A DNA stretch of 48,612 nucleotides from a virus. The first letter of the stretch is position 1; every line of letters starts with the position of its first letter. Both the position numbers and the translations under genes were made by a program. Location: positions 1 through 48,612 of IMG/VR virus record IMGVR_UViG_3300034073_005326; one strand, given 5' to 3'. Under the pieces are notes generated by a model. That model was not told the DNA's origin. It worked only from the letters and a program-made list of their open reading frames with translations, and did no database searches. Shown here one piece after another: positions 1 to 48,612 of the stretch.

Positions 1-2
1 CC

Positions 3-473
3 CGTGTCAAGCTGAAGGAAGAGGACCTGGATGTCCTGTACGACGAAAGGATCAATCCACTTGTGGCCTTCTCACAGGCTCCAAAGAGCGGAACAAATCC
101 TGCGTCAGGTCTCGTGGTCTGGGGTCAGAAGACGCTGCAGCTCGCGGCTTCAGCTCTCGACCGCGTCAATGTCCGCCGCCTCCTCATCGAGATCAGGCGT
201 CAGGTCCGCGAGATCGCACAGACGATCATCTTCGAGCCCAACCGTGAGGCGACGCTCGCAAGGTTCTCTGCCGCAGTCACCCCACGCCTCCAGAGGATCC
301 AGGCACTCGCCGGCCTCGAGAGGTTCAGGGTCATCATCGACTCCTCGACGACGACCCAGGTCGACGTGGAGAACAACACCGTCCGCGGCAAGATCTTCGT
401 CCAGCCGACGAAGAGCATCGAGTTCGTCTCACTCGACTTCGTCGTGGCCAACAACCTGCAGCAGGTACAGTGA
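3..473 (+). CDS. tail sheath protein, C-terminal part (5' end outside window)
   Basis: The frame is open from the window edge and runs 156 codons to a TGA at 471. It is the conserved C-terminal domain of a contractile-tail sheath (T4 gp18 family): a helix-rich stretch (RRLLIEIRRQVREIAQTIIF), then FEPN, then a beta-rich end containing KIFVQPTKSIEFVSLDFVV. The sheath surrounds the tail tube and contracts to drive it through the host envelope. An internal GTG at 63 falls in the frame but is not a start, because the homologous sequence (RINPLVAFSQ) reads straight through it. The tail tube gene follows about 530 bp downstream, the usual sheath-tube order in T4-like phages. The family call is confident; the N-terminus cannot be judged. 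Confidence 0.9.
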   Translation, partial: RVKLKEEDLDVLYDERINPLVAFSQAPKSGTNPASGLVVWGQKTLQLAASALDRVNVRRLLIEIRRQVREIAQTIIFEPNREATLARFSAAVTPRLQRIQALAGLERFRVIIDSSTTTQVDVENNTVRGKIFVQPTKSIEFVSLDFVVANNLQQVQ

Positions 474-489
474 GGTTGATGCAGGAAAG

Positions 490-535
490 TTCCTCGTAAA
501 TCAATGATGGTTTTACAGATCGGATTTACGAGGAA
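490..535 (+). promoter_or_regulatory. long perfect hairpin downstream of the sheath gene
   Basis: TTCCTCGTAAATC at 490-502 is a perfect inverted repeat of GATTTACGAGGAA at 523-535. This gives a 13-bp stem with a 20-nt loop, starting 16 nt after the sheath stop. No T-run follows, so it is not a standard intrinsic terminator. It may be an mRNA-stabilising 3' structure, an attenuator or a processing site that sets sheath against downstream expression. Confidence 0.6.
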
Positions 536-571
536 TATTCTGACGTCAAGCAAGAGATAAAGGAACAGACA

Positions 572-919
572 ATGAAGCTGACAAGGACGCACTTGCGGAA
601 GATGATACGAGAAGCGATCACCGAATCACGATCGGCGTCTCATCGTCGTAGGCTGGTGAAGGAAGCACATGAAGGTTTGCTCTCTGTCGATGCCGAGAGT
701 CTGTTAGCTTTTGCAAAGGCATATGCCGGGCTGGCCGATGCAGGCCTGACCATGCAGCTTCACGACCTGTTGGACAACGGCCCAGAAGCCGATGTCACCC
801 AGGAAGAGCTGGAGGCAATCGACGCAGCCCTCGGCGGCATGAACCAACAGATAGACGACGCGATCAGCAACTATATGCCTGCCCAAGAGCCAAGCGTGAC
901 AGATCCCACGATGTATTGA
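572..919 (+). CDS. small protein with MKLT...IRE leader, function unknown
   Basis: The 115-aa protein starts at ATG 572, preceded by AAGGAACAG. It lies between the sheath and tail tube genes, so it is probably expressed late. The N-terminus MKLTRTHLRKMIREAI is a short amphipathic basic helix ending in I-R-E|A. The same layout recurs in three other proteins of this window (starts 21271, 31458, 40936). The rest is acidic and helical (LHDLLDNGPEADVTQEELEA) and ends QEPSVTDPTMY. I do not recognise a family. The leader resembles the T4 capsid-targeting sequence and its prohead-protease site, so an internal head protein is possible; this is inference. Confidence 0.75.
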   Translation: MKLTRTHLRKMIREAITESRSASHRRRLVKEAHEGLLSVDAESLLAFAKAYAGLADAGLTMQLHDLLDNGPEADVTQEELEAIDAALGGMNQQIDDAISNYMPAQEPSVTDPTMY

Positions 920-1002
920 TCGCCACAATTTGCAATCAACAATAAATAATTTTTCGATGCAGATATTTAAAGACATTCCAAGGAATAACAGGAGAATAAA
1001 AA

Positions 1003-1494
1003 ATGGCCGCAGAGACACTTGACGTTACATCGATGATTCCAAACAAGTTCGAGCCGAAGCGCAAGAACCGCTGGGTCCTCATGATCGAAGGCATCGATGC
1101 CTACATCATCAAGACCTCGGCACGCCCAACAATCACAACCGAAGAGGTGGAGGTTCCCTTCATCAACTCCCGTCGCTACCTCGCCGGTAAGACCACCTTC
1201 GGAACGATGGCGGTCACCCTTCACGACCCCATCGCACCATCCGGTGCCCAACAGGTCATGGAGTGGGTCCGCACACACTTCGAGTCGGTCTCCGGCCGTG
1301 CAGGCTATGCCGACTTCTACAAGCGCGATATACAGCTCAAGATGCTCGATCCCGTCGGTACGGTCGTTGAGCTCTGGGACATCAAGGGTGCATTCATCAC
1401 CGAGGCGAACTTCGGCGAGGTCACATACGAGGACGGCGGTCCGATGGAGATCTCAATGACACTCCGATTTGACAACTGCGTACTTCAATTTTGA
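1003..1494 (+). CDS. tail tube protein (T4 gp19-like)
   Basis: The 163-aa length is typical of T4 gp19. The start ATG at 1003 follows AACAGGAGAATAAAA, with a good Shine-Dalgarno. The sequence has the tube-protein plan: an N-terminal PNKFEPKRKNRWVLMIEGI strand segment, a central loop with PFINSRRYLAGKTTFGTM, and C-terminal strands with the ELWDIKGAFITEANFGEV block and an EISMTLRFDNCVLQF ending. It would form the stacked hexameric rings of the inner tail tube inside the sheath encoded just upstream. An ATATTTAAAG box lies about 30 nt before the start (around 963) and may be its late promoter. Confidence 0.9.
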   Translation: MAAETLDVTSMIPNKFEPKRKNRWVLMIEGIDAYIIKTSARPTITTEEVEVPFINSRRYLAGKTTFGTMAVTLHDPIAPSGAQQVMEWVRTHFESVSGRAGYADFYKRDIQLKMLDPVGTVVELWDIKGAFITEANFGEVTYEDGGPMEISMTLRFDNCVLQF

Positions 1495-1506
1495 GCGATT
1501 GCCGAG

Positions 1507-1535
1507 TTTACAAGTCAAGAGGTCTGTGGTATATT
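1507..1535 (+). promoter_or_regulatory. sigma70-type promoter for the HNH nuclease gene, predicted leaderless
   Basis: TTTACA at 1507-1512 and TATATT at 1530-1535 are separated by exactly 17 nt. The -10 is extended (TGGTATATT at 1527-1535). It ends 7 nt before the ATG at 1543, so transcription should begin at or next to the start codon. No Shine-Dalgarno is present. Confidence 0.6.
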
Positions 1536-1542
1536 TATTACC

Positions 1543-2325
1543 ATGGACCTTTCGACATTTAAATGCCCAAAATGCGATTATGAAATTAACAAGCTCGATT
1601 CTCTTAGAATCCATTGCCAAAAAAAGCATAATCTATCCGCAAAAGACCTTTATTCTAAATTGTTTTTATTAGACGGAAAACAACCTACATGCGCCTGCGG
1701 GTGTGGTGAAACAACAAAGTTTTTAACATTGACGAAAGGGTATTCAGAATATATCCTAGGTCACTCTTCTCGAGTAAAAAACAACTGGGGCCACAACAAG
1801 GACGCGCAGGAAAAAAGCCTAAAGAAACGAAGGGATGAAGGCCTGTGGTCAAGGAATCCGTGGAATAGAGGTAAAACTAAAGAGGATGATGAAAGAGTTG
1901 CTAATATTGGTAAAAAAATTCAAGAAAAGCATGGCTTACGTTATGCAAATCTTATGAAAGAAAATAGGCTTTCAGGAGTTGTACCATCTCTTACCGGTTC
2001 TTCGCATCCTCAATGGAGAGGGGGTACTTCAGCCTTGCAACCCATGGTTCGTTCTCACCTGCACAGCCGCTGGACTTTTCCTAAATTAAAGGAAAGCGGT
2101 TTTAAGTGTTCTTCTTGCGGGGCAACCGCTGATCTAGAGGTGCACCATAACGGGGAAAGATTTGCCACCATCCTCAGAAAAGCCATCGAATCTCTCGGTG
2201 AACCTGAAGATTCTTTCGAAAAGAAGTCGTTGATTTCTGAATGGGTCACCAACTATCACATCGAGAACAACGTTTCAGGAATTGTGCTTTGTGTTAGTTG
2301 CCATGACACTGCCCACCACGTTTGA
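1543..2325 (+). CDS. zinc-finger HNH endonuclease, probable free-standing homing nuclease
   Basis: The 260-aa protein has three zinc-type regions. A C2H2 finger lies near the N-terminus (C8, C11, H24, H29). A CACGCGE cluster lies near residue 50. A C-terminal HNH-like domain carries CSSC, EVHHNGERF and CVSCHDTAHH (about residues 194-259). The middle is basic, with KRRDEGLWSRNPWNRGKTKEDDE, the kind of DNA-contact region seen in homing nucleases. The gene is AT-richer than the flanking tail genes and has its own promoter. It separates the tail tube gene from the baseplate genes. This suggests a mobile nuclease inserted between late genes; the target site is not evident. Confidence 0.75.
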   Translation: MDLSTFKCPKCDYEINKLDSLRIHCQKKHNLSAKDLYSKLFLLDGKQPTCACGCGETTKFLTLTKGYSEYILGHSSRVKNNWGHNKDAQEKSLKKRRDEGLWSRNPWNRGKTKEDDERVANIGKKIQEKHGLRYANLMKENRLSGVVPSLTGSSHPQWRGGTSALQPMVRSHLHSRWTFPKLKESGFKCSSCGATADLEVHHNGERFATILRKAIESLGEPEDSFEKKSLISEWVTNYHIENNVSGIVLCVSCHDTAHHV

Positions 2326-2372
2326 CCCAAGAATATCTTTCAAAAAATCCCCGATAGTCAACGTGGTCGATT

Positions 2373-3788
2373 TTACAATCCAAATCTCGCCTTTGTCTCG
2401 TTGTAATTCTTCAGCACTTCCGTTGATGATAGCACACGGTTGTACACCATCACCTCAGATATGCTTCCGATGAACTGGTAGCTTCCACCTAGATAGGCGG
2501 AGAGACCGATCCATAACTCCTGAGAGTTGACGACCGATCCTGTGTAGGGATCAGCCCGGGTGGCGACCTGTGCACCATTGACATACAGATACCAGTTGCT
2601 GTCGTCCCTCGTGAACATGACCTGGTACCAACCACCGTTGTTGTAGTTGGTGAGCGGACTGTTGAGGTTCGCCTGTGTCGTGACTTGACTCATATCGGCG
2701 ACAATCTGTCCACCGTTCAACCATACCCTGTAGTTCCATGGATTGCCACCAGCAGACTCCTTCGATAGTATCATCTTGATGCCGGCTGCCGAGGACTTGA
2801 ACCATGCCCCGATCGTGAATGTCTCTGACGCTAGGCTCTGATTGGTGTCGATGTACTGTGTGCTGGCCAGCGTCAATGCTCCGCCATCCGCGCTTGAGTA
2901 GCCGACTCCGTTGGTCAAGGTGGCGACATAAGCGTTGGATGATAGGTCGGTCCAAGAAGTTCCGCTACCTGAGTAGGAGTCCTTGTTGCCTGCATTGAGA
3001 TACAGCTGTAATCCGTCAGTCACCACTCCATACTTGCTCTTGGTAGAGTTGTAGTCGCTGAGAACCTGAGATGGGGTCAACGCTGCGTTGTACACCTTGA
3101 ATTCACCCAACATCATCTTGGCATAGGTGCCGTCACCTAGGTTTGTGGAGTCGGCGGCTCCGATGGTGTAGAACACTCCCGCACCGCCCTCGATCGGATT
3201 GTCTCTGACGTAAGTTGCGCTGCCGGCGGAGACGCCGTTGATGTATGCTGTTAGCTTGGTACCGTCGTACACTATAGTGAAGTGATACCATCTATTCAAC
3301 GGTGTGGTGATGGATGAAGTGATCCTGGCGCTACCAGGACTATAGGGCCATGTGGAGAACTTCATCACCCCTCCTACCATCTCCATCTGCGAATCGTGCC
3401 ATCCAGCCAGGAGGCTGCTACTACCTCTCTCAGACAGCAGGACTCCGTTGTCCATCGGATATGCCCACATAGAAATAGTGGTGACGTCAGTTGGAACTTT
3501 GGATGCTAGGTTTGTAGACGTGATTAGGTACTGGTTCGTACCGTTGAATGTCAGATACCCGCCTGCATATGTGGGTGAGTTGACCAAAGAAGCGTTGCTG
3601 CTTCCCTTTAGGTCCGTCACGGTGTTTCCGCTGCCAGGATATGATGCGGCGTTTGCGATGTTGTAATAAAGAACTAGCTTGGACTCATCTATGGAAGAAG
3701 AGGAAACAGGCGGTACATGAAATCCTATGTTCCATCCACTGGTGCTGGCCGCAGACGAAAAACCTTTTCCAAAACCGTTGCCAGACAT
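2373..3788 (-). CDS. double LamG/concanavalin-like adhesin, putative tail-fibre or head-decoration protein
   Basis: The 471-aa protein has two tandem lectin-like (LamG_3/laminin-G jelly-roll) domains, about residues 30-235 and 255-471. Each has the same order of elements: LVLYYNIANAASYPG or LQLYLNAGNKDSYSG, then W.DLS/DLKG, the YLTFNGTNQY type of strand, WYHF.IVYDGTKLTAYING or WYQVMFTRDDSNWYLYVNG, and a closing EFKVYNAALTPSQV or EVMVYNRVLSSTEV. A low-complexity leader precedes them. Such domains bind carbohydrate or protein surfaces; in phages they occur in fibres and capsid decorations. It is read opposite to the tail genes and follows its partner gene by 1 nt. The ligand is unknown. Confidence 0.75.
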   Translation of the reverse strand: MSGNGFGKGFSSAASTSGWNIGFHVPPVSSSSIDESKLVLYYNIANAASYPGSGNTVTDLKGSSNASLVNSPTYAGGYLTFNGTNQYLITSTNLASKVPTDVTTISMWAYPMDNGVLLSERGSSSLLAGWHDSQMEMVGGVMKFSTWPYSPGSARITSSITTPLNRWYHFTIVYDGTKLTAYINGVSAGSATYVRDNPIEGGAGVFYTIGAADSTNLGDGTYAKMMLGEFKVYNAALTPSQVLSDYNSTKSKYGVVTDGLQLYLNAGNKDSYSGSGTSWTDLSSNAYVATLTNGVGYSSADGGALTLASTQYIDTNQSLASETFTIGAWFKSSAAGIKMILSKESAGGNPWNYRVWLNGGQIVADMSQVTTQANLNSPLTNYNNGGWYQVMFTRDDSNWYLYVNGAQVATRADPYTGSVVNSQELWIGLSAYLGGSYQFIGSISEVMVYNRVLSSTEVLKNYNETKARFGL

Positions 3789-3789
3789 G

Positions 3790-4179
3790 TCATCCTACGC
3801 CTGAGTGACCGTTGGAACCGGTGACGATCAAAAAGTTCTTGGGATCTATCGTCGTGACTCCGGCTACGACTGTGAAATTTGAGGTACCTGAACTTCCTGA
3901 CACGAAGATCCTGTCGACCCTCACGTCTGCAGAGAATGACTCAGATCCACTAAGGAAGAAGTAATTCGACTTTTGAGACTTTAGACCATTCTTTGTGAAT
4001 GCGACAGAGAGGACCGTCGACGGGCTTGAGTTTTTTATCGACACGAACTTTGTGACGTGCTCAAACCTAATCTCTTTTATTTGTCCTAAAGACACCTGAG
4101 AAGACGTCACGAACGGCGTCGCTGATATTTGATACGCCGGCGCATATCCTTCTCCTTGGTAAACGTGGTTGATTGGCAT
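3790..4179 (-). CDS. small beta-rich virion-type protein paired with the LamG adhesin
   Basis: The 129-aa protein is predicted to be mostly beta strand. It has a patterned layout: YQISATPFVTSS, IRFEHVTKFVSIKN, TVLSVAFTKNGL, SNYFFLSGSESFSADVRVDRIFVSG and a C-terminal LIVTGSNGHSGVG. The N-terminus MPINHVYQGEGYAPAYQISA and the GS.G..GVG end resemble small structural proteins I have seen in other marine myoviruses, but I cannot name a family. The start follows ACAGGAAGAGGATT. It is the first gene of a two-gene reverse-strand operon with the LamG protein, so an anchoring or adaptor role for the adhesin is plausible. Confidence 0.6.
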   Translation of the reverse strand: MPINHVYQGEGYAPAYQISATPFVTSSQVSLGQIKEIRFEHVTKFVSIKNSSPSTVLSVAFTKNGLKSQKSNYFFLSGSESFSADVRVDRIFVSGSSGTSNFTVVAGVTTIDPKNFLIVTGSNGHSGVG

Positions 4180-4239
4180 TGAGAATCCTCTTCCTGTAAA
4201 TAGTCGATCTTAGAATATTTGTTTGCTTGAACACAAATA

Positions 4240-4248
4240 TGGTATGAT
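4240..4248 (+). promoter_or_regulatory. extended -10 promoter (TGGTATGAT)
   Basis: TGGTATGAT lies in the 128-bp gap between the divergent adhesin operon and the baseplate gene at 4308. The identical nonamer occurs at 20025-20033 in front of the DNA polymerase gene. No convincing -35 is visible, as expected for extended -10 promoters. An 8-bp hairpin, ATATTTGT (4215-4222) pairing with ACAAATAT (4233-4240), abuts it and could be an operator. Confidence 0.5.
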
Positions 4249-4307
4249 ATTTTTTACAATTTGTATTTAGCCACATACAATTCAAGATGTAGGAGATTAT
4301 CAAAAAT

Positions 4308-5192
4308 ATGTCAGAAGATCGTGAACAGCGAAATGCCGTGTTTTCTTCAACACAGCAACCAATGCCTCCTGGTGTGGATCCACGGATGCCAATGCAGTCT
4401 GCAGTCGACAAGGTTAAGGCAGAGTTTGGACTCGATATACCGATGGAGGTCGTGCCTCTTCCTTCTTCAGGAAAGGTGTATCCTTCTAACTCATCGCTGT
4501 ACAACGCTGAGACAGTTGAGATCAGGCCTATGACGGCTCGTGAAGAGGACATTCTAACAAGCCGAGCCTTGTTAAAGAAGGGAACTGTCATCACCGAGTT
4601 GATCAAGTCCTGTCTCGTCGACAAGACCATTAGTCCTAATGAGCTTTTAGGTGGTGACAGGAATGCCCTGATGGTTGCGATCAGGATTACAGGCTATGGA
4701 CCCGAATACGCTGCAGAAATAACCTGTGAAGAGTGTAACAACAAGGCTCCCCATGCGTTCAACCTTGCGGAACTTCCCATCAAAAGGTTGGAGTTAGAGC
4801 CAATCATCGCAGGAACCAATCAGTTTCAGTTCCAGCTACCTTATAGTAAGAAGGTCGTCAAGTTCCGTTTTCTTACGGGCAGAGATGAGGAAGAAATCAT
4901 GGCTACCGCTGAGAAGCAGAAGAAATTGGGATTAGCGGCAAACGAGTCTACCGTGACAACCAACTTGATTCATTCTATTATCTCGGTCGATGGAGTTGAG
5001 GATAGGTCAAAGATCATCAATTTCATCAAGCACATGCCTGCAAGGGATTCTCTGGCCCTTCGTAACTACATCAAGGACAATGAGCCTGGTGTCATCATGA
5101 AGCAGGAGACTTCTTGCCCCTCTTGTGGTCACTCAGAGGAGGTCAGCATGCCACTCGGCGTCAACTTTCTTTGGCCTCAGTCCGGAAGATAA
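4308..5192 (+). CDS. baseplate hub protein, T4 gp26-like (T4_baseplate family)
   Basis: The 294-aa protein matches the T4 gp26-type baseplate family. It has VPLPSSGKVYP, then SLYNAETVEIRPMTAREEDIL, then LLKKGTVITELIKSCLVDK, and the hallmark ELLGGDRNALMVAIRITGYG. Two CxxC pairs follow, CEEC (about residue 139) and CPSC (about residue 268), possibly binding one zinc. The C-terminus GVNFLWPQSGR is the usual family ending. It is predicted to act in assembly of the central baseplate hub. ATG 4308 follows GTAGGAGATT. The next gene begins inside its 3' end in the +1 frame. Confidence 0.75.
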   Translation: MSEDREQRNAVFSSTQQPMPPGVDPRMPMQSAVDKVKAEFGLDIPMEVVPLPSSGKVYPSNSSLYNAETVEIRPMTAREEDILTSRALLKKGTVITELIKSCLVDKTISPNELLGGDRNALMVAIRITGYGPEYAAEITCEECNNKAPHAFNLAELPIKRLELEPIIAGTNQFQFQLPYSKKVVKFRFLTGRDEEEIMATAEKQKKLGLAANESTVTTNLIHSIISVDGVEDRSKIINFIKHMPARDSLALRNYIKDNEPGVIMKQETSCPSCGHSEEVSMPLGVNFLWPQSGR

Positions 5193-5442
5193 AGAAGCCT
5201 TAATACTAGAACCTTCTTTTTTATTGATGTACTACGGAGGTTTTGTCTGGCGTGAGACAATCAACATGCCTGTCACTTACAAAAGATGGTTCATCGATAG
5301 GATTGTAAAAGAAATCAACAGAACGTCTGATGAATCGGGCTCAGCTCAGTCAAGGGCTTTGCATCAAAATACACCTGATGTTCGTTCCTTACAAGGAAAG
5401 ACAAGGACTGAATCACCTTCTCGTCTCCGTCGTTTTACTTAA
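5125..5442 (+). CDS. small baseplate/tail-assembly protein overlapping the gp26-like gene
   Basis: A small protein is encoded in the +1 frame relative to the gp26-like gene. The recognisable conserved part starts at FFGLSPEDKEALILEPSF (from about 5167) and continues MYYGGFVWRETINMP, YKRWFIDRIVKEINR. It lies upstream of the only ATG (5227) and overlaps the last codons of the upstream gene. Either it starts at the GTG at 5125, with a 68-nt overlap and an arbitrary-looking N-terminus (VVTQRRSACHSAST), or it is reached by +1 slippage near CTTTGG (5170-5175). The C-terminal third is Ser/Arg-rich. Position and sequence suggest a baseplate-assembly partner of the gp26-like protein; function is inferred only. 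Confidence 0.6.
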   Translation: MVTQRRSACHSASTFFGLSPEDKEALILEPSFLLMYYGGFVWRETINMPVTYKRWFIDRIVKEINRTSDESGSAQSRALHQNTPDVRSLQGKTRTESPSRLRRFT

Positions 5443-5453
5443 GGTGTCTTTAT

Positions 5454-5484
5454 TTTGCCACATCTAATATTTAGGTGTGGCAAA
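5454..5484 (+). promoter_or_regulatory. 14-bp hairpin between baseplate genes
   Basis: TTTGCCACATCTAA (5454-5467) pairs with TTAGGTGTGGCAAA (5471-5484): 14 bp with one G-U pair and a 3-nt loop. It lies 12 nt after the small baseplate gene. No T-run follows on this strand. It rules out the TTG at 5455 as a translation start because that codon is inside the stem. An ATATTTAG box is embedded in its apex. Confidence 0.6.
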
Positions 5485-5511
5485 GCTTATTTAACTGACC
5501 GTGGAGACATC

Positions 5512-5799
5512 GTGAAAAAACATGAAAAGCTAGAAGAGAGTCTTCAAATGAGCCTCTTTGGGAAGATATTCGTCGGCACGCTAGCAGCGTGGATGCTTGG
5601 TAAAGCCGTCAATACAAGACTAAGAGGCACCAGGGAGCAGATACAGGCTGTCGTAGCTGCTTTGTCCGCATCGAAAAGGTTTCAAGATGAGCTTAATAAA
5701 CCGGGTGCCGACGTTGAATCAGTCATTCAAAAGTTAGGCATAAAGCACATGACTGCTTCGCAGTTTGAAAGAGTTCTTGGCATTCCATGGCCACTTTGA
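5512..5799 (+). CDS. small protein upstream of the tape measure gene, unknown
   Basis: The protein is 95 aa if read from GTG 5512, chosen because GTGGAGACATC gives a Shine-Dalgarno at proper spacing; ATG 5521 is the alternative. The frame stays open upstream to 5455, but that part runs through a strong hairpin. A hydrophobic segment (FGKIFVGTLAAWMLGKAV) is followed by a helical, charged C-terminus ending FERVLGIPWPL. Genes in this position before a tape measure often encode tail assembly chaperones. No family is recognised here and the assignment stays open. Confidence 0.6.
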   Translation: MKKHEKLEESLQMSLFGKIFVGTLAAWMLGKAVNTRLRGTREQIQAVVAALSASKRFQDELNKPGADVESVIQKLGIKHMTASQFERVLGIPWPL

Positions 5800-5814
5800 G
5801 TTTGAGGTGATATT

Positions 5815-8800
5815 ATGGCAGGTCCTGGCGTTGGTGGTGGAGGCGGTGGTGGTCCGGGCGCAGGCGGCGCGGACCGAGGACAGATAGATTTCATAAGAGA
5901 TCTAAACAAGCACATGCAGGGCCTCTCTGAGGCCACCAAAATTCTTGAGGCGAATTTTGTTTCGCAGACGCAAGCTTTAAAAGAGCTGTGTGCCGCGATG
6001 CAATGTCTTAAGGATCCTCAGATCATAAACTCTTTAACACAAATAAATACTTTACTAGGCTCTCTGCAAGGCGCAGCAGGCGCCGCCGGAGGGTCGTTAA
6101 ACAGAATAGACTCCAGAAGGATCCGGGATCTAAGCACACACGTAGACAGAACCAACAGATCGACCAGAAACCTCAGCGGTGAGTTGCCTAAGCTTGAAAA
6201 GAAGAGTCGCATGGCAAACGTGGCCATGGGTGCTGGCATCGGTGCTGTCAATGGTTTTTCGGCGGCTTTAAAAATGATGGCTGCGCAGGCACGCCTCGCT
6301 GGTAGCATCATATCGGGTCTAGGTGGTTTCATCTTTAACGTCGCTAAAGCCCTCATTAGCATTCCGCTTCAAATATTCAGAAAAATCGTCGACGAGGCTG
6401 ATAAAGCCAACGAAGGCATAGAAGCGTTGTGGGAATCTGCCCAAAAGATGCGAAAAGCCTTCGGCACCCTTGGTGGTCCAACAAACACTGCAATTCAAGG
6501 TACCGCCAAAGCAATGAACCAGTTGAAGATAGAAGGGACCTCCGCGGCAGCCGTCTTCAGCGCATCTCACAATCCGATGGTTCAGCTGGCCGACATGCAG
6601 AATCACCTGATTGAGCTTTATGAACAGAGCGGACCAGCACTCAGGGGTTTTGCAAGTGAGATTGAAAAGACCAACGGCGCCGCCGTCGCCATGCAAAAAG
6701 GTTTAGGCTTGACGAACGAGCAGATGGAGATAATGGCCCAACGTGCAAAGGCATCAGGTGAGGGCATCACAGACTCTTTGGTCGACATGACGAAGCAGGC
6801 GGATCACATGGCACGTGCTTATAAACTAGACGCCAAAGTGATATCAAGGGAGATGGGCAAGGCATCGCAAGACTTCAAGCACTTTGGCAACATATCGAAG
6901 AAAGAGCTCGCCGCCGCGGTGGCTTTCTCACAAAAACTAGGTGTCAGCCTTGAAAAGATCACCGGTTTGTCAGATTCATTCGACACTTTTGATAGCGCGT
7001 CTGAGAACGTCGCGAAGCTGAACTCCGTCATGGGTCTCAACATCGACACCATGGAGATAATGAAGGCGTCAACGCCTGATAAAAAACTTGAAGTCTTGCG
7101 GAAAGAGTTCATCAAGGCTGGCATCGACGGATCTAAGATGGATCATCTAACAAGAAAGCTTGTGGCCTCGTCGACAGGGTTGGGTGATGCTGAGATCATT
7201 GCTGCATTTGACATGAAGAAGAAGAACATCTCACTCAAGGAGATGCAGCAGGAATCCGAAAAGGCCGCCAAAAAGACGATGACCCAGGAAGAAGCCCTGA
7301 CGAAGCTTGCTGACGCGATGGAAAGACTGCAGAAGCCTCGAACTGGGTTGACGGGCGGTGGAGGCATGTTAGGTGCATTTCTGAATGGAATCTCTGAAGG
7401 AATGAGATTGTCGCCTCAGTTTCAAAAGCTCATGCAGCGCACGATGACCACCATTCGAAATGTGTTTGAGTCGGGAAAGAGTCTAGGCTATAAGTTAGGT
7501 GAAATCTTTGGGTCTATCATGAACTCAATAGGAGACATGATAACGAAGATCGCACCTCTGTTCAAGGCCATAGCATCAGAAATAACATCATTCTTAACGA
7601 TCTTTAATGCAGGAGGCAAGGCTGACTTTGGCGCCGTGCTTGAGAGAATCTATAAGAAGTTTTGGGCCTTCTTTGATGCTGAAAGTCAAGAAGGTAAGGG
7701 GCTGCTTAGCGGCGTCAAGAAGCTGTTCTTGCTGTTTGTCAAGGTGATTGGTGATTCTATTCCGTGGATCATGGGAAAGATAGCTGAATTGGCAAGGACC
7801 CTTGCAGATTTCATTAGAGATCCAAAGAAGTACCTCGATAAGGTCGGAGGCACGGGCGGCGGAGGTCAATTCATCGAGATACTCAAGGAGTCATTTGCGA
7901 AGATAAAAGAGGTGCTGCCTGAACTAAAGGCAGCTTTAATTGAACTTTTTGTTGAGGCCTTCAAACGCCTCGATGAGGCATGGCCTTACATATGGCCAGT
8001 ATTACTTTGGTGGTTGAAGGGTGCATTATTAAGGATAGCTTGGTCAACGTTGGCCGGAGCCCTATGGGGAGCGTTAAAAAGCATGGTCCTCGGCGCCTTT
8101 GAGGGATTTGCTAGCGGCGGCTTGCTTACTACGGCCAAAAATCTGTTAAGCAAATTCTTCAATAGCATATTTGGGAAAGCTTTCATCGTCGCAATAATTG
8201 CCGATGCCGCGATAAATGTCAGCAAATCAATAAACAAGTTCAGTGATGATTTACAGGCGCAGGGCTTCGATCCAGCGACAGCAAAGATAGCTGCCGGTAC
8301 CACAGGACTGATTAATACGTTGACATTTGGTCTTCTTCCTGAAGGGCTGCAAGCGCAGATCGCGACAGGAATTGCTAAAATTGCAGATGAACTATTCAAG
8401 GCTGTTGATCAATGGTTCGGACCTGGTTTCTCAGACTCCATGAAAAACTACATGAGTGGTTACCTCGATGTCTTTTCAGGATTTGGCGACCTTCTCGTCG
8501 CCATGTGGAACGGAGACTCGCAGGGTGTCAACGACGCCTTGAGCAAGATGGTAAACGGTCTTTTTGATATGTGGATAGGTCAATTCGAGATGTACGCCAA
8601 TATTCTTTTGAAGATTGGACCGATAATACTTGAATACCTGTACAAAGCATTGGGCTGGATATCTAACAAAATAGGCGACATCTTCTTATCGCTTAAGGAT
8701 CTTCCTCTCGTTGGTCCAATCTTTGAATGGGTAGGAGAGGCATTCAAGACCTTAGGACAGTTTTTTACTGAGGCAGGCGAAGCTTGGGGACAGATCGCCG

Positions 8801-10533
8801 ACATAATGAAGCAGGTCAACATCACGAAGTATATTGATGAAACCATCACTAAAATAAAAGAATTTTTTACATCCACTGCTGAAGGTGCCTCTGAAGCATG
8901 GGCCAGATTTACGATGCCGATTAGATTGGCATATTATACGATAAAGACCGTCATTGAGGCAATTTATGAAGAGATCATAGCACCAATCGCTTCATGGATC
9001 AATCAAAACGTTATACAACCTATAATTTCCTTCTTGGTCACAGTCAAGAACATTGCGATGGGCATTTTCAATGCGTTGTGGAATAACATTATCAAACCTG
9101 TCTTCGACTTTATCATTGAGGGTGCGACCAAAATTTACGACGCGATCTCGTCTGCCTTTAAAAAAGCATGGCAGGCTGTCGAACCGATCTTTAATTACAT
9201 CAAAGAAGGTTTTCAGAAGGTCAGTGACTGGATCTACGAGAAAGGCGAAGCCCTTATCACCATACTTTCTGACCCTCACACCAAGGCATGGGACAGAATC
9301 AAAAAAGCCTATGGATATCTGAAAGAAGAGGTCTCAAAGCTTCCTGGGAAGATAGGTGAATGGTTCTCAGGATTAGGTGATAAGCTCAAGAAACCTTGGG
9401 AAGATTCGGTGGCCTATTTTAATGAAAACTTTACTTGGGAAAAGTTTAAAGAAGTCGCCAAGGGCGTCATCGACGGTTTCATCGACAGCTTTAAAAAGAT
9501 TCCTGAGGCGATCAGGAACGCCGCCAAAGAGATGATAGACGTTTTTAAGGATGAAACTGAAACAAAATCACCATCTCGAGTCTTTCAAAGGTTAGGAAAA
9601 GGTATCAATGATGGACTCATGTCGGAGGTGGACAAGATGCCTGACCTCGTCGGCGGCAGCGCCGAACAGATAATAGAATCCACCAAAGATGCCCTTGGCA
9701 TTCATTCGCCATCAGACGACTTTCAGTTGATCGGACAAGCGTTGGCTGACGGTATGATGCTACCGATGGACGGCATCCCTGACGAGCTTAAAAAAGTATT
9801 TCATGCAATGGGTGTCGACTCTGATAAATTTGCGAAAGCTGACGCAGAGAAAAAGAAGGCAATCTTTACAGATGTCATAGGGGAAATGCAAAAAATGCAA
9901 CAAGACCCCAAATATAGCCTTAAAGTCGGTGAGAGTTTAAACTTGTCAGAGGCTGACATGAAACGTGTCGCGGGCCAATTCGAATCTTACTCTAAGGGCT
10001 TGGCGTCACACATCAACAACCTAGGATTAGGAAAGAACGATGCCTTAGAGGTAGCCAACCCGTTGAGCAAGAAGCCCAAAAAGGTTGAAACGAAGGGGCT
10101 CGGCGCCGCGGCTGGAGCGATCACAGACGGCGTTGGGTCGCAGGTCTTGGGTGCCGTCAAGACGACAGAGGAGATGGTCGCCGCCGCTCAGAGGATCGAA
10201 AAGGCTCTCGAAGCGGGACAAAAGCTCAACATCGATGCGAAGCTGCAGGCGTTCGCAACCAAGTTTGGAAAATCACTCGGCAAGGGTGGTGCCTACACCG
10301 TTAAAGCAAAGGATGTTAATATCCATGTTAACTTTAGGATAGCCCTAGACTCCAGCGAGCTTGAAAGAATAATGGTCTCCAACGGCAAATCTGTCATCAA
10401 ACAGAGGATCAACCTTCTTCTTGACGCTGTCTCCGGAGACGCACAAAAAACTGATTCTGCAAAACAGTATCTATCTTCAGCAGCTTTGTATTCTGCTGGC
10501 ACTCCTACTGATCAAGGGCAGTATGATAACTGA
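5815..10533 (+). CDS. tail tape measure protein
   Basis: The 1572-aa protein starts at ATG 5815 after a GAGGTGAT Shine-Dalgarno. It has a Gly-rich N-terminus, long helical and coiled-coil stretches, and hydrophobic segments near residues 162-188 and 725-765 (YIWPVLLWWLKGALL...). Towards the end it has the paired motifs KSPSRVFQRLGKGINDGL and HSPSDDFQLIGQALADGM, which are typical of tape measures. The protein fills the tail tube and sets tail length; the hydrophobic parts may help form a channel in the host inner membrane. It is much longer than T4 gp29 (about 590 aa), implying a far longer tail. Position after the hub genes fits the assignment. Confidence 0.9.
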   Translation: MAGPGVGGGGGGGPGAGGADRGQIDFIRDLNKHMQGLSEATKILEANFVSQTQALKELCAAMQCLKDPQIINSLTQINTLLGSLQGAAGAAGGSLNRIDSRRIRDLSTHVDRTNRSTRNLSGELPKLEKKSRMANVAMGAGIGAVNGFSAALKMMAAQARLAGSIISGLGGFIFNVAKALISIPLQIFRKIVDEADKANEGIEALWESAQKMRKAFGTLGGPTNTAIQGTAKAMNQLKIEGTSAAAVFSASHNPMVQLADMQNHLIELYEQSGPALRGFASEIEKTNGAAVAMQKGLGLTNEQMEIMAQRAKASGEGITDSLVDMTKQADHMARAYKLDAKVISREMGKASQDFKHFGNISKKELAAAVAFSQKLGVSLEKITGLSDSFDTFDSASENVAKLNSVMGLNIDTMEIMKASTPDKKLEVLRKEFIKAGIDGSKMDHLTRKLVASSTGLGDAEIIAAFDMKKKNISLKEMQQESEKAAKKTMTQEEALTKLADAMERLQKPRTGLTGGGGMLGAFLNGISEGMRLSPQFQKLMQRTMTTIRNVFESGKSLGYKLGEIFGSIMNSIGDMITKIAPLFKAIASEITSFLTIFNAGGKADFGAVLERIYKKFWAFFDAESQEGKGLLSGVKKLFLLFVKVIGDSIPWIMGKIAELARTLADFIRDPKKYLDKVGGTGGGGQFIEILKESFAKIKEVLPELKAALIELFVEAFKRLDEAWPYIWPVLLWWLKGALLRIAWSTLAGALWGALKSMVLGAFEGFASGGLLTTAKNLLSKFFNSIFGKAFIVAIIADAAINVSKSINKFSDDLQAQGFDPATAKIAAGTTGLINTLTFGLLPEGLQAQIATGIAKIADELFKAVDQWFGPGFSDSMKNYMSGYLDVFSGFGDLLVAMWNGDSQGVNDALSKMVNGLFDMWIGQFEMYANILLKIGPIILEYLYKALGWISNKIGDIFLSLKDLPLVGPIFEWVGEAFKTLGQFFTEAGEAWGQIADIMKQVNITKYIDETITKIKEFFTSTAEGASEAWARFTMPIRLAYYTIKTVIEAIYEEIIAPIASWINQNVIQPIISFLVTVKNIAMGIFNALWNNIIKPVFDFIIEGATKIYDAISSAFKKAWQAVEPIFNYIKEGFQKVSDWIYEKGEALITILSDPHTKAWDRIKKAYGYLKEEVSKLPGKIGEWFSGLGDKLKKPWEDSVAYFNENFTWEKFKEVAKGVIDGFIDSFKKIPEAIRNAAKEMIDVFKDETETKSPSRVFQRLGKGINDGLMSEVDKMPDLVGGSAEQIIESTKDALGIHSPSDDFQLIGQALADGMMLPMDGIPDELKKVFHAMGVDSDKFAKADAEKKKAIFTDVIGEMQKMQQDPKYSLKVGESLNLSEADMKRVAGQFESYSKGLASHINNLGLGKNDALEVANPLSKKPKKVETKGLGAAAGAITDGVGSQVLGAVKTTEEMVAAAQRIEKALEAGQKLNIDAKLQAFATKFGKSLGKGGAYTVKAKDVNIHVNFRIALDSSELERIMVSNGKSVIKQRINLLLDAVSGDAQKTDSAKQYLSSAALYSAGTPTDQGQYDN

Positions 10534-10563
10534 CGTCTTTTCTTGTTACGAAAAGGAAATACC

Positions 10564-10812
10564 ATGGACGCAAAAACGAAGCAGACCCTATTGGACATAC
10601 TTCATAAGAACGAGTTATACAATAACGCGCTTAAAAAAATACAGGACAAGGACGAGCACCAAAAGATCAAAGGCCTGTCAGAAGACGTCTTTGTTGGATT
10701 CTTAGAAGGAATAAGTGAGATAAAAAAGTTTTTGAATGACAATCCTGAAAAGGTGGCCGAAGCGCTGCAGAAGAAGATACATAATCAGAAGAAGGACGAA
10801 GCCGACAAATGA
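10564..10812 (+). CDS. small helical protein between tape measure and baseplate genes
   Basis: The protein is 82 aa from ATG 10564, preceded by AAAAGGAAATACC. The upstream in-frame TTG at 10543 has no ribosome-binding site. It is highly charged and helical (LLDILHKNELYNNALKKI, FLEGISEIKKFLNDNPEKVAEAL) with a Lys-rich C-terminus. Its TGA overlaps the next ATG (ATGA), so it is translationally coupled to the 1845-aa baseplate protein. No family recognised; a small tail-assembly factor is likely from context only. Confidence 0.65.
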   Translation: MDAKTKQTLLDILHKNELYNNALKKIQDKDEHQKIKGLSEDVFVGFLEGISEIKKFLNDNPEKVAEALQKKIHNQKKDEADK

Positions 10813-13800
10813 CGGACAAAAGCAAGGACACCGGAACAGGTGGCATAAACATACAGGGTGAGGTTTATGCCATGGACGTCGGCCTGCCGGATGCCCAAGG
10901 AGGGTCCCAAGGTCCGTGGTCTCCTGGTGACATTGCGGTTGACAACTCTGTCAAGGACATTACCAATCCAACGAAGGTCACTTTCGCCAAGTATCTCAGC
11001 AAATCGACGCTGGGTCAGGTTGGATCTTCTCCTCACAGCAACGTCTATCCTGTGGCGGCAGGAGACTCGACGACGGTCCAAGAGACCTCATTGAAGACCC
11101 CCGCCGGTCTGCCTGCAAAACCCGGCGTGCAGCCAAATGAATCCAAGTTCAACCAACAATTTAACACCTCAGTCGCCGCTGGTTCTCCCATAGCCATCAA
11201 AAAAGGCCTATCCAACGCCGTTGGTCCTGATGGCAACAAAATGCTTCCCGAGGCGGCGACACCGGCACCCTCAGGCGGCAATTACATCAAACCAGCCGTC
11301 GAGCTTCTCAATCCGATCAAGGATTACACCAAAGGCATCCTCGATCCGAATCTTCACAGCCCATTGGATACGCCGTCGACCCCTAACGTCATAGTTTCTG
11401 ACGGCACTTTAAATAGCCCTCCGCAGAACACACGTATCATCAAGATAATTCCTGACAATGCATCCATAGCATCAGATGGAGGCACTTCAAAGAATATTCT
11501 GGGTGTCAATTCAGGATATGAGTTGACGCTGAAGAAGGCGGCTGAGCAACCTTCCAACACAACAGGCGGAAACTTTTTCAAGGTGGACCCACCAGCGAAT
11601 CCTGTTGTGACCAGCAAGACGTTTGATCCCGTGACAGGAACTCCTCTGTCGTCGACCGACGCCCAGGCCAATCCTCTTAACTCTGACATTTTTTCAAATG
11701 ACATCGATTCGACCTACAGCGACAGGTTGGCCTCCTCCGCCCTGAACATAAAAAGAGGAAGGACGGCTGCAGGCCCTGGAGCTGTCGGAGGCAACGACCT
11801 GCTTCCCGATGCGACCTCGGCGACGTCTCAGGTCATCAACGACAACATCTCCACTGCACAATTGAACGCTGGTCTTGCCAACTACGTCCAACAGCATCTC
11901 GCCTCCAACAAGAACGATCCTCTGCAGGAAAATCCTGCGTTCGTAAAGACGACCGTGGGTGACGGAGGCAACGTCATACCCAACGGCATCAAGGACGTTG
12001 CCTACCTCGGCCCAAGCGATCAGACACCGTTGAACGTAGGCAGTTCCTACACGTTGATGAATCCCGCTGAAAAGAACCTGTTGACTCTTGAAAAAGCTGC
12101 CAAGTTGGCCCACATTCAAACAGCGGCGCAGACGCCATCAACGGCCGACAATTTGCCGGTGATGGGAGCACCGGGCGCCGTCGCCAACAGGTATCCGATC
12201 GACTCGGCCCCGGCGCCTTTCGATCCAACGAAGCTGTCTAGGCTGACAGATCCTTCTGGTTTTCCGATAGACCCGGCGACTCCTGTCAACTCTACCTATT
12301 TCACGAAGGACAAGAACGTAGCTTCTACCTACACTGACGATCTCGCAGCGGCCTCTGATCCATCCCAGGCAGATCGTTTTACGATAAGCAGAGGAAAAAA
12401 CTTACCTGTTGTAGGAACGCCTGATGGACACACACTGCTTTCATCAGCTGCAAGTCCTGGGCTGTCCGGCGGCGATTACATCAAACCGGCCGGTGATCTA
12501 GCACCGCCGATGAAGACTTACCTCTCAAAGGTCCTCGACGCCAACATTCGTACGCCTGATCCAACGTCGCAGGCAAATCCCGAGCTGATCTCAATGCAGG
12601 ACGGCGACCTGCCTCCTCTTGGGGACGGTGCCTGGCCTCTTCATGTTCCTTCAAACTTGTCTATCGACGGTGGCACATCGAAAAATGTTTTGACGGTCGA
12701 CAGTCCACAGAACCTCATTCAAATTAGCGATGCAACGAAGAAGGCAGGTCAAGAAACCTCCTCAGCTCCCACGACCGATATTCCCAATGCATATCCCGTG
12801 GACGAGACGTCTCAGACGATATCACACACAGATCCTGCGACGAAGCTGCCCGTCGGACCAGAACCGATAGCTAACTCCAAGTATTTCACAAATTCAGAAG
12901 ACCTGGATCCGTCCGTGTTGGAAACGTACTCTGACGCCTCCAAGGACCTCTTGATCAAGAGAGGAAAGTCCAATGACGTCGGCCCTGATGGACACACATT
13001 TCTGCAGACGGCTTACGGCCGAGGCGTGGGCAAAAGCGTAGATGGAAAACCTCCCGCCGCCTCTGAGGCTAAGAAGCTTAGACCGCACGTTTCAGCGTAC
13101 ACGGTGAATGTTTTAGGTAAAAACATTCACAAGCCCGGTGATCCCGCCGACGATGGCAACGCTGAGAAGAACGAATTTTACCCAATCACACCCCACACGC
13201 CGACAAGCAAAAACGATCTTGGAACTTCGGCAGAAATTCGTTCCAACCCGGACAGCAAGAAGTTGACAAGGGAGATAGCCCAAGCAAAGGCCGCTTTTAT
13301 GATGGGAGGAGAAGGTCCTGCAGGCGGTGTTCCTAACGTTTATAGACCAAAAGATCAACCTCTTCTGCCTTCTGAGCTGGCCAAGGTCGTCGACGATGGG
13401 TATCCTCGGTCAGCGACTGACGAGCAAGCTTCGCAGAAAGAATCAGGCTTCTTCATAAAAGGTTCCGATCTTCCGACAGCCTATTCTGACGACGTCACCT
13501 CTCTTTCTGATTTCAAAAGAGGTAAAACCAAAAAGACAGGAACGGATGGCAACAAGCTTCTGAAAGACGCCACAAAGCCTGCTCCCGCCGGCTTAAGCGG
13601 CGGACACGTAAAGAAGTCAGGCGGGGACGCACCAGGAAATCCTGTTGGACCTTACGTCTCAAAGGTGCTTGAAAAGAACAGGTTCAACGCGTCGACCAAT
13701 TTCGCCCCAGACGAAATGCTGCAACCACACACCAAGCTAGAGTCTCCTTCAATTTTTTCTGATCCTTCGTCCAAAGATCCAAGAGAGGTCTTTGAGAAAC

Positions 13801-16346
13801 GTGCGAGATTCATGCCGCCGTCTCAGCTTCAGTTTGGTGTCTCTGCACCTATCGACGATGATGCAAGAGGTTACGACTTTAGACGCTTGACAAGGATAGG
13901 TAACGTTCTTCAAATGAGAGCAACGGGCGAGCTCAACTTTCTCGGGGGTAATCCGATAACCGACACCAGGGACCCTCTGGCTCAGCTTAGCGCCTTGGCT
14001 CCCGGCCTTGGTCAATTTGGTGCAGGTGTTCCGCTGACCAGCGAATATCTCAACGTTGAAAACATCATTGCAGAGTTGGGCACCGATGATGGAAATGAAA
14101 AGAAGATATACAACAAAGAGTTGATTCTGATGAACACTTTTGAAGGTGTGATAAATAACGTCTTCGACAAGTTCTCAGGATTCAGCGCGATCGGCATGCT
14201 TGCGACATGCCTAGCTTTGCTCGCCGCTGTCCTTGTGGCTTTTGGAGCCTTGAGCTTGATTTTAGGTGACGGCAAGGTTGAAGGATTTCAAGTAAAAAGA
14301 GAAGCAGGCGGAGCAGGACGACCTGGTATCGGATCTTTTTATGGCAATGGCGTCGGACCTGCCTCAGCAGACGATATCATCAGTGCATTTACACCCATTG
14401 GTGACTCTAGCCTGCTTCTTCGTTTTTTTGGAATCATGCCGACCAGGGTTGGTCTTGGTGAGGCCACCCGCAAAGGTATGCTAACATTCTTTGCTGTCGA
14501 TGAAGACTTGAATCCGTTGAAGACGATGCAGAGTCCAGGTTTTTACACGGTCATGGCCCGCTCCTTGGTGAGGTCAGCGGTCGCAATCGTTCTTGCCTTT
14601 AAGGATCTCGTTGAGCTGATCGCAACAGGCAATTTTGCCTCAAGCATTGAGCAGATATTTGAGGTCCTTGAGACCATGAAGACATCACGCTTCTTTGCGG
14701 CCATTAATATCTTTGCCCAGATAGGCAATAACCTTACAGGGCCCGATGTCACCATCGACACACTCGACGCAGGAAGAAAGATTTCTGAGCTCGACGCCGC
14801 TGAAAAAGCTTATGGCAAGAGCAGAATACGAGCAAAAAATGTTATTTTAGGCAATCCAAACAAGTTAGCGTGGGCAACGAACAGAACACCCGACGCGTTG
14901 ATGCTTCCTGCAAATGTTCACGAATTATCGCTTGATGACGATTTAGGTTCGGGTCGTCTTTTGGTTGAAGATCCTTTGGCAACCACACGCTTTGAAATGA
15001 CGACCAATGCATTTAATTCAAGGATATCGACTGAAAAACGTGAAGAGATTGAGAAAAAATTCGACTCAGAGTTCATGCCGTTTTACTTTCACGACTTGAG
15101 GACGAATGAGATATTAGGCTTTCATGCATTTTTGACGTCGCTAAATGATGATTACACGGCCAACTATGAGTCAATTGATGGTTTTGGACGCGTCGACCCG
15201 GTAAAGATTTATAAAAACACGAATAGAAAAATCGGTATCTCTTTCATCATCGCCGCCCTCGATGAACTTGACTTTGATTCGATGTGGCTTAAAATTAATA
15301 AATTGACAACGATGGTCTATCCGCAGTACACACAAGGCAAAAGGCTGGGTGTTGAAATTAAAGAAAAAGGAACTTATCAGTTCACCAAACCTTTTACCCA
15401 GCAGATATCTGCTGCACCAATGATTAGGCTTCGATTAGGCGAACTATTCCGCAGTAATTATTCAAAGTTCAACATCGCAAGGATATTTGGAGTTATAGAA
15501 CCAGGTGCTTCTGTTGGAGGACCCAATAAAAGCAAGGTATTTGATGAAGGTGCGGCCGCCGCGAACGCGACGACAGACATCGGTAATCTACAAAAGCTTC
15601 CAACTATCACTGATCCTGCTTTCAAGGTCAAGCAAGGTTACAGGTTCAAGCCAGCTGACAGAACGTATAATTTAATCGACCCAGCGGCCTCAGGAGACAG
15701 ACCTTCACAAATAAATCCATATACATTTGGCGTCTCACCAGCATTCATGCTCGAGATAACTAATCCTCTTGTTAACGACAAGGAGACAGGTCAGTCATAT
15801 ATTGAAGCTAAATTCGTTGAGCCTGACGTTGAAGACACTAAATCAAGGGCAGCGTATGGACAGTATGAAGTAACATTGTTAGAGGCTGATGAAGATGGTG
15901 AACCTTTAAATAACGTGCTGAAAATTGGCGACGACAACATGCTTTTTAAAGTTTCAATCAGCGATTTACTCGAAATGTCACCCTCGACGTTCAAAAAATA
16001 TAAGGAAGCTAACGGCATGGGATTGAAAGCGAATGCTGATTATGTTGCCAACGTGAAAGATTTTATCAACGAAAAAAACAATGCCATAACTAGGTCATTC
16101 AGGTCAGCCGGTGGAAAGGGCATAGCAGGCTTCATCGAAAGCCTCAGTTTTGATTGGTACAGCGCCACATGGGAGACGAAAGAAGGCAAGAGGGCTCCGA
16201 AGCTGTGCAAGGTGACGATGGCATTCGCACCAATACACGACATATCTCCAGGACTTGCAGCAGATGGCTACAATCGTGCACCGGTGTATCCTGTGGGCCC
16301 ACACAACGCTGACTTAAAGACGCTGATAAGCGAAAATGAGATATAA
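10809..16346 (+). CDS. giant baseplate/tail structural protein with five-fold N-terminal repeat
   Basis: The 1845-aa protein has two parts. Roughly residues 1-960 are Pro/Gly/Asn-rich, probably extended, and carry five degenerate copies of a module of about 185-210 aa. The module cores have the form RGK..GPDG.K.L and lie near residues 131, 314, 527, 717 and 902; each is followed by a SGG-I/VKP segment and a Y.sKVLdkN block. The second part (about 970-1845) is folded, with a hydrophobic segment at about 1128-1152. It then has MPFYFHDLRTNEILGFHAFL, GFGRVDPVKIYKNTNR and MVYPQYTQG, and ends WYSATWETKEGKRAPKLCKV, FAPIHDISPGL, NRAPVYPVGPH. The C-terminal pattern occurs in baseplate proteins of other aquatic myoviruses; its exact role is unknown. 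Confidence 0.75.
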   Translation: MTDKSKDTGTGGINIQGEVYAMDVGLPDAQGGSQGPWSPGDIAVDNSVKDITNPTKVTFAKYLSKSTLGQVGSSPHSNVYPVAAGDSTTVQETSLKTPAGLPAKPGVQPNESKFNQQFNTSVAAGSPIAIKKGLSNAVGPDGNKMLPEAATPAPSGGNYIKPAVELLNPIKDYTKGILDPNLHSPLDTPSTPNVIVSDGTLNSPPQNTRIIKIIPDNASIASDGGTSKNILGVNSGYELTLKKAAEQPSNTTGGNFFKVDPPANPVVTSKTFDPVTGTPLSSTDAQANPLNSDIFSNDIDSTYSDRLASSALNIKRGRTAAGPGAVGGNDLLPDATSATSQVINDNISTAQLNAGLANYVQQHLASNKNDPLQENPAFVKTTVGDGGNVIPNGIKDVAYLGPSDQTPLNVGSSYTLMNPAEKNLLTLEKAAKLAHIQTAAQTPSTADNLPVMGAPGAVANRYPIDSAPAPFDPTKLSRLTDPSGFPIDPATPVNSTYFTKDKNVASTYTDDLAAASDPSQADRFTISRGKNLPVVGTPDGHTLLSSAASPGLSGGDYIKPAGDLAPPMKTYLSKVLDANIRTPDPTSQANPELISMQDGDLPPLGDGAWPLHVPSNLSIDGGTSKNVLTVDSPQNLIQISDATKKAGQETSSAPTTDIPNAYPVDETSQTISHTDPATKLPVGPEPIANSKYFTNSEDLDPSVLETYSDASKDLLIKRGKSNDVGPDGHTFLQTAYGRGVGKSVDGKPPAASEAKKLRPHVSAYTVNVLGKNIHKPGDPADDGNAEKNEFYPITPHTPTSKNDLGTSAEIRSNPDSKKLTREIAQAKAAFMMGGEGPAGGVPNVYRPKDQPLLPSELAKVVDDGYPRSATDEQASQKESGFFIKGSDLPTAYSDDVTSLSDFKRGKTKKTGTDGNKLLKDATKPAPAGLSGGHVKKSGGDAPGNPVGPYVSKVLEKNRFNASTNFAPDEMLQPHTKLESPSIFSDPSSKDPREVFEKRARFMPPSQLQFGVSAPIDDDARGYDFRRLTRIGNVLQMRATGELNFLGGNPITDTRDPLAQLSALAPGLGQFGAGVPLTSEYLNVENIIAELGTDDGNEKKIYNKELILMNTFEGVINNVFDKFSGFSAIGMLATCLALLAAVLVAFGALSLILGDGKVEGFQVKREAGGAGRPGIGSFYGNGVGPASADDIISAFTPIGDSSLLLRFFGIMPTRVGLGEATRKGMLTFFAVDEDLNPLKTMQSPGFYTVMARSLVRSAVAIVLAFKDLVELIATGNFASSIEQIFEVLETMKTSRFFAAINIFAQIGNNLTGPDVTIDTLDAGRKISELDAAEKAYGKSRIRAKNVILGNPNKLAWATNRTPDALMLPANVHELSLDDDLGSGRLLVEDPLATTRFEMTTNAFNSRISTEKREEIEKKFDSEFMPFYFHDLRTNEILGFHAFLTSLNDDYTANYESIDGFGRVDPVKIYKNTNRKIGISFIIAALDELDFDSMWLKINKLTTMVYPQYTQGKRLGVEIKEKGTYQFTKPFTQQISAAPMIRLRLGELFRSNYSKFNIARIFGVIEPGASVGGPNKSKVFDEGAAAANATTDIGNLQKLPTITDPAFKVKQGYRFKPADRTYNLIDPAASGDRPSQINPYTFGVSPAFMLEITNPLVNDKETGQSYIEAKFVEPDVEDTKSRAAYGQYEVTLLEADEDGEPLNNVLKIGDDNMLFKVSISDLLEMSPSTFKKYKEANGMGLKANADYVANVKDFINEKNNAITRSFRSAGGKGIAGFIESLSFDWYSATWETKEGKRAPKLCKVTMAFAPIHDISPGLAADGYNRAPVYPVGPHNADLKTLISENEI

Positions 16347-16364
16347 TAATTACCACGAGGAAGC

Positions 16365-16664
16365 ATGCCAGCATTTAGTAGATACCTAAGGGACAGGGTT
16401 TCGTCAGACGGCAAAGGATTGGCGACGTCAGGCGCCATCGCCGTCATTAGATCTGCGATTCAGACAGGCGACGTTCCGATCGTTAAAACTTTGACGACGA
16501 CTCAGGCAGACAGGCTTGACAGCCTTGCGGCAGCCCTGTACAATGACAGCAGATATTGGTGGGTTTTGGCCGCTGCTTCAAATATAGGATGGGGATTACA
16601 GGTTCCACCCGGGACAGTCATATTGGTGCCTGACATCAAGTCCGTCGAGGGGCTGGTCGCCTGA
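16365..16664 (+). CDS. small LysM-like baseplate protein (gp53/gpX type)
   Basis: The 99-aa protein starts at ATG 16365 after CGAGGAAGC. The C-terminal half carries LAAALYNDSRYWWVLAAAS followed by VPPGTVILVPD. This is the D..(W)WWVI.AAN...P..V.PGT.L.IP pattern of LysM-type small tail proteins such as T4 gp53 and P2 gpX. These link the tube tip or wedge to the hub. It sits between two large baseplate genes and overlaps the next by 1 nt (TGATG). The family-level call is fair; gp53 versus gpX cannot be decided. Confidence 0.65.
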   Translation: MPAFSRYLRDRVSSDGKGLATSGAIAVIRSAIQTGDVPIVKTLTTTQADRLDSLAAALYNDSRYWWVLAAASNIGWGLQVPPGTVILVPDIKSVEGLVA

Positions 16665-19600
16665 TGTCTTATTTCAACGACATAAATTCGTTTTATACCT
16701 TTTTACGTGAAGGCACGCTCGACAACAAATTTAAGCTGAGACAACAGCAGGGCGATAAAATCAGCCAGACAGACGCATCAGCGAAATTCGGCGAACAGAT
16801 CAAGAAGCTGTACGTTGAGAAGATGTGCTCAGGAGAGCAAATAATCAAAGGCCTCATCGATTATGCGACTCCTGACAGTAAAAATTTTGACGCTGAGTTC
16901 GCAAAGGATTTAGGTTTTGTCTTCAACACGTTCTATCAAAAGGCCGGCCAGCTGAAGGCAGAGGTCTTGAACAACAAGGATTATTGGCAGTATCTCGACG
17001 GCGACGGCGACGTCCCAAAGCTGACGCCTCTTGAGGGCGATTTTTATGCGAGGCTGTGCGGCGCTGACCCTCCTCCCGGCGGCGGGGGCGGTCCTCCCAT
17101 CGATTTGACCGTCAACCTTTTAAGGTCGCCAAAGTTGAATCCCAAGGGCAGAAATGTTAAGTCCGTTGACCTCTTCATGAACGCGATACCGTCTCTGTTC
17201 GCGTCCCAGATGGTGCCGTACTTTGAGGTTGAGTTTGAGTTTCCAAGAATACCAGACGGAGCAAAGCGCGGGGAAACTTCGATCAGGTTCCTAAATAGAC
17301 CCTCATTGCTTCGTTTTTTATTGGGTTCAGAAATAGATGTCACGAAAATGCCGTTAACGGCTGCTGACCTCGCCATGATCGCTCCATTCAAAACAAAAAA
17401 GAAGGGAGACGATGGAAGGTATTTGACGTCGGTTTTCGCCGGCACCGAGATGTTTACATCACCACAAACCCTTATCAACATGGATACGCTCAGCGGACCC
17501 AACACGGTCAGATTGAATCCTGCGCAGCCATTTCTTCCTCCTGCCACTTTGACGAACGGAAGCATTAGAATGGTCAACGCCGGAGCAGGAACGTTTGCCA
17601 TGACTTATGCCGACGTTGAATTCAAGGTGCACGACCGCGCCCGTTTTGCAGAATTCTCAGAGTTTTTAAGGCAAGACAAATACACGAAGGACATAACCAC
17701 GTGGATAACTTATGGTTGGTTGGCACCTCGGTCTCGAGGTTCAGAAGACGTTTACGCTCAGTTCATAAACGAGAACATGTTGGTCAAGCGAGCGTTCAGC
17801 CTGATGAACTCAAGCTTTTCTTTTGATCCAACGGGTCAGGTCACGGTCAAACTAGGTCTCGTGACCCAGGGTGGATCGTCGATAGTCAACGAGCCACTGC
17901 AGTCGTTGGCATCCGACTTAAAGGGTAAGGACGTCATGTCGCAATACCATAGAGATCTAAAAAGGATTCGCAACAAGATATCCAAGGCAAGAAAGTATTT
18001 TGGGCAACCGAATGAAGGAACAAAGGACATTCGAATGTATCAGGTCCTTGACGCTGCCGCTGGCGGTGCTGTCGAATTTGGCTTAAAACCAGAAGAGTTA
18101 GCCGAGATCAGCGACAACATGAAAGTCGCGATCGAAGCGAAGGACAATGGTCTTAGCGATAACGAAAGAGCAGAAGCGTTGAAGGCTGTTGAGGCGATCC
18201 GGGCGTTGGCTTCAGAGGAAAACTGGAACAAGGTCAAAAACCTTGCCTCATCTTACGTTCAAGAAAAACTGAAATCATGCTCTGACGGTTCTTCTCCTGA
18301 TCCGTTCATTCCTCTGCCTGATAAATTTTTCAACAAAGGAGCCGAAAAGATTCCTTTTTATTCCAACGATCTTGTCAGATCAACTTATGAAAGGATTCCG
18401 CCTATACCTGACAAGAAGGATAGGTTGCCTAAGAAGCCCGACATGTCGAAGGTGCCGACAGCTGAAAATAATCCCGAAGGCGGTGTCAAGCAGCTGTCAC
18501 AGGAAGAGCTTGACAAAAAGAAACCTGAGCAGGCCGCAGTGCCGATCGTCACATTGGAGAGTTTGAAAATTTCAGGAGATTTGACGGGTTCGCTCGGCCT
18601 ATCTTCACCCGTCACGCCGATAAAATCTCCTTCGAAATCTGCGCAAGGAAAAAATGTCGCCGCAAAAGAAAGCACAGCACCGACGACTTTTCAACGACGT
18701 ATCGTTTCGTTAGGAAAGCTTTTTTGTGCCCTGTGTCTTCCCGCCATTCTTGGAGCCGCCAAAGAAGAAGGAATAACAGAGGTTCAGATTAATTTTTATC
18801 AATTCAACGAGTCGTGTGGACCATTATCACTTCACAATATCGCCGAGTTTCCAATAGACTTTGATTCTTTTATCGATCAGTTCGGCTTCTATTGCCTGAA
18901 AAGAGGAGGTGACGTCATCACCTTGAACGAATTTATGGAGTTCATCTCAACGTACGTCATCAGCGATAAAAGAGCGCCTGGTTATGGAATGAAGACGTAT
19001 TATAACGCCTGGAACAGGGACAGCCCAGAACCAGTTGCGTGGAACGGTGATGCGAAGGAATTTGAATCGAAGATGGCGAAGTGGTTCCTCAAGTACAAGG
19101 AATGGAAATTGCCTGCCCTAACGATTGCAGTCGACTGCATGAAAGCAGGAGAAGACCCGGCGTCCAGATCTGACCTGTTGCTGTCGCTAGCTTCTACCGT
19201 GGCCCCGGTCAACAGCGGTCCCAATGTCAATATTGGAAAGGTAAAACGAATACATATTTTTGACGATTCTCTTGAGCAGTACTCTTTACTGAAGCAGAAC
19301 CTGATCAAGCAAGAAGACGGAAGCTACGTCGTCTATGGAACCGACCAAGAAAAACAGGCTTATTTGGACTGGAGACAGAGCCAGCAGTCTACCGCCACCA
19401 TGGAAGGAAAGACAGCCAAGTTACCTGGTGGGTTGGCAATCGTCACCGGCGGTAAGGACGCCCTTCTTCAGTTGGTTCAAAGCATCATTCCAACGATTGA
19501 TTTTGCGACCAATGGCACCATGATAAGCAACGCGACGCTGGCATCGAAGGTCGACGGCGTCGCAGGTTCTATGGCGATGCTTGGGACGACCTTTAAGGTC

Positions 19601-20008
19601 GACACACAGCCTTCTCCTAACGGCTTGACGATGGCTGAGAACAATCTTCCGATGAGATTTTTGCCTGCACAATTGACGATGAATTCCATGGGCTGTCCGA
19701 TCGCCGAGCTTTACCAAGAATTCTTTGTTAACTTCGGTACGGGAACCTCCATCGACACGACGTACAGGGTCACGCAGATCGTCCACAACTTCTCTCCTGG
19801 GAAGTTCGATACCAGCTGGACCTTTGGTTACTCCGATGGATATGGTAAGTTCTATGGAGCTGAAACCATGGGAGATTTGATGAAGCAGGTCGCGGGTTCT
19901 ACGAACCCAGGAACGACGCCGACCGACACATCATCGAATGAACCTCCTGAAATTTTCACAGAGCAAAGACAGTCTAAGCAAAATAAAATTCCTCCAAATG
20001 GCAAATAA
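16664..20008 (+). CDS. large baseplate hub-like structural protein
   Basis: The 1114-aa protein has an N-terminal helical region and a Pro/Gly linker (PPPGGGGGPP) near residues 137-146. A conserved-looking block follows: KSVDLFMNAIPSLFASQMVPYFEVEFEFPR. A long central region ends in a Pro/Lys-rich linker. The C-terminal domain has PMRFLPAQLTMNSMGCPI, FFVNFGTGTSIDTTYRVTQI and HNFSPGKFDTSWTFGYSDGY. That last pattern (FGTGT.ID..Y.VT...H..S.G.F.T) is shared with hub/late-control proteins that cap the tube at the baseplate. The 1845-aa, 99-aa and 1114-aa genes are directly coupled, so they probably form one sub-complex. Equivalence to T4 gp27 is inference. Confidence 0.7.
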   Translation: MSYFNDINSFYTFLREGTLDNKFKLRQQQGDKISQTDASAKFGEQIKKLYVEKMCSGEQIIKGLIDYATPDSKNFDAEFAKDLGFVFNTFYQKAGQLKAEVLNNKDYWQYLDGDGDVPKLTPLEGDFYARLCGADPPPGGGGGPPIDLTVNLLRSPKLNPKGRNVKSVDLFMNAIPSLFASQMVPYFEVEFEFPRIPDGAKRGETSIRFLNRPSLLRFLLGSEIDVTKMPLTAADLAMIAPFKTKKKGDDGRYLTSVFAGTEMFTSPQTLINMDTLSGPNTVRLNPAQPFLPPATLTNGSIRMVNAGAGTFAMTYADVEFKVHDRARFAEFSEFLRQDKYTKDITTWITYGWLAPRSRGSEDVYAQFINENMLVKRAFSLMNSSFSFDPTGQVTVKLGLVTQGGSSIVNEPLQSLASDLKGKDVMSQYHRDLKRIRNKISKARKYFGQPNEGTKDIRMYQVLDAAAGGAVEFGLKPEELAEISDNMKVAIEAKDNGLSDNERAEALKAVEAIRALASEENWNKVKNLASSYVQEKLKSCSDGSSPDPFIPLPDKFFNKGAEKIPFYSNDLVRSTYERIPPIPDKKDRLPKKPDMSKVPTAENNPEGGVKQLSQEELDKKKPEQAAVPIVTLESLKISGDLTGSLGLSSPVTPIKSPSKSAQGKNVAAKESTAPTTFQRRIVSLGKLFCALCLPAILGAAKEEGITEVQINFYQFNESCGPLSLHNIAEFPIDFDSFIDQFGFYCLKRGGDVITLNEFMEFISTYVISDKRAPGYGMKTYYNAWNRDSPEPVAWNGDAKEFESKMAKWFLKYKEWKLPALTIAVDCMKAGEDPASRSDLLLSLASTVAPVNSGPNVNIGKVKRIHIFDDSLEQYSLLKQNLIKQEDGSYVVYGTDQEKQAYLDWRQSQQSTATMEGKTAKLPGGLAIVTGGKDALLQLVQSIIPTIDFATNGTMISNATLASKVDGVAGSMAMLGTTFKVDTQPSPNGLTMAENNLPMRFLPAQLTMNSMGCPIAELYQEFFVNFGTGTSIDTTYRVTQIVHNFSPGKFDTSWTFGYSDGYGKFYGAETMGDLMKQVAGSTNPGTTPTDTSSNEPPEIFTEQRQSKQNKIPPNGK

Positions 20009-20024
20009 ATGAAAACTACGGTCA

Positions 20025-20033
20025 TGGTATGAT
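20025..20033 (+). promoter_or_regulatory. extended -10 promoter (TGGTATGAT) for the polymerase gene
   Basis: This nonamer is identical to the one at 4240-4248. Its -10 hexamer (20028-20033) covers the ATG at 20029, which argues that translation begins at ATG 20050, about 9 nt downstream of the predicted transcript start. It marks the switch from the late structural block to the replication block. Confidence 0.5.
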
Positions 20034-20049
20034 ACATCATGATGATACG

Positions 20050-21261
20050 ATGTCCATAGACAGGTTTTGTATTTCTGCAGGGGTTCTTGGTTCCGATCAT
20101 CACATGACGATCGACTCTGATGGCATCAGCCTTAGCACCATGCCTCCTCACGACTGCTGGTTGCTCTCTGGACATTTTAGAAACGATGATCATCTTTGCT
20201 TAGACACATTACTGAAGCTCCATGGTGTCTGGTTCAATTCTCAACCTGATCAAAGATGGAAGAACATGATGGCATCCGTCGGCTGTGTTGAGGATGTTCC
20301 ATGGTCAAAGGTTCTGCCGCCGAGTCAATACAAGCTTCATGTAAAAAATCTAATAAAATCTGTCATTGCCAAATCAAAAGACATTTCTCAAGAATATTAT
20401 AGAAACACGTGGCATCCATGCGGTGCTATATTTCGCAGGTTGCGACCGGCCAAGATCGACACATCGACATACAAAAGCATCATTGACGCCGAAGGGCATG
20501 GAAACGGTGCATTGGAGACCTTCAAACCATCGTCGGGAGGATACGCTTCTCAGGTGGTGTATGATCGTTTTGGAACGCGTACCGGAAGGTTGACCGTTGA
20601 GTCAGGTCCACAGATCTTGACGTTGAAAAAAGAGCATAAAAAGATCATAAAGTCTTATTACCAAGACGGACGCATAGTTTCACTCGATTTCGCAGCCCTC
20701 GAGGCCCGTGTCCTTCTTTTTGAAGCCGGTCATCAGCCTACCTCTAGCGACATCTACACACAGATTTCCAAAGATCTTTTTGAAGGCAGGGTTGAAAGAT
20801 CCATCATCAAGGTGGCCGTGTTGAGTGAATTGTATGGGGCTTCTCGTGCTTCTTTGGATCACAGGTTGAACATGCCGTCAGCTGACCTTGACGTTTTCAT
20901 AAAGTCGATCAAATCCTACTTCAAAACGGCAATCCTGAAAGCACGCTTAAAAGAAGAGTTCGAAAAAAAAGGTAACATTACCAACAAGTTTGGTAGGCCT
21001 CTGTTCATCGATTCAAAAAATTCTGATTATCTTCTTGTCAACACATACGCTCAAAGCACGGGTGCGGACATTTCTTTGCTGGGATTCTCTAAGATCACAG
21101 AGGCGTTAGGCTCTGACGGCATTCGTCCGCTTTTCGTTCTTCACGATGCCCTTATCCTTGATGTTCGACCTGATAGATTACGTGACGTGGAATCCATTAC
21201 ATCTATAAACATTTCAGGCTATGATCATGGCTTTTCCATAAAGCCAGAGGTTATTGGATAA
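20050..21261 (+). CDS. minimal family-A DNA polymerase
   Basis: The protein is 403 aa from ATG 20050; ATG 20029 is in frame but inside the -10 box. The polymerase core motifs of PolA are in order: RFGTRTGRLTVESGPQIL, motif A SLDFAALEARVL (Asp213), motif B R250-SIIK-VAVLSELYG, and motif C LFVLHDALILDV (Asp366). The residue equal to E. coli Phe762 is Leu258, and the usual HDE of motif C is HDA. No 3'-5' exonuclease domain or full thumb is present. The protein is about half the usual length, so proofreading must come from another protein if this is the replicase. It probably acts in phage DNA synthesis. Confidence 0.85.
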   Translation: MSIDRFCISAGVLGSDHHMTIDSDGISLSTMPPHDCWLLSGHFRNDDHLCLDTLLKLHGVWFNSQPDQRWKNMMASVGCVEDVPWSKVLPPSQYKLHVKNLIKSVIAKSKDISQEYYRNTWHPCGAIFRRLRPAKIDTSTYKSIIDAEGHGNGALETFKPSSGGYASQVVYDRFGTRTGRLTVESGPQILTLKKEHKKIIKSYYQDGRIVSLDFAALEARVLLFEAGHQPTSSDIYTQISKDLFEGRVERSIIKVAVLSELYGASRASLDHRLNMPSADLDVFIKSIKSYFKTAILKARLKEEFEKKGNITNKFGRPLFIDSKNSDYLLVNTYAQSTGADISLLGFSKITEALGSDGIRPLFVLHDALILDVRPDRLRDVESITSINISGYDHGFSIKPEVIG

Positions 21262-21270
21262 TTAAACTTC

Positions 21271-21543
21271 ATGAAACTTACACACGCAGCGCTTCGAAGA
21301 TTGATCAAAGAAGAAATACAAAATCTTGCCGAGTCTGACGCCAACCTAGAGACCATCAAGAGTGACGTGTCGAATGTCCTGGACAACTTTGTCAAGTACA
21401 AGAGATATAGCGTCGCCAGCGTTATTTCTGCTGTTTATGCGTGGGCAAACGAGAAAAACGCTGATTTAAATACACGATCAGTAAACAAGGCACAGGACCT
21501 GACATCGCTCGCAGCCCAGCTAAGAAAACAACACGGAATTTGA
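21271..21543 (+). CDS. small protein with MKLT...IKE leader
   Basis: The 90-aa protein starts 9 nt after the polymerase stop. The N-terminus MKLTHAALRRLIKEEIQNL is the same leader type as in the proteins starting at 572, 31458 and 40936, ending at I-K-E|E. The remainder is helical (KSDVSNVLDNFVKYKRYSV, LTSLAAQLRKQHGI). No enzymatic motif is seen. It may be packaged in the capsid if the leader is a targeting tag; the function of the mature part is unknown. Confidence 0.7.
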   Translation: MKLTHAALRRLIKEEIQNLAESDANLETIKSDVSNVLDNFVKYKRYSVASVISAVYAWANEKNADLNTRSVNKAQDLTSLAAQLRKQHGI

Positions 21544-21572
21544 CTGATTGAACAATGACCCCATTTCCATGT

Positions 21573-21578
21573 TAAAAT
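21573..21578 (+). promoter_or_regulatory. -10 box of predicted leaderless transcript (HD gene)
   Basis: TAAAAT ends exactly 7 nt before ATG 21586. A TTGAAC resembling a -35 lies at 21548-21553 with a long 19-nt spacer. The box sits on the 3' arm of a short inverted repeat, CCCATTT (21560-21566) against AAATGGG (21575-21581), which could act as an operator. Confidence 0.4.
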
Positions 21579-21585
21579 GGGAATT

Positions 21586-22182
21586 ATGTCATTAAGTCCC
21601 GAAGAGATCGCTGCAAATTTTGATAAGTTTCGTTCACTTTGCGAAAGGCTAGCCGATAGATCAACGGCTGCCCTCGCGCTCGTCGATCACTTTGCAGAAA
21701 GATTAGCTTTATGTCCAGCCTCGGGCCGTAAGGAATATCACCTTGCAGAACCAGGCGGTCTGGTGGACCACTCCCTTCGGGTCCTCGGCAATGCAATGAA
21801 GCTGTGCAAGGCTTTTGAGTACAATCTTCCCAAGGATTCTCTCATCATCGCTTGTCTCTTTCACGACATCGGCAAGCTCGGTGACCTAGAGCAAGAATAC
21901 TACCTTCCACAGGATTCGGACTGGCACCGCGACAAGCTCGGTGAGATGTACAAACACAACAAGGACATCAAGTACATGACCGTCCCACACCGCGGTGTCT
22001 GGTTGTGCCAACACTTTGGTCTGAAGCTCACCCAGGATGAATGGCTTGCCATCATGCTCAACGACGGTTGGGTCCTTCAGGAAAACAAGGCATATTGTCT
22101 AAAGGAAGGAACCCTCGTGAGCGTTGTTCAGACGGCTGATTATCTTGCAACAAAGCACGAGAAGGAAACGCTTGGTGGCTAA
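21586..22182 (+). CDS. HD-domain phosphohydrolase-like protein
   Basis: The protein is 198 aa from ATG 21586; ATG 21577 is two codons earlier but overlaps the putative -10. It has metal-binding HD-superfamily motifs: GGLVDHSLRVLGNA, IIACLFHDIGKLGD and a later H (VPHRGVWLCQHFGL). A conserved C-terminal block follows (LTQDEWLAIMLNDGW, ADYLATKHEKETLGG). HD proteins hydrolyse phosphoester bonds in nucleotides or signalling nucleotides. This form is common in aquatic myoviruses next to replication genes, but its substrate is not known to me. Nucleotide turnover is the most natural role here. Confidence 0.75.
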   Translation: MSLSPEEIAANFDKFRSLCERLADRSTAALALVDHFAERLALCPASGRKEYHLAEPGGLVDHSLRVLGNAMKLCKAFEYNLPKDSLIIACLFHDIGKLGDLEQEYYLPQDSDWHRDKLGEMYKHNKDIKYMTVPHRGVWLCQHFGLKLTQDEWLAIMLNDGWVLQENKAYCLKEGTLVSVVQTADYLATKHEKETLGG

Positions 22183-22193
22183 TATTTAAAGTC

Positions 22194-22433
22194 ATGTCGG
22201 CCGACGATATTCTTCGCAAGTACATCAGGAACCTTATTGAAGAGGTTAGAGATACCCCACGTGTGGGTGATCAACTAAAAAATGCCGATGGTTCACCTGA
22301 AAGCGGAGATGACAACGATGATGAGAATGAGAAAGAAGTAGACGAGATGAATGTCACAGCCCACATCGTCGGCCCGATGCTTCCTTTTGCAATGAAGACA
22401 CCAGGGAAGAAAAAGAAACCCGGCTGGAGATAA
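22194..22433 (+). CDS. small acidic protein, unknown
   Basis: The 79-aa protein starts 11 nt after the HD gene and follows CTAATATTTAAAGTC without a Shine-Dalgarno. The N-terminus (DDILRKYIRNLIEEVRD) is an amphipathic helix ending in L-I-E|E. A run rich in Asp and Glu and a basic tail (PGKKKKPGWR) follow. Its TAA abuts the ATG of the next gene (TAAATG). Function not recognised. The leader loosely resembles the other I-x-E leaders of the window. Confidence 0.6.
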   Translation: MSADDILRKYIRNLIEEVRDTPRVGDQLKNADGSPESGDDNDDENEKEVDEMNVTAHIVGPMLPFAMKTPGKKKKPGWR

Positions 22434-22742
22434 ATGAAAAATTTAATCCTTCCTTATACCGCCCTCTTTACGACGGGTGTAATCGGCGCTTTTGTCACAA
22501 AGAAGGTCCAAGGTGGATCACTTCCGATATGGGCTCCCATCGGTCCATCAATCGTCAGCGGTCTTCTTTGGGGTTACATCTCTCGTCGTTCCCAAAACCT
22601 CAGCCTCATGTCGGTCCTCGTCGACGTCATCTACACGGCGGCGTTCGTCACAGGTTTCATCATCCTCGGTGATCGCCTTACACCTCTTCAGGTTGCCGGC
22701 TTCATCGTCTCACTCATCGGCGTCGCAATGATGGCGGCATAA
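22434..22742 (+). CDS. small multi-pass membrane protein
   Basis: The 102-aa protein has about four hydrophobic helices: LPYTALFTTGVIGAFV, IWAPIGPSIVSGLLWGYI, MSVLVDVIYTAAFVTGFIIL and LQVAGFIVSLIGVAMMAA. The last one resembles the closing helix of DMT-type transporters (LTPLQVAGFIVSLIG), but the protein is short and no transporter signature is certain. It would sit in the host inner membrane. It directly follows the small acidic protein gene, suggesting co-expression. Confidence 0.65.
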   Translation: MKNLILPYTALFTTGVIGAFVTKKVQGGSLPIWAPIGPSIVSGLLWGYISRRSQNLSLMSVLVDVIYTAAFVTGFIILGDRLTPLQVAGFIVSLIGVAMMAA

Positions 22743-22992
22743 TCCTCACCTTCCTAATATTTAACATGTCGACCCTTCGACGCGGAATAGGATTAGGAAT
22801 GAAAAACAACAACGTTTGTTCTGTCGGTCCCGACACCGTGCAAAGTTGACGCAAGGAATATTATAACAATACAACCAACCGACACTGATGTAGGTTGACA
22901 ACAGACTTGGATGTCTAACTGATGTGGCGAACCACATGCGGTGGTTCCACCTCGATTAGAGGTTCACAGCGGAAACGGAAAAGGAAAATATC
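22743..22992 (+). promoter_or_regulatory. 250-nt structured leader upstream of the SSB gene
   Basis: This is the longest gap in the window. It holds at least five short hairpins: GTCGA/TCGAC (22769-22782), TGTCG/CGACA (22822-22835), AGAC/GTCT (22903-22916), GAACCAC/GTGGTTC (22929-22947) and ACCTC/GAGGT (22949-22963). The last two lie just before the AAGGAAAATATC start region. A TTGACG (22846-22851) and a TTGACA (22895-22900) could be -35 boxes; the -10s are weak. A 27-codon ORF (ATG 22767 to TGA 22850) also fits. T4 gene 32 is autoregulated through a structured leader, so an analogous control element is plausible. Confidence 0.5.
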
Positions 22993-23841
22993 ATGGCAAT
23001 CGATCTAGAAGCAATCAAGCGACGTGTGGCAGAGCTCAGCGGTGTGAAGAAGACCTCATCTGTTCAGATGTGGAAGCCTGGCCTAGGTGAGTATAAGATT
23101 CGGTGTCTCCCTTGGAAGAATGCTGGGGAGGGACAACCTTTCATGGAGAGGTGGTTCTATTACATCGGCGAGAATGCAGGCCTCCTGGCACCAAACCAAT
23201 TTGGTAAGCCTGATCCCATCAATGATTTGATTCGTAAGCTATACAGCAGCGGTAAGCCTGACGATAGGACACTAGCAAAGAAGTTGGCACCAAAGATGCG
23301 ATGCTATGCCCCCGTCATCGTCCGCGGTGAGGAAGACAAGGGCGTTCAGGTCTGGGCATTCGGTAAGATCGTCTATCAACGCATGCTAGGTTTCTTCCTC
23401 GATGAGGAGGTCGGTGACATCCTCGATCCATCACAGGGATTCGACCTCAAGGTTACCATCTCAAAGGCGCAGGGTAAGCAATTCAATGACACGATGGTCG
23501 ATCCAGCTCGTCGACCTTCAAAGCTTCATGAGGATCAAAAGGTTGCCTCAGGCTGGCTCGAGGCAATTCCTAATCTCGACGACATGTATCGTCTAAAGTC
23601 GACGCAGGAGATTGAGGCTGTTCTCAACAATTGGCTTAACGGAGGAGTTCCGGATGAACCATCATCCGTTGAAGTGACACGAGGACCAGCTCCACCCGAT
23701 GCGCTAGCTGATCTGGTTGCTGAGGTCAAAGGATCTCCTGAGAAGGTGGTCGCAGCAAAAAAGCCAAAGAAGGCCGATGACGAAGAACAGCCTAAGAAGA
23801 AGTCACTCGACGACGCTTTCGCTGATCTGATGTCAGACTGA
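22993..23841 (+). CDS. single-stranded DNA-binding protein, T4 gp32-like
   Basis: The 282-aa protein compares with 301 aa for T4 gp32. It has a basic N-terminal region with KKTSS (similar to the gp32 cooperativity motif of Lys/Arg followed by Ser/Thr). An OB-fold core includes YKIRCLPWKN, MERWFYYIGENAGLL, MRCYAPVIVRGEEDKGVQVWAFGK and ILDPSQGFDLKVTISKAQG. The acidic C-terminal tail ends SLDDAFADLMSD, as is usual for proteins that recruit replication partners. The T4 zinc ligands are not clearly present. It should coat ssDNA and interact with the UvsX, helicase and polymerase encoded nearby. A strong terminator follows directly, making this a separately controlled, highly expressed unit. Confidence 0.85.
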   Translation: MAIDLEAIKRRVAELSGVKKTSSVQMWKPGLGEYKIRCLPWKNAGEGQPFMERWFYYIGENAGLLAPNQFGKPDPINDLIRKLYSSGKPDDRTLAKKLAPKMRCYAPVIVRGEEDKGVQVWAFGKIVYQRMLGFFLDEEVGDILDPSQGFDLKVTISKAQGKQFNDTMVDPARRPSKLHEDQKVASGWLEAIPNLDDMYRLKSTQEIEAVLNNWLNGGVPDEPSSVEVTRGPAPPDALADLVAEVKGSPEKVVAAKKPKKADDEEQPKKKSLDDAFADLMSD

Positions 23842-23853
23842 TAGTCCTTGAAG

Positions 23854-23885
23854 AAGCGGCCGGAGGTAAATCTTCCGGCCGCTTT
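23854..23885 (+). terminator. intrinsic terminator after SSB
   Basis: AAGCGGCCGGA (23854-23864) pairs perfectly with TCCGGCCGCTT (23874-23884), an 11-bp GC-rich stem with a 9-nt loop ending in TTT. It lies 13 nt after the SSB stop. The T-tract is short, but the stem is the most stable in the window. Confidence 0.75.
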
Positions 23886-23918
23886 GTACTATTTCCAATC
23901 AAGATAGGATAATTGAGT

Positions 23919-25106
23919 ATGGCAAGAAGAGAAAAAACAGAAGAAGCCGAAGTTTCAACCAAAAAGTCTGAAGTCGACAGCATGATGAAAGACCTAATCT
24001 CCTCTATCAATAAGGAATTTGGTCAGCGTATAGCTTACAACTTGTCTGAGATGGATGCTCCAACGGTTGTTAAGCGCTGGATTGATACTGGTTCAGTTCA
24101 ACTAAACTATGCTATCAGAAACGCCATGGAAGGTGGTTATCCTGAGGGCCGCATCATTGAGATCAGCGGCCTTCCTTCCTCTGGCAAGTCTCACCTTGCC
24201 TACCACGCCGCAGCTATGGTTCAACAACAGGGCGGTCTTGTCGTTTATATCGACACAGAAAATGCCACTCCCGTTTCCAAGCTGGCAGACATGGGCGTCG
24301 ATGTTCGCAAGCGATTTGTTTATTGCGACTCACACTGCACAGAGGAGGTCTTCTCCATCATCGAGTCGACCATCGTAAAAGCAAAGCAGATCCTGGAGAA
24401 GAACATCCCCATCCTCGTCATCTGGGACTCGGTGGCAGCAACATCACCCAAGGCCGAGCTGGACGGCGACTATGACCAAAACTCCATCGGTCTTCAGGCG
24501 CGTGCAATCTCAAAGGGCATGCGAAAGATCACAGGTGTCATCGGTCAGAATAACGTGACGCTCCTCTGCATCAATCAGCTTCGTGATAACATCGGCGTTA
24601 TGCATGGCGATCCAGCTACAACACCCGGTGGAAAGGCGATTCCATTCCATTCATCGGTCCGCATTCGCCTCGGCAGTGGTAATCAAGTCAAGGACAAGGC
24701 AGGTAATCCTATCGGTATCCACACAACAGTCACCATCAAGAAGAACAAGGTTGCCGCCCCTTTCCGCAAGTGTGAGTTTGACATCATCTTTGGAAAGGGC
24801 ATCGTTGAAGATGAATACCTCTTCGATGAGGTCAGGTCACACTGCAAGGCAAATGGTCCTGTAAAGCGTGACGGCCTTGAGATCAACATTAGCGGCGAAG
24901 GAGCATGGAAGGAACTCACTGTCATGAGCACAAAGACAGGTGAGATGATTGTAGAAAAGAAGTTCTACAAGTCTGAATTCGGTGCAATGTTGAAGGATCA
25001 AAGCTACAGGAGCCACCTGTTGACGGCGATCGATGCGGCGTTGGTTGTTTCAGGTGGTGAACCATCTGGTGAAGGTGACGGAGAGGGAGGAATGTCAGAT
25101 GAGTGA
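23919..25106 (+). CDS. uvsX: RecA/UvsX recombinase
   Basis: The protein is 395 aa from ATG 23919; the TTG at 23913 is less likely. It has Walker A GLPSSGKS (84-91), Walker B ILVIWDSVAA, and L1/L2-region features including GQNNVTLLCINQLRDNIGVM and TTPGGKAIPFHSSVRIRL. The TPGG-alpha pattern is closer to bacterial RecA than to T4 UvsX. An acidic Gly-rich tail ends GGMSDE. It forms the strand-exchange filament for recombination-dependent replication and repair, working with the gp32-like SSB just upstream. The dUTPase start lies within its last codons (8-nt overlap), so the two are coupled. Confidence 0.9.
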   Translation: MARREKTEEAEVSTKKSEVDSMMKDLISSINKEFGQRIAYNLSEMDAPTVVKRWIDTGSVQLNYAIRNAMEGGYPEGRIIEISGLPSSGKSHLAYHAAAMVQQQGGLVVYIDTENATPVSKLADMGVDVRKRFVYCDSHCTEEVFSIIESTIVKAKQILEKNIPILVIWDSVAATSPKAELDGDYDQNSIGLQARAISKGMRKITGVIGQNNVTLLCINQLRDNIGVMHGDPATTPGGKAIPFHSSVRIRLGSGNQVKDKAGNPIGIHTTVTIKKNKVAAPFRKCEFDIIFGKGIVEDEYLFDEVRSHCKANGPVKRDGLEINISGEGAWKELTVMSTKTGEMIVEKKFYKSEFGAMLKDQSYRSHLLTAIDAALVVSGGEPSGEGDGEGGMSDE

Positions 25107-25545
25107 TACATACGTTCTTTGGGTAAACTATGAAATTGAAGACCCCGACCTGTTACCAAAGTACCAGACACAGGGTTCATCAGGTTGTGACCTACGCTCA
25201 TCAATCGATGCGGTCATTCCTGCCGGAAAGAGACAGATGGTACCCACTGGCCTAAAGGTAGAAATACCTGTAGGCTTCGAAGGTCAGGTACGACCTCGCA
25301 GCGGTTTGGCGGCAAAGCACGGCATCACTGTCCTAAACACACCAGGAACAGTTGACTGCGACTACCGAGGTGAGATAAAGGTCATCCTGTTGAACACAAG
25401 TGACGAAGATTTTATCATCAAAAAAGGTGATAGGATTGCACAGCTCGTTTTTTCTCAGGTTTTTCGTGCCATCTTCAAGAAGGAAGAAGCGTTGACTTCA
25501 ACTGAACGTGCTGAAGGAGGATTTGGTTCTACAGGAAGAGCTTGA
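25099..25545 (+). CDS. dut: trimeric dUTPase
   Basis: The protein is 148 aa from ATG 25099, with GGAGG 8 nt upstream; the frame extends further upstream inside uvsX but without a proper start. All five dUTPase motifs are present: GSSGCDLRS (I), RPRSGLAAKHGI (II), GTVDCDYRGEIKV (III), KGDRIAQLVF (IV) and the Gly-rich C-terminal ERAEGGFGSTG (V). It converts dUTP to dUMP and pyrophosphate, keeping uracil out of phage DNA and feeding dUMP to the ThyX encoded at 31803. Confidence 0.93.
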   Translation: MSDTYVLWVNYEIEDPDLLPKYQTQGSSGCDLRSSIDAVIPAGKRQMVPTGLKVEIPVGFEGQVRPRSGLAAKHGITVLNTPGTVDCDYRGEIKVILLNTSDEDFIIKKGDRIAQLVFSQVFRAIFKKEEALTSTERAEGGFGSTGRA

Positions 25546-26346
25546 TTAGCGACCTGTGGGAGCTTCATCGGGTGCGGTAGGGGATGAAGCTCCTGTTTTC
25601 TTCGCATCCACTGCTGGGGTCTTTGGATAATGTGTTGCTGCAACATCCTCAGTGTATCCATAATCAAGAATTACGGCCCGCCCATCAGGCGTCTTGCCCC
25701 AGTGGTCTAAAACGGTTAGATCTGCTGACATTAGTTTATTCGAACCTTTTTCGGCCTCTCCGGGCGCAGAATGTTTCGCGGTCGACGATGAATTTCCTAA
25801 CTTTAGTTTATTCGAACCTCTTTCGGCCATATCGTAAACTTTCTTTGTGAATTCATGGGCCCCGCTGGGTAAGGACATCTTATTTTTTCTGGCGAATGTT
25901 GACACTGACGCTGTCAAATCTTGAACGAATTCCTGCCAATCGACTCCGGTTAGGCTTTTGAATTCATTCGTCGATGTAATAGGTTTTACTAGGTCTGAGA
26001 TGACCCATTTTCCTTCCTTGTCAGCGTCATAAATTCTGGCCGCCACGTCGGCCGACGTGGGTTCTGCGTATACCTCTACTTCAGCTTTGTTTTGAGCGAT
26101 GCCTTTTTCATTCCTGGCAATCTTTAAGACTTTCTTTGATGACAAAACGAATGCGATTCTTGAGCTACCTTGACCTAATGGCTCTAGATAATTCATCGCA
26201 TAAGCTTGCATGATTGATTCATTTGGCAGAGATCTAAAATCTTTTAGATCGAAACGCCGACCGCCAAAACGGGTTTTTATCTTTCTCTTTGAACGAATTT
26301 TTTCTACTATCAATTGAAGATATTCCTGTAACAGCTCGTGATTCAT
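25546..26346 (-). CDS. protein-kinase-like protein, possible virion-packaged effector
   Basis: The 266-aa protein is the only reverse-strand gene in the replication block. It begins MNHELLQEYLQLIVEKIRS, an amphipathic helix with I-V-E. Kinase-like elements follow: a Gly-rich loop LGQGSSRIAF (57-66), VLKIAR with Lys75, a hinge-like WVISDLVKPI, and ILDYG with Asp228 in the place of DFG. An HRD-type catalytic loop is not obvious, so activity is uncertain. A Ser/Thr/Ala/Pro-rich C-terminus follows. Part of the gene (about 25731-25828) is an in-frame tandem duplication encoding GSNKL twice. It is convergent with dUTPase, with no gap. A role in modifying host proteins is inference. Confidence 0.6.
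   Translation of the reverse strand: MNHELLQEYLQLIVEKIRSKRKIKTRFGGRRFDLKDFRSLPNESIMQAYAMNYLEPLGQGSSRIAFVLSSKKVLKIARNEKGIAQNKAEVEVYAEPTSADVAARIYDADKEGKWVISDLVKPITSTNEFKSLTGVDWQEFVQDLTASVSTFARKNKMSLPSGAHEFTKKVYDMAERGSNKLKLGNSSSTAKHSAPGEAEKGSNKLMSADLTVLDHWGKTPDGRAVILDYGYTEDVAATHYPKTPAVDAKKTGASSPTAPDEAPTGR
25731..25828 (-). repeat. 26-nt direct repeat inside the kinase-like gene
   Basis: The segment at 25731-25756 recurs at 25803-25828 with one mismatch. The copies are offset by 72 nt, exactly 24 codons, so the reading frame is kept. Each copy encodes a KGSNKL/RGSNKL segment. It looks like a short tandem duplication within the coding sequence. Confidence 0.85.
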
Positions 26347-26398
26347 ATCGTTAATTATTCCTCAATTTTGCATGGTTGTACTAGGTAGTCAGTTTGTG

Positions 26399-26404
26399 TA
26401 TAAA
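26399..26404 (+). promoter_or_regulatory. -10 box of predicted leaderless transcript (exonuclease gene)
   Basis: TATAAA ends exactly 7 nt before ATG 26412. TTGTAC at 26376-26381 gives a 17-nt spacer as a weak -35. No Shine-Dalgarno precedes the ATG. Confidence 0.5.
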
Positions 26405-26411
26405 TGAATTT

Positions 26412-27383
26412 ATGACATCACAACGTCCTGTTCTGATCATAGATGGACAAAACCTATTCATTAGATCATGGGCGGCTTATCCTCAGATGTCGTCTCATGG
26501 CTATCAGATGGGGGGTTGCATTGGATTTCTCAAGACTCTTCGTAGAATCGTGAATGAGTTGCAACCCTTGAAGATCTGTGTCGCTTGGGAAGGCGGCGGC
26601 TCCCAGAGAAGAAGGGCGATATATTCTGACTATAAGCTTGGTCGACGACCTGAAAAGTTAAACCGTTTTTACGGTGATGACATTCCTGATTCTGAAGAGA
26701 ATAGAAAGCACCAGTTGGTCTCTCTGTTGGAGATGTTGAAGTTTGCGCCCGTTTGTCAGATTTATGCTTCTGACTGCGAAGGTGATGACATCATCGCTTA
26801 CCTTTGCAAAGGTCCATATGTTCGTGACAATAAGGTTATCGTCTCATCGGACAAAGACATGTATCAACTACTCGATGACAAAACCTACATTTACTCCCTT
26901 CACAAGAAGAAGGTATTGACTAATGATGACATATTTGAAGAGTACAGGATCAGACCTCACAATTTCGCTATGGCGAAATCTCTATGTGGCGACGACGGCG
27001 ACAACATTCCTGGCATCAAAGGGTTAGGTTTCAAGACAGTTGCAAAAAAATTTCCTTTTTTAGGTGGTGACTCTGAGATATTGCTCGAGGACGTCATTTC
27101 TTTTTGTCAAGCACACATCTCAGAGTCGACAGCATACAGACGTGTCGTCGATTGCAAGGCAGACCTGGAAAGAAATTGGAGGCTGATTTACCTCGATGGC
27201 AGCATGCTCTCTGCCTCACAAGTTTCCAAGGTGCAACATGCGATAGATACATTCAGACCCAAGGTTAATAAGATTGGCCTTATCAAGTCTTTAGTAAAAG
27301 AAGGAATAGGTGATTTTGACGCCGAGTCGTTCTTCTACGCATTCAACTGCGTCGAAGGTCTCAGCTTTGGAATCGGAGAATAA
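26412..27383 (+). CDS. 5'-3' exonuclease / RNase H (FEN family, T4 Rnh-like)
   Basis: The protein is 323 aa from ATG 26412; the upstream TTG at 26394 overlaps the promoter. It has acidic active-site segments of the FEN/PIN superfamily: VLIIDGQNLFIRSW, ICVAWEGGGSQRRRAIYSDYK, YASDCEGDDIIAYL and VIVSSDKDMYQLL. The helix-hairpin-helix region SLCGDDGDNIPGIKGLGFKT follows. It would remove RNA primers and 5' flaps on the lagging strand. This may also supply the 5' nuclease missing from the minimal polymerase. It is followed at 1 nt by the helicase gene. Confidence 0.85.
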   Translation: MTSQRPVLIIDGQNLFIRSWAAYPQMSSHGYQMGGCIGFLKTLRRIVNELQPLKICVAWEGGGSQRRRAIYSDYKLGRRPEKLNRFYGDDIPDSEENRKHQLVSLLEMLKFAPVCQIYASDCEGDDIIAYLCKGPYVRDNKVIVSSDKDMYQLLDDKTYIYSLHKKKVLTNDDIFEEYRIRPHNFAMAKSLCGDDGDNIPGIKGLGFKTVAKKFPFLGGDSEILLEDVISFCQAHISESTAYRRVVDCKADLERNWRLIYLDGSMLSASQVSKVQHAIDTFRPKVNKIGLIKSLVKEGIGDFDAESFFYAFNCVEGLSFGIGE

Positions 27384-27384
27384 A

Positions 27385-28794
27385 ATGCTAGAAAATGACA
27401 AGACAAGCAACGGCGCAAAGCAAACGTTCGGTACATATGGAAAATCTTTTCAAGAAAAGATTGGTCAGGCATTACTGACCGATCCGAAGTGGGCCGAACA
27501 GATGATGGAGGTCTTTGATTCTTCGTATTTTGAGCTGAAGTACCTACAATTCCTTGCTGACAGGTATTTTTCATATTCAAAGAAGTACAAGGTGTTCCCA
27601 ACGTTGCAGCTTCTTGTCACTATCATTAGAGAAGACCTAAAGGTAGGAACCGACATTATTCTTCGTGATCAAATCATTGAGTACCTTCAGCGAATGAAGG
27701 CGAATCCTGACCCAGGTGACCTTCAGTTCGTCAAGGAAAAGTCTTTGGAGTTCTGCAGAAAGCAGGCCCTCAAGAAAGCCCTTGAAGATGCCGTTGATCA
27801 AATGCAGGCCAATAAATACGAATCCATCGTCGAATCGATTCGAAAAGCTGTTCAGGTTGGTACCGCCCCTTCAGTTGGTCACGACTTCTTCAATGAGATG
27901 GATGCCAGGTTCACCCGCTTGAAGCGGGACACCATTCCGACAGGTATTCCTGATCTTGACAAGAAAGAAATCCTCAACGGCGGGTCAGGCAAGGGAGAGC
28001 TGCTCTGCGTCGTTGGTGGTAGCGGTTCAGGCAAATCCCACTGGCTTACAATGATTGGGGCAAACGCCCTTCGGGAAGGAAAGAATGTTCTTCATTACAC
28101 CTTTGAGCTGTCTGAAACAGCTGTCGGTATTCGCTACGATTCGAACCTTTGTGACATGGATTCAAACGAGGTCATGGACCACAAGGACGAGATCGTTGAA
28201 AAATACAAGAACATGAAGCTTGGTCGTCTATTCATCAAGGAGTATCCAACTAATACTGCCTCAGTTTTTACAGTCAGATCACACATTGAAAGGCTTGACC
28301 TCAAAGGATTCAAGCCCGATATCGTCATCATTGATTACGCCGACATCATGAGGTCTTCACGACAATTCGATTCTCTTCGACACGAGCTCAAGTTAGTATA
28401 TGAAGAGCTTAGAGGTCTGGCCATGGAAATAGGCATTCCAATCTGGACAGCTTCACAGTCCAACAAGGAAGGTGCCAATGCTGAAGTCATTGACATGACC
28501 AACATGTCTGAAGCATATGGTAAGGCCATGATCTGTGACTTCATCATCTCAGTCTCTAGGCGTGCCCACGAGAAGGCCAGCGGATGGGGTCGACTTTTCG
28601 TGGCAAAGAATCGTGCTGGCCGCGACGGTCTCGTCTACCCAGCCAAGATCAATACAGCACAGAGTAAATTTGAGATTACGGGTTCAGCCGATGCACCTGA
28701 AGAGATAGCTGCCACCGATGAAGCAGAGCAGAAGAAAGCCTTACGCGCGAAGTGGAGGGAACTTAAGTCGGAATTTACCCCCAACAAATCATGA
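27385..28794 (+). CDS. replicative DNA helicase, DnaB/gp41 family
   Basis: The protein is 469 aa from ATG 27385, with GGAG upstream (CGGAGAATAAA). The N-terminal helical domain carries KVFPTLQLLVTIIRE. The RecA-like motor domain has Walker A VVGGSGSGKSHWL, FELSETAVGIRYDSNL, Walker B DIVIIDYADIM, and further DnaB-like motifs (IPIWTASQSNKEG, GRLFVAKNRAGRDG). It unwinds DNA 5'-3' at the fork as a hexamer. No primase gene is in the window. The gene is translated right after the exonuclease. Confidence 0.9.
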   Translation: MLENDKTSNGAKQTFGTYGKSFQEKIGQALLTDPKWAEQMMEVFDSSYFELKYLQFLADRYFSYSKKYKVFPTLQLLVTIIREDLKVGTDIILRDQIIEYLQRMKANPDPGDLQFVKEKSLEFCRKQALKKALEDAVDQMQANKYESIVESIRKAVQVGTAPSVGHDFFNEMDARFTRLKRDTIPTGIPDLDKKEILNGGSGKGELLCVVGGSGSGKSHWLTMIGANALREGKNVLHYTFELSETAVGIRYDSNLCDMDSNEVMDHKDEIVEKYKNMKLGRLFIKEYPTNTASVFTVRSHIERLDLKGFKPDIVIIDYADIMRSSRQFDSLRHELKLVYEELRGLAMEIGIPIWTASQSNKEGANAEVIDMTNMSEAYGKAMICDFIISVSRRAHEKASGWGRLFVAKNRAGRDGLVYPAKINTAQSKFEITGSADAPEEIAATDEAEQKKALRAKWRELKSEFTPNKS

Positions 28795-28855
28795 CAATCA
28801 GCAACTTTTGAAGTATAGTTATCAACCTCAAGTAAACCAAAAAGCGGAGATCAAG

Positions 28856-31438
28856 ATGAACACGTTCACATACAACGAAGCATACGAAGCGTCTTTAAAG
28901 TACTTCAACGATGACGAGCTTGCTGCCTCAGTTTTCGTGTCGAAGTACGCCTTGCGTGACAGCGAAGGAAACATTCTTGAAAAGACTCCAACAGACATGC
29001 ACCTCCGCCTCGCCCGTGAGTTTGCTCGAATCGAAGCGAAGTATCCTAATCCGCTTTCTGAAAAAGAAATCTTTTGTCTTCTTGCTGATGTCGATCACAT
29101 CGACATTTCTGAGCGTGCCGTGATGACCTTAGAGCAACTTGCCTCGGCGTCACGCGGTGTTGGTGCGGTTGTTCCGCAGGGGTCTCCTATGTCCGCCATG
29201 GGCAATCCATATAAGCTGCAGTCTCTTTCAAACTGCTTCGTCATTGCATCACCTCAGGATTCTTATGGAGGCATTCTTTTTGCCGATCAGGAGCAAGCGC
29301 AGATCATGAAGCGGCGCGGGGGCGTCGGTTTCGACGTTTCGACTATTCGTCCGAAGGGGATGTTGACGGCCAACGCCGCAGGAACAACCGATGGCATCGG
29401 TGTCTTCATGGAACGTTTCTCCAACACCTGCCGTGAGGTGGCGCAAGGAGGTCGTCGTGGTGCATTGATGCTTACGATCTCGGTGATGCACCCAGAGGTA
29501 GAGACCTTCATCAACATTAAGAGGGACCTGAAGAAGGTAACAGGTGCAAACATCTCAGTTCGTCTCACCGACGAGTTCATGAATGCGGTCAAGGCTGATT
29601 CTGACTTCACGCTACGTTGGCCGGTTGAATCCTCAGTTGAGGAGGCTAAGGTCACCAAGGTCGTCAAGGCCCGGGAGATCTGGAGTCAAATCATCGATGC
29701 AGCCTGGACATCAGCCGAACCCGGCCTTCTCTTCTGGGACACAGTCAAGAAGATGACGCCCACTGAAGCGTACGCTTCAAAGGGCTATGCAAACGTCTCC
29801 ACCAATCCATGTGCAGAACTCATCCTTAGCCCATATGACTCTTGTCGTCTGCTCCTCGTTAACCTCGCAAAGTTCGTTAAGGACACATATCTTCCTACAG
29901 CGTCGTTTGACTTCGATAGGTTCAAGAAGGTCTCAGCGAAGGCGCAGAAGCTGATGGATGACCTCGTCGACCTTGAGATCGAGGCAGTTGATGCAATCCT
30001 TGCAAAGATTGAAGCAGACCCAGAGTCACCCGACGTCAAGCTTTCCGAGGTTAATCTTTGGAAGAAGATTCGGACAGCGGCAAGCGGAGCACGTCGAACT
30101 GGTCTTGGCATCACAGGAATTGGTGATGCATTGGCATCGATCAATGTTGTTTATGGCACTCCGGAGTCGGTGAGCAAGACCGAAGAAATCTACAAGACAT
30201 TAGCTCTTTCTGCCTATCGATCATCAGTTGATATGGCCAAGGATCGTGGTTCATTCCCGGTCTATGATTGGCAGCTTGAAAATGATAGCCCATTTTTGCA
30301 ACGCCTCATGGAGGCTGACAAGGGTCTTTTCGTTGACTGGATGAAACATGGTCGTCGAAACATCGCCCTTCTTACTACAGCACCGGCAGGATCAGTCTCT
30401 TGCCTCACACAAACCACAAGTGGCATCGAACCCGCATATCTTCTTTCCTACACCCGTCGTAAGAAGATCAATCCAAACGATACGGCATCTCGAGTCGATT
30501 TCGTAGATCAACTCGGTGACAAGTGGCAGGAGTACAAGGTCTACCACCACGGCTTCAAGAGGTGGATGGATGCCACAGGCAAGACCGATGAACAGATTGC
30601 CGAGTCTCCGTACTGGAAGGCAACAAGCAATGACGTTGACTGGACCATGTCTGTCAAGCTACAAGCCGCCGCACAAAAGTGGGTCTGTCATGCCATCTCC
30701 AAGACGTGCAACCTTCCTAATGACGTAACTCGTGAGGTTGTTGCAGACGTCTACATGACCGCATGGGAGGCAGGTTGCAAGGGATTCACAGTTTACCGCG
30801 ATGGTTGCCGCACAGGTGTCCTAGTCCAGGATCCACCGAAGGAAGAAAAGAAGGCAGTCGATGACCAACCCGAGACCATGGTAGAAAACCACGCTCCAAA
30901 GCGCCCGAAGGAACTACCATGTGATATTCACAGAATAAATGTGAAGGGTTCTGAGGGTCAGGAATCATACCTCGTCCTCGTCGGCAAGCTCGAGGACAAG
31001 CCCTACGAGATCTTCTGCGGCCTATCATCACATGTTGAGGTACCGAAGAAGGTCAAGAGCGGACTCCTTGTCAAGAACGGTAAGAAGGATGGCGTTGCGA
31101 CATACAACCTTCAGATCCCCCTCGGCGACGATGATCAACTTGTCTTCAAGGACATCGTTGAGCTATTCTCCAACCCAAATCATGGTGCCTTCACAAGGTC
31201 ACTTTCACTCGCACTTCGCCACGGTGTTCCTGTTCAATATGTCGTTGAACAGCTCCAGAAGGACAAACTCAGCGACATGCAGAGCTTCTCTAGGGTCCTT
31301 GCAAGGGTGCTGAAGGGATACATTCCTGATGGTGTCAAGTCAACGTCTGACAAGGTTTGCCCTGAATGTACGTCTAATTCTCTTGTCTACAAGGAAGGTT
31401 GTGTAACTTGCGCATCGTGTGGCTGGAGTAAGTGTTGA
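28856..31438 (+). CDS. nrdJ: class II (adenosylcobalamin-dependent) ribonucleotide reductase
   Basis: The protein is 860 aa from ATG 28856, with GCGGAGATCAAG upstream; the frame is open earlier but overlaps the helicase gene without a start signal. RNR barrel features are LSNCFVIASP, FANG-region FMERFSNTCREVAQGGRRGAL, STNPCAELILSPYDSC with the active-site N-x-C-x-E, and TTAPAGSVSCLTQTTSGIEP. The C-terminus has paired cysteines, CPECTSN...CVTCASCGWSKC, for redox shuttling, as in NrdJ. No NrdB or NrdG subunit gene is in the window, consistent with a B12 enzyme. It makes dNTPs from ribonucleotides and depends on host cobalamin. A TATAGT (28813) could be its -10. Confidence 0.9.
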   Translation: MNTFTYNEAYEASLKYFNDDELAASVFVSKYALRDSEGNILEKTPTDMHLRLAREFARIEAKYPNPLSEKEIFCLLADVDHIDISERAVMTLEQLASASRGVGAVVPQGSPMSAMGNPYKLQSLSNCFVIASPQDSYGGILFADQEQAQIMKRRGGVGFDVSTIRPKGMLTANAAGTTDGIGVFMERFSNTCREVAQGGRRGALMLTISVMHPEVETFINIKRDLKKVTGANISVRLTDEFMNAVKADSDFTLRWPVESSVEEAKVTKVVKAREIWSQIIDAAWTSAEPGLLFWDTVKKMTPTEAYASKGYANVSTNPCAELILSPYDSCRLLLVNLAKFVKDTYLPTASFDFDRFKKVSAKAQKLMDDLVDLEIEAVDAILAKIEADPESPDVKLSEVNLWKKIRTAASGARRTGLGITGIGDALASINVVYGTPESVSKTEEIYKTLALSAYRSSVDMAKDRGSFPVYDWQLENDSPFLQRLMEADKGLFVDWMKHGRRNIALLTTAPAGSVSCLTQTTSGIEPAYLLSYTRRKKINPNDTASRVDFVDQLGDKWQEYKVYHHGFKRWMDATGKTDEQIAESPYWKATSNDVDWTMSVKLQAAAQKWVCHAISKTCNLPNDVTREVVADVYMTAWEAGCKGFTVYRDGCRTGVLVQDPPKEEKKAVDDQPETMVENHAPKRPKELPCDIHRINVKGSEGQESYLVLVGKLEDKPYEIFCGLSSHVEVPKKVKSGLLVKNGKKDGVATYNLQIPLGDDDQLVFKDIVELFSNPNHGAFTRSLSLALRHGVPVQYVVEQLQKDKLSDMQSFSRVLARVLKGYIPDGVKSTSDKVCPECTSNSLVYKEGCVTCASCGWSKC

Positions 31439-31457
31439 TGAATACTTATCGCAGACA

Positions 31458-31751
31458 ATGAAAGTCAACGACAAACAAATAAGAAAAGTAATAAAAGAGG
31501 AGCTTGCTAGAGGCATACCTGATTATGCCTTTGTGAGACCCGTTGAGAATGCTGTTGATTTATTAGTGAACGACTTGATTAAATGTCTCGTTGCTCACAT
31601 CAATCAAACTTCACGAGATCCTCAGGCAAGAAACGCAAGATATGCTGCCGCCAACAGAATAGCGGCAGCGTTGCGTCGTGACCGTGAATTTACGAAAGTA
31701 ATAGAAGATAAGTTAAAAGAGAAGCTTCTTATATTTTTTGATGAAGTATAA
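31458..31751 (+). CDS. small protein with MKVN...IKE leader
   Basis: The protein is 97 aa from ATG 31458. The frame extends back to a GTG at 31419 inside nrdJ, but ATG 31458 aligns exactly with the leader of the related small proteins. The leader is MKVNDKQIRKVIKEELARG, ending I-K-E|E. The rest is helical and basic (DLLVNDLIKCLVAHINQTS, ARYAAANRIAAALRRDREF). An 8-bp inverted repeat AAGTATAA/TTATACTT (31744-31751, 31765-31772) spans the stop codon. Function unknown; candidate capsid-internal protein. Confidence 0.7.
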   Translation: MKVNDKQIRKVIKEELARGIPDYAFVRPVENAVDLLVNDLIKCLVAHINQTSRDPQARNARYAAANRIAAALRRDREFTKVIEDKLKEKLLIFFDEV

Positions 31752-31788
31752 AAGATTACGCTGCTTATACTTGTATGCTTACTAGGCA

Positions 31789-31794
31789 TATAAT
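31789..31794 (+). promoter_or_regulatory. -10 box of predicted leaderless transcript (thyX)
   Basis: TATAAT ends 8 nt before ATG 31803 and no Shine-Dalgarno is present between them. There is no good -35; TTATAC at 31765 is the nearest. Confidence 0.5.
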
Positions 31795-31802
31795 GCAATA
31801 AT

Positions 31803-32465
31803 ATGCCCTCCAACTCAAATAAAGTTGAGCTTATAGGAATTTATGGATCAGACGACATTCATGCCATGTCAGCCTGGACATCCACTTCACGTGATCTAAC
31901 TAACGACAAGAAGAATAGAATTCCTTCTTTATTAAAGATGTTAGCTGAAAATGGACATGAAACACCATTTGAGAAATCTTCTTTACATTTTCTTGTGACG
32001 TCTGATATCAGCTCACACATCCATTTGATTAAACACAGAATTGGTGTTTCTGTCAATGCTGAATCTGCGAGATACAAGGAGCTGAAGGATGACAAGTATT
32101 ACGTCCCATGTGACTGGGATGATGAAGAAATGCAGGAATACACTCAGCATATGGAAGAAAGCCTTAAAAGATATCACACGGTGTTAAATCGATTGGTAGC
32201 CAAAGGCTTTTCAAGAAAAAGGGCAAAAGAGTCAGCCAGGCTATATCTTCCATACGGAAATCAACTAACAGCTGACGTCATGTTTAATTTTAGAAGTTTT
32301 TATCATTTCTTAAAATTAAGATATTCTGAGCATGCTCAGCTTGAAATTAGAAATATAGCAAGAGACATGCTATATTTGGTGCATGAGACAGGCAAATTTT
32401 CTCACACTCTGTCTGCTTTTAACCTTGTCATAAATGATCGACCTAGGCAACCTTTTGATTCTTGA
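31803..32465 (+). CDS. thyX: flavin-dependent thymidylate synthase ThyX
   Basis: The 220-aa protein carries the ThyX signature as KHRIGVSVNAESARY (77-91). The usual RHRx7S pattern appears with Lys for the first Arg and one extra residue before the Ser, a variant seen in phage forms. Other typical parts are MLAENGHETPFEKSSLHFLV, ARLYLPYGNQLTADVMFNFR and FLKLRYSEHAQLEIRNIA. It methylates dUMP to dTMP using FAD/NADPH and methylene-tetrahydrofolate. It sits directly before thymidylate kinase, giving consecutive steps to dTTP. Confidence 0.93.
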   Translation: MPSNSNKVELIGIYGSDDIHAMSAWTSTSRDLTNDKKNRIPSLLKMLAENGHETPFEKSSLHFLVTSDISSHIHLIKHRIGVSVNAESARYKELKDDKYYVPCDWDDEEMQEYTQHMEESLKRYHTVLNRLVAKGFSRKRAKESARLYLPYGNQLTADVMFNFRSFYHFLKLRYSEHAQLEIRNIARDMLYLVHETGKFSHTLSAFNLVINDRPRQPFDS

Positions 32466-32474
32466 TGTGAGTAG

Positions 32475-33080
32475 ATGTCAATGGCGAAGTTCATAGTAAT
32501 TGAAGGACCTGATAGAGTCGGTAAAGCTACGCAGTGCAAGCTTCTTCATGATTATTTTACAAAATCAGGACTAAAATCAAAGGTAATCGAGGTGCCTGTT
32601 CATGACAATTTTACATACAACGTAATTTATTGGATGCTTGGAAATGGTTTAGCAAAAAAATTCCCAAAGATATTTCAGGTTACGCAGCATTGTAATAGGC
32701 ACTTATTCCAATGGCAAAGTCTAAAAAAGCTAGATCATGATTATGATTATCTGATAATGGATAGGTGGAGTCTATCAACTGTCATCTATGGTGCAGCCAG
32801 CGGCGTGAATACAAATTTTACTGAAAATCTATATAGGATGTTACGTGAGCCTGATCATACGATTGTGCTGTTAGGCAAAGCACACCAGCATGTTGCTGAA
32901 GACGTCTATGAAAAAGACACAGAGCTGCAACTAAAAGTAAAAGAGTTGTATCGTCAATGGGCAGAATCCCGACCAGGAAAAACCACGATTATAGATTGCA
33001 ATGATTCACGTGAAAAGATTTTTGACAACATAATTGATTGTCTTTTAGATGTTGATGTTATTGAAATGAGGAAAATATGA
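32475..33080 (+). CDS. tmk: thymidylate kinase
   Basis: The 201-aa protein has a P-loop IEGPDRVGKATQ near residues 9-20, close to the GxDGxGKsTQ form of Tmk. A DRW motif (LIMDRWSLSTVIYGAA) is the DR(Y/W) dTMP-binding segment, and an adenine-region ELQLKVKELYRQWAE follows. It phosphorylates dTMP to dTDP. It is 9 nt after thyX and overlaps the next gene by ATGA. Two candidate ATGs exist (32475, 32481); the second starts MAKFIVIEG and fits the family equally well. Confidence 0.85.
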   Translation: MSMAKFIVIEGPDRVGKATQCKLLHDYFTKSGLKSKVIEVPVHDNFTYNVIYWMLGNGLAKKFPKIFQVTQHCNRHLFQWQSLKKLDHDYDYLIMDRWSLSTVIYGAASGVNTNFTENLYRMLREPDHTIVLLGKAHQHVAEDVYEKDTELQLKVKELYRQWAESRPGKTTIIDCNDSREKIFDNIIDCLLDVDVIEMRKI

Positions 33081-33337
33081 GCTATAAAATTTCAGATGCC
33101 GTTGCTATGCGTATGATTCAAATTTTTCAAGAGGCTTTGCTTCTAGGAGTTGACGGTGCAGATTTGATGCGTCAAGTCAGGCTTGTCGTTTCGCCTGAAG
33201 ACGCTGGTGTGCTTACTCTTGACCCTCAGTACGAGAAGCAAGTGTTTGATATGCATCAAAAATACCTTGAAGAAGCAGAAGCTCTTAAGTCAAAGTTAGA
33301 CGATCAAAGCATAGTCAAATTAACATTTGATAATTAA
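33077..33337 (+). CDS. small conserved-looking protein, unknown
   Basis: The 86-aa protein is translationally coupled to tmk (ATGA). It is mainly helical, with ISDAVAMRMIQIFQEALLLG, VDGADLMRQVRLVVSPEDAG and a coiled-coil-like C-terminus KYLEEAEALKSKL. No cysteines or catalytic motifs are seen. Possibly a small regulatory or structural factor of the nucleotide operon; no family recognised. Confidence 0.65.
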   Translation: MSYKISDAVAMRMIQIFQEALLLGVDGADLMRQVRLVVSPEDAGVLTLDPQYEKQVFDMHQKYLEEAEALKSKLDDQSIVKLTFDN

Positions 33338-33338
33338 A

Positions 33339-33410
33339 ATGAACTGGTATATTCTTTCTTTGTGTCTTCTTGTCATGATTGTTAGATTGCTTCTTCCTCC
33401 AAAAGATTAA
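33339..33410 (+). CDS. possible 23-aa hydrophobic peptide
   Basis: ATG 33339 begins 1 nt after the previous stop codon and the frame ends at TAA 33408. The peptide is MNWYILSLCLLVMIVRLLLP plus PKD, almost a single membrane helix with a charged end. Small membrane peptides occur next to phage operons and in lysis or superinfection functions, but nothing else supports a role. It might be a chance ORF in a 164-nt gap before the Hsp20 gene. Confidence 0.35.
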   Translation: MNWYILSLCLLVMIVRLLLPPKD

Positions 33411-33501
33411 AAAAGATGCGTTAGGGGGTTACCAAATCTTGAAAGGTGTTTATCATAATTTTGTTGAGGCACTAGAGGTTGCCTAATACAAAGGAGAAAA
33501 A

Positions 33502-33852
33502 ATGCTTACAAGATATCATGACACCTTTCGATCACCAACATTAGATTTGTTTGATTCTTTTGGTCTTTTTAGCGATCTAACTTCTTCTCGTACTCGCAGC
33601 GACACCATCGACGATGAAGGTATTAAGATAGAAATGCCGGGTGTAAGATCAAACGATCTTGATGTGTCAGTTGAGGGTCGTACGCTTAAGATAGCTGGCA
33701 AATCAAGACACGGCAAAGAGTATTCATACACCTACTCTTTACGTAACGTTGTTGATGAGTCTTTGATTGAGGCCAAGTTACAAGATGGCCTGCTTGAGAT
33801 TAAGCTTCCAAAAAAGCTTGAATCAAAGGCAAGAAAAATTACTGTCACGTAA
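33502..33852 (+). CDS. small heat-shock protein (Hsp20/alpha-crystallin)
   Basis: The 116-aa protein starts at ATG 33502 after AAAGGAGAAAAA. The short N-terminus (LTRYHDTFRSPTLDLFDSFG) precedes an alpha-crystallin domain: DDEGIKIEMPGVRSNDLDVSVEGRTLKIAGKSR, then the A.L.DGLLEIKLPK closing strand. The I-x-V tail is KITVT. It acts as an ATP-independent chaperone holding unfolded proteins and may assist virion assembly or infection under stress. Phage Hsp20 genes are widespread in aquatic T4-like phages. A bidirectional terminator follows. Confidence 0.9.
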   Translation: MLTRYHDTFRSPTLDLFDSFGLFSDLTSSRTRSDTIDDEGIKIEMPGVRSNDLDVSVEGRTLKIAGKSRHGKEYSYTYSLRNVVDESLIEAKLQDGLLEIKLPKKLESKARKITVT

Positions 33853-33876
33853 AGTGCATAATCGACTGTACCTTGA

Positions 33877-33905
33877 TAAAGGTTCGGACAGGTGCCGAAC
33901 CTTTA
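33877..33905. terminator. bidirectional terminator between Hsp20 and endolysin genes
   Basis: TAAAGGTTCGG (33877-33887) pairs with CCGAACCTTTA (33895-33905) around a 7-nt loop. The genes on either side converge, and the stop codon of the reverse-strand endolysin (33903-33905) lies inside the stem. T-runs are short on both sides. Confidence 0.75.
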
Positions 33906-34685
33906 TAGTATTTTAAATGCCTCAAAGTGCATGCCATCAGGTCGATTAGGAAACCACCCTCCCCAATAAAATCCAAATTGAACGGCAATGTCGACCAGCT
34001 CTCTAACGCAACCCTTTTGACCAACAATCGCTGGCTTCATTCCTAACCCATTCCACTGCGCATTGATATCGAATGCTGTTCCCCAGGCATGATTTGACAG
34101 CGATGTTCTGGAGCCTCTAATGAAACGAGGCACCCAAGAACCTCCCCACGTGATGATTCTGTCAGTTAAGCCCGCATCTTCCCATGCATGGAAAAGAGCA
34201 ACAGTTTGATTGGCAATTTTTGAATGCATCTGTATCATCCCACTTTTGCTTGCACCTGTGACTCCTGACAGTTGAGGTACGATAATCGACGTGATGTTGT
34301 TTGTAGCCCAGCTGTCTGTGATCCTGATCGCTTCAGGATTACCCTTGATAGGCGTAGGAATGTATGAAAAATTTCCGAACATGTTTCTTCGTTCGATAAA
34401 AGAAAGATTTTTTACGCCAGGATTTTGAGGCCAATGTGGATTGGCGACATTGTCGTCGTCGTACGCTTCAGGATACTCAAACCTTTTGGCCATTTCAAAT
34501 GTTTTGGGCCCGACGATACCGTCAGCAGTGAGTTTTTGAGCCCGTTGAAATTCCACTGTTTCGGTCAGCGTCACTTCATCGAAGATACCGTTGATGACAA
34601 CGTCGCTGCCGTCATTGACGCCTCTAAGAAACGCCTGCCATCTTTCCACATCGTGTCCTGTGGATCCCTTTTTTAATAAAATCAT
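33903..34685 (-). CDS. endolysin: peptidoglycan-binding domain plus M15 peptidase
   Basis: The 260-aa protein has two domains. The N-terminal part (about 1-70) is a PG_binding_1 repeat (GSTGHDVERWQAFL, INGIFDEVTLTETVEFQ, LTADGIVGPKTF). The C-terminal part (about 110-260) is an M15/VanY-type zinc peptidase. Its metal ligands are H199 and D206 in SNHAWGTAFDIN and H253 in PDGMHFE. There is no signal peptide, so a holin or other export route is needed; none was recognised here. It would cleave peptide cross-links in peptidoglycan at lysis. The gene is alone on the reverse strand, starting after GGTGAGGAAAA. Confidence 0.85.
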   Translation of the reverse strand: MILLKKGSTGHDVERWQAFLRGVNDGSDVVINGIFDEVTLTETVEFQRAQKLTADGIVGPKTFEMAKRFEYPEAYDDDNVANPHWPQNPGVKNLSFIERRNMFGNFSYIPTPIKGNPEAIRITDSWATNNITSIIVPQLSGVTGASKSGMIQMHSKIANQTVALFHAWEDAGLTDRIITWGGSWVPRFIRGSRTSLSNHAWGTAFDINAQWNGLGMKPAIVGQKGCVRELVDIAVQFGFYWGGWFPNRPDGMHFEAFKIL

Positions 34686-34696
34686 TTTTCCTCACC

Positions 34697-34702
34697 TATA
34701 AT
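34697..34702 (+). promoter_or_regulatory. -10 box of predicted leaderless transcript (gene at 34710)
   Basis: TATAAT ends exactly 7 nt before ATG 34710, with no Shine-Dalgarno between. It is in the short gap between this gene and the divergent endolysin gene. Confidence 0.45.
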
Positions 34703-34709
34703 TAATGCG

Positions 34710-34931
34710 ATGGAAGATCTGCAGGAAAAAAAGAAGAAAAAAAAGATCAATCCAAAGTATCTCACCAAAGATGCCGACAAGATGAAAGATGAGATCGAAA
34801 AGCAGGCCGACAAGGATCCTGGTGATTCTTCGGCTTACAAATCACATCCAAAAGGCGATTGGAAGGCAGATTATTCGCCATCCGGGGAAAAGATACAAAA
34901 CGAAGACATCAAAGTGGACGAGGAAATTTAA
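34710..34931 (+). CDS. basic small protein, likely N-terminal half of a frameshifted gene
   Basis: The 73-aa frame starts MEDLQEKKKKKKINPKYLT and runs to WKADYSPSGEKIQNEDIKVDEEI. The first part is Lys-rich (DADKMKDEIEKQADKDPGDS, AYKSHPKGDW). At the GGGG run (34884-34887) the +1 frame continues with sensible sequence (GKRYKTKTSKWTRKFKDMYGE) into the next gene, while this frame switches to a different composition. I therefore read this and the gene at 34936 as one protein of about 203 aa split by a +1 shift, either programmed or an indel. Function unknown. Confidence 0.6.
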   Translation: MEDLQEKKKKKKINPKYLTKDADKMKDEIEKQADKDPGDSSAYKSHPKGDWKADYSPSGEKIQNEDIKVDEEI

Positions 34932-34935
34932 AGAC

Positions 34936-35322
34936 ATGTACGGTGAAAACCTTGATCTTGAAGATGAACTTTTAGAATCCATAGAAGACTTTTTGCTGGA
35001 GGAGTTCGAAGACGATGCGTTGCTCCTTCGTGAGTTTATAGAAGAAGTTTTATGCGAAAAGAAGAAGGGCGGCTCTAACCCAACGAAGGCCTTAAAAAAT
35101 AAGGCAGAAAAAACTGGAGCTCCGATGGGAGCTCTGCGTGCCATCTATAACAAAGGGCTTGCGGCCTGGAGAACAGGCCACAGACCAGGAACTTCTCCTC
35201 ACCAGTGGGCGATGGGACGCGTCAATAGCGTTTTGGCAGGCGGCCCAGCGAGAAAGGTCGATGACGCCCAGTGGAAACAGATTCAAAAACATCGTGGAAA
35301 AAAACGAAAAAAGAACAAATAA
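34936..35322 (+). CDS. basic C-terminal domain protein (DUF5824-like), second half of the split gene
   Basis: The product is 128 aa from ATG 34936, though the frame is open upstream to 34789. It has an acidic helix (LEDELLESIEDFLLEEFEDD), an amphipathic LLLREFIEEVLCEKKK, then a conserved-looking basic domain: GAPMGALRAIYNKGLAAWRTG, HRPGTSPHQWAMGRVNSVLAGG and a KHRGKKRKKNK tail. The domain resembles a family of unknown function found in large DNA viruses and aquatic phages (DUF5824, from memory). It is probably expressed fused to the upstream frame. The basic character suggests nucleic-acid binding; this is inference. Confidence 0.6.
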   Translation: MYGENLDLEDELLESIEDFLLEEFEDDALLLREFIEEVLCEKKKGGSNPTKALKNKAEKTGAPMGALRAIYNKGLAAWRTGHRPGTSPHQWAMGRVNSVLAGGPARKVDDAQWKQIQKHRGKKRKKNK

Positions 35323-35339
35323 AAATGAGGTCAACTGTG

Positions 35340-35345
35340 TATAAT
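35340..35345 (+). promoter_or_regulatory. -10 box of predicted leaderless transcript (gene at 35353)
   Basis: TATAAT ends exactly 7 nt before ATG 35353 and there is no Shine-Dalgarno. The flank TGTGTATAA matches the one at 26396-26403. No -35 is visible. Confidence 0.5.
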
Positions 35346-35352
35346 CAGCCTC

Positions 35353-35787
35353 ATGACTCCCGAAAAAGATGCTTATCTCCGAGGCAAATATCCAAAGATA
35401 TTCACACGATCTGAACACGAAAAAGAGCCCATTGACCTGTGGGGTCTTGAATGTGGAGACGGATGGCATGATCTCATAGATTCTCTTTGCAACAAAATAC
35501 AAAAGCATGTAGACCGCCGAGCTGCAGCCACCCAAGATGCGGCTGAACTTGAGAACGTGCAAGTCGTCGCTCAGCAGGTCAAGGAAAAATTCGGTGGTCT
35601 ACGTTTCTATGTTTCAGGTGGAGATGACATCACCGATGCCCTCATCTCTTTCGCAGAAACCATGTCCTTCAAGATCTGCGAAACATGCGGAAATTCTGCG
35701 ACCCAAAAAAACGTAGGCACATGGATACACACCTCCTGCGATCCATGCTTTGAAAAACGTGCATGGAGACAAAATGAGAAAGGTTGA
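35353..35787 (+). CDS. zinc-ribbon protein, unknown function
   Basis: The 144-aa protein has an N-terminal LWGLECGDGWHDLIDSLCNKIQ segment and a central VVAQQVKEKFGGLRFYVSGG. A C-terminal zinc ribbon has CETCG and CDPC pairs (CETCGNSATQ, WIHTSCDPCF). I recognise this arrangement from other phage genomes as an uncharacterised protein but cannot assign a role. It overlaps the start of the downstream methyltransferase by 14 nt, so the two are co-translated. Confidence 0.65.
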   Translation: MTPEKDAYLRGKYPKIFTRSEHEKEPIDLWGLECGDGWHDLIDSLCNKIQKHVDRRAAATQDAAELENVQVVAQQVKEKFGGLRFYVSGGDDITDALISFAETMSFKICETCGNSATQKNVGTWIHTSCDPCFEKRAWRQNEKG

Positions 35788-36538
35788 GTTCAAAGATGGA
35801 ATTGCTATTAATGGCGATAGTACTTCAACAGATGTCGTTGAAGAAGTCAAAAAATGGGTAGGTGAAGCGGGCGGCGTACCTCTCATCGCAACCGATCCTC
35901 CGTATGGCAACATCGTCATGCAGCATTGGGATCGGACGAAGATGACCGACGATCAGTACGCCGACTACATGATTGGATGGACCCGACTCTGGTCCGAGGT
36001 CCTGCTACAAGGAGGAGCATTCTATGTCTGGGGAGGTCTTGGACTTCCTAATTTCAGGCCTTTTATCAAATACCTCACACGTGTTGAAGATGATAACTTT
36101 AAGATGGCCAATCTCATTACCTGGAGCAAGAAGCGCGCATATGGAGTCCAGAACAACTATCTCTTTACGCGTGAAGAACTCGCCTACTTCACCAAGGGAA
36201 ACCCAAAAAAGCCGCTAAAGTTTAACATTCCTCTCCTTGAAACCAAACGAGGTTACGCAGGGTACAATGAAAAGTATCCTGCCAAGAGCGAGTTCTACCG
36301 TCGAACCAATGTCTGGATGGACATCAACGAGATCTTCAAGGGTAAGCTTCATCCCACCCAGAAGGCCGACAGGGTCGTTGAGATCCCTATCGAAGTCCAC
36401 ACAGATCCAGGTGACATCGTCCTCGATCCCTTTGCCGGTAGCGGTTCGACTGCATTCGCTGCAAGAAGGTTGAATAGAAAATTTATTGTGATTGAAAAAG
36501 ATGAAGAGATCTTTGGCAAGATGATTGAGAGGCTGTAA
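35774..36538 (+). CDS. DNA adenine/cytosine N-methyltransferase (beta class)
   Basis: The protein is 254 aa from ATG 35774, chosen for GGAGACAAA just upstream. Catalytic motif IV is DPPYG (41-45). The SAM-binding motif I follows near the C-terminus as LDPFAGSGSTAFAARRLNRKF. The order IV then I marks the beta class of N6-adenine/N4-cytosine methyltransferases. The region LHPTQKADRVVEIPIEVH before motif I is also typical. No partner restriction enzyme gene is adjacent, so it is probably an orphan enzyme protecting phage DNA or marking it. Recognition site unknown. Confidence 0.85.
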   Translation: MRKVEFKDGIAINGDSTSTDVVEEVKKWVGEAGGVPLIATDPPYGNIVMQHWDRTKMTDDQYADYMIGWTRLWSEVLLQGGAFYVWGGLGLPNFRPFIKYLTRVEDDNFKMANLITWSKKRAYGVQNNYLFTREELAYFTKGNPKKPLKFNIPLLETKRGYAGYNEKYPAKSEFYRRTNVWMDINEIFKGKLHPTQKADRVVEIPIEVHTDPGDIVLDPFAGSGSTAFAARRLNRKFIVIEKDEEIFGKMIERL

Positions 36539-36792
36539 TGAAAACTGTAAAGAACAAACAAGTCGATCAAAAAACTTATCTCAAGAATTTGTTGGAGCAA
36601 TTTACAAAGCTTCAGGCAGCATCAAAAAGCAAGATAGAAAAATATGAAGACTTATTAAAAAGAGAAGGCTCAAAGCGGTGGGACGAAAAAAAGTTTAAGA
36701 AGTCTCAACAGCGTTTAGAACAGGCTCGACTGGAATATGAACAGTCATTCGAGATTATCGACCAAATTAAGAATCAGCTCGGCCGGCTATAA
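36538..36792 (+). CDS. small coiled-coil protein
   Basis: The 84-aa protein starts within the stop of the methyltransferase gene (TAATG). Almost the whole chain is charged helix with heptad character (LLEQFTKLQAASKSKIEKYEDLL, QRLEQARLEYEQSFEIIDQI). No other motif is seen. It is probably co-expressed with the methyltransferase; the role is unknown. Confidence 0.6.
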   Translation: MKTVKNKQVDQKTYLKNLLEQFTKLQAASKSKIEKYEDLLKREGSKRWDEKKFKKSQQRLEQARLEYEQSFEIIDQIKNQLGRL

Positions 36793-36803
36793 TAATTAAA
36801 GAC

Positions 36804-37766
36804 ATGTATCTTTCACCAAAAAGAGTAAGAGTTGGGAGCAGGGTTGCCATTGTAGCTCCTTCAGCAACATTTTCAACTGAAGAACTTGCAGCAGGAATGG
36901 ACGCAATTCGAGAAGCTGGATTGGAGCCTGTCGCTGGTCCTTGCGTAAGAAACTTAAGAACTGTGTCGTATCAACGTGCGGCGACTCCTCAGGAAAGAGC
37001 CGATGAATTAAATTGGGCATTTATGACACCCGACATGTCGGCTGTTATAGCTGTTCGAGGTGGTGAAGGGTCGGCTGCCGTGCTGCCGCACCTGAATTAT
37101 GGCATGATTAGGAAATCACAAAAAGTTTTCGTTGGCAAGTCAGACAACACTTCGATTTCAATGGGGCTCTTATCTAAGTCTAATTTAATCTCTGTTTGCT
37201 CGCGGGGAGCTGCGATTCGATGCGACAAAGGGGCAGAGATCAGAGAGTCAGATTATCAATCACTAAGATGGACGTTGGAGCTTCTCATGTCCAGTGAACA
37301 ATGGGACGATAAACCTTTAAAACACAATCAACACTTTGCCAGGACGGTGTCATCAGGAATCGCTACAGGTGTAGCCGTAGGAGGTAACGCCGATACATTT
37401 TCAAGATTAATTGGAACTGACTATCTCCCTGAGCTAAATGGTGCCATTCTTTTTTTGGAGGATGTAGATGAAACTGCAGGCTCTTTGTCAAAGATTTTTT
37501 TACACATGAAGCTTTCAGGTGTTTTAAACAGCGTCAATGGTATTGTTTTGGGAGAATTTGCGAAATCTGATGCTTCAAAGTCAAAAAATTACGTGTATGA
37601 GAACGTGATAAAAGAGTATTTCGCCGATGGTCCTCCTTGCTCGTATGGATATAGCTTTTCTCATGGAAATTATACGTGCCCTATTCCTATAGGTTCGCAT
37701 GTCAGACTGGACGCCGATACGGGTCAGTTAGAGTTTGACTTTAGAATGTCACCAGCAATAAAGTAA
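36804..37766 (+). CDS. S66-family LD-carboxypeptidase (LdcA/MccF-like)
   Basis: The 320-aa protein matches serine peptidase family S66. The N-terminal domain has VAIVAPSATFS, IAVRGGEGSAAVLPHL and the nucleophile elbow GKSDNTS with Ser113. The C-terminal domain has AILFLEDVDETAGSL with Glu219 and YGYSFSHGNYTCPIPIG with His287. This Ser-Glu-His set and its spacing agree closely with bacterial LdcA (Ser115/Glu217/His285). LdcA trims the terminal D-Ala from tetrapeptides in peptidoglycan recycling; MccF homologues destroy microcin C. Such a gene is unusual in a phage. It follows TAATAATTAAAGAC rather than a Shine-Dalgarno and is 1 nt before a phosphoesterase gene. Confidence 0.85.
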   Translation: MYLSPKRVRVGSRVAIVAPSATFSTEELAAGMDAIREAGLEPVAGPCVRNLRTVSYQRAATPQERADELNWAFMTPDMSAVIAVRGGEGSAAVLPHLNYGMIRKSQKVFVGKSDNTSISMGLLSKSNLISVCSRGAAIRCDKGAEIRESDYQSLRWTLELLMSSEQWDDKPLKHNQHFARTVSSGIATGVAVGGNADTFSRLIGTDYLPELNGAILFLEDVDETAGSLSKIFLHMKLSGVLNSVNGIVLGEFAKSDASKSKNYVYENVIKEYFADGPPCSYGYSFSHGNYTCPIPIGSHVRLDADTGQLEFDFRMSPAIK

Positions 37767-37767
37767 T

Positions 37768-38598
37768 ATGAAATTAGCATGGGCAACAGATATACACCTC
37801 GATTGTGTTAACGATGCAGTTGCATGTGTTGAAAAATTGGCAGAATCATCAATGGGTTGTGATGGAGTCGTTATTTCAGGCGACCTATCTACAAGCCCTT
37901 TGATCGTAGATCACTTAAGGTTATTAAATGATTGCATACAAAAACCAATTTATTTCGTGTTAGGCAATCATGATTATTATTATTCTGACATTATCTCGAC
38001 AAGAAAGCGTGTCGTAGAAGTATGTCGTAACCTACCTTTCTGTAGGTACTTGGGATCGACTTCATATATTAACGTCGGTAGATCTACTGCAATTGTTGGA
38101 TCAGACGGATGGTACGATGCGTTGAACGGCAACCCTGATAGCAGCGAACTAATAATGAATGATTGGCTAATGATTGCTGATTTTAAATTGTCGATTAAAA
38201 ACAACCTAAGAGGAAAATCAATCGACAGAAATGTTGTGGCACATGTCGCAAGACAAATTTGCAAGGCGTCGGTTGATCACATAGCAAGAGGAATAAAATC
38301 AGTTGTGAACGATGTTGATAAAATCATAATCATCACGCACGTGCCTCCTTTTGTTGAATCTTACACCAACTCAAAGTTCAAAGGATCACCCGACGAAAAC
38401 ATTGTGCCGTGGTACACATCTCGAATCATGGGTGAGATGTTACGCTCTGCGGCTAAAACATATCAGCACATACAGTTTACAGTTTTGTCCGGGCACACTC
38501 ATAGCCCATTTGAAGGAAACATCTTTCATAATTTGCATGCAAAAGTTGGGAAATCACAGTATGGAGCGCCACAGATCGTTGGGTATATCGATACTTAA
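37768..38598 (+). CDS. calcineurin-like metallophosphoesterase
   Basis: The 276-aa protein has the five metal-binding blocks in order: ATDIHLD (D8, H10), VVISGDLS, FVLGNHDYYY, IIITHVPP and LSGHTHSP. This is the classical two-metal phosphoesterase fold. Substrates in this superfamily range from phosphoproteins to nucleic acids and cyclic nucleotides; nothing here decides between them. It follows the S66 peptidase gene directly (TAATATG), so the pair is probably one operon. A second, shorter phosphoesterase is encoded at 42742. Confidence 0.8.
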   Translation: MKLAWATDIHLDCVNDAVACVEKLAESSMGCDGVVISGDLSTSPLIVDHLRLLNDCIQKPIYFVLGNHDYYYSDIISTRKRVVEVCRNLPFCRYLGSTSYINVGRSTAIVGSDGWYDALNGNPDSSELIMNDWLMIADFKLSIKNNLRGKSIDRNVVAHVARQICKASVDHIARGIKSVVNDVDKIIIITHVPPFVESYTNSKFKGSPDENIVPWYTSRIMGEMLRSAAKTYQHIQFTVLSGHTHSPFEGNIFHNLHAKVGKSQYGAPQIVGYIDT

Positions 38599-38617
38599 AA
38601 TTCAAGGAGGAAATGCC

Positions 38618-39154
38618 ATGAAGAAGGCACTTCTCTTGAATTGTAACGGTGAACCTCTTCATTTCGTTGACGGAATACGTGCAATCAAATTGATGCTGAA
38701 AGGCAGAGTCGAAGTCGCATCGGGCATTACAGGTGAACCATCATTTTGGGATGATGTTGTTTCTTCACCTTCATATGGCTTTAAGTTGCCGGCCGTCATT
38801 AGGCTAAAATACTATGTCAACAAAAGAACCTACAAAAGACCACCTAGATTTCAAAAAAGAGTTCTTTTTAATCGTGACTCTTGGAAATGTCAATACTGCG
38901 GATTACAGTTACAACATCCGATGATAACGATTGACCATGTCCATCCAATTTCAAGAGGCGGAAAGACTAATTGGAAGAATTGCGTTGTAGCATGTAAAAA
39001 ATGTAATAGTTTTAAGGGTGACAAAACTCTTGAAGAGGTAGGTATGAGATTGCTCAAGGTTCCTACAGAACCTACAGCATTTCATTATTGGGATATGCTA
39101 AAGTCTTCTGCTTGGCACCGCGACTGGACTTTGTTTGTGTCTTTCAATGAATAA
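38618..39154 (+). CDS. HNH endonuclease
   Basis: The protein is 178 aa from ATG 38618, which has an ideal AGGAGG upstream; the longer open frame overlaps the phosphoesterase. The N-terminus (KKALLLNCNGEPLHFVDGIRA) and KLMLKGRVEV belong to a bacterial HNH subfamily. The HNH core is CQYCG (C91, C94), ITIDHVHPISRGG with His107 and His109, then NWKNCVVACKKCN (C126, C129). It could be a nicking or repair nuclease, or a free-standing homing enzyme; the subfamily resemblance favours a housekeeping or packaging-associated role over homing. Confidence 0.8.
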   Translation: MKKALLLNCNGEPLHFVDGIRAIKLMLKGRVEVASGITGEPSFWDDVVSSPSYGFKLPAVIRLKYYVNKRTYKRPPRFQKRVLFNRDSWKCQYCGLQLQHPMITIDHVHPISRGGKTNWKNCVVACKKCNSFKGDKTLEEVGMRLLKVPTEPTAFHYWDMLKSSAWHRDWTLFVSFNE

Positions 39155-39211
39155 TTATTTGCAAAAATAACAACGCTAAAACATATTTAGTCGTGTAGGA
39201 GTCATTTTTTC

Positions 39212-40381
39212 ATGCAATTGAAGCTTGAAGAGCTACAGAAAGTCGTTAAAAGCGTCGTAAACGACGAAAAATATTCTCATGCGCTGAAGCAAGAGATTAG
39301 CCGTGCTGTTGGAGCAAAGGTCGTTACGACGCATAGCGTAACTGTCATGGCCGAGAGCGCCAACTACCAGCTTGACATTTTTGAGAAGACAGGCAGGTCA
39401 ATGCCTCACGCGAAGGCTTCTATATTACTGAAACACGTGAATTCTGACAGCGTTGAAGTAAGAAAGCTTGTTGCAAGATTACTTCCTGAAAGCCATGTCA
39501 AAGCGATGATCGATGATCGACACCCAGCAGTACGGGCTGTCTTGGTCAAAAGATTGCCTCTTGACCTTGCTTCGAAGCTCGCAACGAGGCACAAGTCTGA
39601 CGACAATGTTCAGACGCAGTATCGTTTAAGAAAACTGACAGAGTCAGTCAAGGTCGACGACAAAGAATTTGACATGTATGGTGACATGCATGTCGAAGAC
39701 GCCTTTGATGGCCTCGAACATCCTGGTCTGACAGACGAATGGTATAATACACTGGCCCACAGGATTATCAATGGTCCAACTGCCTACGGAAACAATCTTG
39801 AAGGCAATTGGGAAGAAAAGATAGCGAAGAACATTTGTGATAGCTACAAATCTCAAGGCATTGAGGTTGATCATGAAAAGCTATTAGATGCCGTCTATGA
39901 CCACATGGAGATGCGCGACGCCGACATAATAAAGGCCAGCGAGAACAGAAGAGGTTCATCGGGAGGCAGCGTTGATGAGTCCGTGCTAAAAGGCATCGTT
40001 AGAAGTCTTCGATTACACGAGAATCTTGACGAGCCTTTTATGCCTATCATATCAGAAGAAATAGACCTCGTCGAGTCTTTGGTTGAGTCGGTAATGCCTT
40101 CTAGGAATTACATTGAAAAATTTGAAGAGCTTTTTGAAGTCACCAAGGAAGCAACTTATAACGTTGGAAAAAAACAAGGCATAAATGAGGGTTACTCCAA
40201 GGTTATCGCTCCTTCAACAGCTACGGTTCCATATGGAAATTTAAGAGCTGTTGATGAAAAAGCCTTGAATGCGTATGTAAAGAATTGGAATTTGCAGCGG
40301 TCGTTAAAGAATCAACCTTACAAGATATCATGGTCCCCTGCCGCTGCATCAAGCGTGAAGTTTCACTTGGAGGTCGTATGA
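39212..40381 (+). CDS. large helical protein with HEAT-like segment, unknown
   Basis: The 389-aa protein starts at ATG 39212 after GTAGGAGTC, with an ATATTTAG box at 39183. Residues about 65-135 contain short helical repeats of the kind VNSDSVEVRKLVARLLPES and DDRHPAVRAVLVKRLPLDLA, reminiscent of HEAT-type repeats. A conserved-looking MYGDMHVEDAFDGLEHPGLTD block and EGNWEEKIAKNICDSYKSQG follow. The C-terminus is helical and acidic. No catalytic motif recognised. It is coupled to the ferritin-like gene by an ATGA overlap, and could be a virion or scaffold protein. Confidence 0.65.
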   Translation: MQLKLEELQKVVKSVVNDEKYSHALKQEISRAVGAKVVTTHSVTVMAESANYQLDIFEKTGRSMPHAKASILLKHVNSDSVEVRKLVARLLPESHVKAMIDDRHPAVRAVLVKRLPLDLASKLATRHKSDDNVQTQYRLRKLTESVKVDDKEFDMYGDMHVEDAFDGLEHPGLTDEWYNTLAHRIINGPTAYGNNLEGNWEEKIAKNICDSYKSQGIEVDHEKLLDAVYDHMEMRDADIIKASENRRGSSGGSVDESVLKGIVRSLRLHENLDEPFMPIISEEIDLVESLVESVMPSRNYIEKFEELFEVTKEATYNVGKKQGINEGYSKVIAPSTATVPYGNLRAVDEKALNAYVKNWNLQRSLKNQPYKISWSPAAASSVKFHLEVV

Positions 40382-40932
40382 AACGAAAGCAGCTTTCTGA
40401 GGATGTTTATGTCGTTATCGAACCGAACAGCGATGTCATATTCGATAACATGATGGCTGAGTGGAAAGGTTTACCTTACTGTCAGCTGTCTGTCGTTTTG
40501 TCACATTTGAAGTTTCTTGCGACCCTTCATGAGAATCATCATTGGACATGTATGGGAGATCCCTTTTATGGTGATCATCTTCTTTTTTCAAGACTATACG
40601 AAGCGGTCGACGCAGAAATTGATCCTGTTGCTGAAAAAGCAGTCGGACTGGCCAGCACTTCAAACGTTGATCCGCTGATCATTCATTCGCAGATCGTGAA
40701 GCTTCTTTCTGGTGTCGGCTCTGCTTCTATGATTCCCCAATCGTCTGATCTTGCAAGAAAATCTCTTGTTGCCGAAATGAACTTTTTGAAAGTGATTGAC
40801 AGCTGCAGGTCGTCATTGGAAGAGTGTGGAATGCTATCGAATGGAGTAGACAACATGCTTCAGGACATTGCTGATAAGCATGAAGGGCATGTTTATCTGC
40901 TAAAACAGAGATGCTCAAAGCCAGCGGTGTGA
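40378..40932 (+). CDS. Dps/ferritin-like protein
   Basis: The protein is 184 aa from ATG 40378, with GGAGG upstream, overlapping the previous stop. The core LHENHHWTCMGDPFYGDHLLF...EAVDAEIDPVAEKAVGL matches the Dps inter-subunit ferroxidase region. H55, H67, D82 and E86 align with E. coli Dps H51, H63, D78 and E82 at identical spacing. The residue equal to D67 is Ser71. The C-terminal helix GVDNMLQDIADKHEGHVYLL fits the last helix of the fold. Dps proteins store iron, remove peroxide and bind DNA as dodecamers. Here it could protect DNA from oxidative damage or be a virion component. Confidence 0.7.
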   Translation: MKRKQLSEDVYVVIEPNSDVIFDNMMAEWKGLPYCQLSVVLSHLKFLATLHENHHWTCMGDPFYGDHLLFSRLYEAVDAEIDPVAEKAVGLASTSNVDPLIIHSQIVKLLSGVGSASMIPQSSDLARKSLVAEMNFLKVIDSCRSSLEECGMLSNGVDNMLQDIADKHEGHVYLLKQRCSKPAV

Positions 40933-40935
40933 AAA

Positions 40936-41430
40936 ATGAAAATTACATTGAATCAATTAAAACAACTAATAGCTGAAGAGGTTTCTTTAGCTAAAACTAA
41001 CGACAAAGATCCACAGCGTTTTCTTCATGGCTTTGATTCCGGTAATCCCATGGATGATGAAGGCTCCATGCTAAAATCAAGAATGTCTAACATAAAGGAC
41101 ATGGCGTCGACAATCTGCGATCTTCTTGAAAACGGTGATCAAGTGCCAGCGTGGTGTCAAGACCTCGTCGCAGGTGCCCACCGCGATCTTGAACACGTCA
41201 AGGATTATATGCTAGGCGATCAAAAAATGCGTGACAAAAAAGCCAAGCAGCAGATGCAGCCCAATCCAATGCCGACAACTGTTCCAATGGTTGCCAGTGA
41301 GGCTTACATGCGTAAGTTTAGCAGGCTTACTGAGAGCTTCGCAAGAATAACAGAAAAAGAAATGCAGGCTTGGAAAAATGGCGATTGGGGCTATGTCCAA
41401 GGCGATGATTCTGAACCAGAAGACCTGTAG
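40936..41430 (+). CDS. protein with MKIT...IAE leader, possible capsid-internal protein
   Basis: The 164-aa protein starts 3 nt after the ferritin-like gene. The leader MKITLNQLKQLIAEEVSLAK ends at I-A-E|E, identical in its last three residues to the T4 capsid-targeting site (F-I-A-E). The middle (MLKSRMSNIKDMASTICDLL, VPAWCQDLVAGAHRDLEHVKDYM) resembles a small helical domain common in aquatic phage proteins. The C-terminus is acidic (GDDSEPEDL). It sits between the ferritin-like and nucleotidyltransferase-like genes. Function unknown. Confidence 0.7.
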   Translation: MKITLNQLKQLIAEEVSLAKTNDKDPQRFLHGFDSGNPMDDEGSMLKSRMSNIKDMASTICDLLENGDQVPAWCQDLVAGAHRDLEHVKDYMLGDQKMRDKKAKQQMQPNPMPTTVPMVASEAYMRKFSRLTESFARITEKEMQAWKNGDWGYVQGDDSEPEDL

Positions 41431-41438
41431 AGTTTTTT

Positions 41439-42692
41439 ATGGGTGGCAATACAACAGCAATCGATAGGACCACAGGCAAGGTCGTCGACTTCATGGGACG
41501 GCCTGGGTATGCCGATAAAGTCGATTTTACTAAGATAGACAGAGACACTTTTCGTGCCGATGTTATTGCTGCCTTTAAAAAACTTGATAAACTACATGAA
41601 GAAAATTATGGTGAACCAATCTGGGATCCAAAGAAAAGAGATTCTTTGTTATCATCAGGGCAAGCTTTCAATGGATCTTCTGAGCACTTGTTCAATAGCA
41701 AGATCTCCGATAAGGATTTCACAAAATACAAACCATTGGTTGGTGACATCGATCTAACGATTCCTGCAGAAAAAGCCGAGACGTTGTTTGAGCTACTGGC
41801 ATCGCTTGAGCAGGCGCAAATTATACCAAGAAAAATATGGTACATAGGACAGAATAAGAAATCGCATTCAGGCGAACAGATAAATTCGTTGTTTGCTTAC
41901 AAGTATGCGCCGAAGCTACCGCCGTTGTTTCTTCAGGTGGACTTCGAGGCCGTCGAATATGAGAAGGGCAAACCTACACAGTTTGCCAAGTTTAGTCATT
42001 CTTCTTCATGGGAAGATATCCAGCAAGGAATAAAGGGAGTCTTTCACAAGTATCTCTTGAGATCTTTGACCACATCTTCAGCGCAGCCCGATGCCATATT
42101 GTTGGCCTCCAACAGCCCACTTTATCCTCCTTCAGCTGTGAAAATAGCTAAGAAGACAAGCGCTGTGAAGTTGTTATCATTCGCAGTTCAGTATGGGCTA
42201 AGATCAGCAGTAGAGCTACAGCATTACCCAGATTTGCCTGAAGTTCCACCCAGGTTGGTGGGTAAACCTGTTGTTATAAATGGAAAGTTAGCATACAAAG
42301 AAACGTCCACAGGCGAATCTTCATACGTGACTAATCTTTCACAGATATTTTCTTTGCTGTTCGGCAAAGAACCTACCCCTGCCGAGGTCGCATCTTTCGG
42401 TTCTTTTACTGGCGTTCTTGACGTCATGTCAACATATTTCACCGATGATCAAGTCGCTGCAATTTACGAAGATTTTGTGTATGAAAAGCTATTTGGTCGA
42501 GGAGCTCAACGATTGGATGCAAAAAGTCCTGACGTAGATCGAGCTGCAAAAATGGGAGCCGTTGAGATGTTTAGAAAAACATTCCCTTTTCTGCCTGAAG
42601 TTGATCAGCAGGTTCTTGATGCTTATTATGGATCTTACAAGATTCGCAAGGAATCGCTGCTCAGGGCCTATATTTCTTTGTTGATTAGTTAA
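41439..42692 (+). CDS. nucleotidyltransferase-like protein
   Basis: The 417-aa protein contains NGSSEHLFNSK (79-83 for GSSEH) followed about 20 residues later by KPLVGDIDLTIP (GDID 102-105). This GS...DxD layout is the pol-beta-type nucleotidyltransferase active site. A middle region with FLQVDFEAVEYEKGKPTQF may supply a further acidic residue. The C-terminal half is helical. Similar proteins occur in large myoviruses; their substrate is not known to me. Candidate roles are nucleotide or RNA modification of host targets. Classification rests on the motif pattern alone. Confidence 0.55.
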   Translation: MGGNTTAIDRTTGKVVDFMGRPGYADKVDFTKIDRDTFRADVIAAFKKLDKLHEENYGEPIWDPKKRDSLLSSGQAFNGSSEHLFNSKISDKDFTKYKPLVGDIDLTIPAEKAETLFELLASLEQAQIIPRKIWYIGQNKKSHSGEQINSLFAYKYAPKLPPLFLQVDFEAVEYEKGKPTQFAKFSHSSSWEDIQQGIKGVFHKYLLRSLTTSSAQPDAILLASNSPLYPPSAVKIAKKTSAVKLLSFAVQYGLRSAVELQHYPDLPEVPPRLVGKPVVINGKLAYKETSTGESSYVTNLSQIFSLLFGKEPTPAEVASFGSFTGVLDVMSTYFTDDQVAAIYEDFVYEKLFGRGAQRLDAKSPDVDRAAKMGAVEMFRKTFPFLPEVDQQVLDAYYGSYKIRKESLLRAYISLLIS

Positions 42693-42720
42693 AAACCTGT
42701 TCGTGCAAACCTGTTGCTGC
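42693..42720 (+). repeat. tandem 14-bp repeat upstream of phosphoesterase gene
   Basis: AAACCTGTTCGTGC (42693-42706) is followed immediately by AAACCTGTTGCTGC (42707-42720), differing at two positions. The pair fills the space between the preceding stop codon and a TATCAT box (42727-42732) before ATG 42742. Its position suits an operator or activator site. Confidence 0.55.
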
Positions 42721-42741
42721 ATGAAGTATCATTGTTCTTAA

Positions 42742-43311
42742 ATGAATGTTTATTTCTCGTCTGACAATCATTACTTTCATGCAAACATTATTAAATACTG
42801 CGGTAGACCACACGCTAGTGTAGACGAGATGAACACCGCGATGGTCAGCAATTGGAATTCTACTGTAGGTGATGACGATGTCGTGTTTCATCTCGGCGAT
42901 CTTTCGGCGGGACTAAAAGGACGCGAAAACGATCTGTGCAGACTAATTGGATCCCTAAAAGGAACGAAAATCCTCATTAGAGGCAACCATGATCACCAGC
43001 CAGATGACTGGTATGTGCAGGCAGGATTTAGGTCTGTCCATGACTCGTTGAATCTTGGTGGAGTGCTGCTGATTCACTATCCGTTACATGAAGCTTTTTC
43101 TAGAGGATTTATTCCTGATAAACTTGGTGTCGTTGAGCAAGTCGTGCACGGGCATGTTCACAGGTGTGACATCGACGAGTTTGAGAATCATTACAATGTC
43201 GCCGTCGACAGAAATAATTTTACTCCCGTCTCGGCCAAAAATGCCATCAAGTCGCATGCTCTTTTTTCAAATTTTATGTCAGTGCAAGAAGCTTTCTTGT
43301 CTTGTAAATGA
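42742..43311 (+). CDS. metallophosphoesterase (second copy)
   Basis: The 189-aa protein has the metal-binding blocks FSSDNHYFHANI, VVFHLGDLSAG, ILIRGNHDHQ, LLIHYPLHEA and VVHGHVHR. It is the short type often annotated in phages as a phosphoesterase of unknown target. The sequence differs from the copy at 37768, so it is not a recent duplicate. It is followed 25 nt later by guaB. Confidence 0.8.
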   Translation: MNVYFSSDNHYFHANIIKYCGRPHASVDEMNTAMVSNWNSTVGDDDVVFHLGDLSAGLKGRENDLCRLIGSLKGTKILIRGNHDHQPDDWYVQAGFRSVHDSLNLGGVLLIHYPLHEAFSRGFIPDKLGVVEQVVHGHVHRCDIDEFENHYNVAVDRNNFTPVSAKNAIKSHALFSNFMSVQEAFLSCK

Positions 43312-43336
43312 CGTCGTGAGGATGTAATATCATCAT

Positions 43337-44419
43337 ATGAACAGGGCAGTTTGTTTTGACGATGTTCTTTTGGTCCCGCAGTATTCAGAAATTGAATCAC
43401 GCTCAAGCGTTGATCTGTCAGTTCCTGGATTTGATACGTCATTTATGAACCTTGTTGAAGGAAAGCCTCATCTTACGTGTCCAATTGTCGGATCACCAAT
43501 GGACACGGTGATAGGTCCAGTTGCAGCTGCCGTCCTTGCGGATGTGGGAGGATTCGGTGTCTTGCATCGATATTGCTCGATCGAAGAAACACGCCAGGCG
43601 TATCTTGAAACGACATCGATGGGCAAGACATCATCAAACAACGTTATGGTGGCGATTGGTGCAACAGGCGATTATCTTGAACGCGCCGCTGCTTTATATT
43701 CTGTTGGGTGTCGCGCTTTTTGTGTTGATGTTGCACACGGCCATCACGTAAATGTAAAGAATGCGCTTTCCGCTCTTCGATCAAGATTTGGCAAATCTGT
43801 TCATATCATGACAGGCAACGTCGCGACCCTCGAGGCATTCAACGCATTGGCCGACTGGGGTTCTGATTCGATTCGTGTTGGGGTAGGCGGTGGTTCAATG
43901 TGCACGACTCGTGTCAGGACAGGTCACGGGATTCCAACGTTGCAATCAGTAATCGATTGCGCAAAGTCGGATCGTGACGTCTACATAATCGCCGATGGAG
44001 GCATTCGAAACTCTGGTGACGCAGTGAAAGCCCTCGCAGCCGGTGCCGACATGGTGATGCTAGGCTCAATCCTTGCAGGCCATGATGAATCCCCAGGTGA
44101 GATTGTTGATAAGCGCGGTGTTCCGCACAGTCCTAACTGGAAGAATGACATTCCGCTTTTCAAAAAATTTCGAGGAATGGCTTCACGCGAAGCGCAGCTT
44201 GAATGGCGTGGAAAGGTTTCCGTTGTTGAAGGCGATTCAACGCTTGTACCATATAAGGGCTCAATGAGACAAACCCTGATCGAATTGATGGATGGAGTCC
44301 GATCAGGGCTATCTTATTCAGGCGCCAGGACCATTAGAGAACTTCGGGCCAAGGCAAAATTTATTGGCGTTTCTTCAAGCGGTGTTAGAGAAAATGGATC
44401 ACACGGTAAGAATTCTTGA
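43337..44419 (+). CDS. guaB: IMP dehydrogenase / GMP reductase family protein, CBS-less
   Basis: The 360-aa barrel enzyme has [14 protein letters not shown] at the N-terminus, [11 protein letters not shown], and the active-site loop [20 protein letters not shown] with Cys189. The phosphate-binding [21 protein letters not shown] and [14 protein letters not shown] and a C-terminal [14 protein letters not shown] complete it. The two CBS domains of bacterial GuaB are absent; the chain runs straight through. IMPDH makes XMP from IMP, the committed step to GTP; GMP reductase runs GMP to IMP. The motifs do not decide cleanly, though VPYKGSM and the short length leave both open. Unusual purine gene for a phage. 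Confidence 0.8.
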
Positions 44420-45037
44420 TTACTTTTCAGATGGCCACTTACCTATAGCTTTATGCATCATCCATGCTGCCGCTGCGGCAGGTTCTTTTGCCCAACCTGA
44501 AACTTTTTGCATCTTTTGAGCAAAAGTTTTTGTTCCTTTAAGTATTTTTTGTGCCGCTTTTTTTGAAGGACCTTTTCTTTTCTTTGATTCATTCATTCCG
44601 CACTCACACATGGATTCATTCATTCCGCACTCATCACAGACCTTATCAGCCTCTTTTAAGTACTCTTCTGATGCTTCTTCAGAAGCCATAGTATACCAAT
44701 TTGAATCCGAGGTATCGCTGCATCCACACGATCCTGCTGCAGGCATTTGGTTGCAGTGCGGACATTCTTCACCACATCCACATGAGCCGTCTACAACCAT
44801 CATTCCGCAATCATCGCAACAATCGGAGTCATCTTCTCCGACGCTAAGCACGCCTTCTTCATCTTCATAACCTTCATTAGATTCATCACATCCACACATG
44901 CCTTCAACGACAGGCATTTCACAGTCAGGACATGTTTCTTCATCACGAACGCCTACGGCTCCAACGGAGGTTATGCCTGGCACTTCGCCGATAGGTGTAC
45001 CAAATTTTTCATTTAAAAGGCTGCTGTAATCTTTCAT
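44420..45037 (-). CDS. cysteine-rich four-repeat metal-binding protein with T4-like capsid-targeting N-terminus
   Basis: The 205-aa protein begins MKDYSSLLNE|KF, parallel to T4 MKTYQEFIAE|A in length, the MK.Y opening and the acidic cleavage residue. Four cysteine modules follow: C36/C39/C48/C50, C74/C77/C86/C88, C92/C95/C104/C106 and C134/C137/C144/C146. The first three share CxxC..MP/M..GxCGC; the last is compact. Acidic linkers separate them. The C-terminus is basic (SKKRKGPSKKAAQKILKG) and ends AAAAAWMMHKAIGKWPSEK. It resembles stacked zinc ribbons. Convergent with guaB with no spacer. Function unknown; capsid-packaged, host-binding protein is one hypothesis. Confidence 0.65.
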   Translation of the reverse strand: MKDYSSLLNEKFGTPIGEVPGITSVGAVGVRDEETCPDCEMPVVEGMCGCDESNEGYEDEEGVLSVGEDDSDCCDDCGMMVVDGSCGCGEECPHCNQMPAAGSCGCSDTSDSNWYTMASEEASEEYLKEADKVCDECGMNESMCECGMNESKKRKGPSKKAAQKILKGTKTFAQKMQKVSGWAKEPAAAAAWMMHKAIGKWPSEK

Positions 45038-45071
45038 GTCCCTTAAATATAGACAGAATCTAAAAAAACGT

Positions 45072-45077
45072 TATAAT
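45072..45077 (+). promoter_or_regulatory. -10 box of predicted leaderless transcript (epimerase gene)
   Basis: TATAAT ends exactly 7 nt before ATG 45085. TAGACA at 45050-45055 is 16 nt upstream as a good -35. There is no Shine-Dalgarno. The 47-nt gap also holds, in the opposite direction, TATATTTAAG ahead of the cysteine-rich gene. Confidence 0.55.
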
Positions 45078-45084
45078 ATTTCTT

Positions 45085-46038
45085 ATGAAATCTATATTAG
45101 TGACAGGTGCTGCAGGTTTCATAGGCAGCTATCTTGTAGAGCATCACTTACAGATAGGCGATAAAGTATATGGAGTTGACAATTTTTGTTCTTCTAGCCC
45201 TGTCTCAAGGCATCACAGAAGCGCTGTTTCTAACAAGAATTATACGTTCAGCAGGCAGGACATAGCATCTTCTGCATTTATTCAAACGCATGCACATCTG
45301 TCTTTTGACCTGATCTATAATTTTGCTTGTCCTGCCTCACCGCCTATCTATCAAAATGTTCCAATTGAAACGATGATGACATGTGTCGTAGGAACAAACA
45401 ACGCGCTGTCTTTGGCGTCAGCCAAAACCGTCTTTGTTCAGGCGTCGACGTCGGAGGTCTACGGCGACCCAATGGTGCATCCTCAACCAGAAGCCTATAG
45501 GGGCTGTGTCAACTCATATGGGCCCAGATCATGTTATGATGAAGGTAAACGTGCCGCTGAAGCCTTATGCTTTGATCACACACATAAACGAGGCATCGAC
45601 GCGAGGCTAGTTAGAATATTCAATACGTACGGCCCTAGGATGGACCCTCACGACGGCAGAGTCATAACAAATATGATTGGCCAAACATTGGCGGGAAAGC
45701 CGATGACAATCTACGGAGATGGTTTCCAGTCACGTTCTTTTTGTTATGTCACTGACATGATTAGAGGCATTCTTGCGTTAGGCAATCTTTCAAGCAATCC
45801 GAACACACCTATAAATGTTGGTAACCCTAGCGAATTTACGATCATTGAATTGGCTGAAAAAATCAAATTAAGATTGGGAGGAAGCATAGAATTTCTTCCT
45901 CTTCCAAAAGACGATCCAAAACAACGACAACCTGACATAACGCTTGCCAAAAAAATACTGGATTGGGAGCCAAGAATTGACCTAGATATTGGATTGGATC
46001 GAATGATCGAGTACATGAGAGCGACCAATGACGCATGA
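45085..46038 (+). CDS. NAD-dependent sugar epimerase/dehydratase, UDP-glucuronate decarboxylase-like
   Basis: The 317-aa short-chain (extended) dehydrogenase has the NAD-binding GAAGFIGSYL, VDNFCSS, and a catalytic region QASTSEVYGDPMVHPQPE followed by SYGPRSCYDEGKRAAE. The Tyr-x3-Lys pair lies in YDEGK, the form typical of UDP-glucuronate decarboxylase (UDP-xylose synthase). IFNTYGPRMDPHDGRV and the GDGFQSRSFCYVTDMIRGI segment complete the fold. It probably makes a nucleotide sugar for modifying host surface glycans, virion glycans or hypermodified DNA. No glycosyltransferase gene is in the window. Confidence 0.85.
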   Translation: MKSILVTGAAGFIGSYLVEHHLQIGDKVYGVDNFCSSSPVSRHHRSAVSNKNYTFSRQDIASSAFIQTHAHLSFDLIYNFACPASPPIYQNVPIETMMTCVVGTNNALSLASAKTVFVQASTSEVYGDPMVHPQPEAYRGCVNSYGPRSCYDEGKRAAEALCFDHTHKRGIDARLVRIFNTYGPRMDPHDGRVITNMIGQTLAGKPMTIYGDGFQSRSFCYVTDMIRGILALGNLSSNPNTPINVGNPSEFTIIELAEKIKLRLGGSIEFLPLPKDDPKQRQPDITLAKKILDWEPRIDLDIGLDRMIEYMRATNDA

Positions 46039-46330
46039 GCTGATTATTTTCGCTGCTTTTCAATGTGGTTTTTTCCTTGGTTTTGTGCTTAGTCGTATTA
46101 CAAAAAATAGTTCTTCGAATTCGCAAGAAGAGCCTAAGGTGCGTTTTGGTAGTCGAAATGAAACGATGACGAAAATGAAGATTTTGAAGATCGATGAAGC
46201 AAGGTACGTCACAAAAGTTTCAGACGACAAATTCGTCAAGACAGGAAACGAACTAGGCAAGACCTCCGCTGTCGATGATGACATAGGTTCATCTGTTTCT
46301 AGGCTTGCACAACTGAAGCAACGTAAGTAA
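46028..46330 (+). CDS. single-pass membrane-anchored small protein
   Basis: The 100-aa protein overlaps the epimerase stop by 11 nt. The N-terminus (LIIFAAFQCGFFLGFVL) is a transmembrane or signal-anchor helix followed by SRITKN. The rest is soluble and basic with no known motif (MKILKIDEARYVTKVSDDKF). It could tether a function to the inner membrane. No family recognised. Confidence 0.6.
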   Translation: MTHELIIFAAFQCGFFLGFVLSRITKNSSSNSQEEPKVRFGSRNETMTKMKILKIDEARYVTKVSDDKFVKTGNELGKTSAVDDDIGSSVSRLAQLKQRK

Positions 46331-46343
46331 TAATAGCAATTCA

Positions 46344-47174
46344 ATGGATCTAAACGTTGTCCACAGGGGCACAGCCCTTGACTTGCTTTGTTCGATTCCT
46401 AATGAATCAATCGATCTTATCTACACCGATCCTCCGTTCGGCACAGGAAACACACAGACGATGGACCGGAAGAAGGCCGGGAAAACCGTCTCTAAAATTG
46501 AGTATAGCGATAAGTACGAGAATTACCTCGATTTTCTTGAGCCTCACCTGATTGAAATGCACAGGGTTCTGAAACCTACTGGTACCATGTACCTCCACAT
46601 GGACTGGAGGTGGGTACACTATGCTAAGGTGATGTGTGATGGAATCTTTGGAATGGAAAACTTCCTCAACGAGGTTGTTTGGTCCTACAACTTTGGTGGA
46701 CGAGGAAAGGATCGTTGGCCTCAGAAGCATGACACCATCCTTGTCTACACCAAGGAGATGGGCAAGCACACTTTCAATTGGAAAGATATAGACAGGATTC
46801 CATATGCCGCACCAGAGCTACAGTATGTTGGTAGATCGAGGGAAGAGGCAGAGAAAAGAATAGCTGAAGGTCAGGTTCCAACAGACGTGTGGAGCATGAG
46901 CATCGTAGGAACAGCGTCCAAAGAGAGAATAGGATACCCCAACCAGAAACCAATTAAATTAATGAAGCGTGCAATTGTTGCATCGTCAAATGAAGGAGAC
47001 ATTGTTCTTGATCCTTTTGGAGGGTCGGGTTCAACAGCGGCCGCGGCTATGGAAGCAAATAGAAAATTCATTACAGGTGATTCAAGCCCAGACGCAATCC
47101 AAACAATGCGCAACAGGTTTACAGGGCTTGACGTAAAATTTATAGAAAGTAAATTAGGAGAAAACAATGGCTAA
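46344..47174 (+). CDS. DNA N-methyltransferase (beta class, second copy)
   Basis: The 276-aa protein has motif IV as YTDPPFGTG (29-34) and a C-terminal SAM-binding LDPFGGSGSTAAAAMEANRKF. The interval contains MHRVLKPTGTMYLHMDWRW and YPNQKPIKLMKRAI, both characteristic of beta-class enzymes. It is distinct from the enzyme at 35774 (DPPF instead of DPPY, different spacing). It could methylate a different site, or act as an orphan. It overlaps the actin-like gene by 8 nt. Confidence 0.85.
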   Translation: MDLNVVHRGTALDLLCSIPNESIDLIYTDPPFGTGNTQTMDRKKAGKTVSKIEYSDKYENYLDFLEPHLIEMHRVLKPTGTMYLHMDWRWVHYAKVMCDGIFGMENFLNEVVWSYNFGGRGKDRWPQKHDTILVYTKEMGKHTFNWKDIDRIPYAAPELQYVGRSREEAEKRIAEGQVPTDVWSMSIVGTASKERIGYPNQKPIKLMKRAIVASSNEGDIVLDPFGGSGSTAAAAMEANRKFITGDSSPDAIQTMRNRFTGLDVKFIESKLGENNG

Positions 47175-48171
47175 AGGTTTAGACGTCGGTACATCATTCA
47201 TCGTTCTTGCATCTGAGGGTTCAAAGGGCAAGGTGGTCTACAAGGACTTCCGGGACGCATTCTACGTCCTCAAGCCAACAACACCGATCGCCGCCAAGAT
47301 GATCGAAAAGGGTTTGGCTGGCAAGACATTTGTCAAGGACACTGATGGTTCATTCATCCTCCTCGGCTCCGACGCAATCGAAAAGGCCGTGGAGAGAAAC
47401 GACTCGGCGAAGCGTCCAATGTACCGTGGTGTCGTATCATCCAAGGAAAAGGATGCCCGTCGCATTTTGACATACATCCTCAAGGAGGTCGCAGCCTCAC
47501 CCTCCGAGCCCGGTGAAAAGCTAGTCTTCTGCGTCCCTGCTCAACCAATCGATCAAGAAGACGACGATTTCGACGTTGGTTACCATGAGGACGTCATCGT
47601 CAAGCTCCTCGCCGAGGTCGGTTACGATGCTCGTGCCATCAACGAGGCCGAGGCGCTTTGCTACTCTGAACTCGACAAGGATGACTACACAGGTGTCTGC
47701 CTCTCATGGGGCGCAGGTATGGTCAACGTCTGCGTCATGCTCAACGGTGAACCTGTGGTCAAGTTCTCCACCACAAAGTCCGGTGATTGGGTCGATCGTA
47801 TGTCCGCAGTCGCGACAGGTGAGACAGATTCAATTGTCCAGGCCGAAAAAGAGTCAGGAGAGTTCACCGTCGGTCAACCCAACGATAACCAGGTCCTCGC
47901 CGCTGTGGCAGCCTATTATGAACGTCTTATCGACTACACTACGAAGCAACTTGCAGCGGCGATGGACGGCCACAAGTCACTTCCAAAATTCAAGGGTGAT
48001 CTTCCAGTCGTGGTTGCAGGTGGTACATCCAAGGCCAAGGGATTCGTCGACATGTTTGCTTCAAAGTTGAAGGACAATGGCTTCCCACTTCCTGTCAAAG
48101 AGGTACGCCACGCAGCAGATCCCCTACATGCCGTTGCTCGTGGATGTTTAATCGCAGCCCAGGTGATGTAA
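47167..48171 (+). CDS. actin/ParM-like ATPase
   Basis: The 334-aa protein starts at ATG 47167 with AGGAGAAAACA upstream. It shows the actin-superfamily phosphate loops: KGLDVGTSFIVLASE (phosphate 1), CLSWGAGMVNVCVMLNGEPV (phosphate 2) and VVVAGGTSKAKGFVDMF (adenosine motif). An intermediate LLAEVGYDARAINEAEALC connects them. It lacks an Hsp70 substrate domain, so a filament-forming or FtsA/ParM-type protein is likely. Possible roles are positioning phage DNA or virion parts in the cell. Close relatives with proven function cannot be named from sequence alone. Confidence 0.75.
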   Translation: MAKGLDVGTSFIVLASEGSKGKVVYKDFRDAFYVLKPTTPIAAKMIEKGLAGKTFVKDTDGSFILLGSDAIEKAVERNDSAKRPMYRGVVSSKEKDARRILTYILKEVAASPSEPGEKLVFCVPAQPIDQEDDDFDVGYHEDVIVKLLAEVGYDARAINEAEALCYSELDKDDYTGVCLSWGAGMVNVCVMLNGEPVVKFSTTKSGDWVDRMSAVATGETDSIVQAEKESGEFTVGQPNDNQVLAAVAAYYERLIDYTTKQLAAAMDGHKSLPKFKGDLPVVVAGGTSKAKGFVDMFASKLKDNGFPLPVKEVRHAADPLHAVARGCLIAAQVM

Positions 48172-48200
48172 AAATTAAAGATTAGGAGTACAATAGCAAC

Positions 48201-48566
48201 ATGGATAAGCTTGAAGAGATGTACAATCAGCAGCGGGACTTCAACATTCTGCTTCGTGACGAGAGACAGTATCCAGATTTTCCACTGGATCTTTCTCTGA
48301 AAAAGAACCAGCAGATCCTCAAGGGACTCGCCCACGAATGCATGCATGAGCTCTTTGAGGCAAATCACCTGCTAAAGAACAGTAAGAACCACCGCGTCAC
48401 AGACATCAAAGATTTCGATCGTGAATCCTACAAGGAAGAGCTCGTCGACGCCCTACACTACTTCTTCGGCATTGTAATTTATAGCGGAATTTCGGCCGAA
48501 GAACTTCATGAGGCTTTCATGAAGAAAGGCGCAATCAACGTTCAGCGTGTAAAGAATGGATATTAA
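48201..48566 (+). CDS. all-alpha NTP pyrophosphatase / dimeric dUTPase-like (MazG superfamily)
   Basis: The 121-aa protein carries the helix pair expected of this superfamily. ECMHELFEANH (E46, E50) is followed about 30 residues later by YKEELVDALHYFFGIVIYSG (E80-x-x-D83). This acidic E..E...E..D layout binds magnesium for NTP or dUTP hydrolysis. The dimeric dUTPase group has the same LVDxLHF pattern. A trimeric dUTPase is also present at 25099, so this one may act on another nucleotide. AGGAG at 48184 and TACAAT at 48189 precede the start. Confidence 0.7.
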   Translation: MDKLEEMYNQQRDFNILLRDERQYPDFPLDLSLKKNQQILKGLAHECMHELFEANHLLKNSKNHRVTDIKDFDRESYKEELVDALHYFFGIVIYSGISAEELHEAFMKKGAINVQRVKNGY

Positions 48567-48582
48567 ATGTTAGGATAAGAAC

Positions 48583-48612
48583 ATGACAAAGCCTATCGAT
48601 TGGGCGAATCTG
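48583..48612 (+). CDS. start of a gene cut by the window edge
   Basis: ATG 48583 opens a frame reading MTKPIDWANL to the window end. Ten codons are too few to assign. The upstream TAGGATAAGAAC could be a weak ribosome-binding site. Confidence 0.35.
   Translation, partial: MTKPIDWANL

Follow-up and report, generated by a model that had tools for sequence, protein, structure and literature searches.

Does a small cysteine-rich protein encoded in a 48.6-kb IMG/VR virus record travel in the phage head, and is it sent there by its first ten residues, MKDYSSLLNE, which the initial annotation of the record had compared with the T4 capsid-targeting decapeptide? The whole stretch of DNA that we analyzed, at its full length, is called the window below, and the features discussed are collected in Table 1.

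Table 1. Positions in the window of the Cys-rich protein gene, its parts and associated elements
Feature	Position	Strand	Basis or remark
Cys-rich protein gene, 205 aa, stop codon included	44420..45037	-	ORF, ten orthologous lineages, dN/dS ~0.1
aa 1-17, MKDYSSLLNEKFGTPIG: predicted helix ending LxE, then conserved FGxP	44987..45037	-	Family alignment, model (helix 3-12); Tyr4 not conserved
Cys module 1, CPDCEMPVVEGMCGC, aa 36-50	44888..44932	-	Alignment, module pattern
Cys module 2, CDDCGMMVVDGSCGC, aa 74-88	44774..44818	-	Alignment, module pattern
Cys module 3, CPHCNQMPAAGSCGC, aa 92-106	44720..44764	-	Alignment, module pattern
Cys module 4, CDECGMNESMCEC, aa 134-146	44600..44638	-	Alignment, module pattern
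C-terminal domain (conserved), aa 155-205, with three helices predicted; relative of a small domain in head maturation protease/MuF proteins	44423..44575	-	
ATATTTA element, 6 nt before start codon	45044..45050	-	ATATTTA/ATACTTA in all ten lineages
21-nt direct repeat, copy 1	44586..44606	+	
21-nt direct repeat, copy 2	44613..44633	+	
Linked neighbor, MKIT-leader protein	40936..41430	+	Homologues in L073, L079, L085 carry the same C-terminal domain

Results

The gene and its family

The architecture that had been read from the ORF at the outset, with the MKDYSSLLNE start, four CxxC...CxC modules, acidic linkers and a basic tail, is all present in the minus-strand 205-residue translation, which has 17 cysteines in total, acidic linkers and a Lys-rich C-terminus. 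An overlapping contig, L001, carries an identical gene (protein identity 100%). A search of IMG/VR contigs that started from the syntenic orthologue in L006/L025 and from the conserved tail gave orthologues in L018-L020, L021, L023, L024, L026, L027, L028, L036, L070 and L074/G015, which make up ten lineages when close sets are counted once and the window is included. Because pairwise dN/dS is low (0.08-0.16 in six of seven orthologue pairs, with dS saturated in the seventh), we conclude that the ORF is a genuine, protein-coding phage gene under purifying selection. Synteny is largely conserved: in most orthologous loci, L070 excepted, the gene is antisense to an IMP dehydrogenase gene, the two being arranged tail to tail, and a volactin-like or dUTPase-like gene usually lies nearby on the other flank. 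In the L036 orthologue (about 7995-8583) a break in the frame separates the N-terminal from the C-terminal part, suggesting either a sequencing error or a decaying gene.

No relative of the whole protein was found in Pfam, PHROGs, PDB sequences, named phages or plasmids, and GTDB genomes held no orthologue; as far as the libraries searched go, the protein represents an undescribed family. One PDB sequence match, to the de novo helical barrel 9r2b (E=0.0016), was rejected as compositional. In AlphaFold2 predictions for the family, the only parts to form are the helix at the N-terminus and the domain at the C-terminus, and the knuckles are of low confidence; Foldseek searches with both models returned nothing usable.

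What is most constant at the N-terminus is the end of the helix, which is [LI]xE in all ten lineages (LNE in the window) and is followed by FGxP. Since the residue after [LI]xE varies (M, K, T, A, N or R) and FGxP stands directly behind it, the motif may be conserved for reasons other than cleavage.

Cysteine modules and a tandem repeat

The four modules of the window protein are short and of the form CxxC-(6 or 8)-CxC, and its orthologues, L070 left out, have from two to six modules that fit the pattern of CxxC plus CxC. A perfect 21-nt direct repeat with a spacing of 27 nt lies exactly where it had been reported, and the likelihood of such a match arising by chance inside 618 nt is negligible. 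The accompanying proposal, that the last module grew by tandem duplication, needs one qualification: the module design predates the repeat, because the same arrangement, CxECGMxExxCxCGM, is found in L018, L021 and L026 without the exact repeat of the window. The L018 orthologue (7488-8207) has six Cys modules and a 19-nt repeat of its own, with a 66-nt period, which is an independent module duplication.

Do these modules bind metal? The window protein matched no curated zinc-finger family in Pfam. In the diverged orthologue L070, CPECG...CHDCG occupies the same place and resembles the small zinc ribbons of the Lar family (PF14354), with a score just below the cut-off (27.9 versus 28.6 bits); the window protein differs from that family in its four short modules. 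Based on the Cys spacing and the zinc-ribbon orthologue, metal binding is likely, and the four-cysteine knuckles probably bind zinc.

A C-terminal domain that resembles one in head proteins

The last 50 residues, with three short predicted helices, are the best conserved part of the Cys-rich protein. The L070 tail matched phrog_6439 (E=0.0025), and the comparison of the C-terminal domain with the head-protease domain in hhalign gave 97% and a score of 51.8, where 100 column shuffles reached no more than 14.1; the score of 51.8 is optimistic in that the homology set was found by a search with one orthologue's tail. Proteins that bear this domain are annotated as head maturation protease, prohead protease or capsid maturation protease/MuF fusion, and its carriers include the Streptomyces phages Abt2graduatex2 and phiSAJS1, the haloviruses HCTV-2 and HHTV-2, and vir519. 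The likeness to the Cys-rich tail lies in a helical segment, DPxxLxAWxxHxxTGKWPxE (profile similarity 97%). There are also clear differences: in the Cys-rich family the domain forms the end of a separate knuckle protein, whose gene stands outside the head cluster among metabolic genes, and the conserved Cys pair of the phrog_6439 domain (in its first and second helix) is lost, with Lys/Asp and Ala in its place. We looked in the relatives for a paralogue or a second copy of the C-terminal domain and found none.

The window is a fragment with no head genes, so the type of head is taken from its relatives, in which a gp21-type protease (G001, G002, G003, G013 and G015) and a gp23-type capsid protein (G001-G003) are encoded. 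By position, the capsid protein of these relatives could be cut after VLKE, a site that fits the L/I-x-E rule of gp21-type cleavage.

A recurring leader on otherwise unrelated proteins

A leader of a different kind recurs in these phages. The N-terminal pattern [LIV]R.[LIVF][ILVFM].E is present in 30 of the 588 proteins of the window, G001 and G002, versus 13 of 4611 internal windows (p ~2e-19, an optimistic value, as the counted proteins include homologues between contigs), and the excess is seen also in G013 and G015. The leader is of the type MKITxxxLRxIIKEE, with MKITVSQLRKIIKEE and MKLTHAALRRLIKEE as typical forms, and the proteins that bear it, encoded in the window at 572-919, 21271-21543, 22194-22433, 31458-31751 and 40936-41430, are otherwise unrelated. 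In both G001 and G002 a 100-residue protein with an MKLT leader is encoded between the protease and capsid genes. Many of the leaders end in IxE, which is the kind of motif that gp21 cuts. We consider the MKIT-type leader a candidate head-targeting or processing signal and, for the signal that the lineage shares for targeting to the head, a better candidate than the T4 decapeptide.

A functional link between the Cys-rich and the leader-bearing proteins is suggested by L073 (7331-7942), L079 and L085, in which the C-terminal GKWP domain is fused to an MKLT-leader homologue of the 40936-41430 protein. The stretch ITExEMxAWKxGxWGYVxGD is near the N-terminus of the L073/L079/L085 protein and at the C-terminus of the window protein 40936-41430, and this shift, together with the fused GKWP domain, looks to be domain shuffling.

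An element directly upstream of the start codon

In all ten lineages ATATTTA, or its form ATACTTA in L021, L026 and L027, stands 5-6 nt before the start codon. Across the window, G001 and G002, ATATTTA is enriched at this place and on this strand (13 versus 0-5 per 5-nt bin, with 2 in antisense), and the enrichment is found again in G015 (7 versus 0-2) and not in G013. At the start-proximal site, ATA[TC]TTA precedes 8 of 29 leader genes versus 12 of 559 other genes. We infer that ATATTTA may be a promoter, possibly a late one, with the transcript starting at or near the ATG (near-leaderless). Hardly any start has the T4 late promoter, TATAAATA, close to it, and a search within one literature library found nothing on the exact T4 peptide or on leaderless late promoters with TATAAATA. 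ATATTTA is also seen upstream of window positions 1543, 22194 and 45037 (minus).

Discussion

A head-associated role is, in our view, the likeliest reading of the Cys-rich protein, one that we hold with moderate confidence and on grounds that are independent of the T4 decapeptide. Indirect support for head association can be found in the T4-type protease and capsid protein of the relatives, in the resemblance of the C-terminal domain to a head maturation protease/MuF domain, in the fusion of that domain to the MKLT-leader neighbor, in an ATA[TC]TTA element that is present in every lineage and also found before leader genes, and in the invariant [LI]xE, of the kind that gp21 cuts. If purifying selection and the zinc-ribbon orthologue are also counted, the protein may be described more specifically as an accessory protein peculiar to this lineage of T4-type phages that is probably made late, associated with the head or prohead core and equipped with zinc knuckles. 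We give this description a little under an even chance, and its timing, its place in the head, the zinc, the docking and the trimming are all things that we infer. Counting against the head reading are the position of the gene among metabolic genes, the lack of head genes in the window, the lost Cys pair and the ambiguity of [LI]xE.

How might such a protein work in the head? The N-terminal helix closes with [LI]xE, FGxP comes next, and a variable string of four-cysteine knuckles follows; at the far end is the small, basic, helical C-terminal domain, with relatives embedded in the head maturation protease/MuF proteins of other tailed phages. We propose that this domain, perhaps together with the N-terminal helix, would dock the protein on the core of the prohead or on the capsid machinery, that the knuckles would offer a compact, metal-stabilised surface for contact with DNA or protein, and that [LI]xE may be where the prohead protease trims the N-terminus.

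Could the protein instead act outside the head? The metabolic and nucleotide genes around it would suit a zinc-knuckle regulator that works in the cytoplasm during infection, binding either nucleic acid or a protein of host or phage, and is never in the head, as would the basic C-terminal domain, the multiple knuckles and the zinc-ribbon orthologue L070. Such a regulator would not, however, be expected from a C-terminal domain that resembles a head-protein domain, nor from an upstream element that is also found before leader genes, and we regard it as possible rather than probable.

Head association, if it holds, would add the Cys-rich protein to the few known cargo proteins of phages and would mean that distant phages load their T4-type heads via different signals. 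Direct and testable candidates for these signals are the leader that recurs and the portable C-terminal domain. These two could even constitute a head-loading code of the lineage's own, in which the shared MKITxxxLRxIIKEE-type leader, with its prohead-protease motif end, and the portable GKWP domain load small accessory proteins, the multi-knuckle protein included, into the head for delivery; in this full form we think the idea unlikely.

What, then, of the decapeptide itself? In T4 IPIII, targeting is determined mainly by residues 4 and 7 and processing by residues 8 and 10 (PMC9026906). The window protein has both targeting residues, Y4 and L7, but Y4 is not conserved across the family. In the alignment of N-termini, Tyr4 is present in 3 of 10 lineages, MKDYSSLLNEKFGTP (window), MDKYEKILEEAFGEP (L023) and MDKYDRMLEEAFGEP (L024), and is not in MKKNLEKTLVEMFGDP (L018), MKNNLEKTILEMFGEP (L021), MKKNVEKTILEMFGDP (L028), MKKNLEKQLLEMFGDP (L036), MKNKNLVETFGEP (L025), MKTKHDRIIEENFGMP (G015) or MKKQQFDETARRMFKILVERFGEP (L070). 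Among the orthologues, only MDKYEKILEEAFG and MDKYDRMLEEAFG keep it, and the starts that lack it include MKKNLEKTLVEMFG, MKNNLEKTILEMFG, MKNKNLVETFG, MKTKHDRIIEENFG and MKKQQFDETARRMFKILVERFG. The N-terminal segment itself ranges from 8 to ~20 residues, and M-K-x-Y is not conserved.

We scanned called genes for the pattern M[KR]x[YF]xx(hydrophobic)(hydrophobic)xE, the calls having been made by a simple script and individual start sites being approximate. The scan recovered IPII and IPIII in 84 kb of T4 as a positive control. In the window and G007 it matched the Cys-rich protein only, and none of the other called proteins of the window, G001, G002, G013 and G015 had it. The single match among 588 proteins, where 0.054 were expected from column-shuffled N-termini, is mildly unusual, given that the pattern was chosen post hoc.

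The Cys-rich protein does share features with T4 IPI, IPII and IPIII, being small, with a short, helix-like N-terminal segment that ends in [LI]xE, and having relatives of its phage with a T4-type protease and capsid protein. It differs from them in the unconserved Tyr4 and variable length, in a mature part that is unrelated to the IP proteins, and in a tag that is absent from the other proteins of the window phage, whereas T4 has it on IPII and IPIII. That MKDYSSLLNE truly is a capsid-targeting sequence of the T4 type, with cleavage after LNE, on a protein injected with the DNA is made conceivable by the fit at residues 2, 4, 7, 8 and 10, by Y4 and E10 in the two orthologues L023 and L024 and by the T4-type protease of the relatives. 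Against this, seven of the ten lineages lack Tyr4, and it is a different leader that recurs. The reading of the N-terminus as a T4 decapeptide, proposed in the initial annotation, is thus not supported, most of the homologues having been found to start without Tyr4, and we judge it very unlikely.

The window and all of the compared loci have a Dps-like gene near the gene of the Cys-rich protein, whose cysteines could suit a partnership with the Dps-like protein in iron or redox handling. The CxxC-CxC spacing and the zinc-ribbon orthologue favor zinc, however, and the searches showed no resemblance to any redox protein, so that we hold such a partnership to be highly improbable. The Dps-like protein itself (window 40378-40932) matches phrog_3636 (E=1.4e-10). 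A volactin-family actin homologue is encoded at window 47167-48171 (PF25216, E=1.2e-64); it is 88-89% identical in several relatives, and homologues with 32-37% identity are present in the huge phages LR745208 and LR756511.
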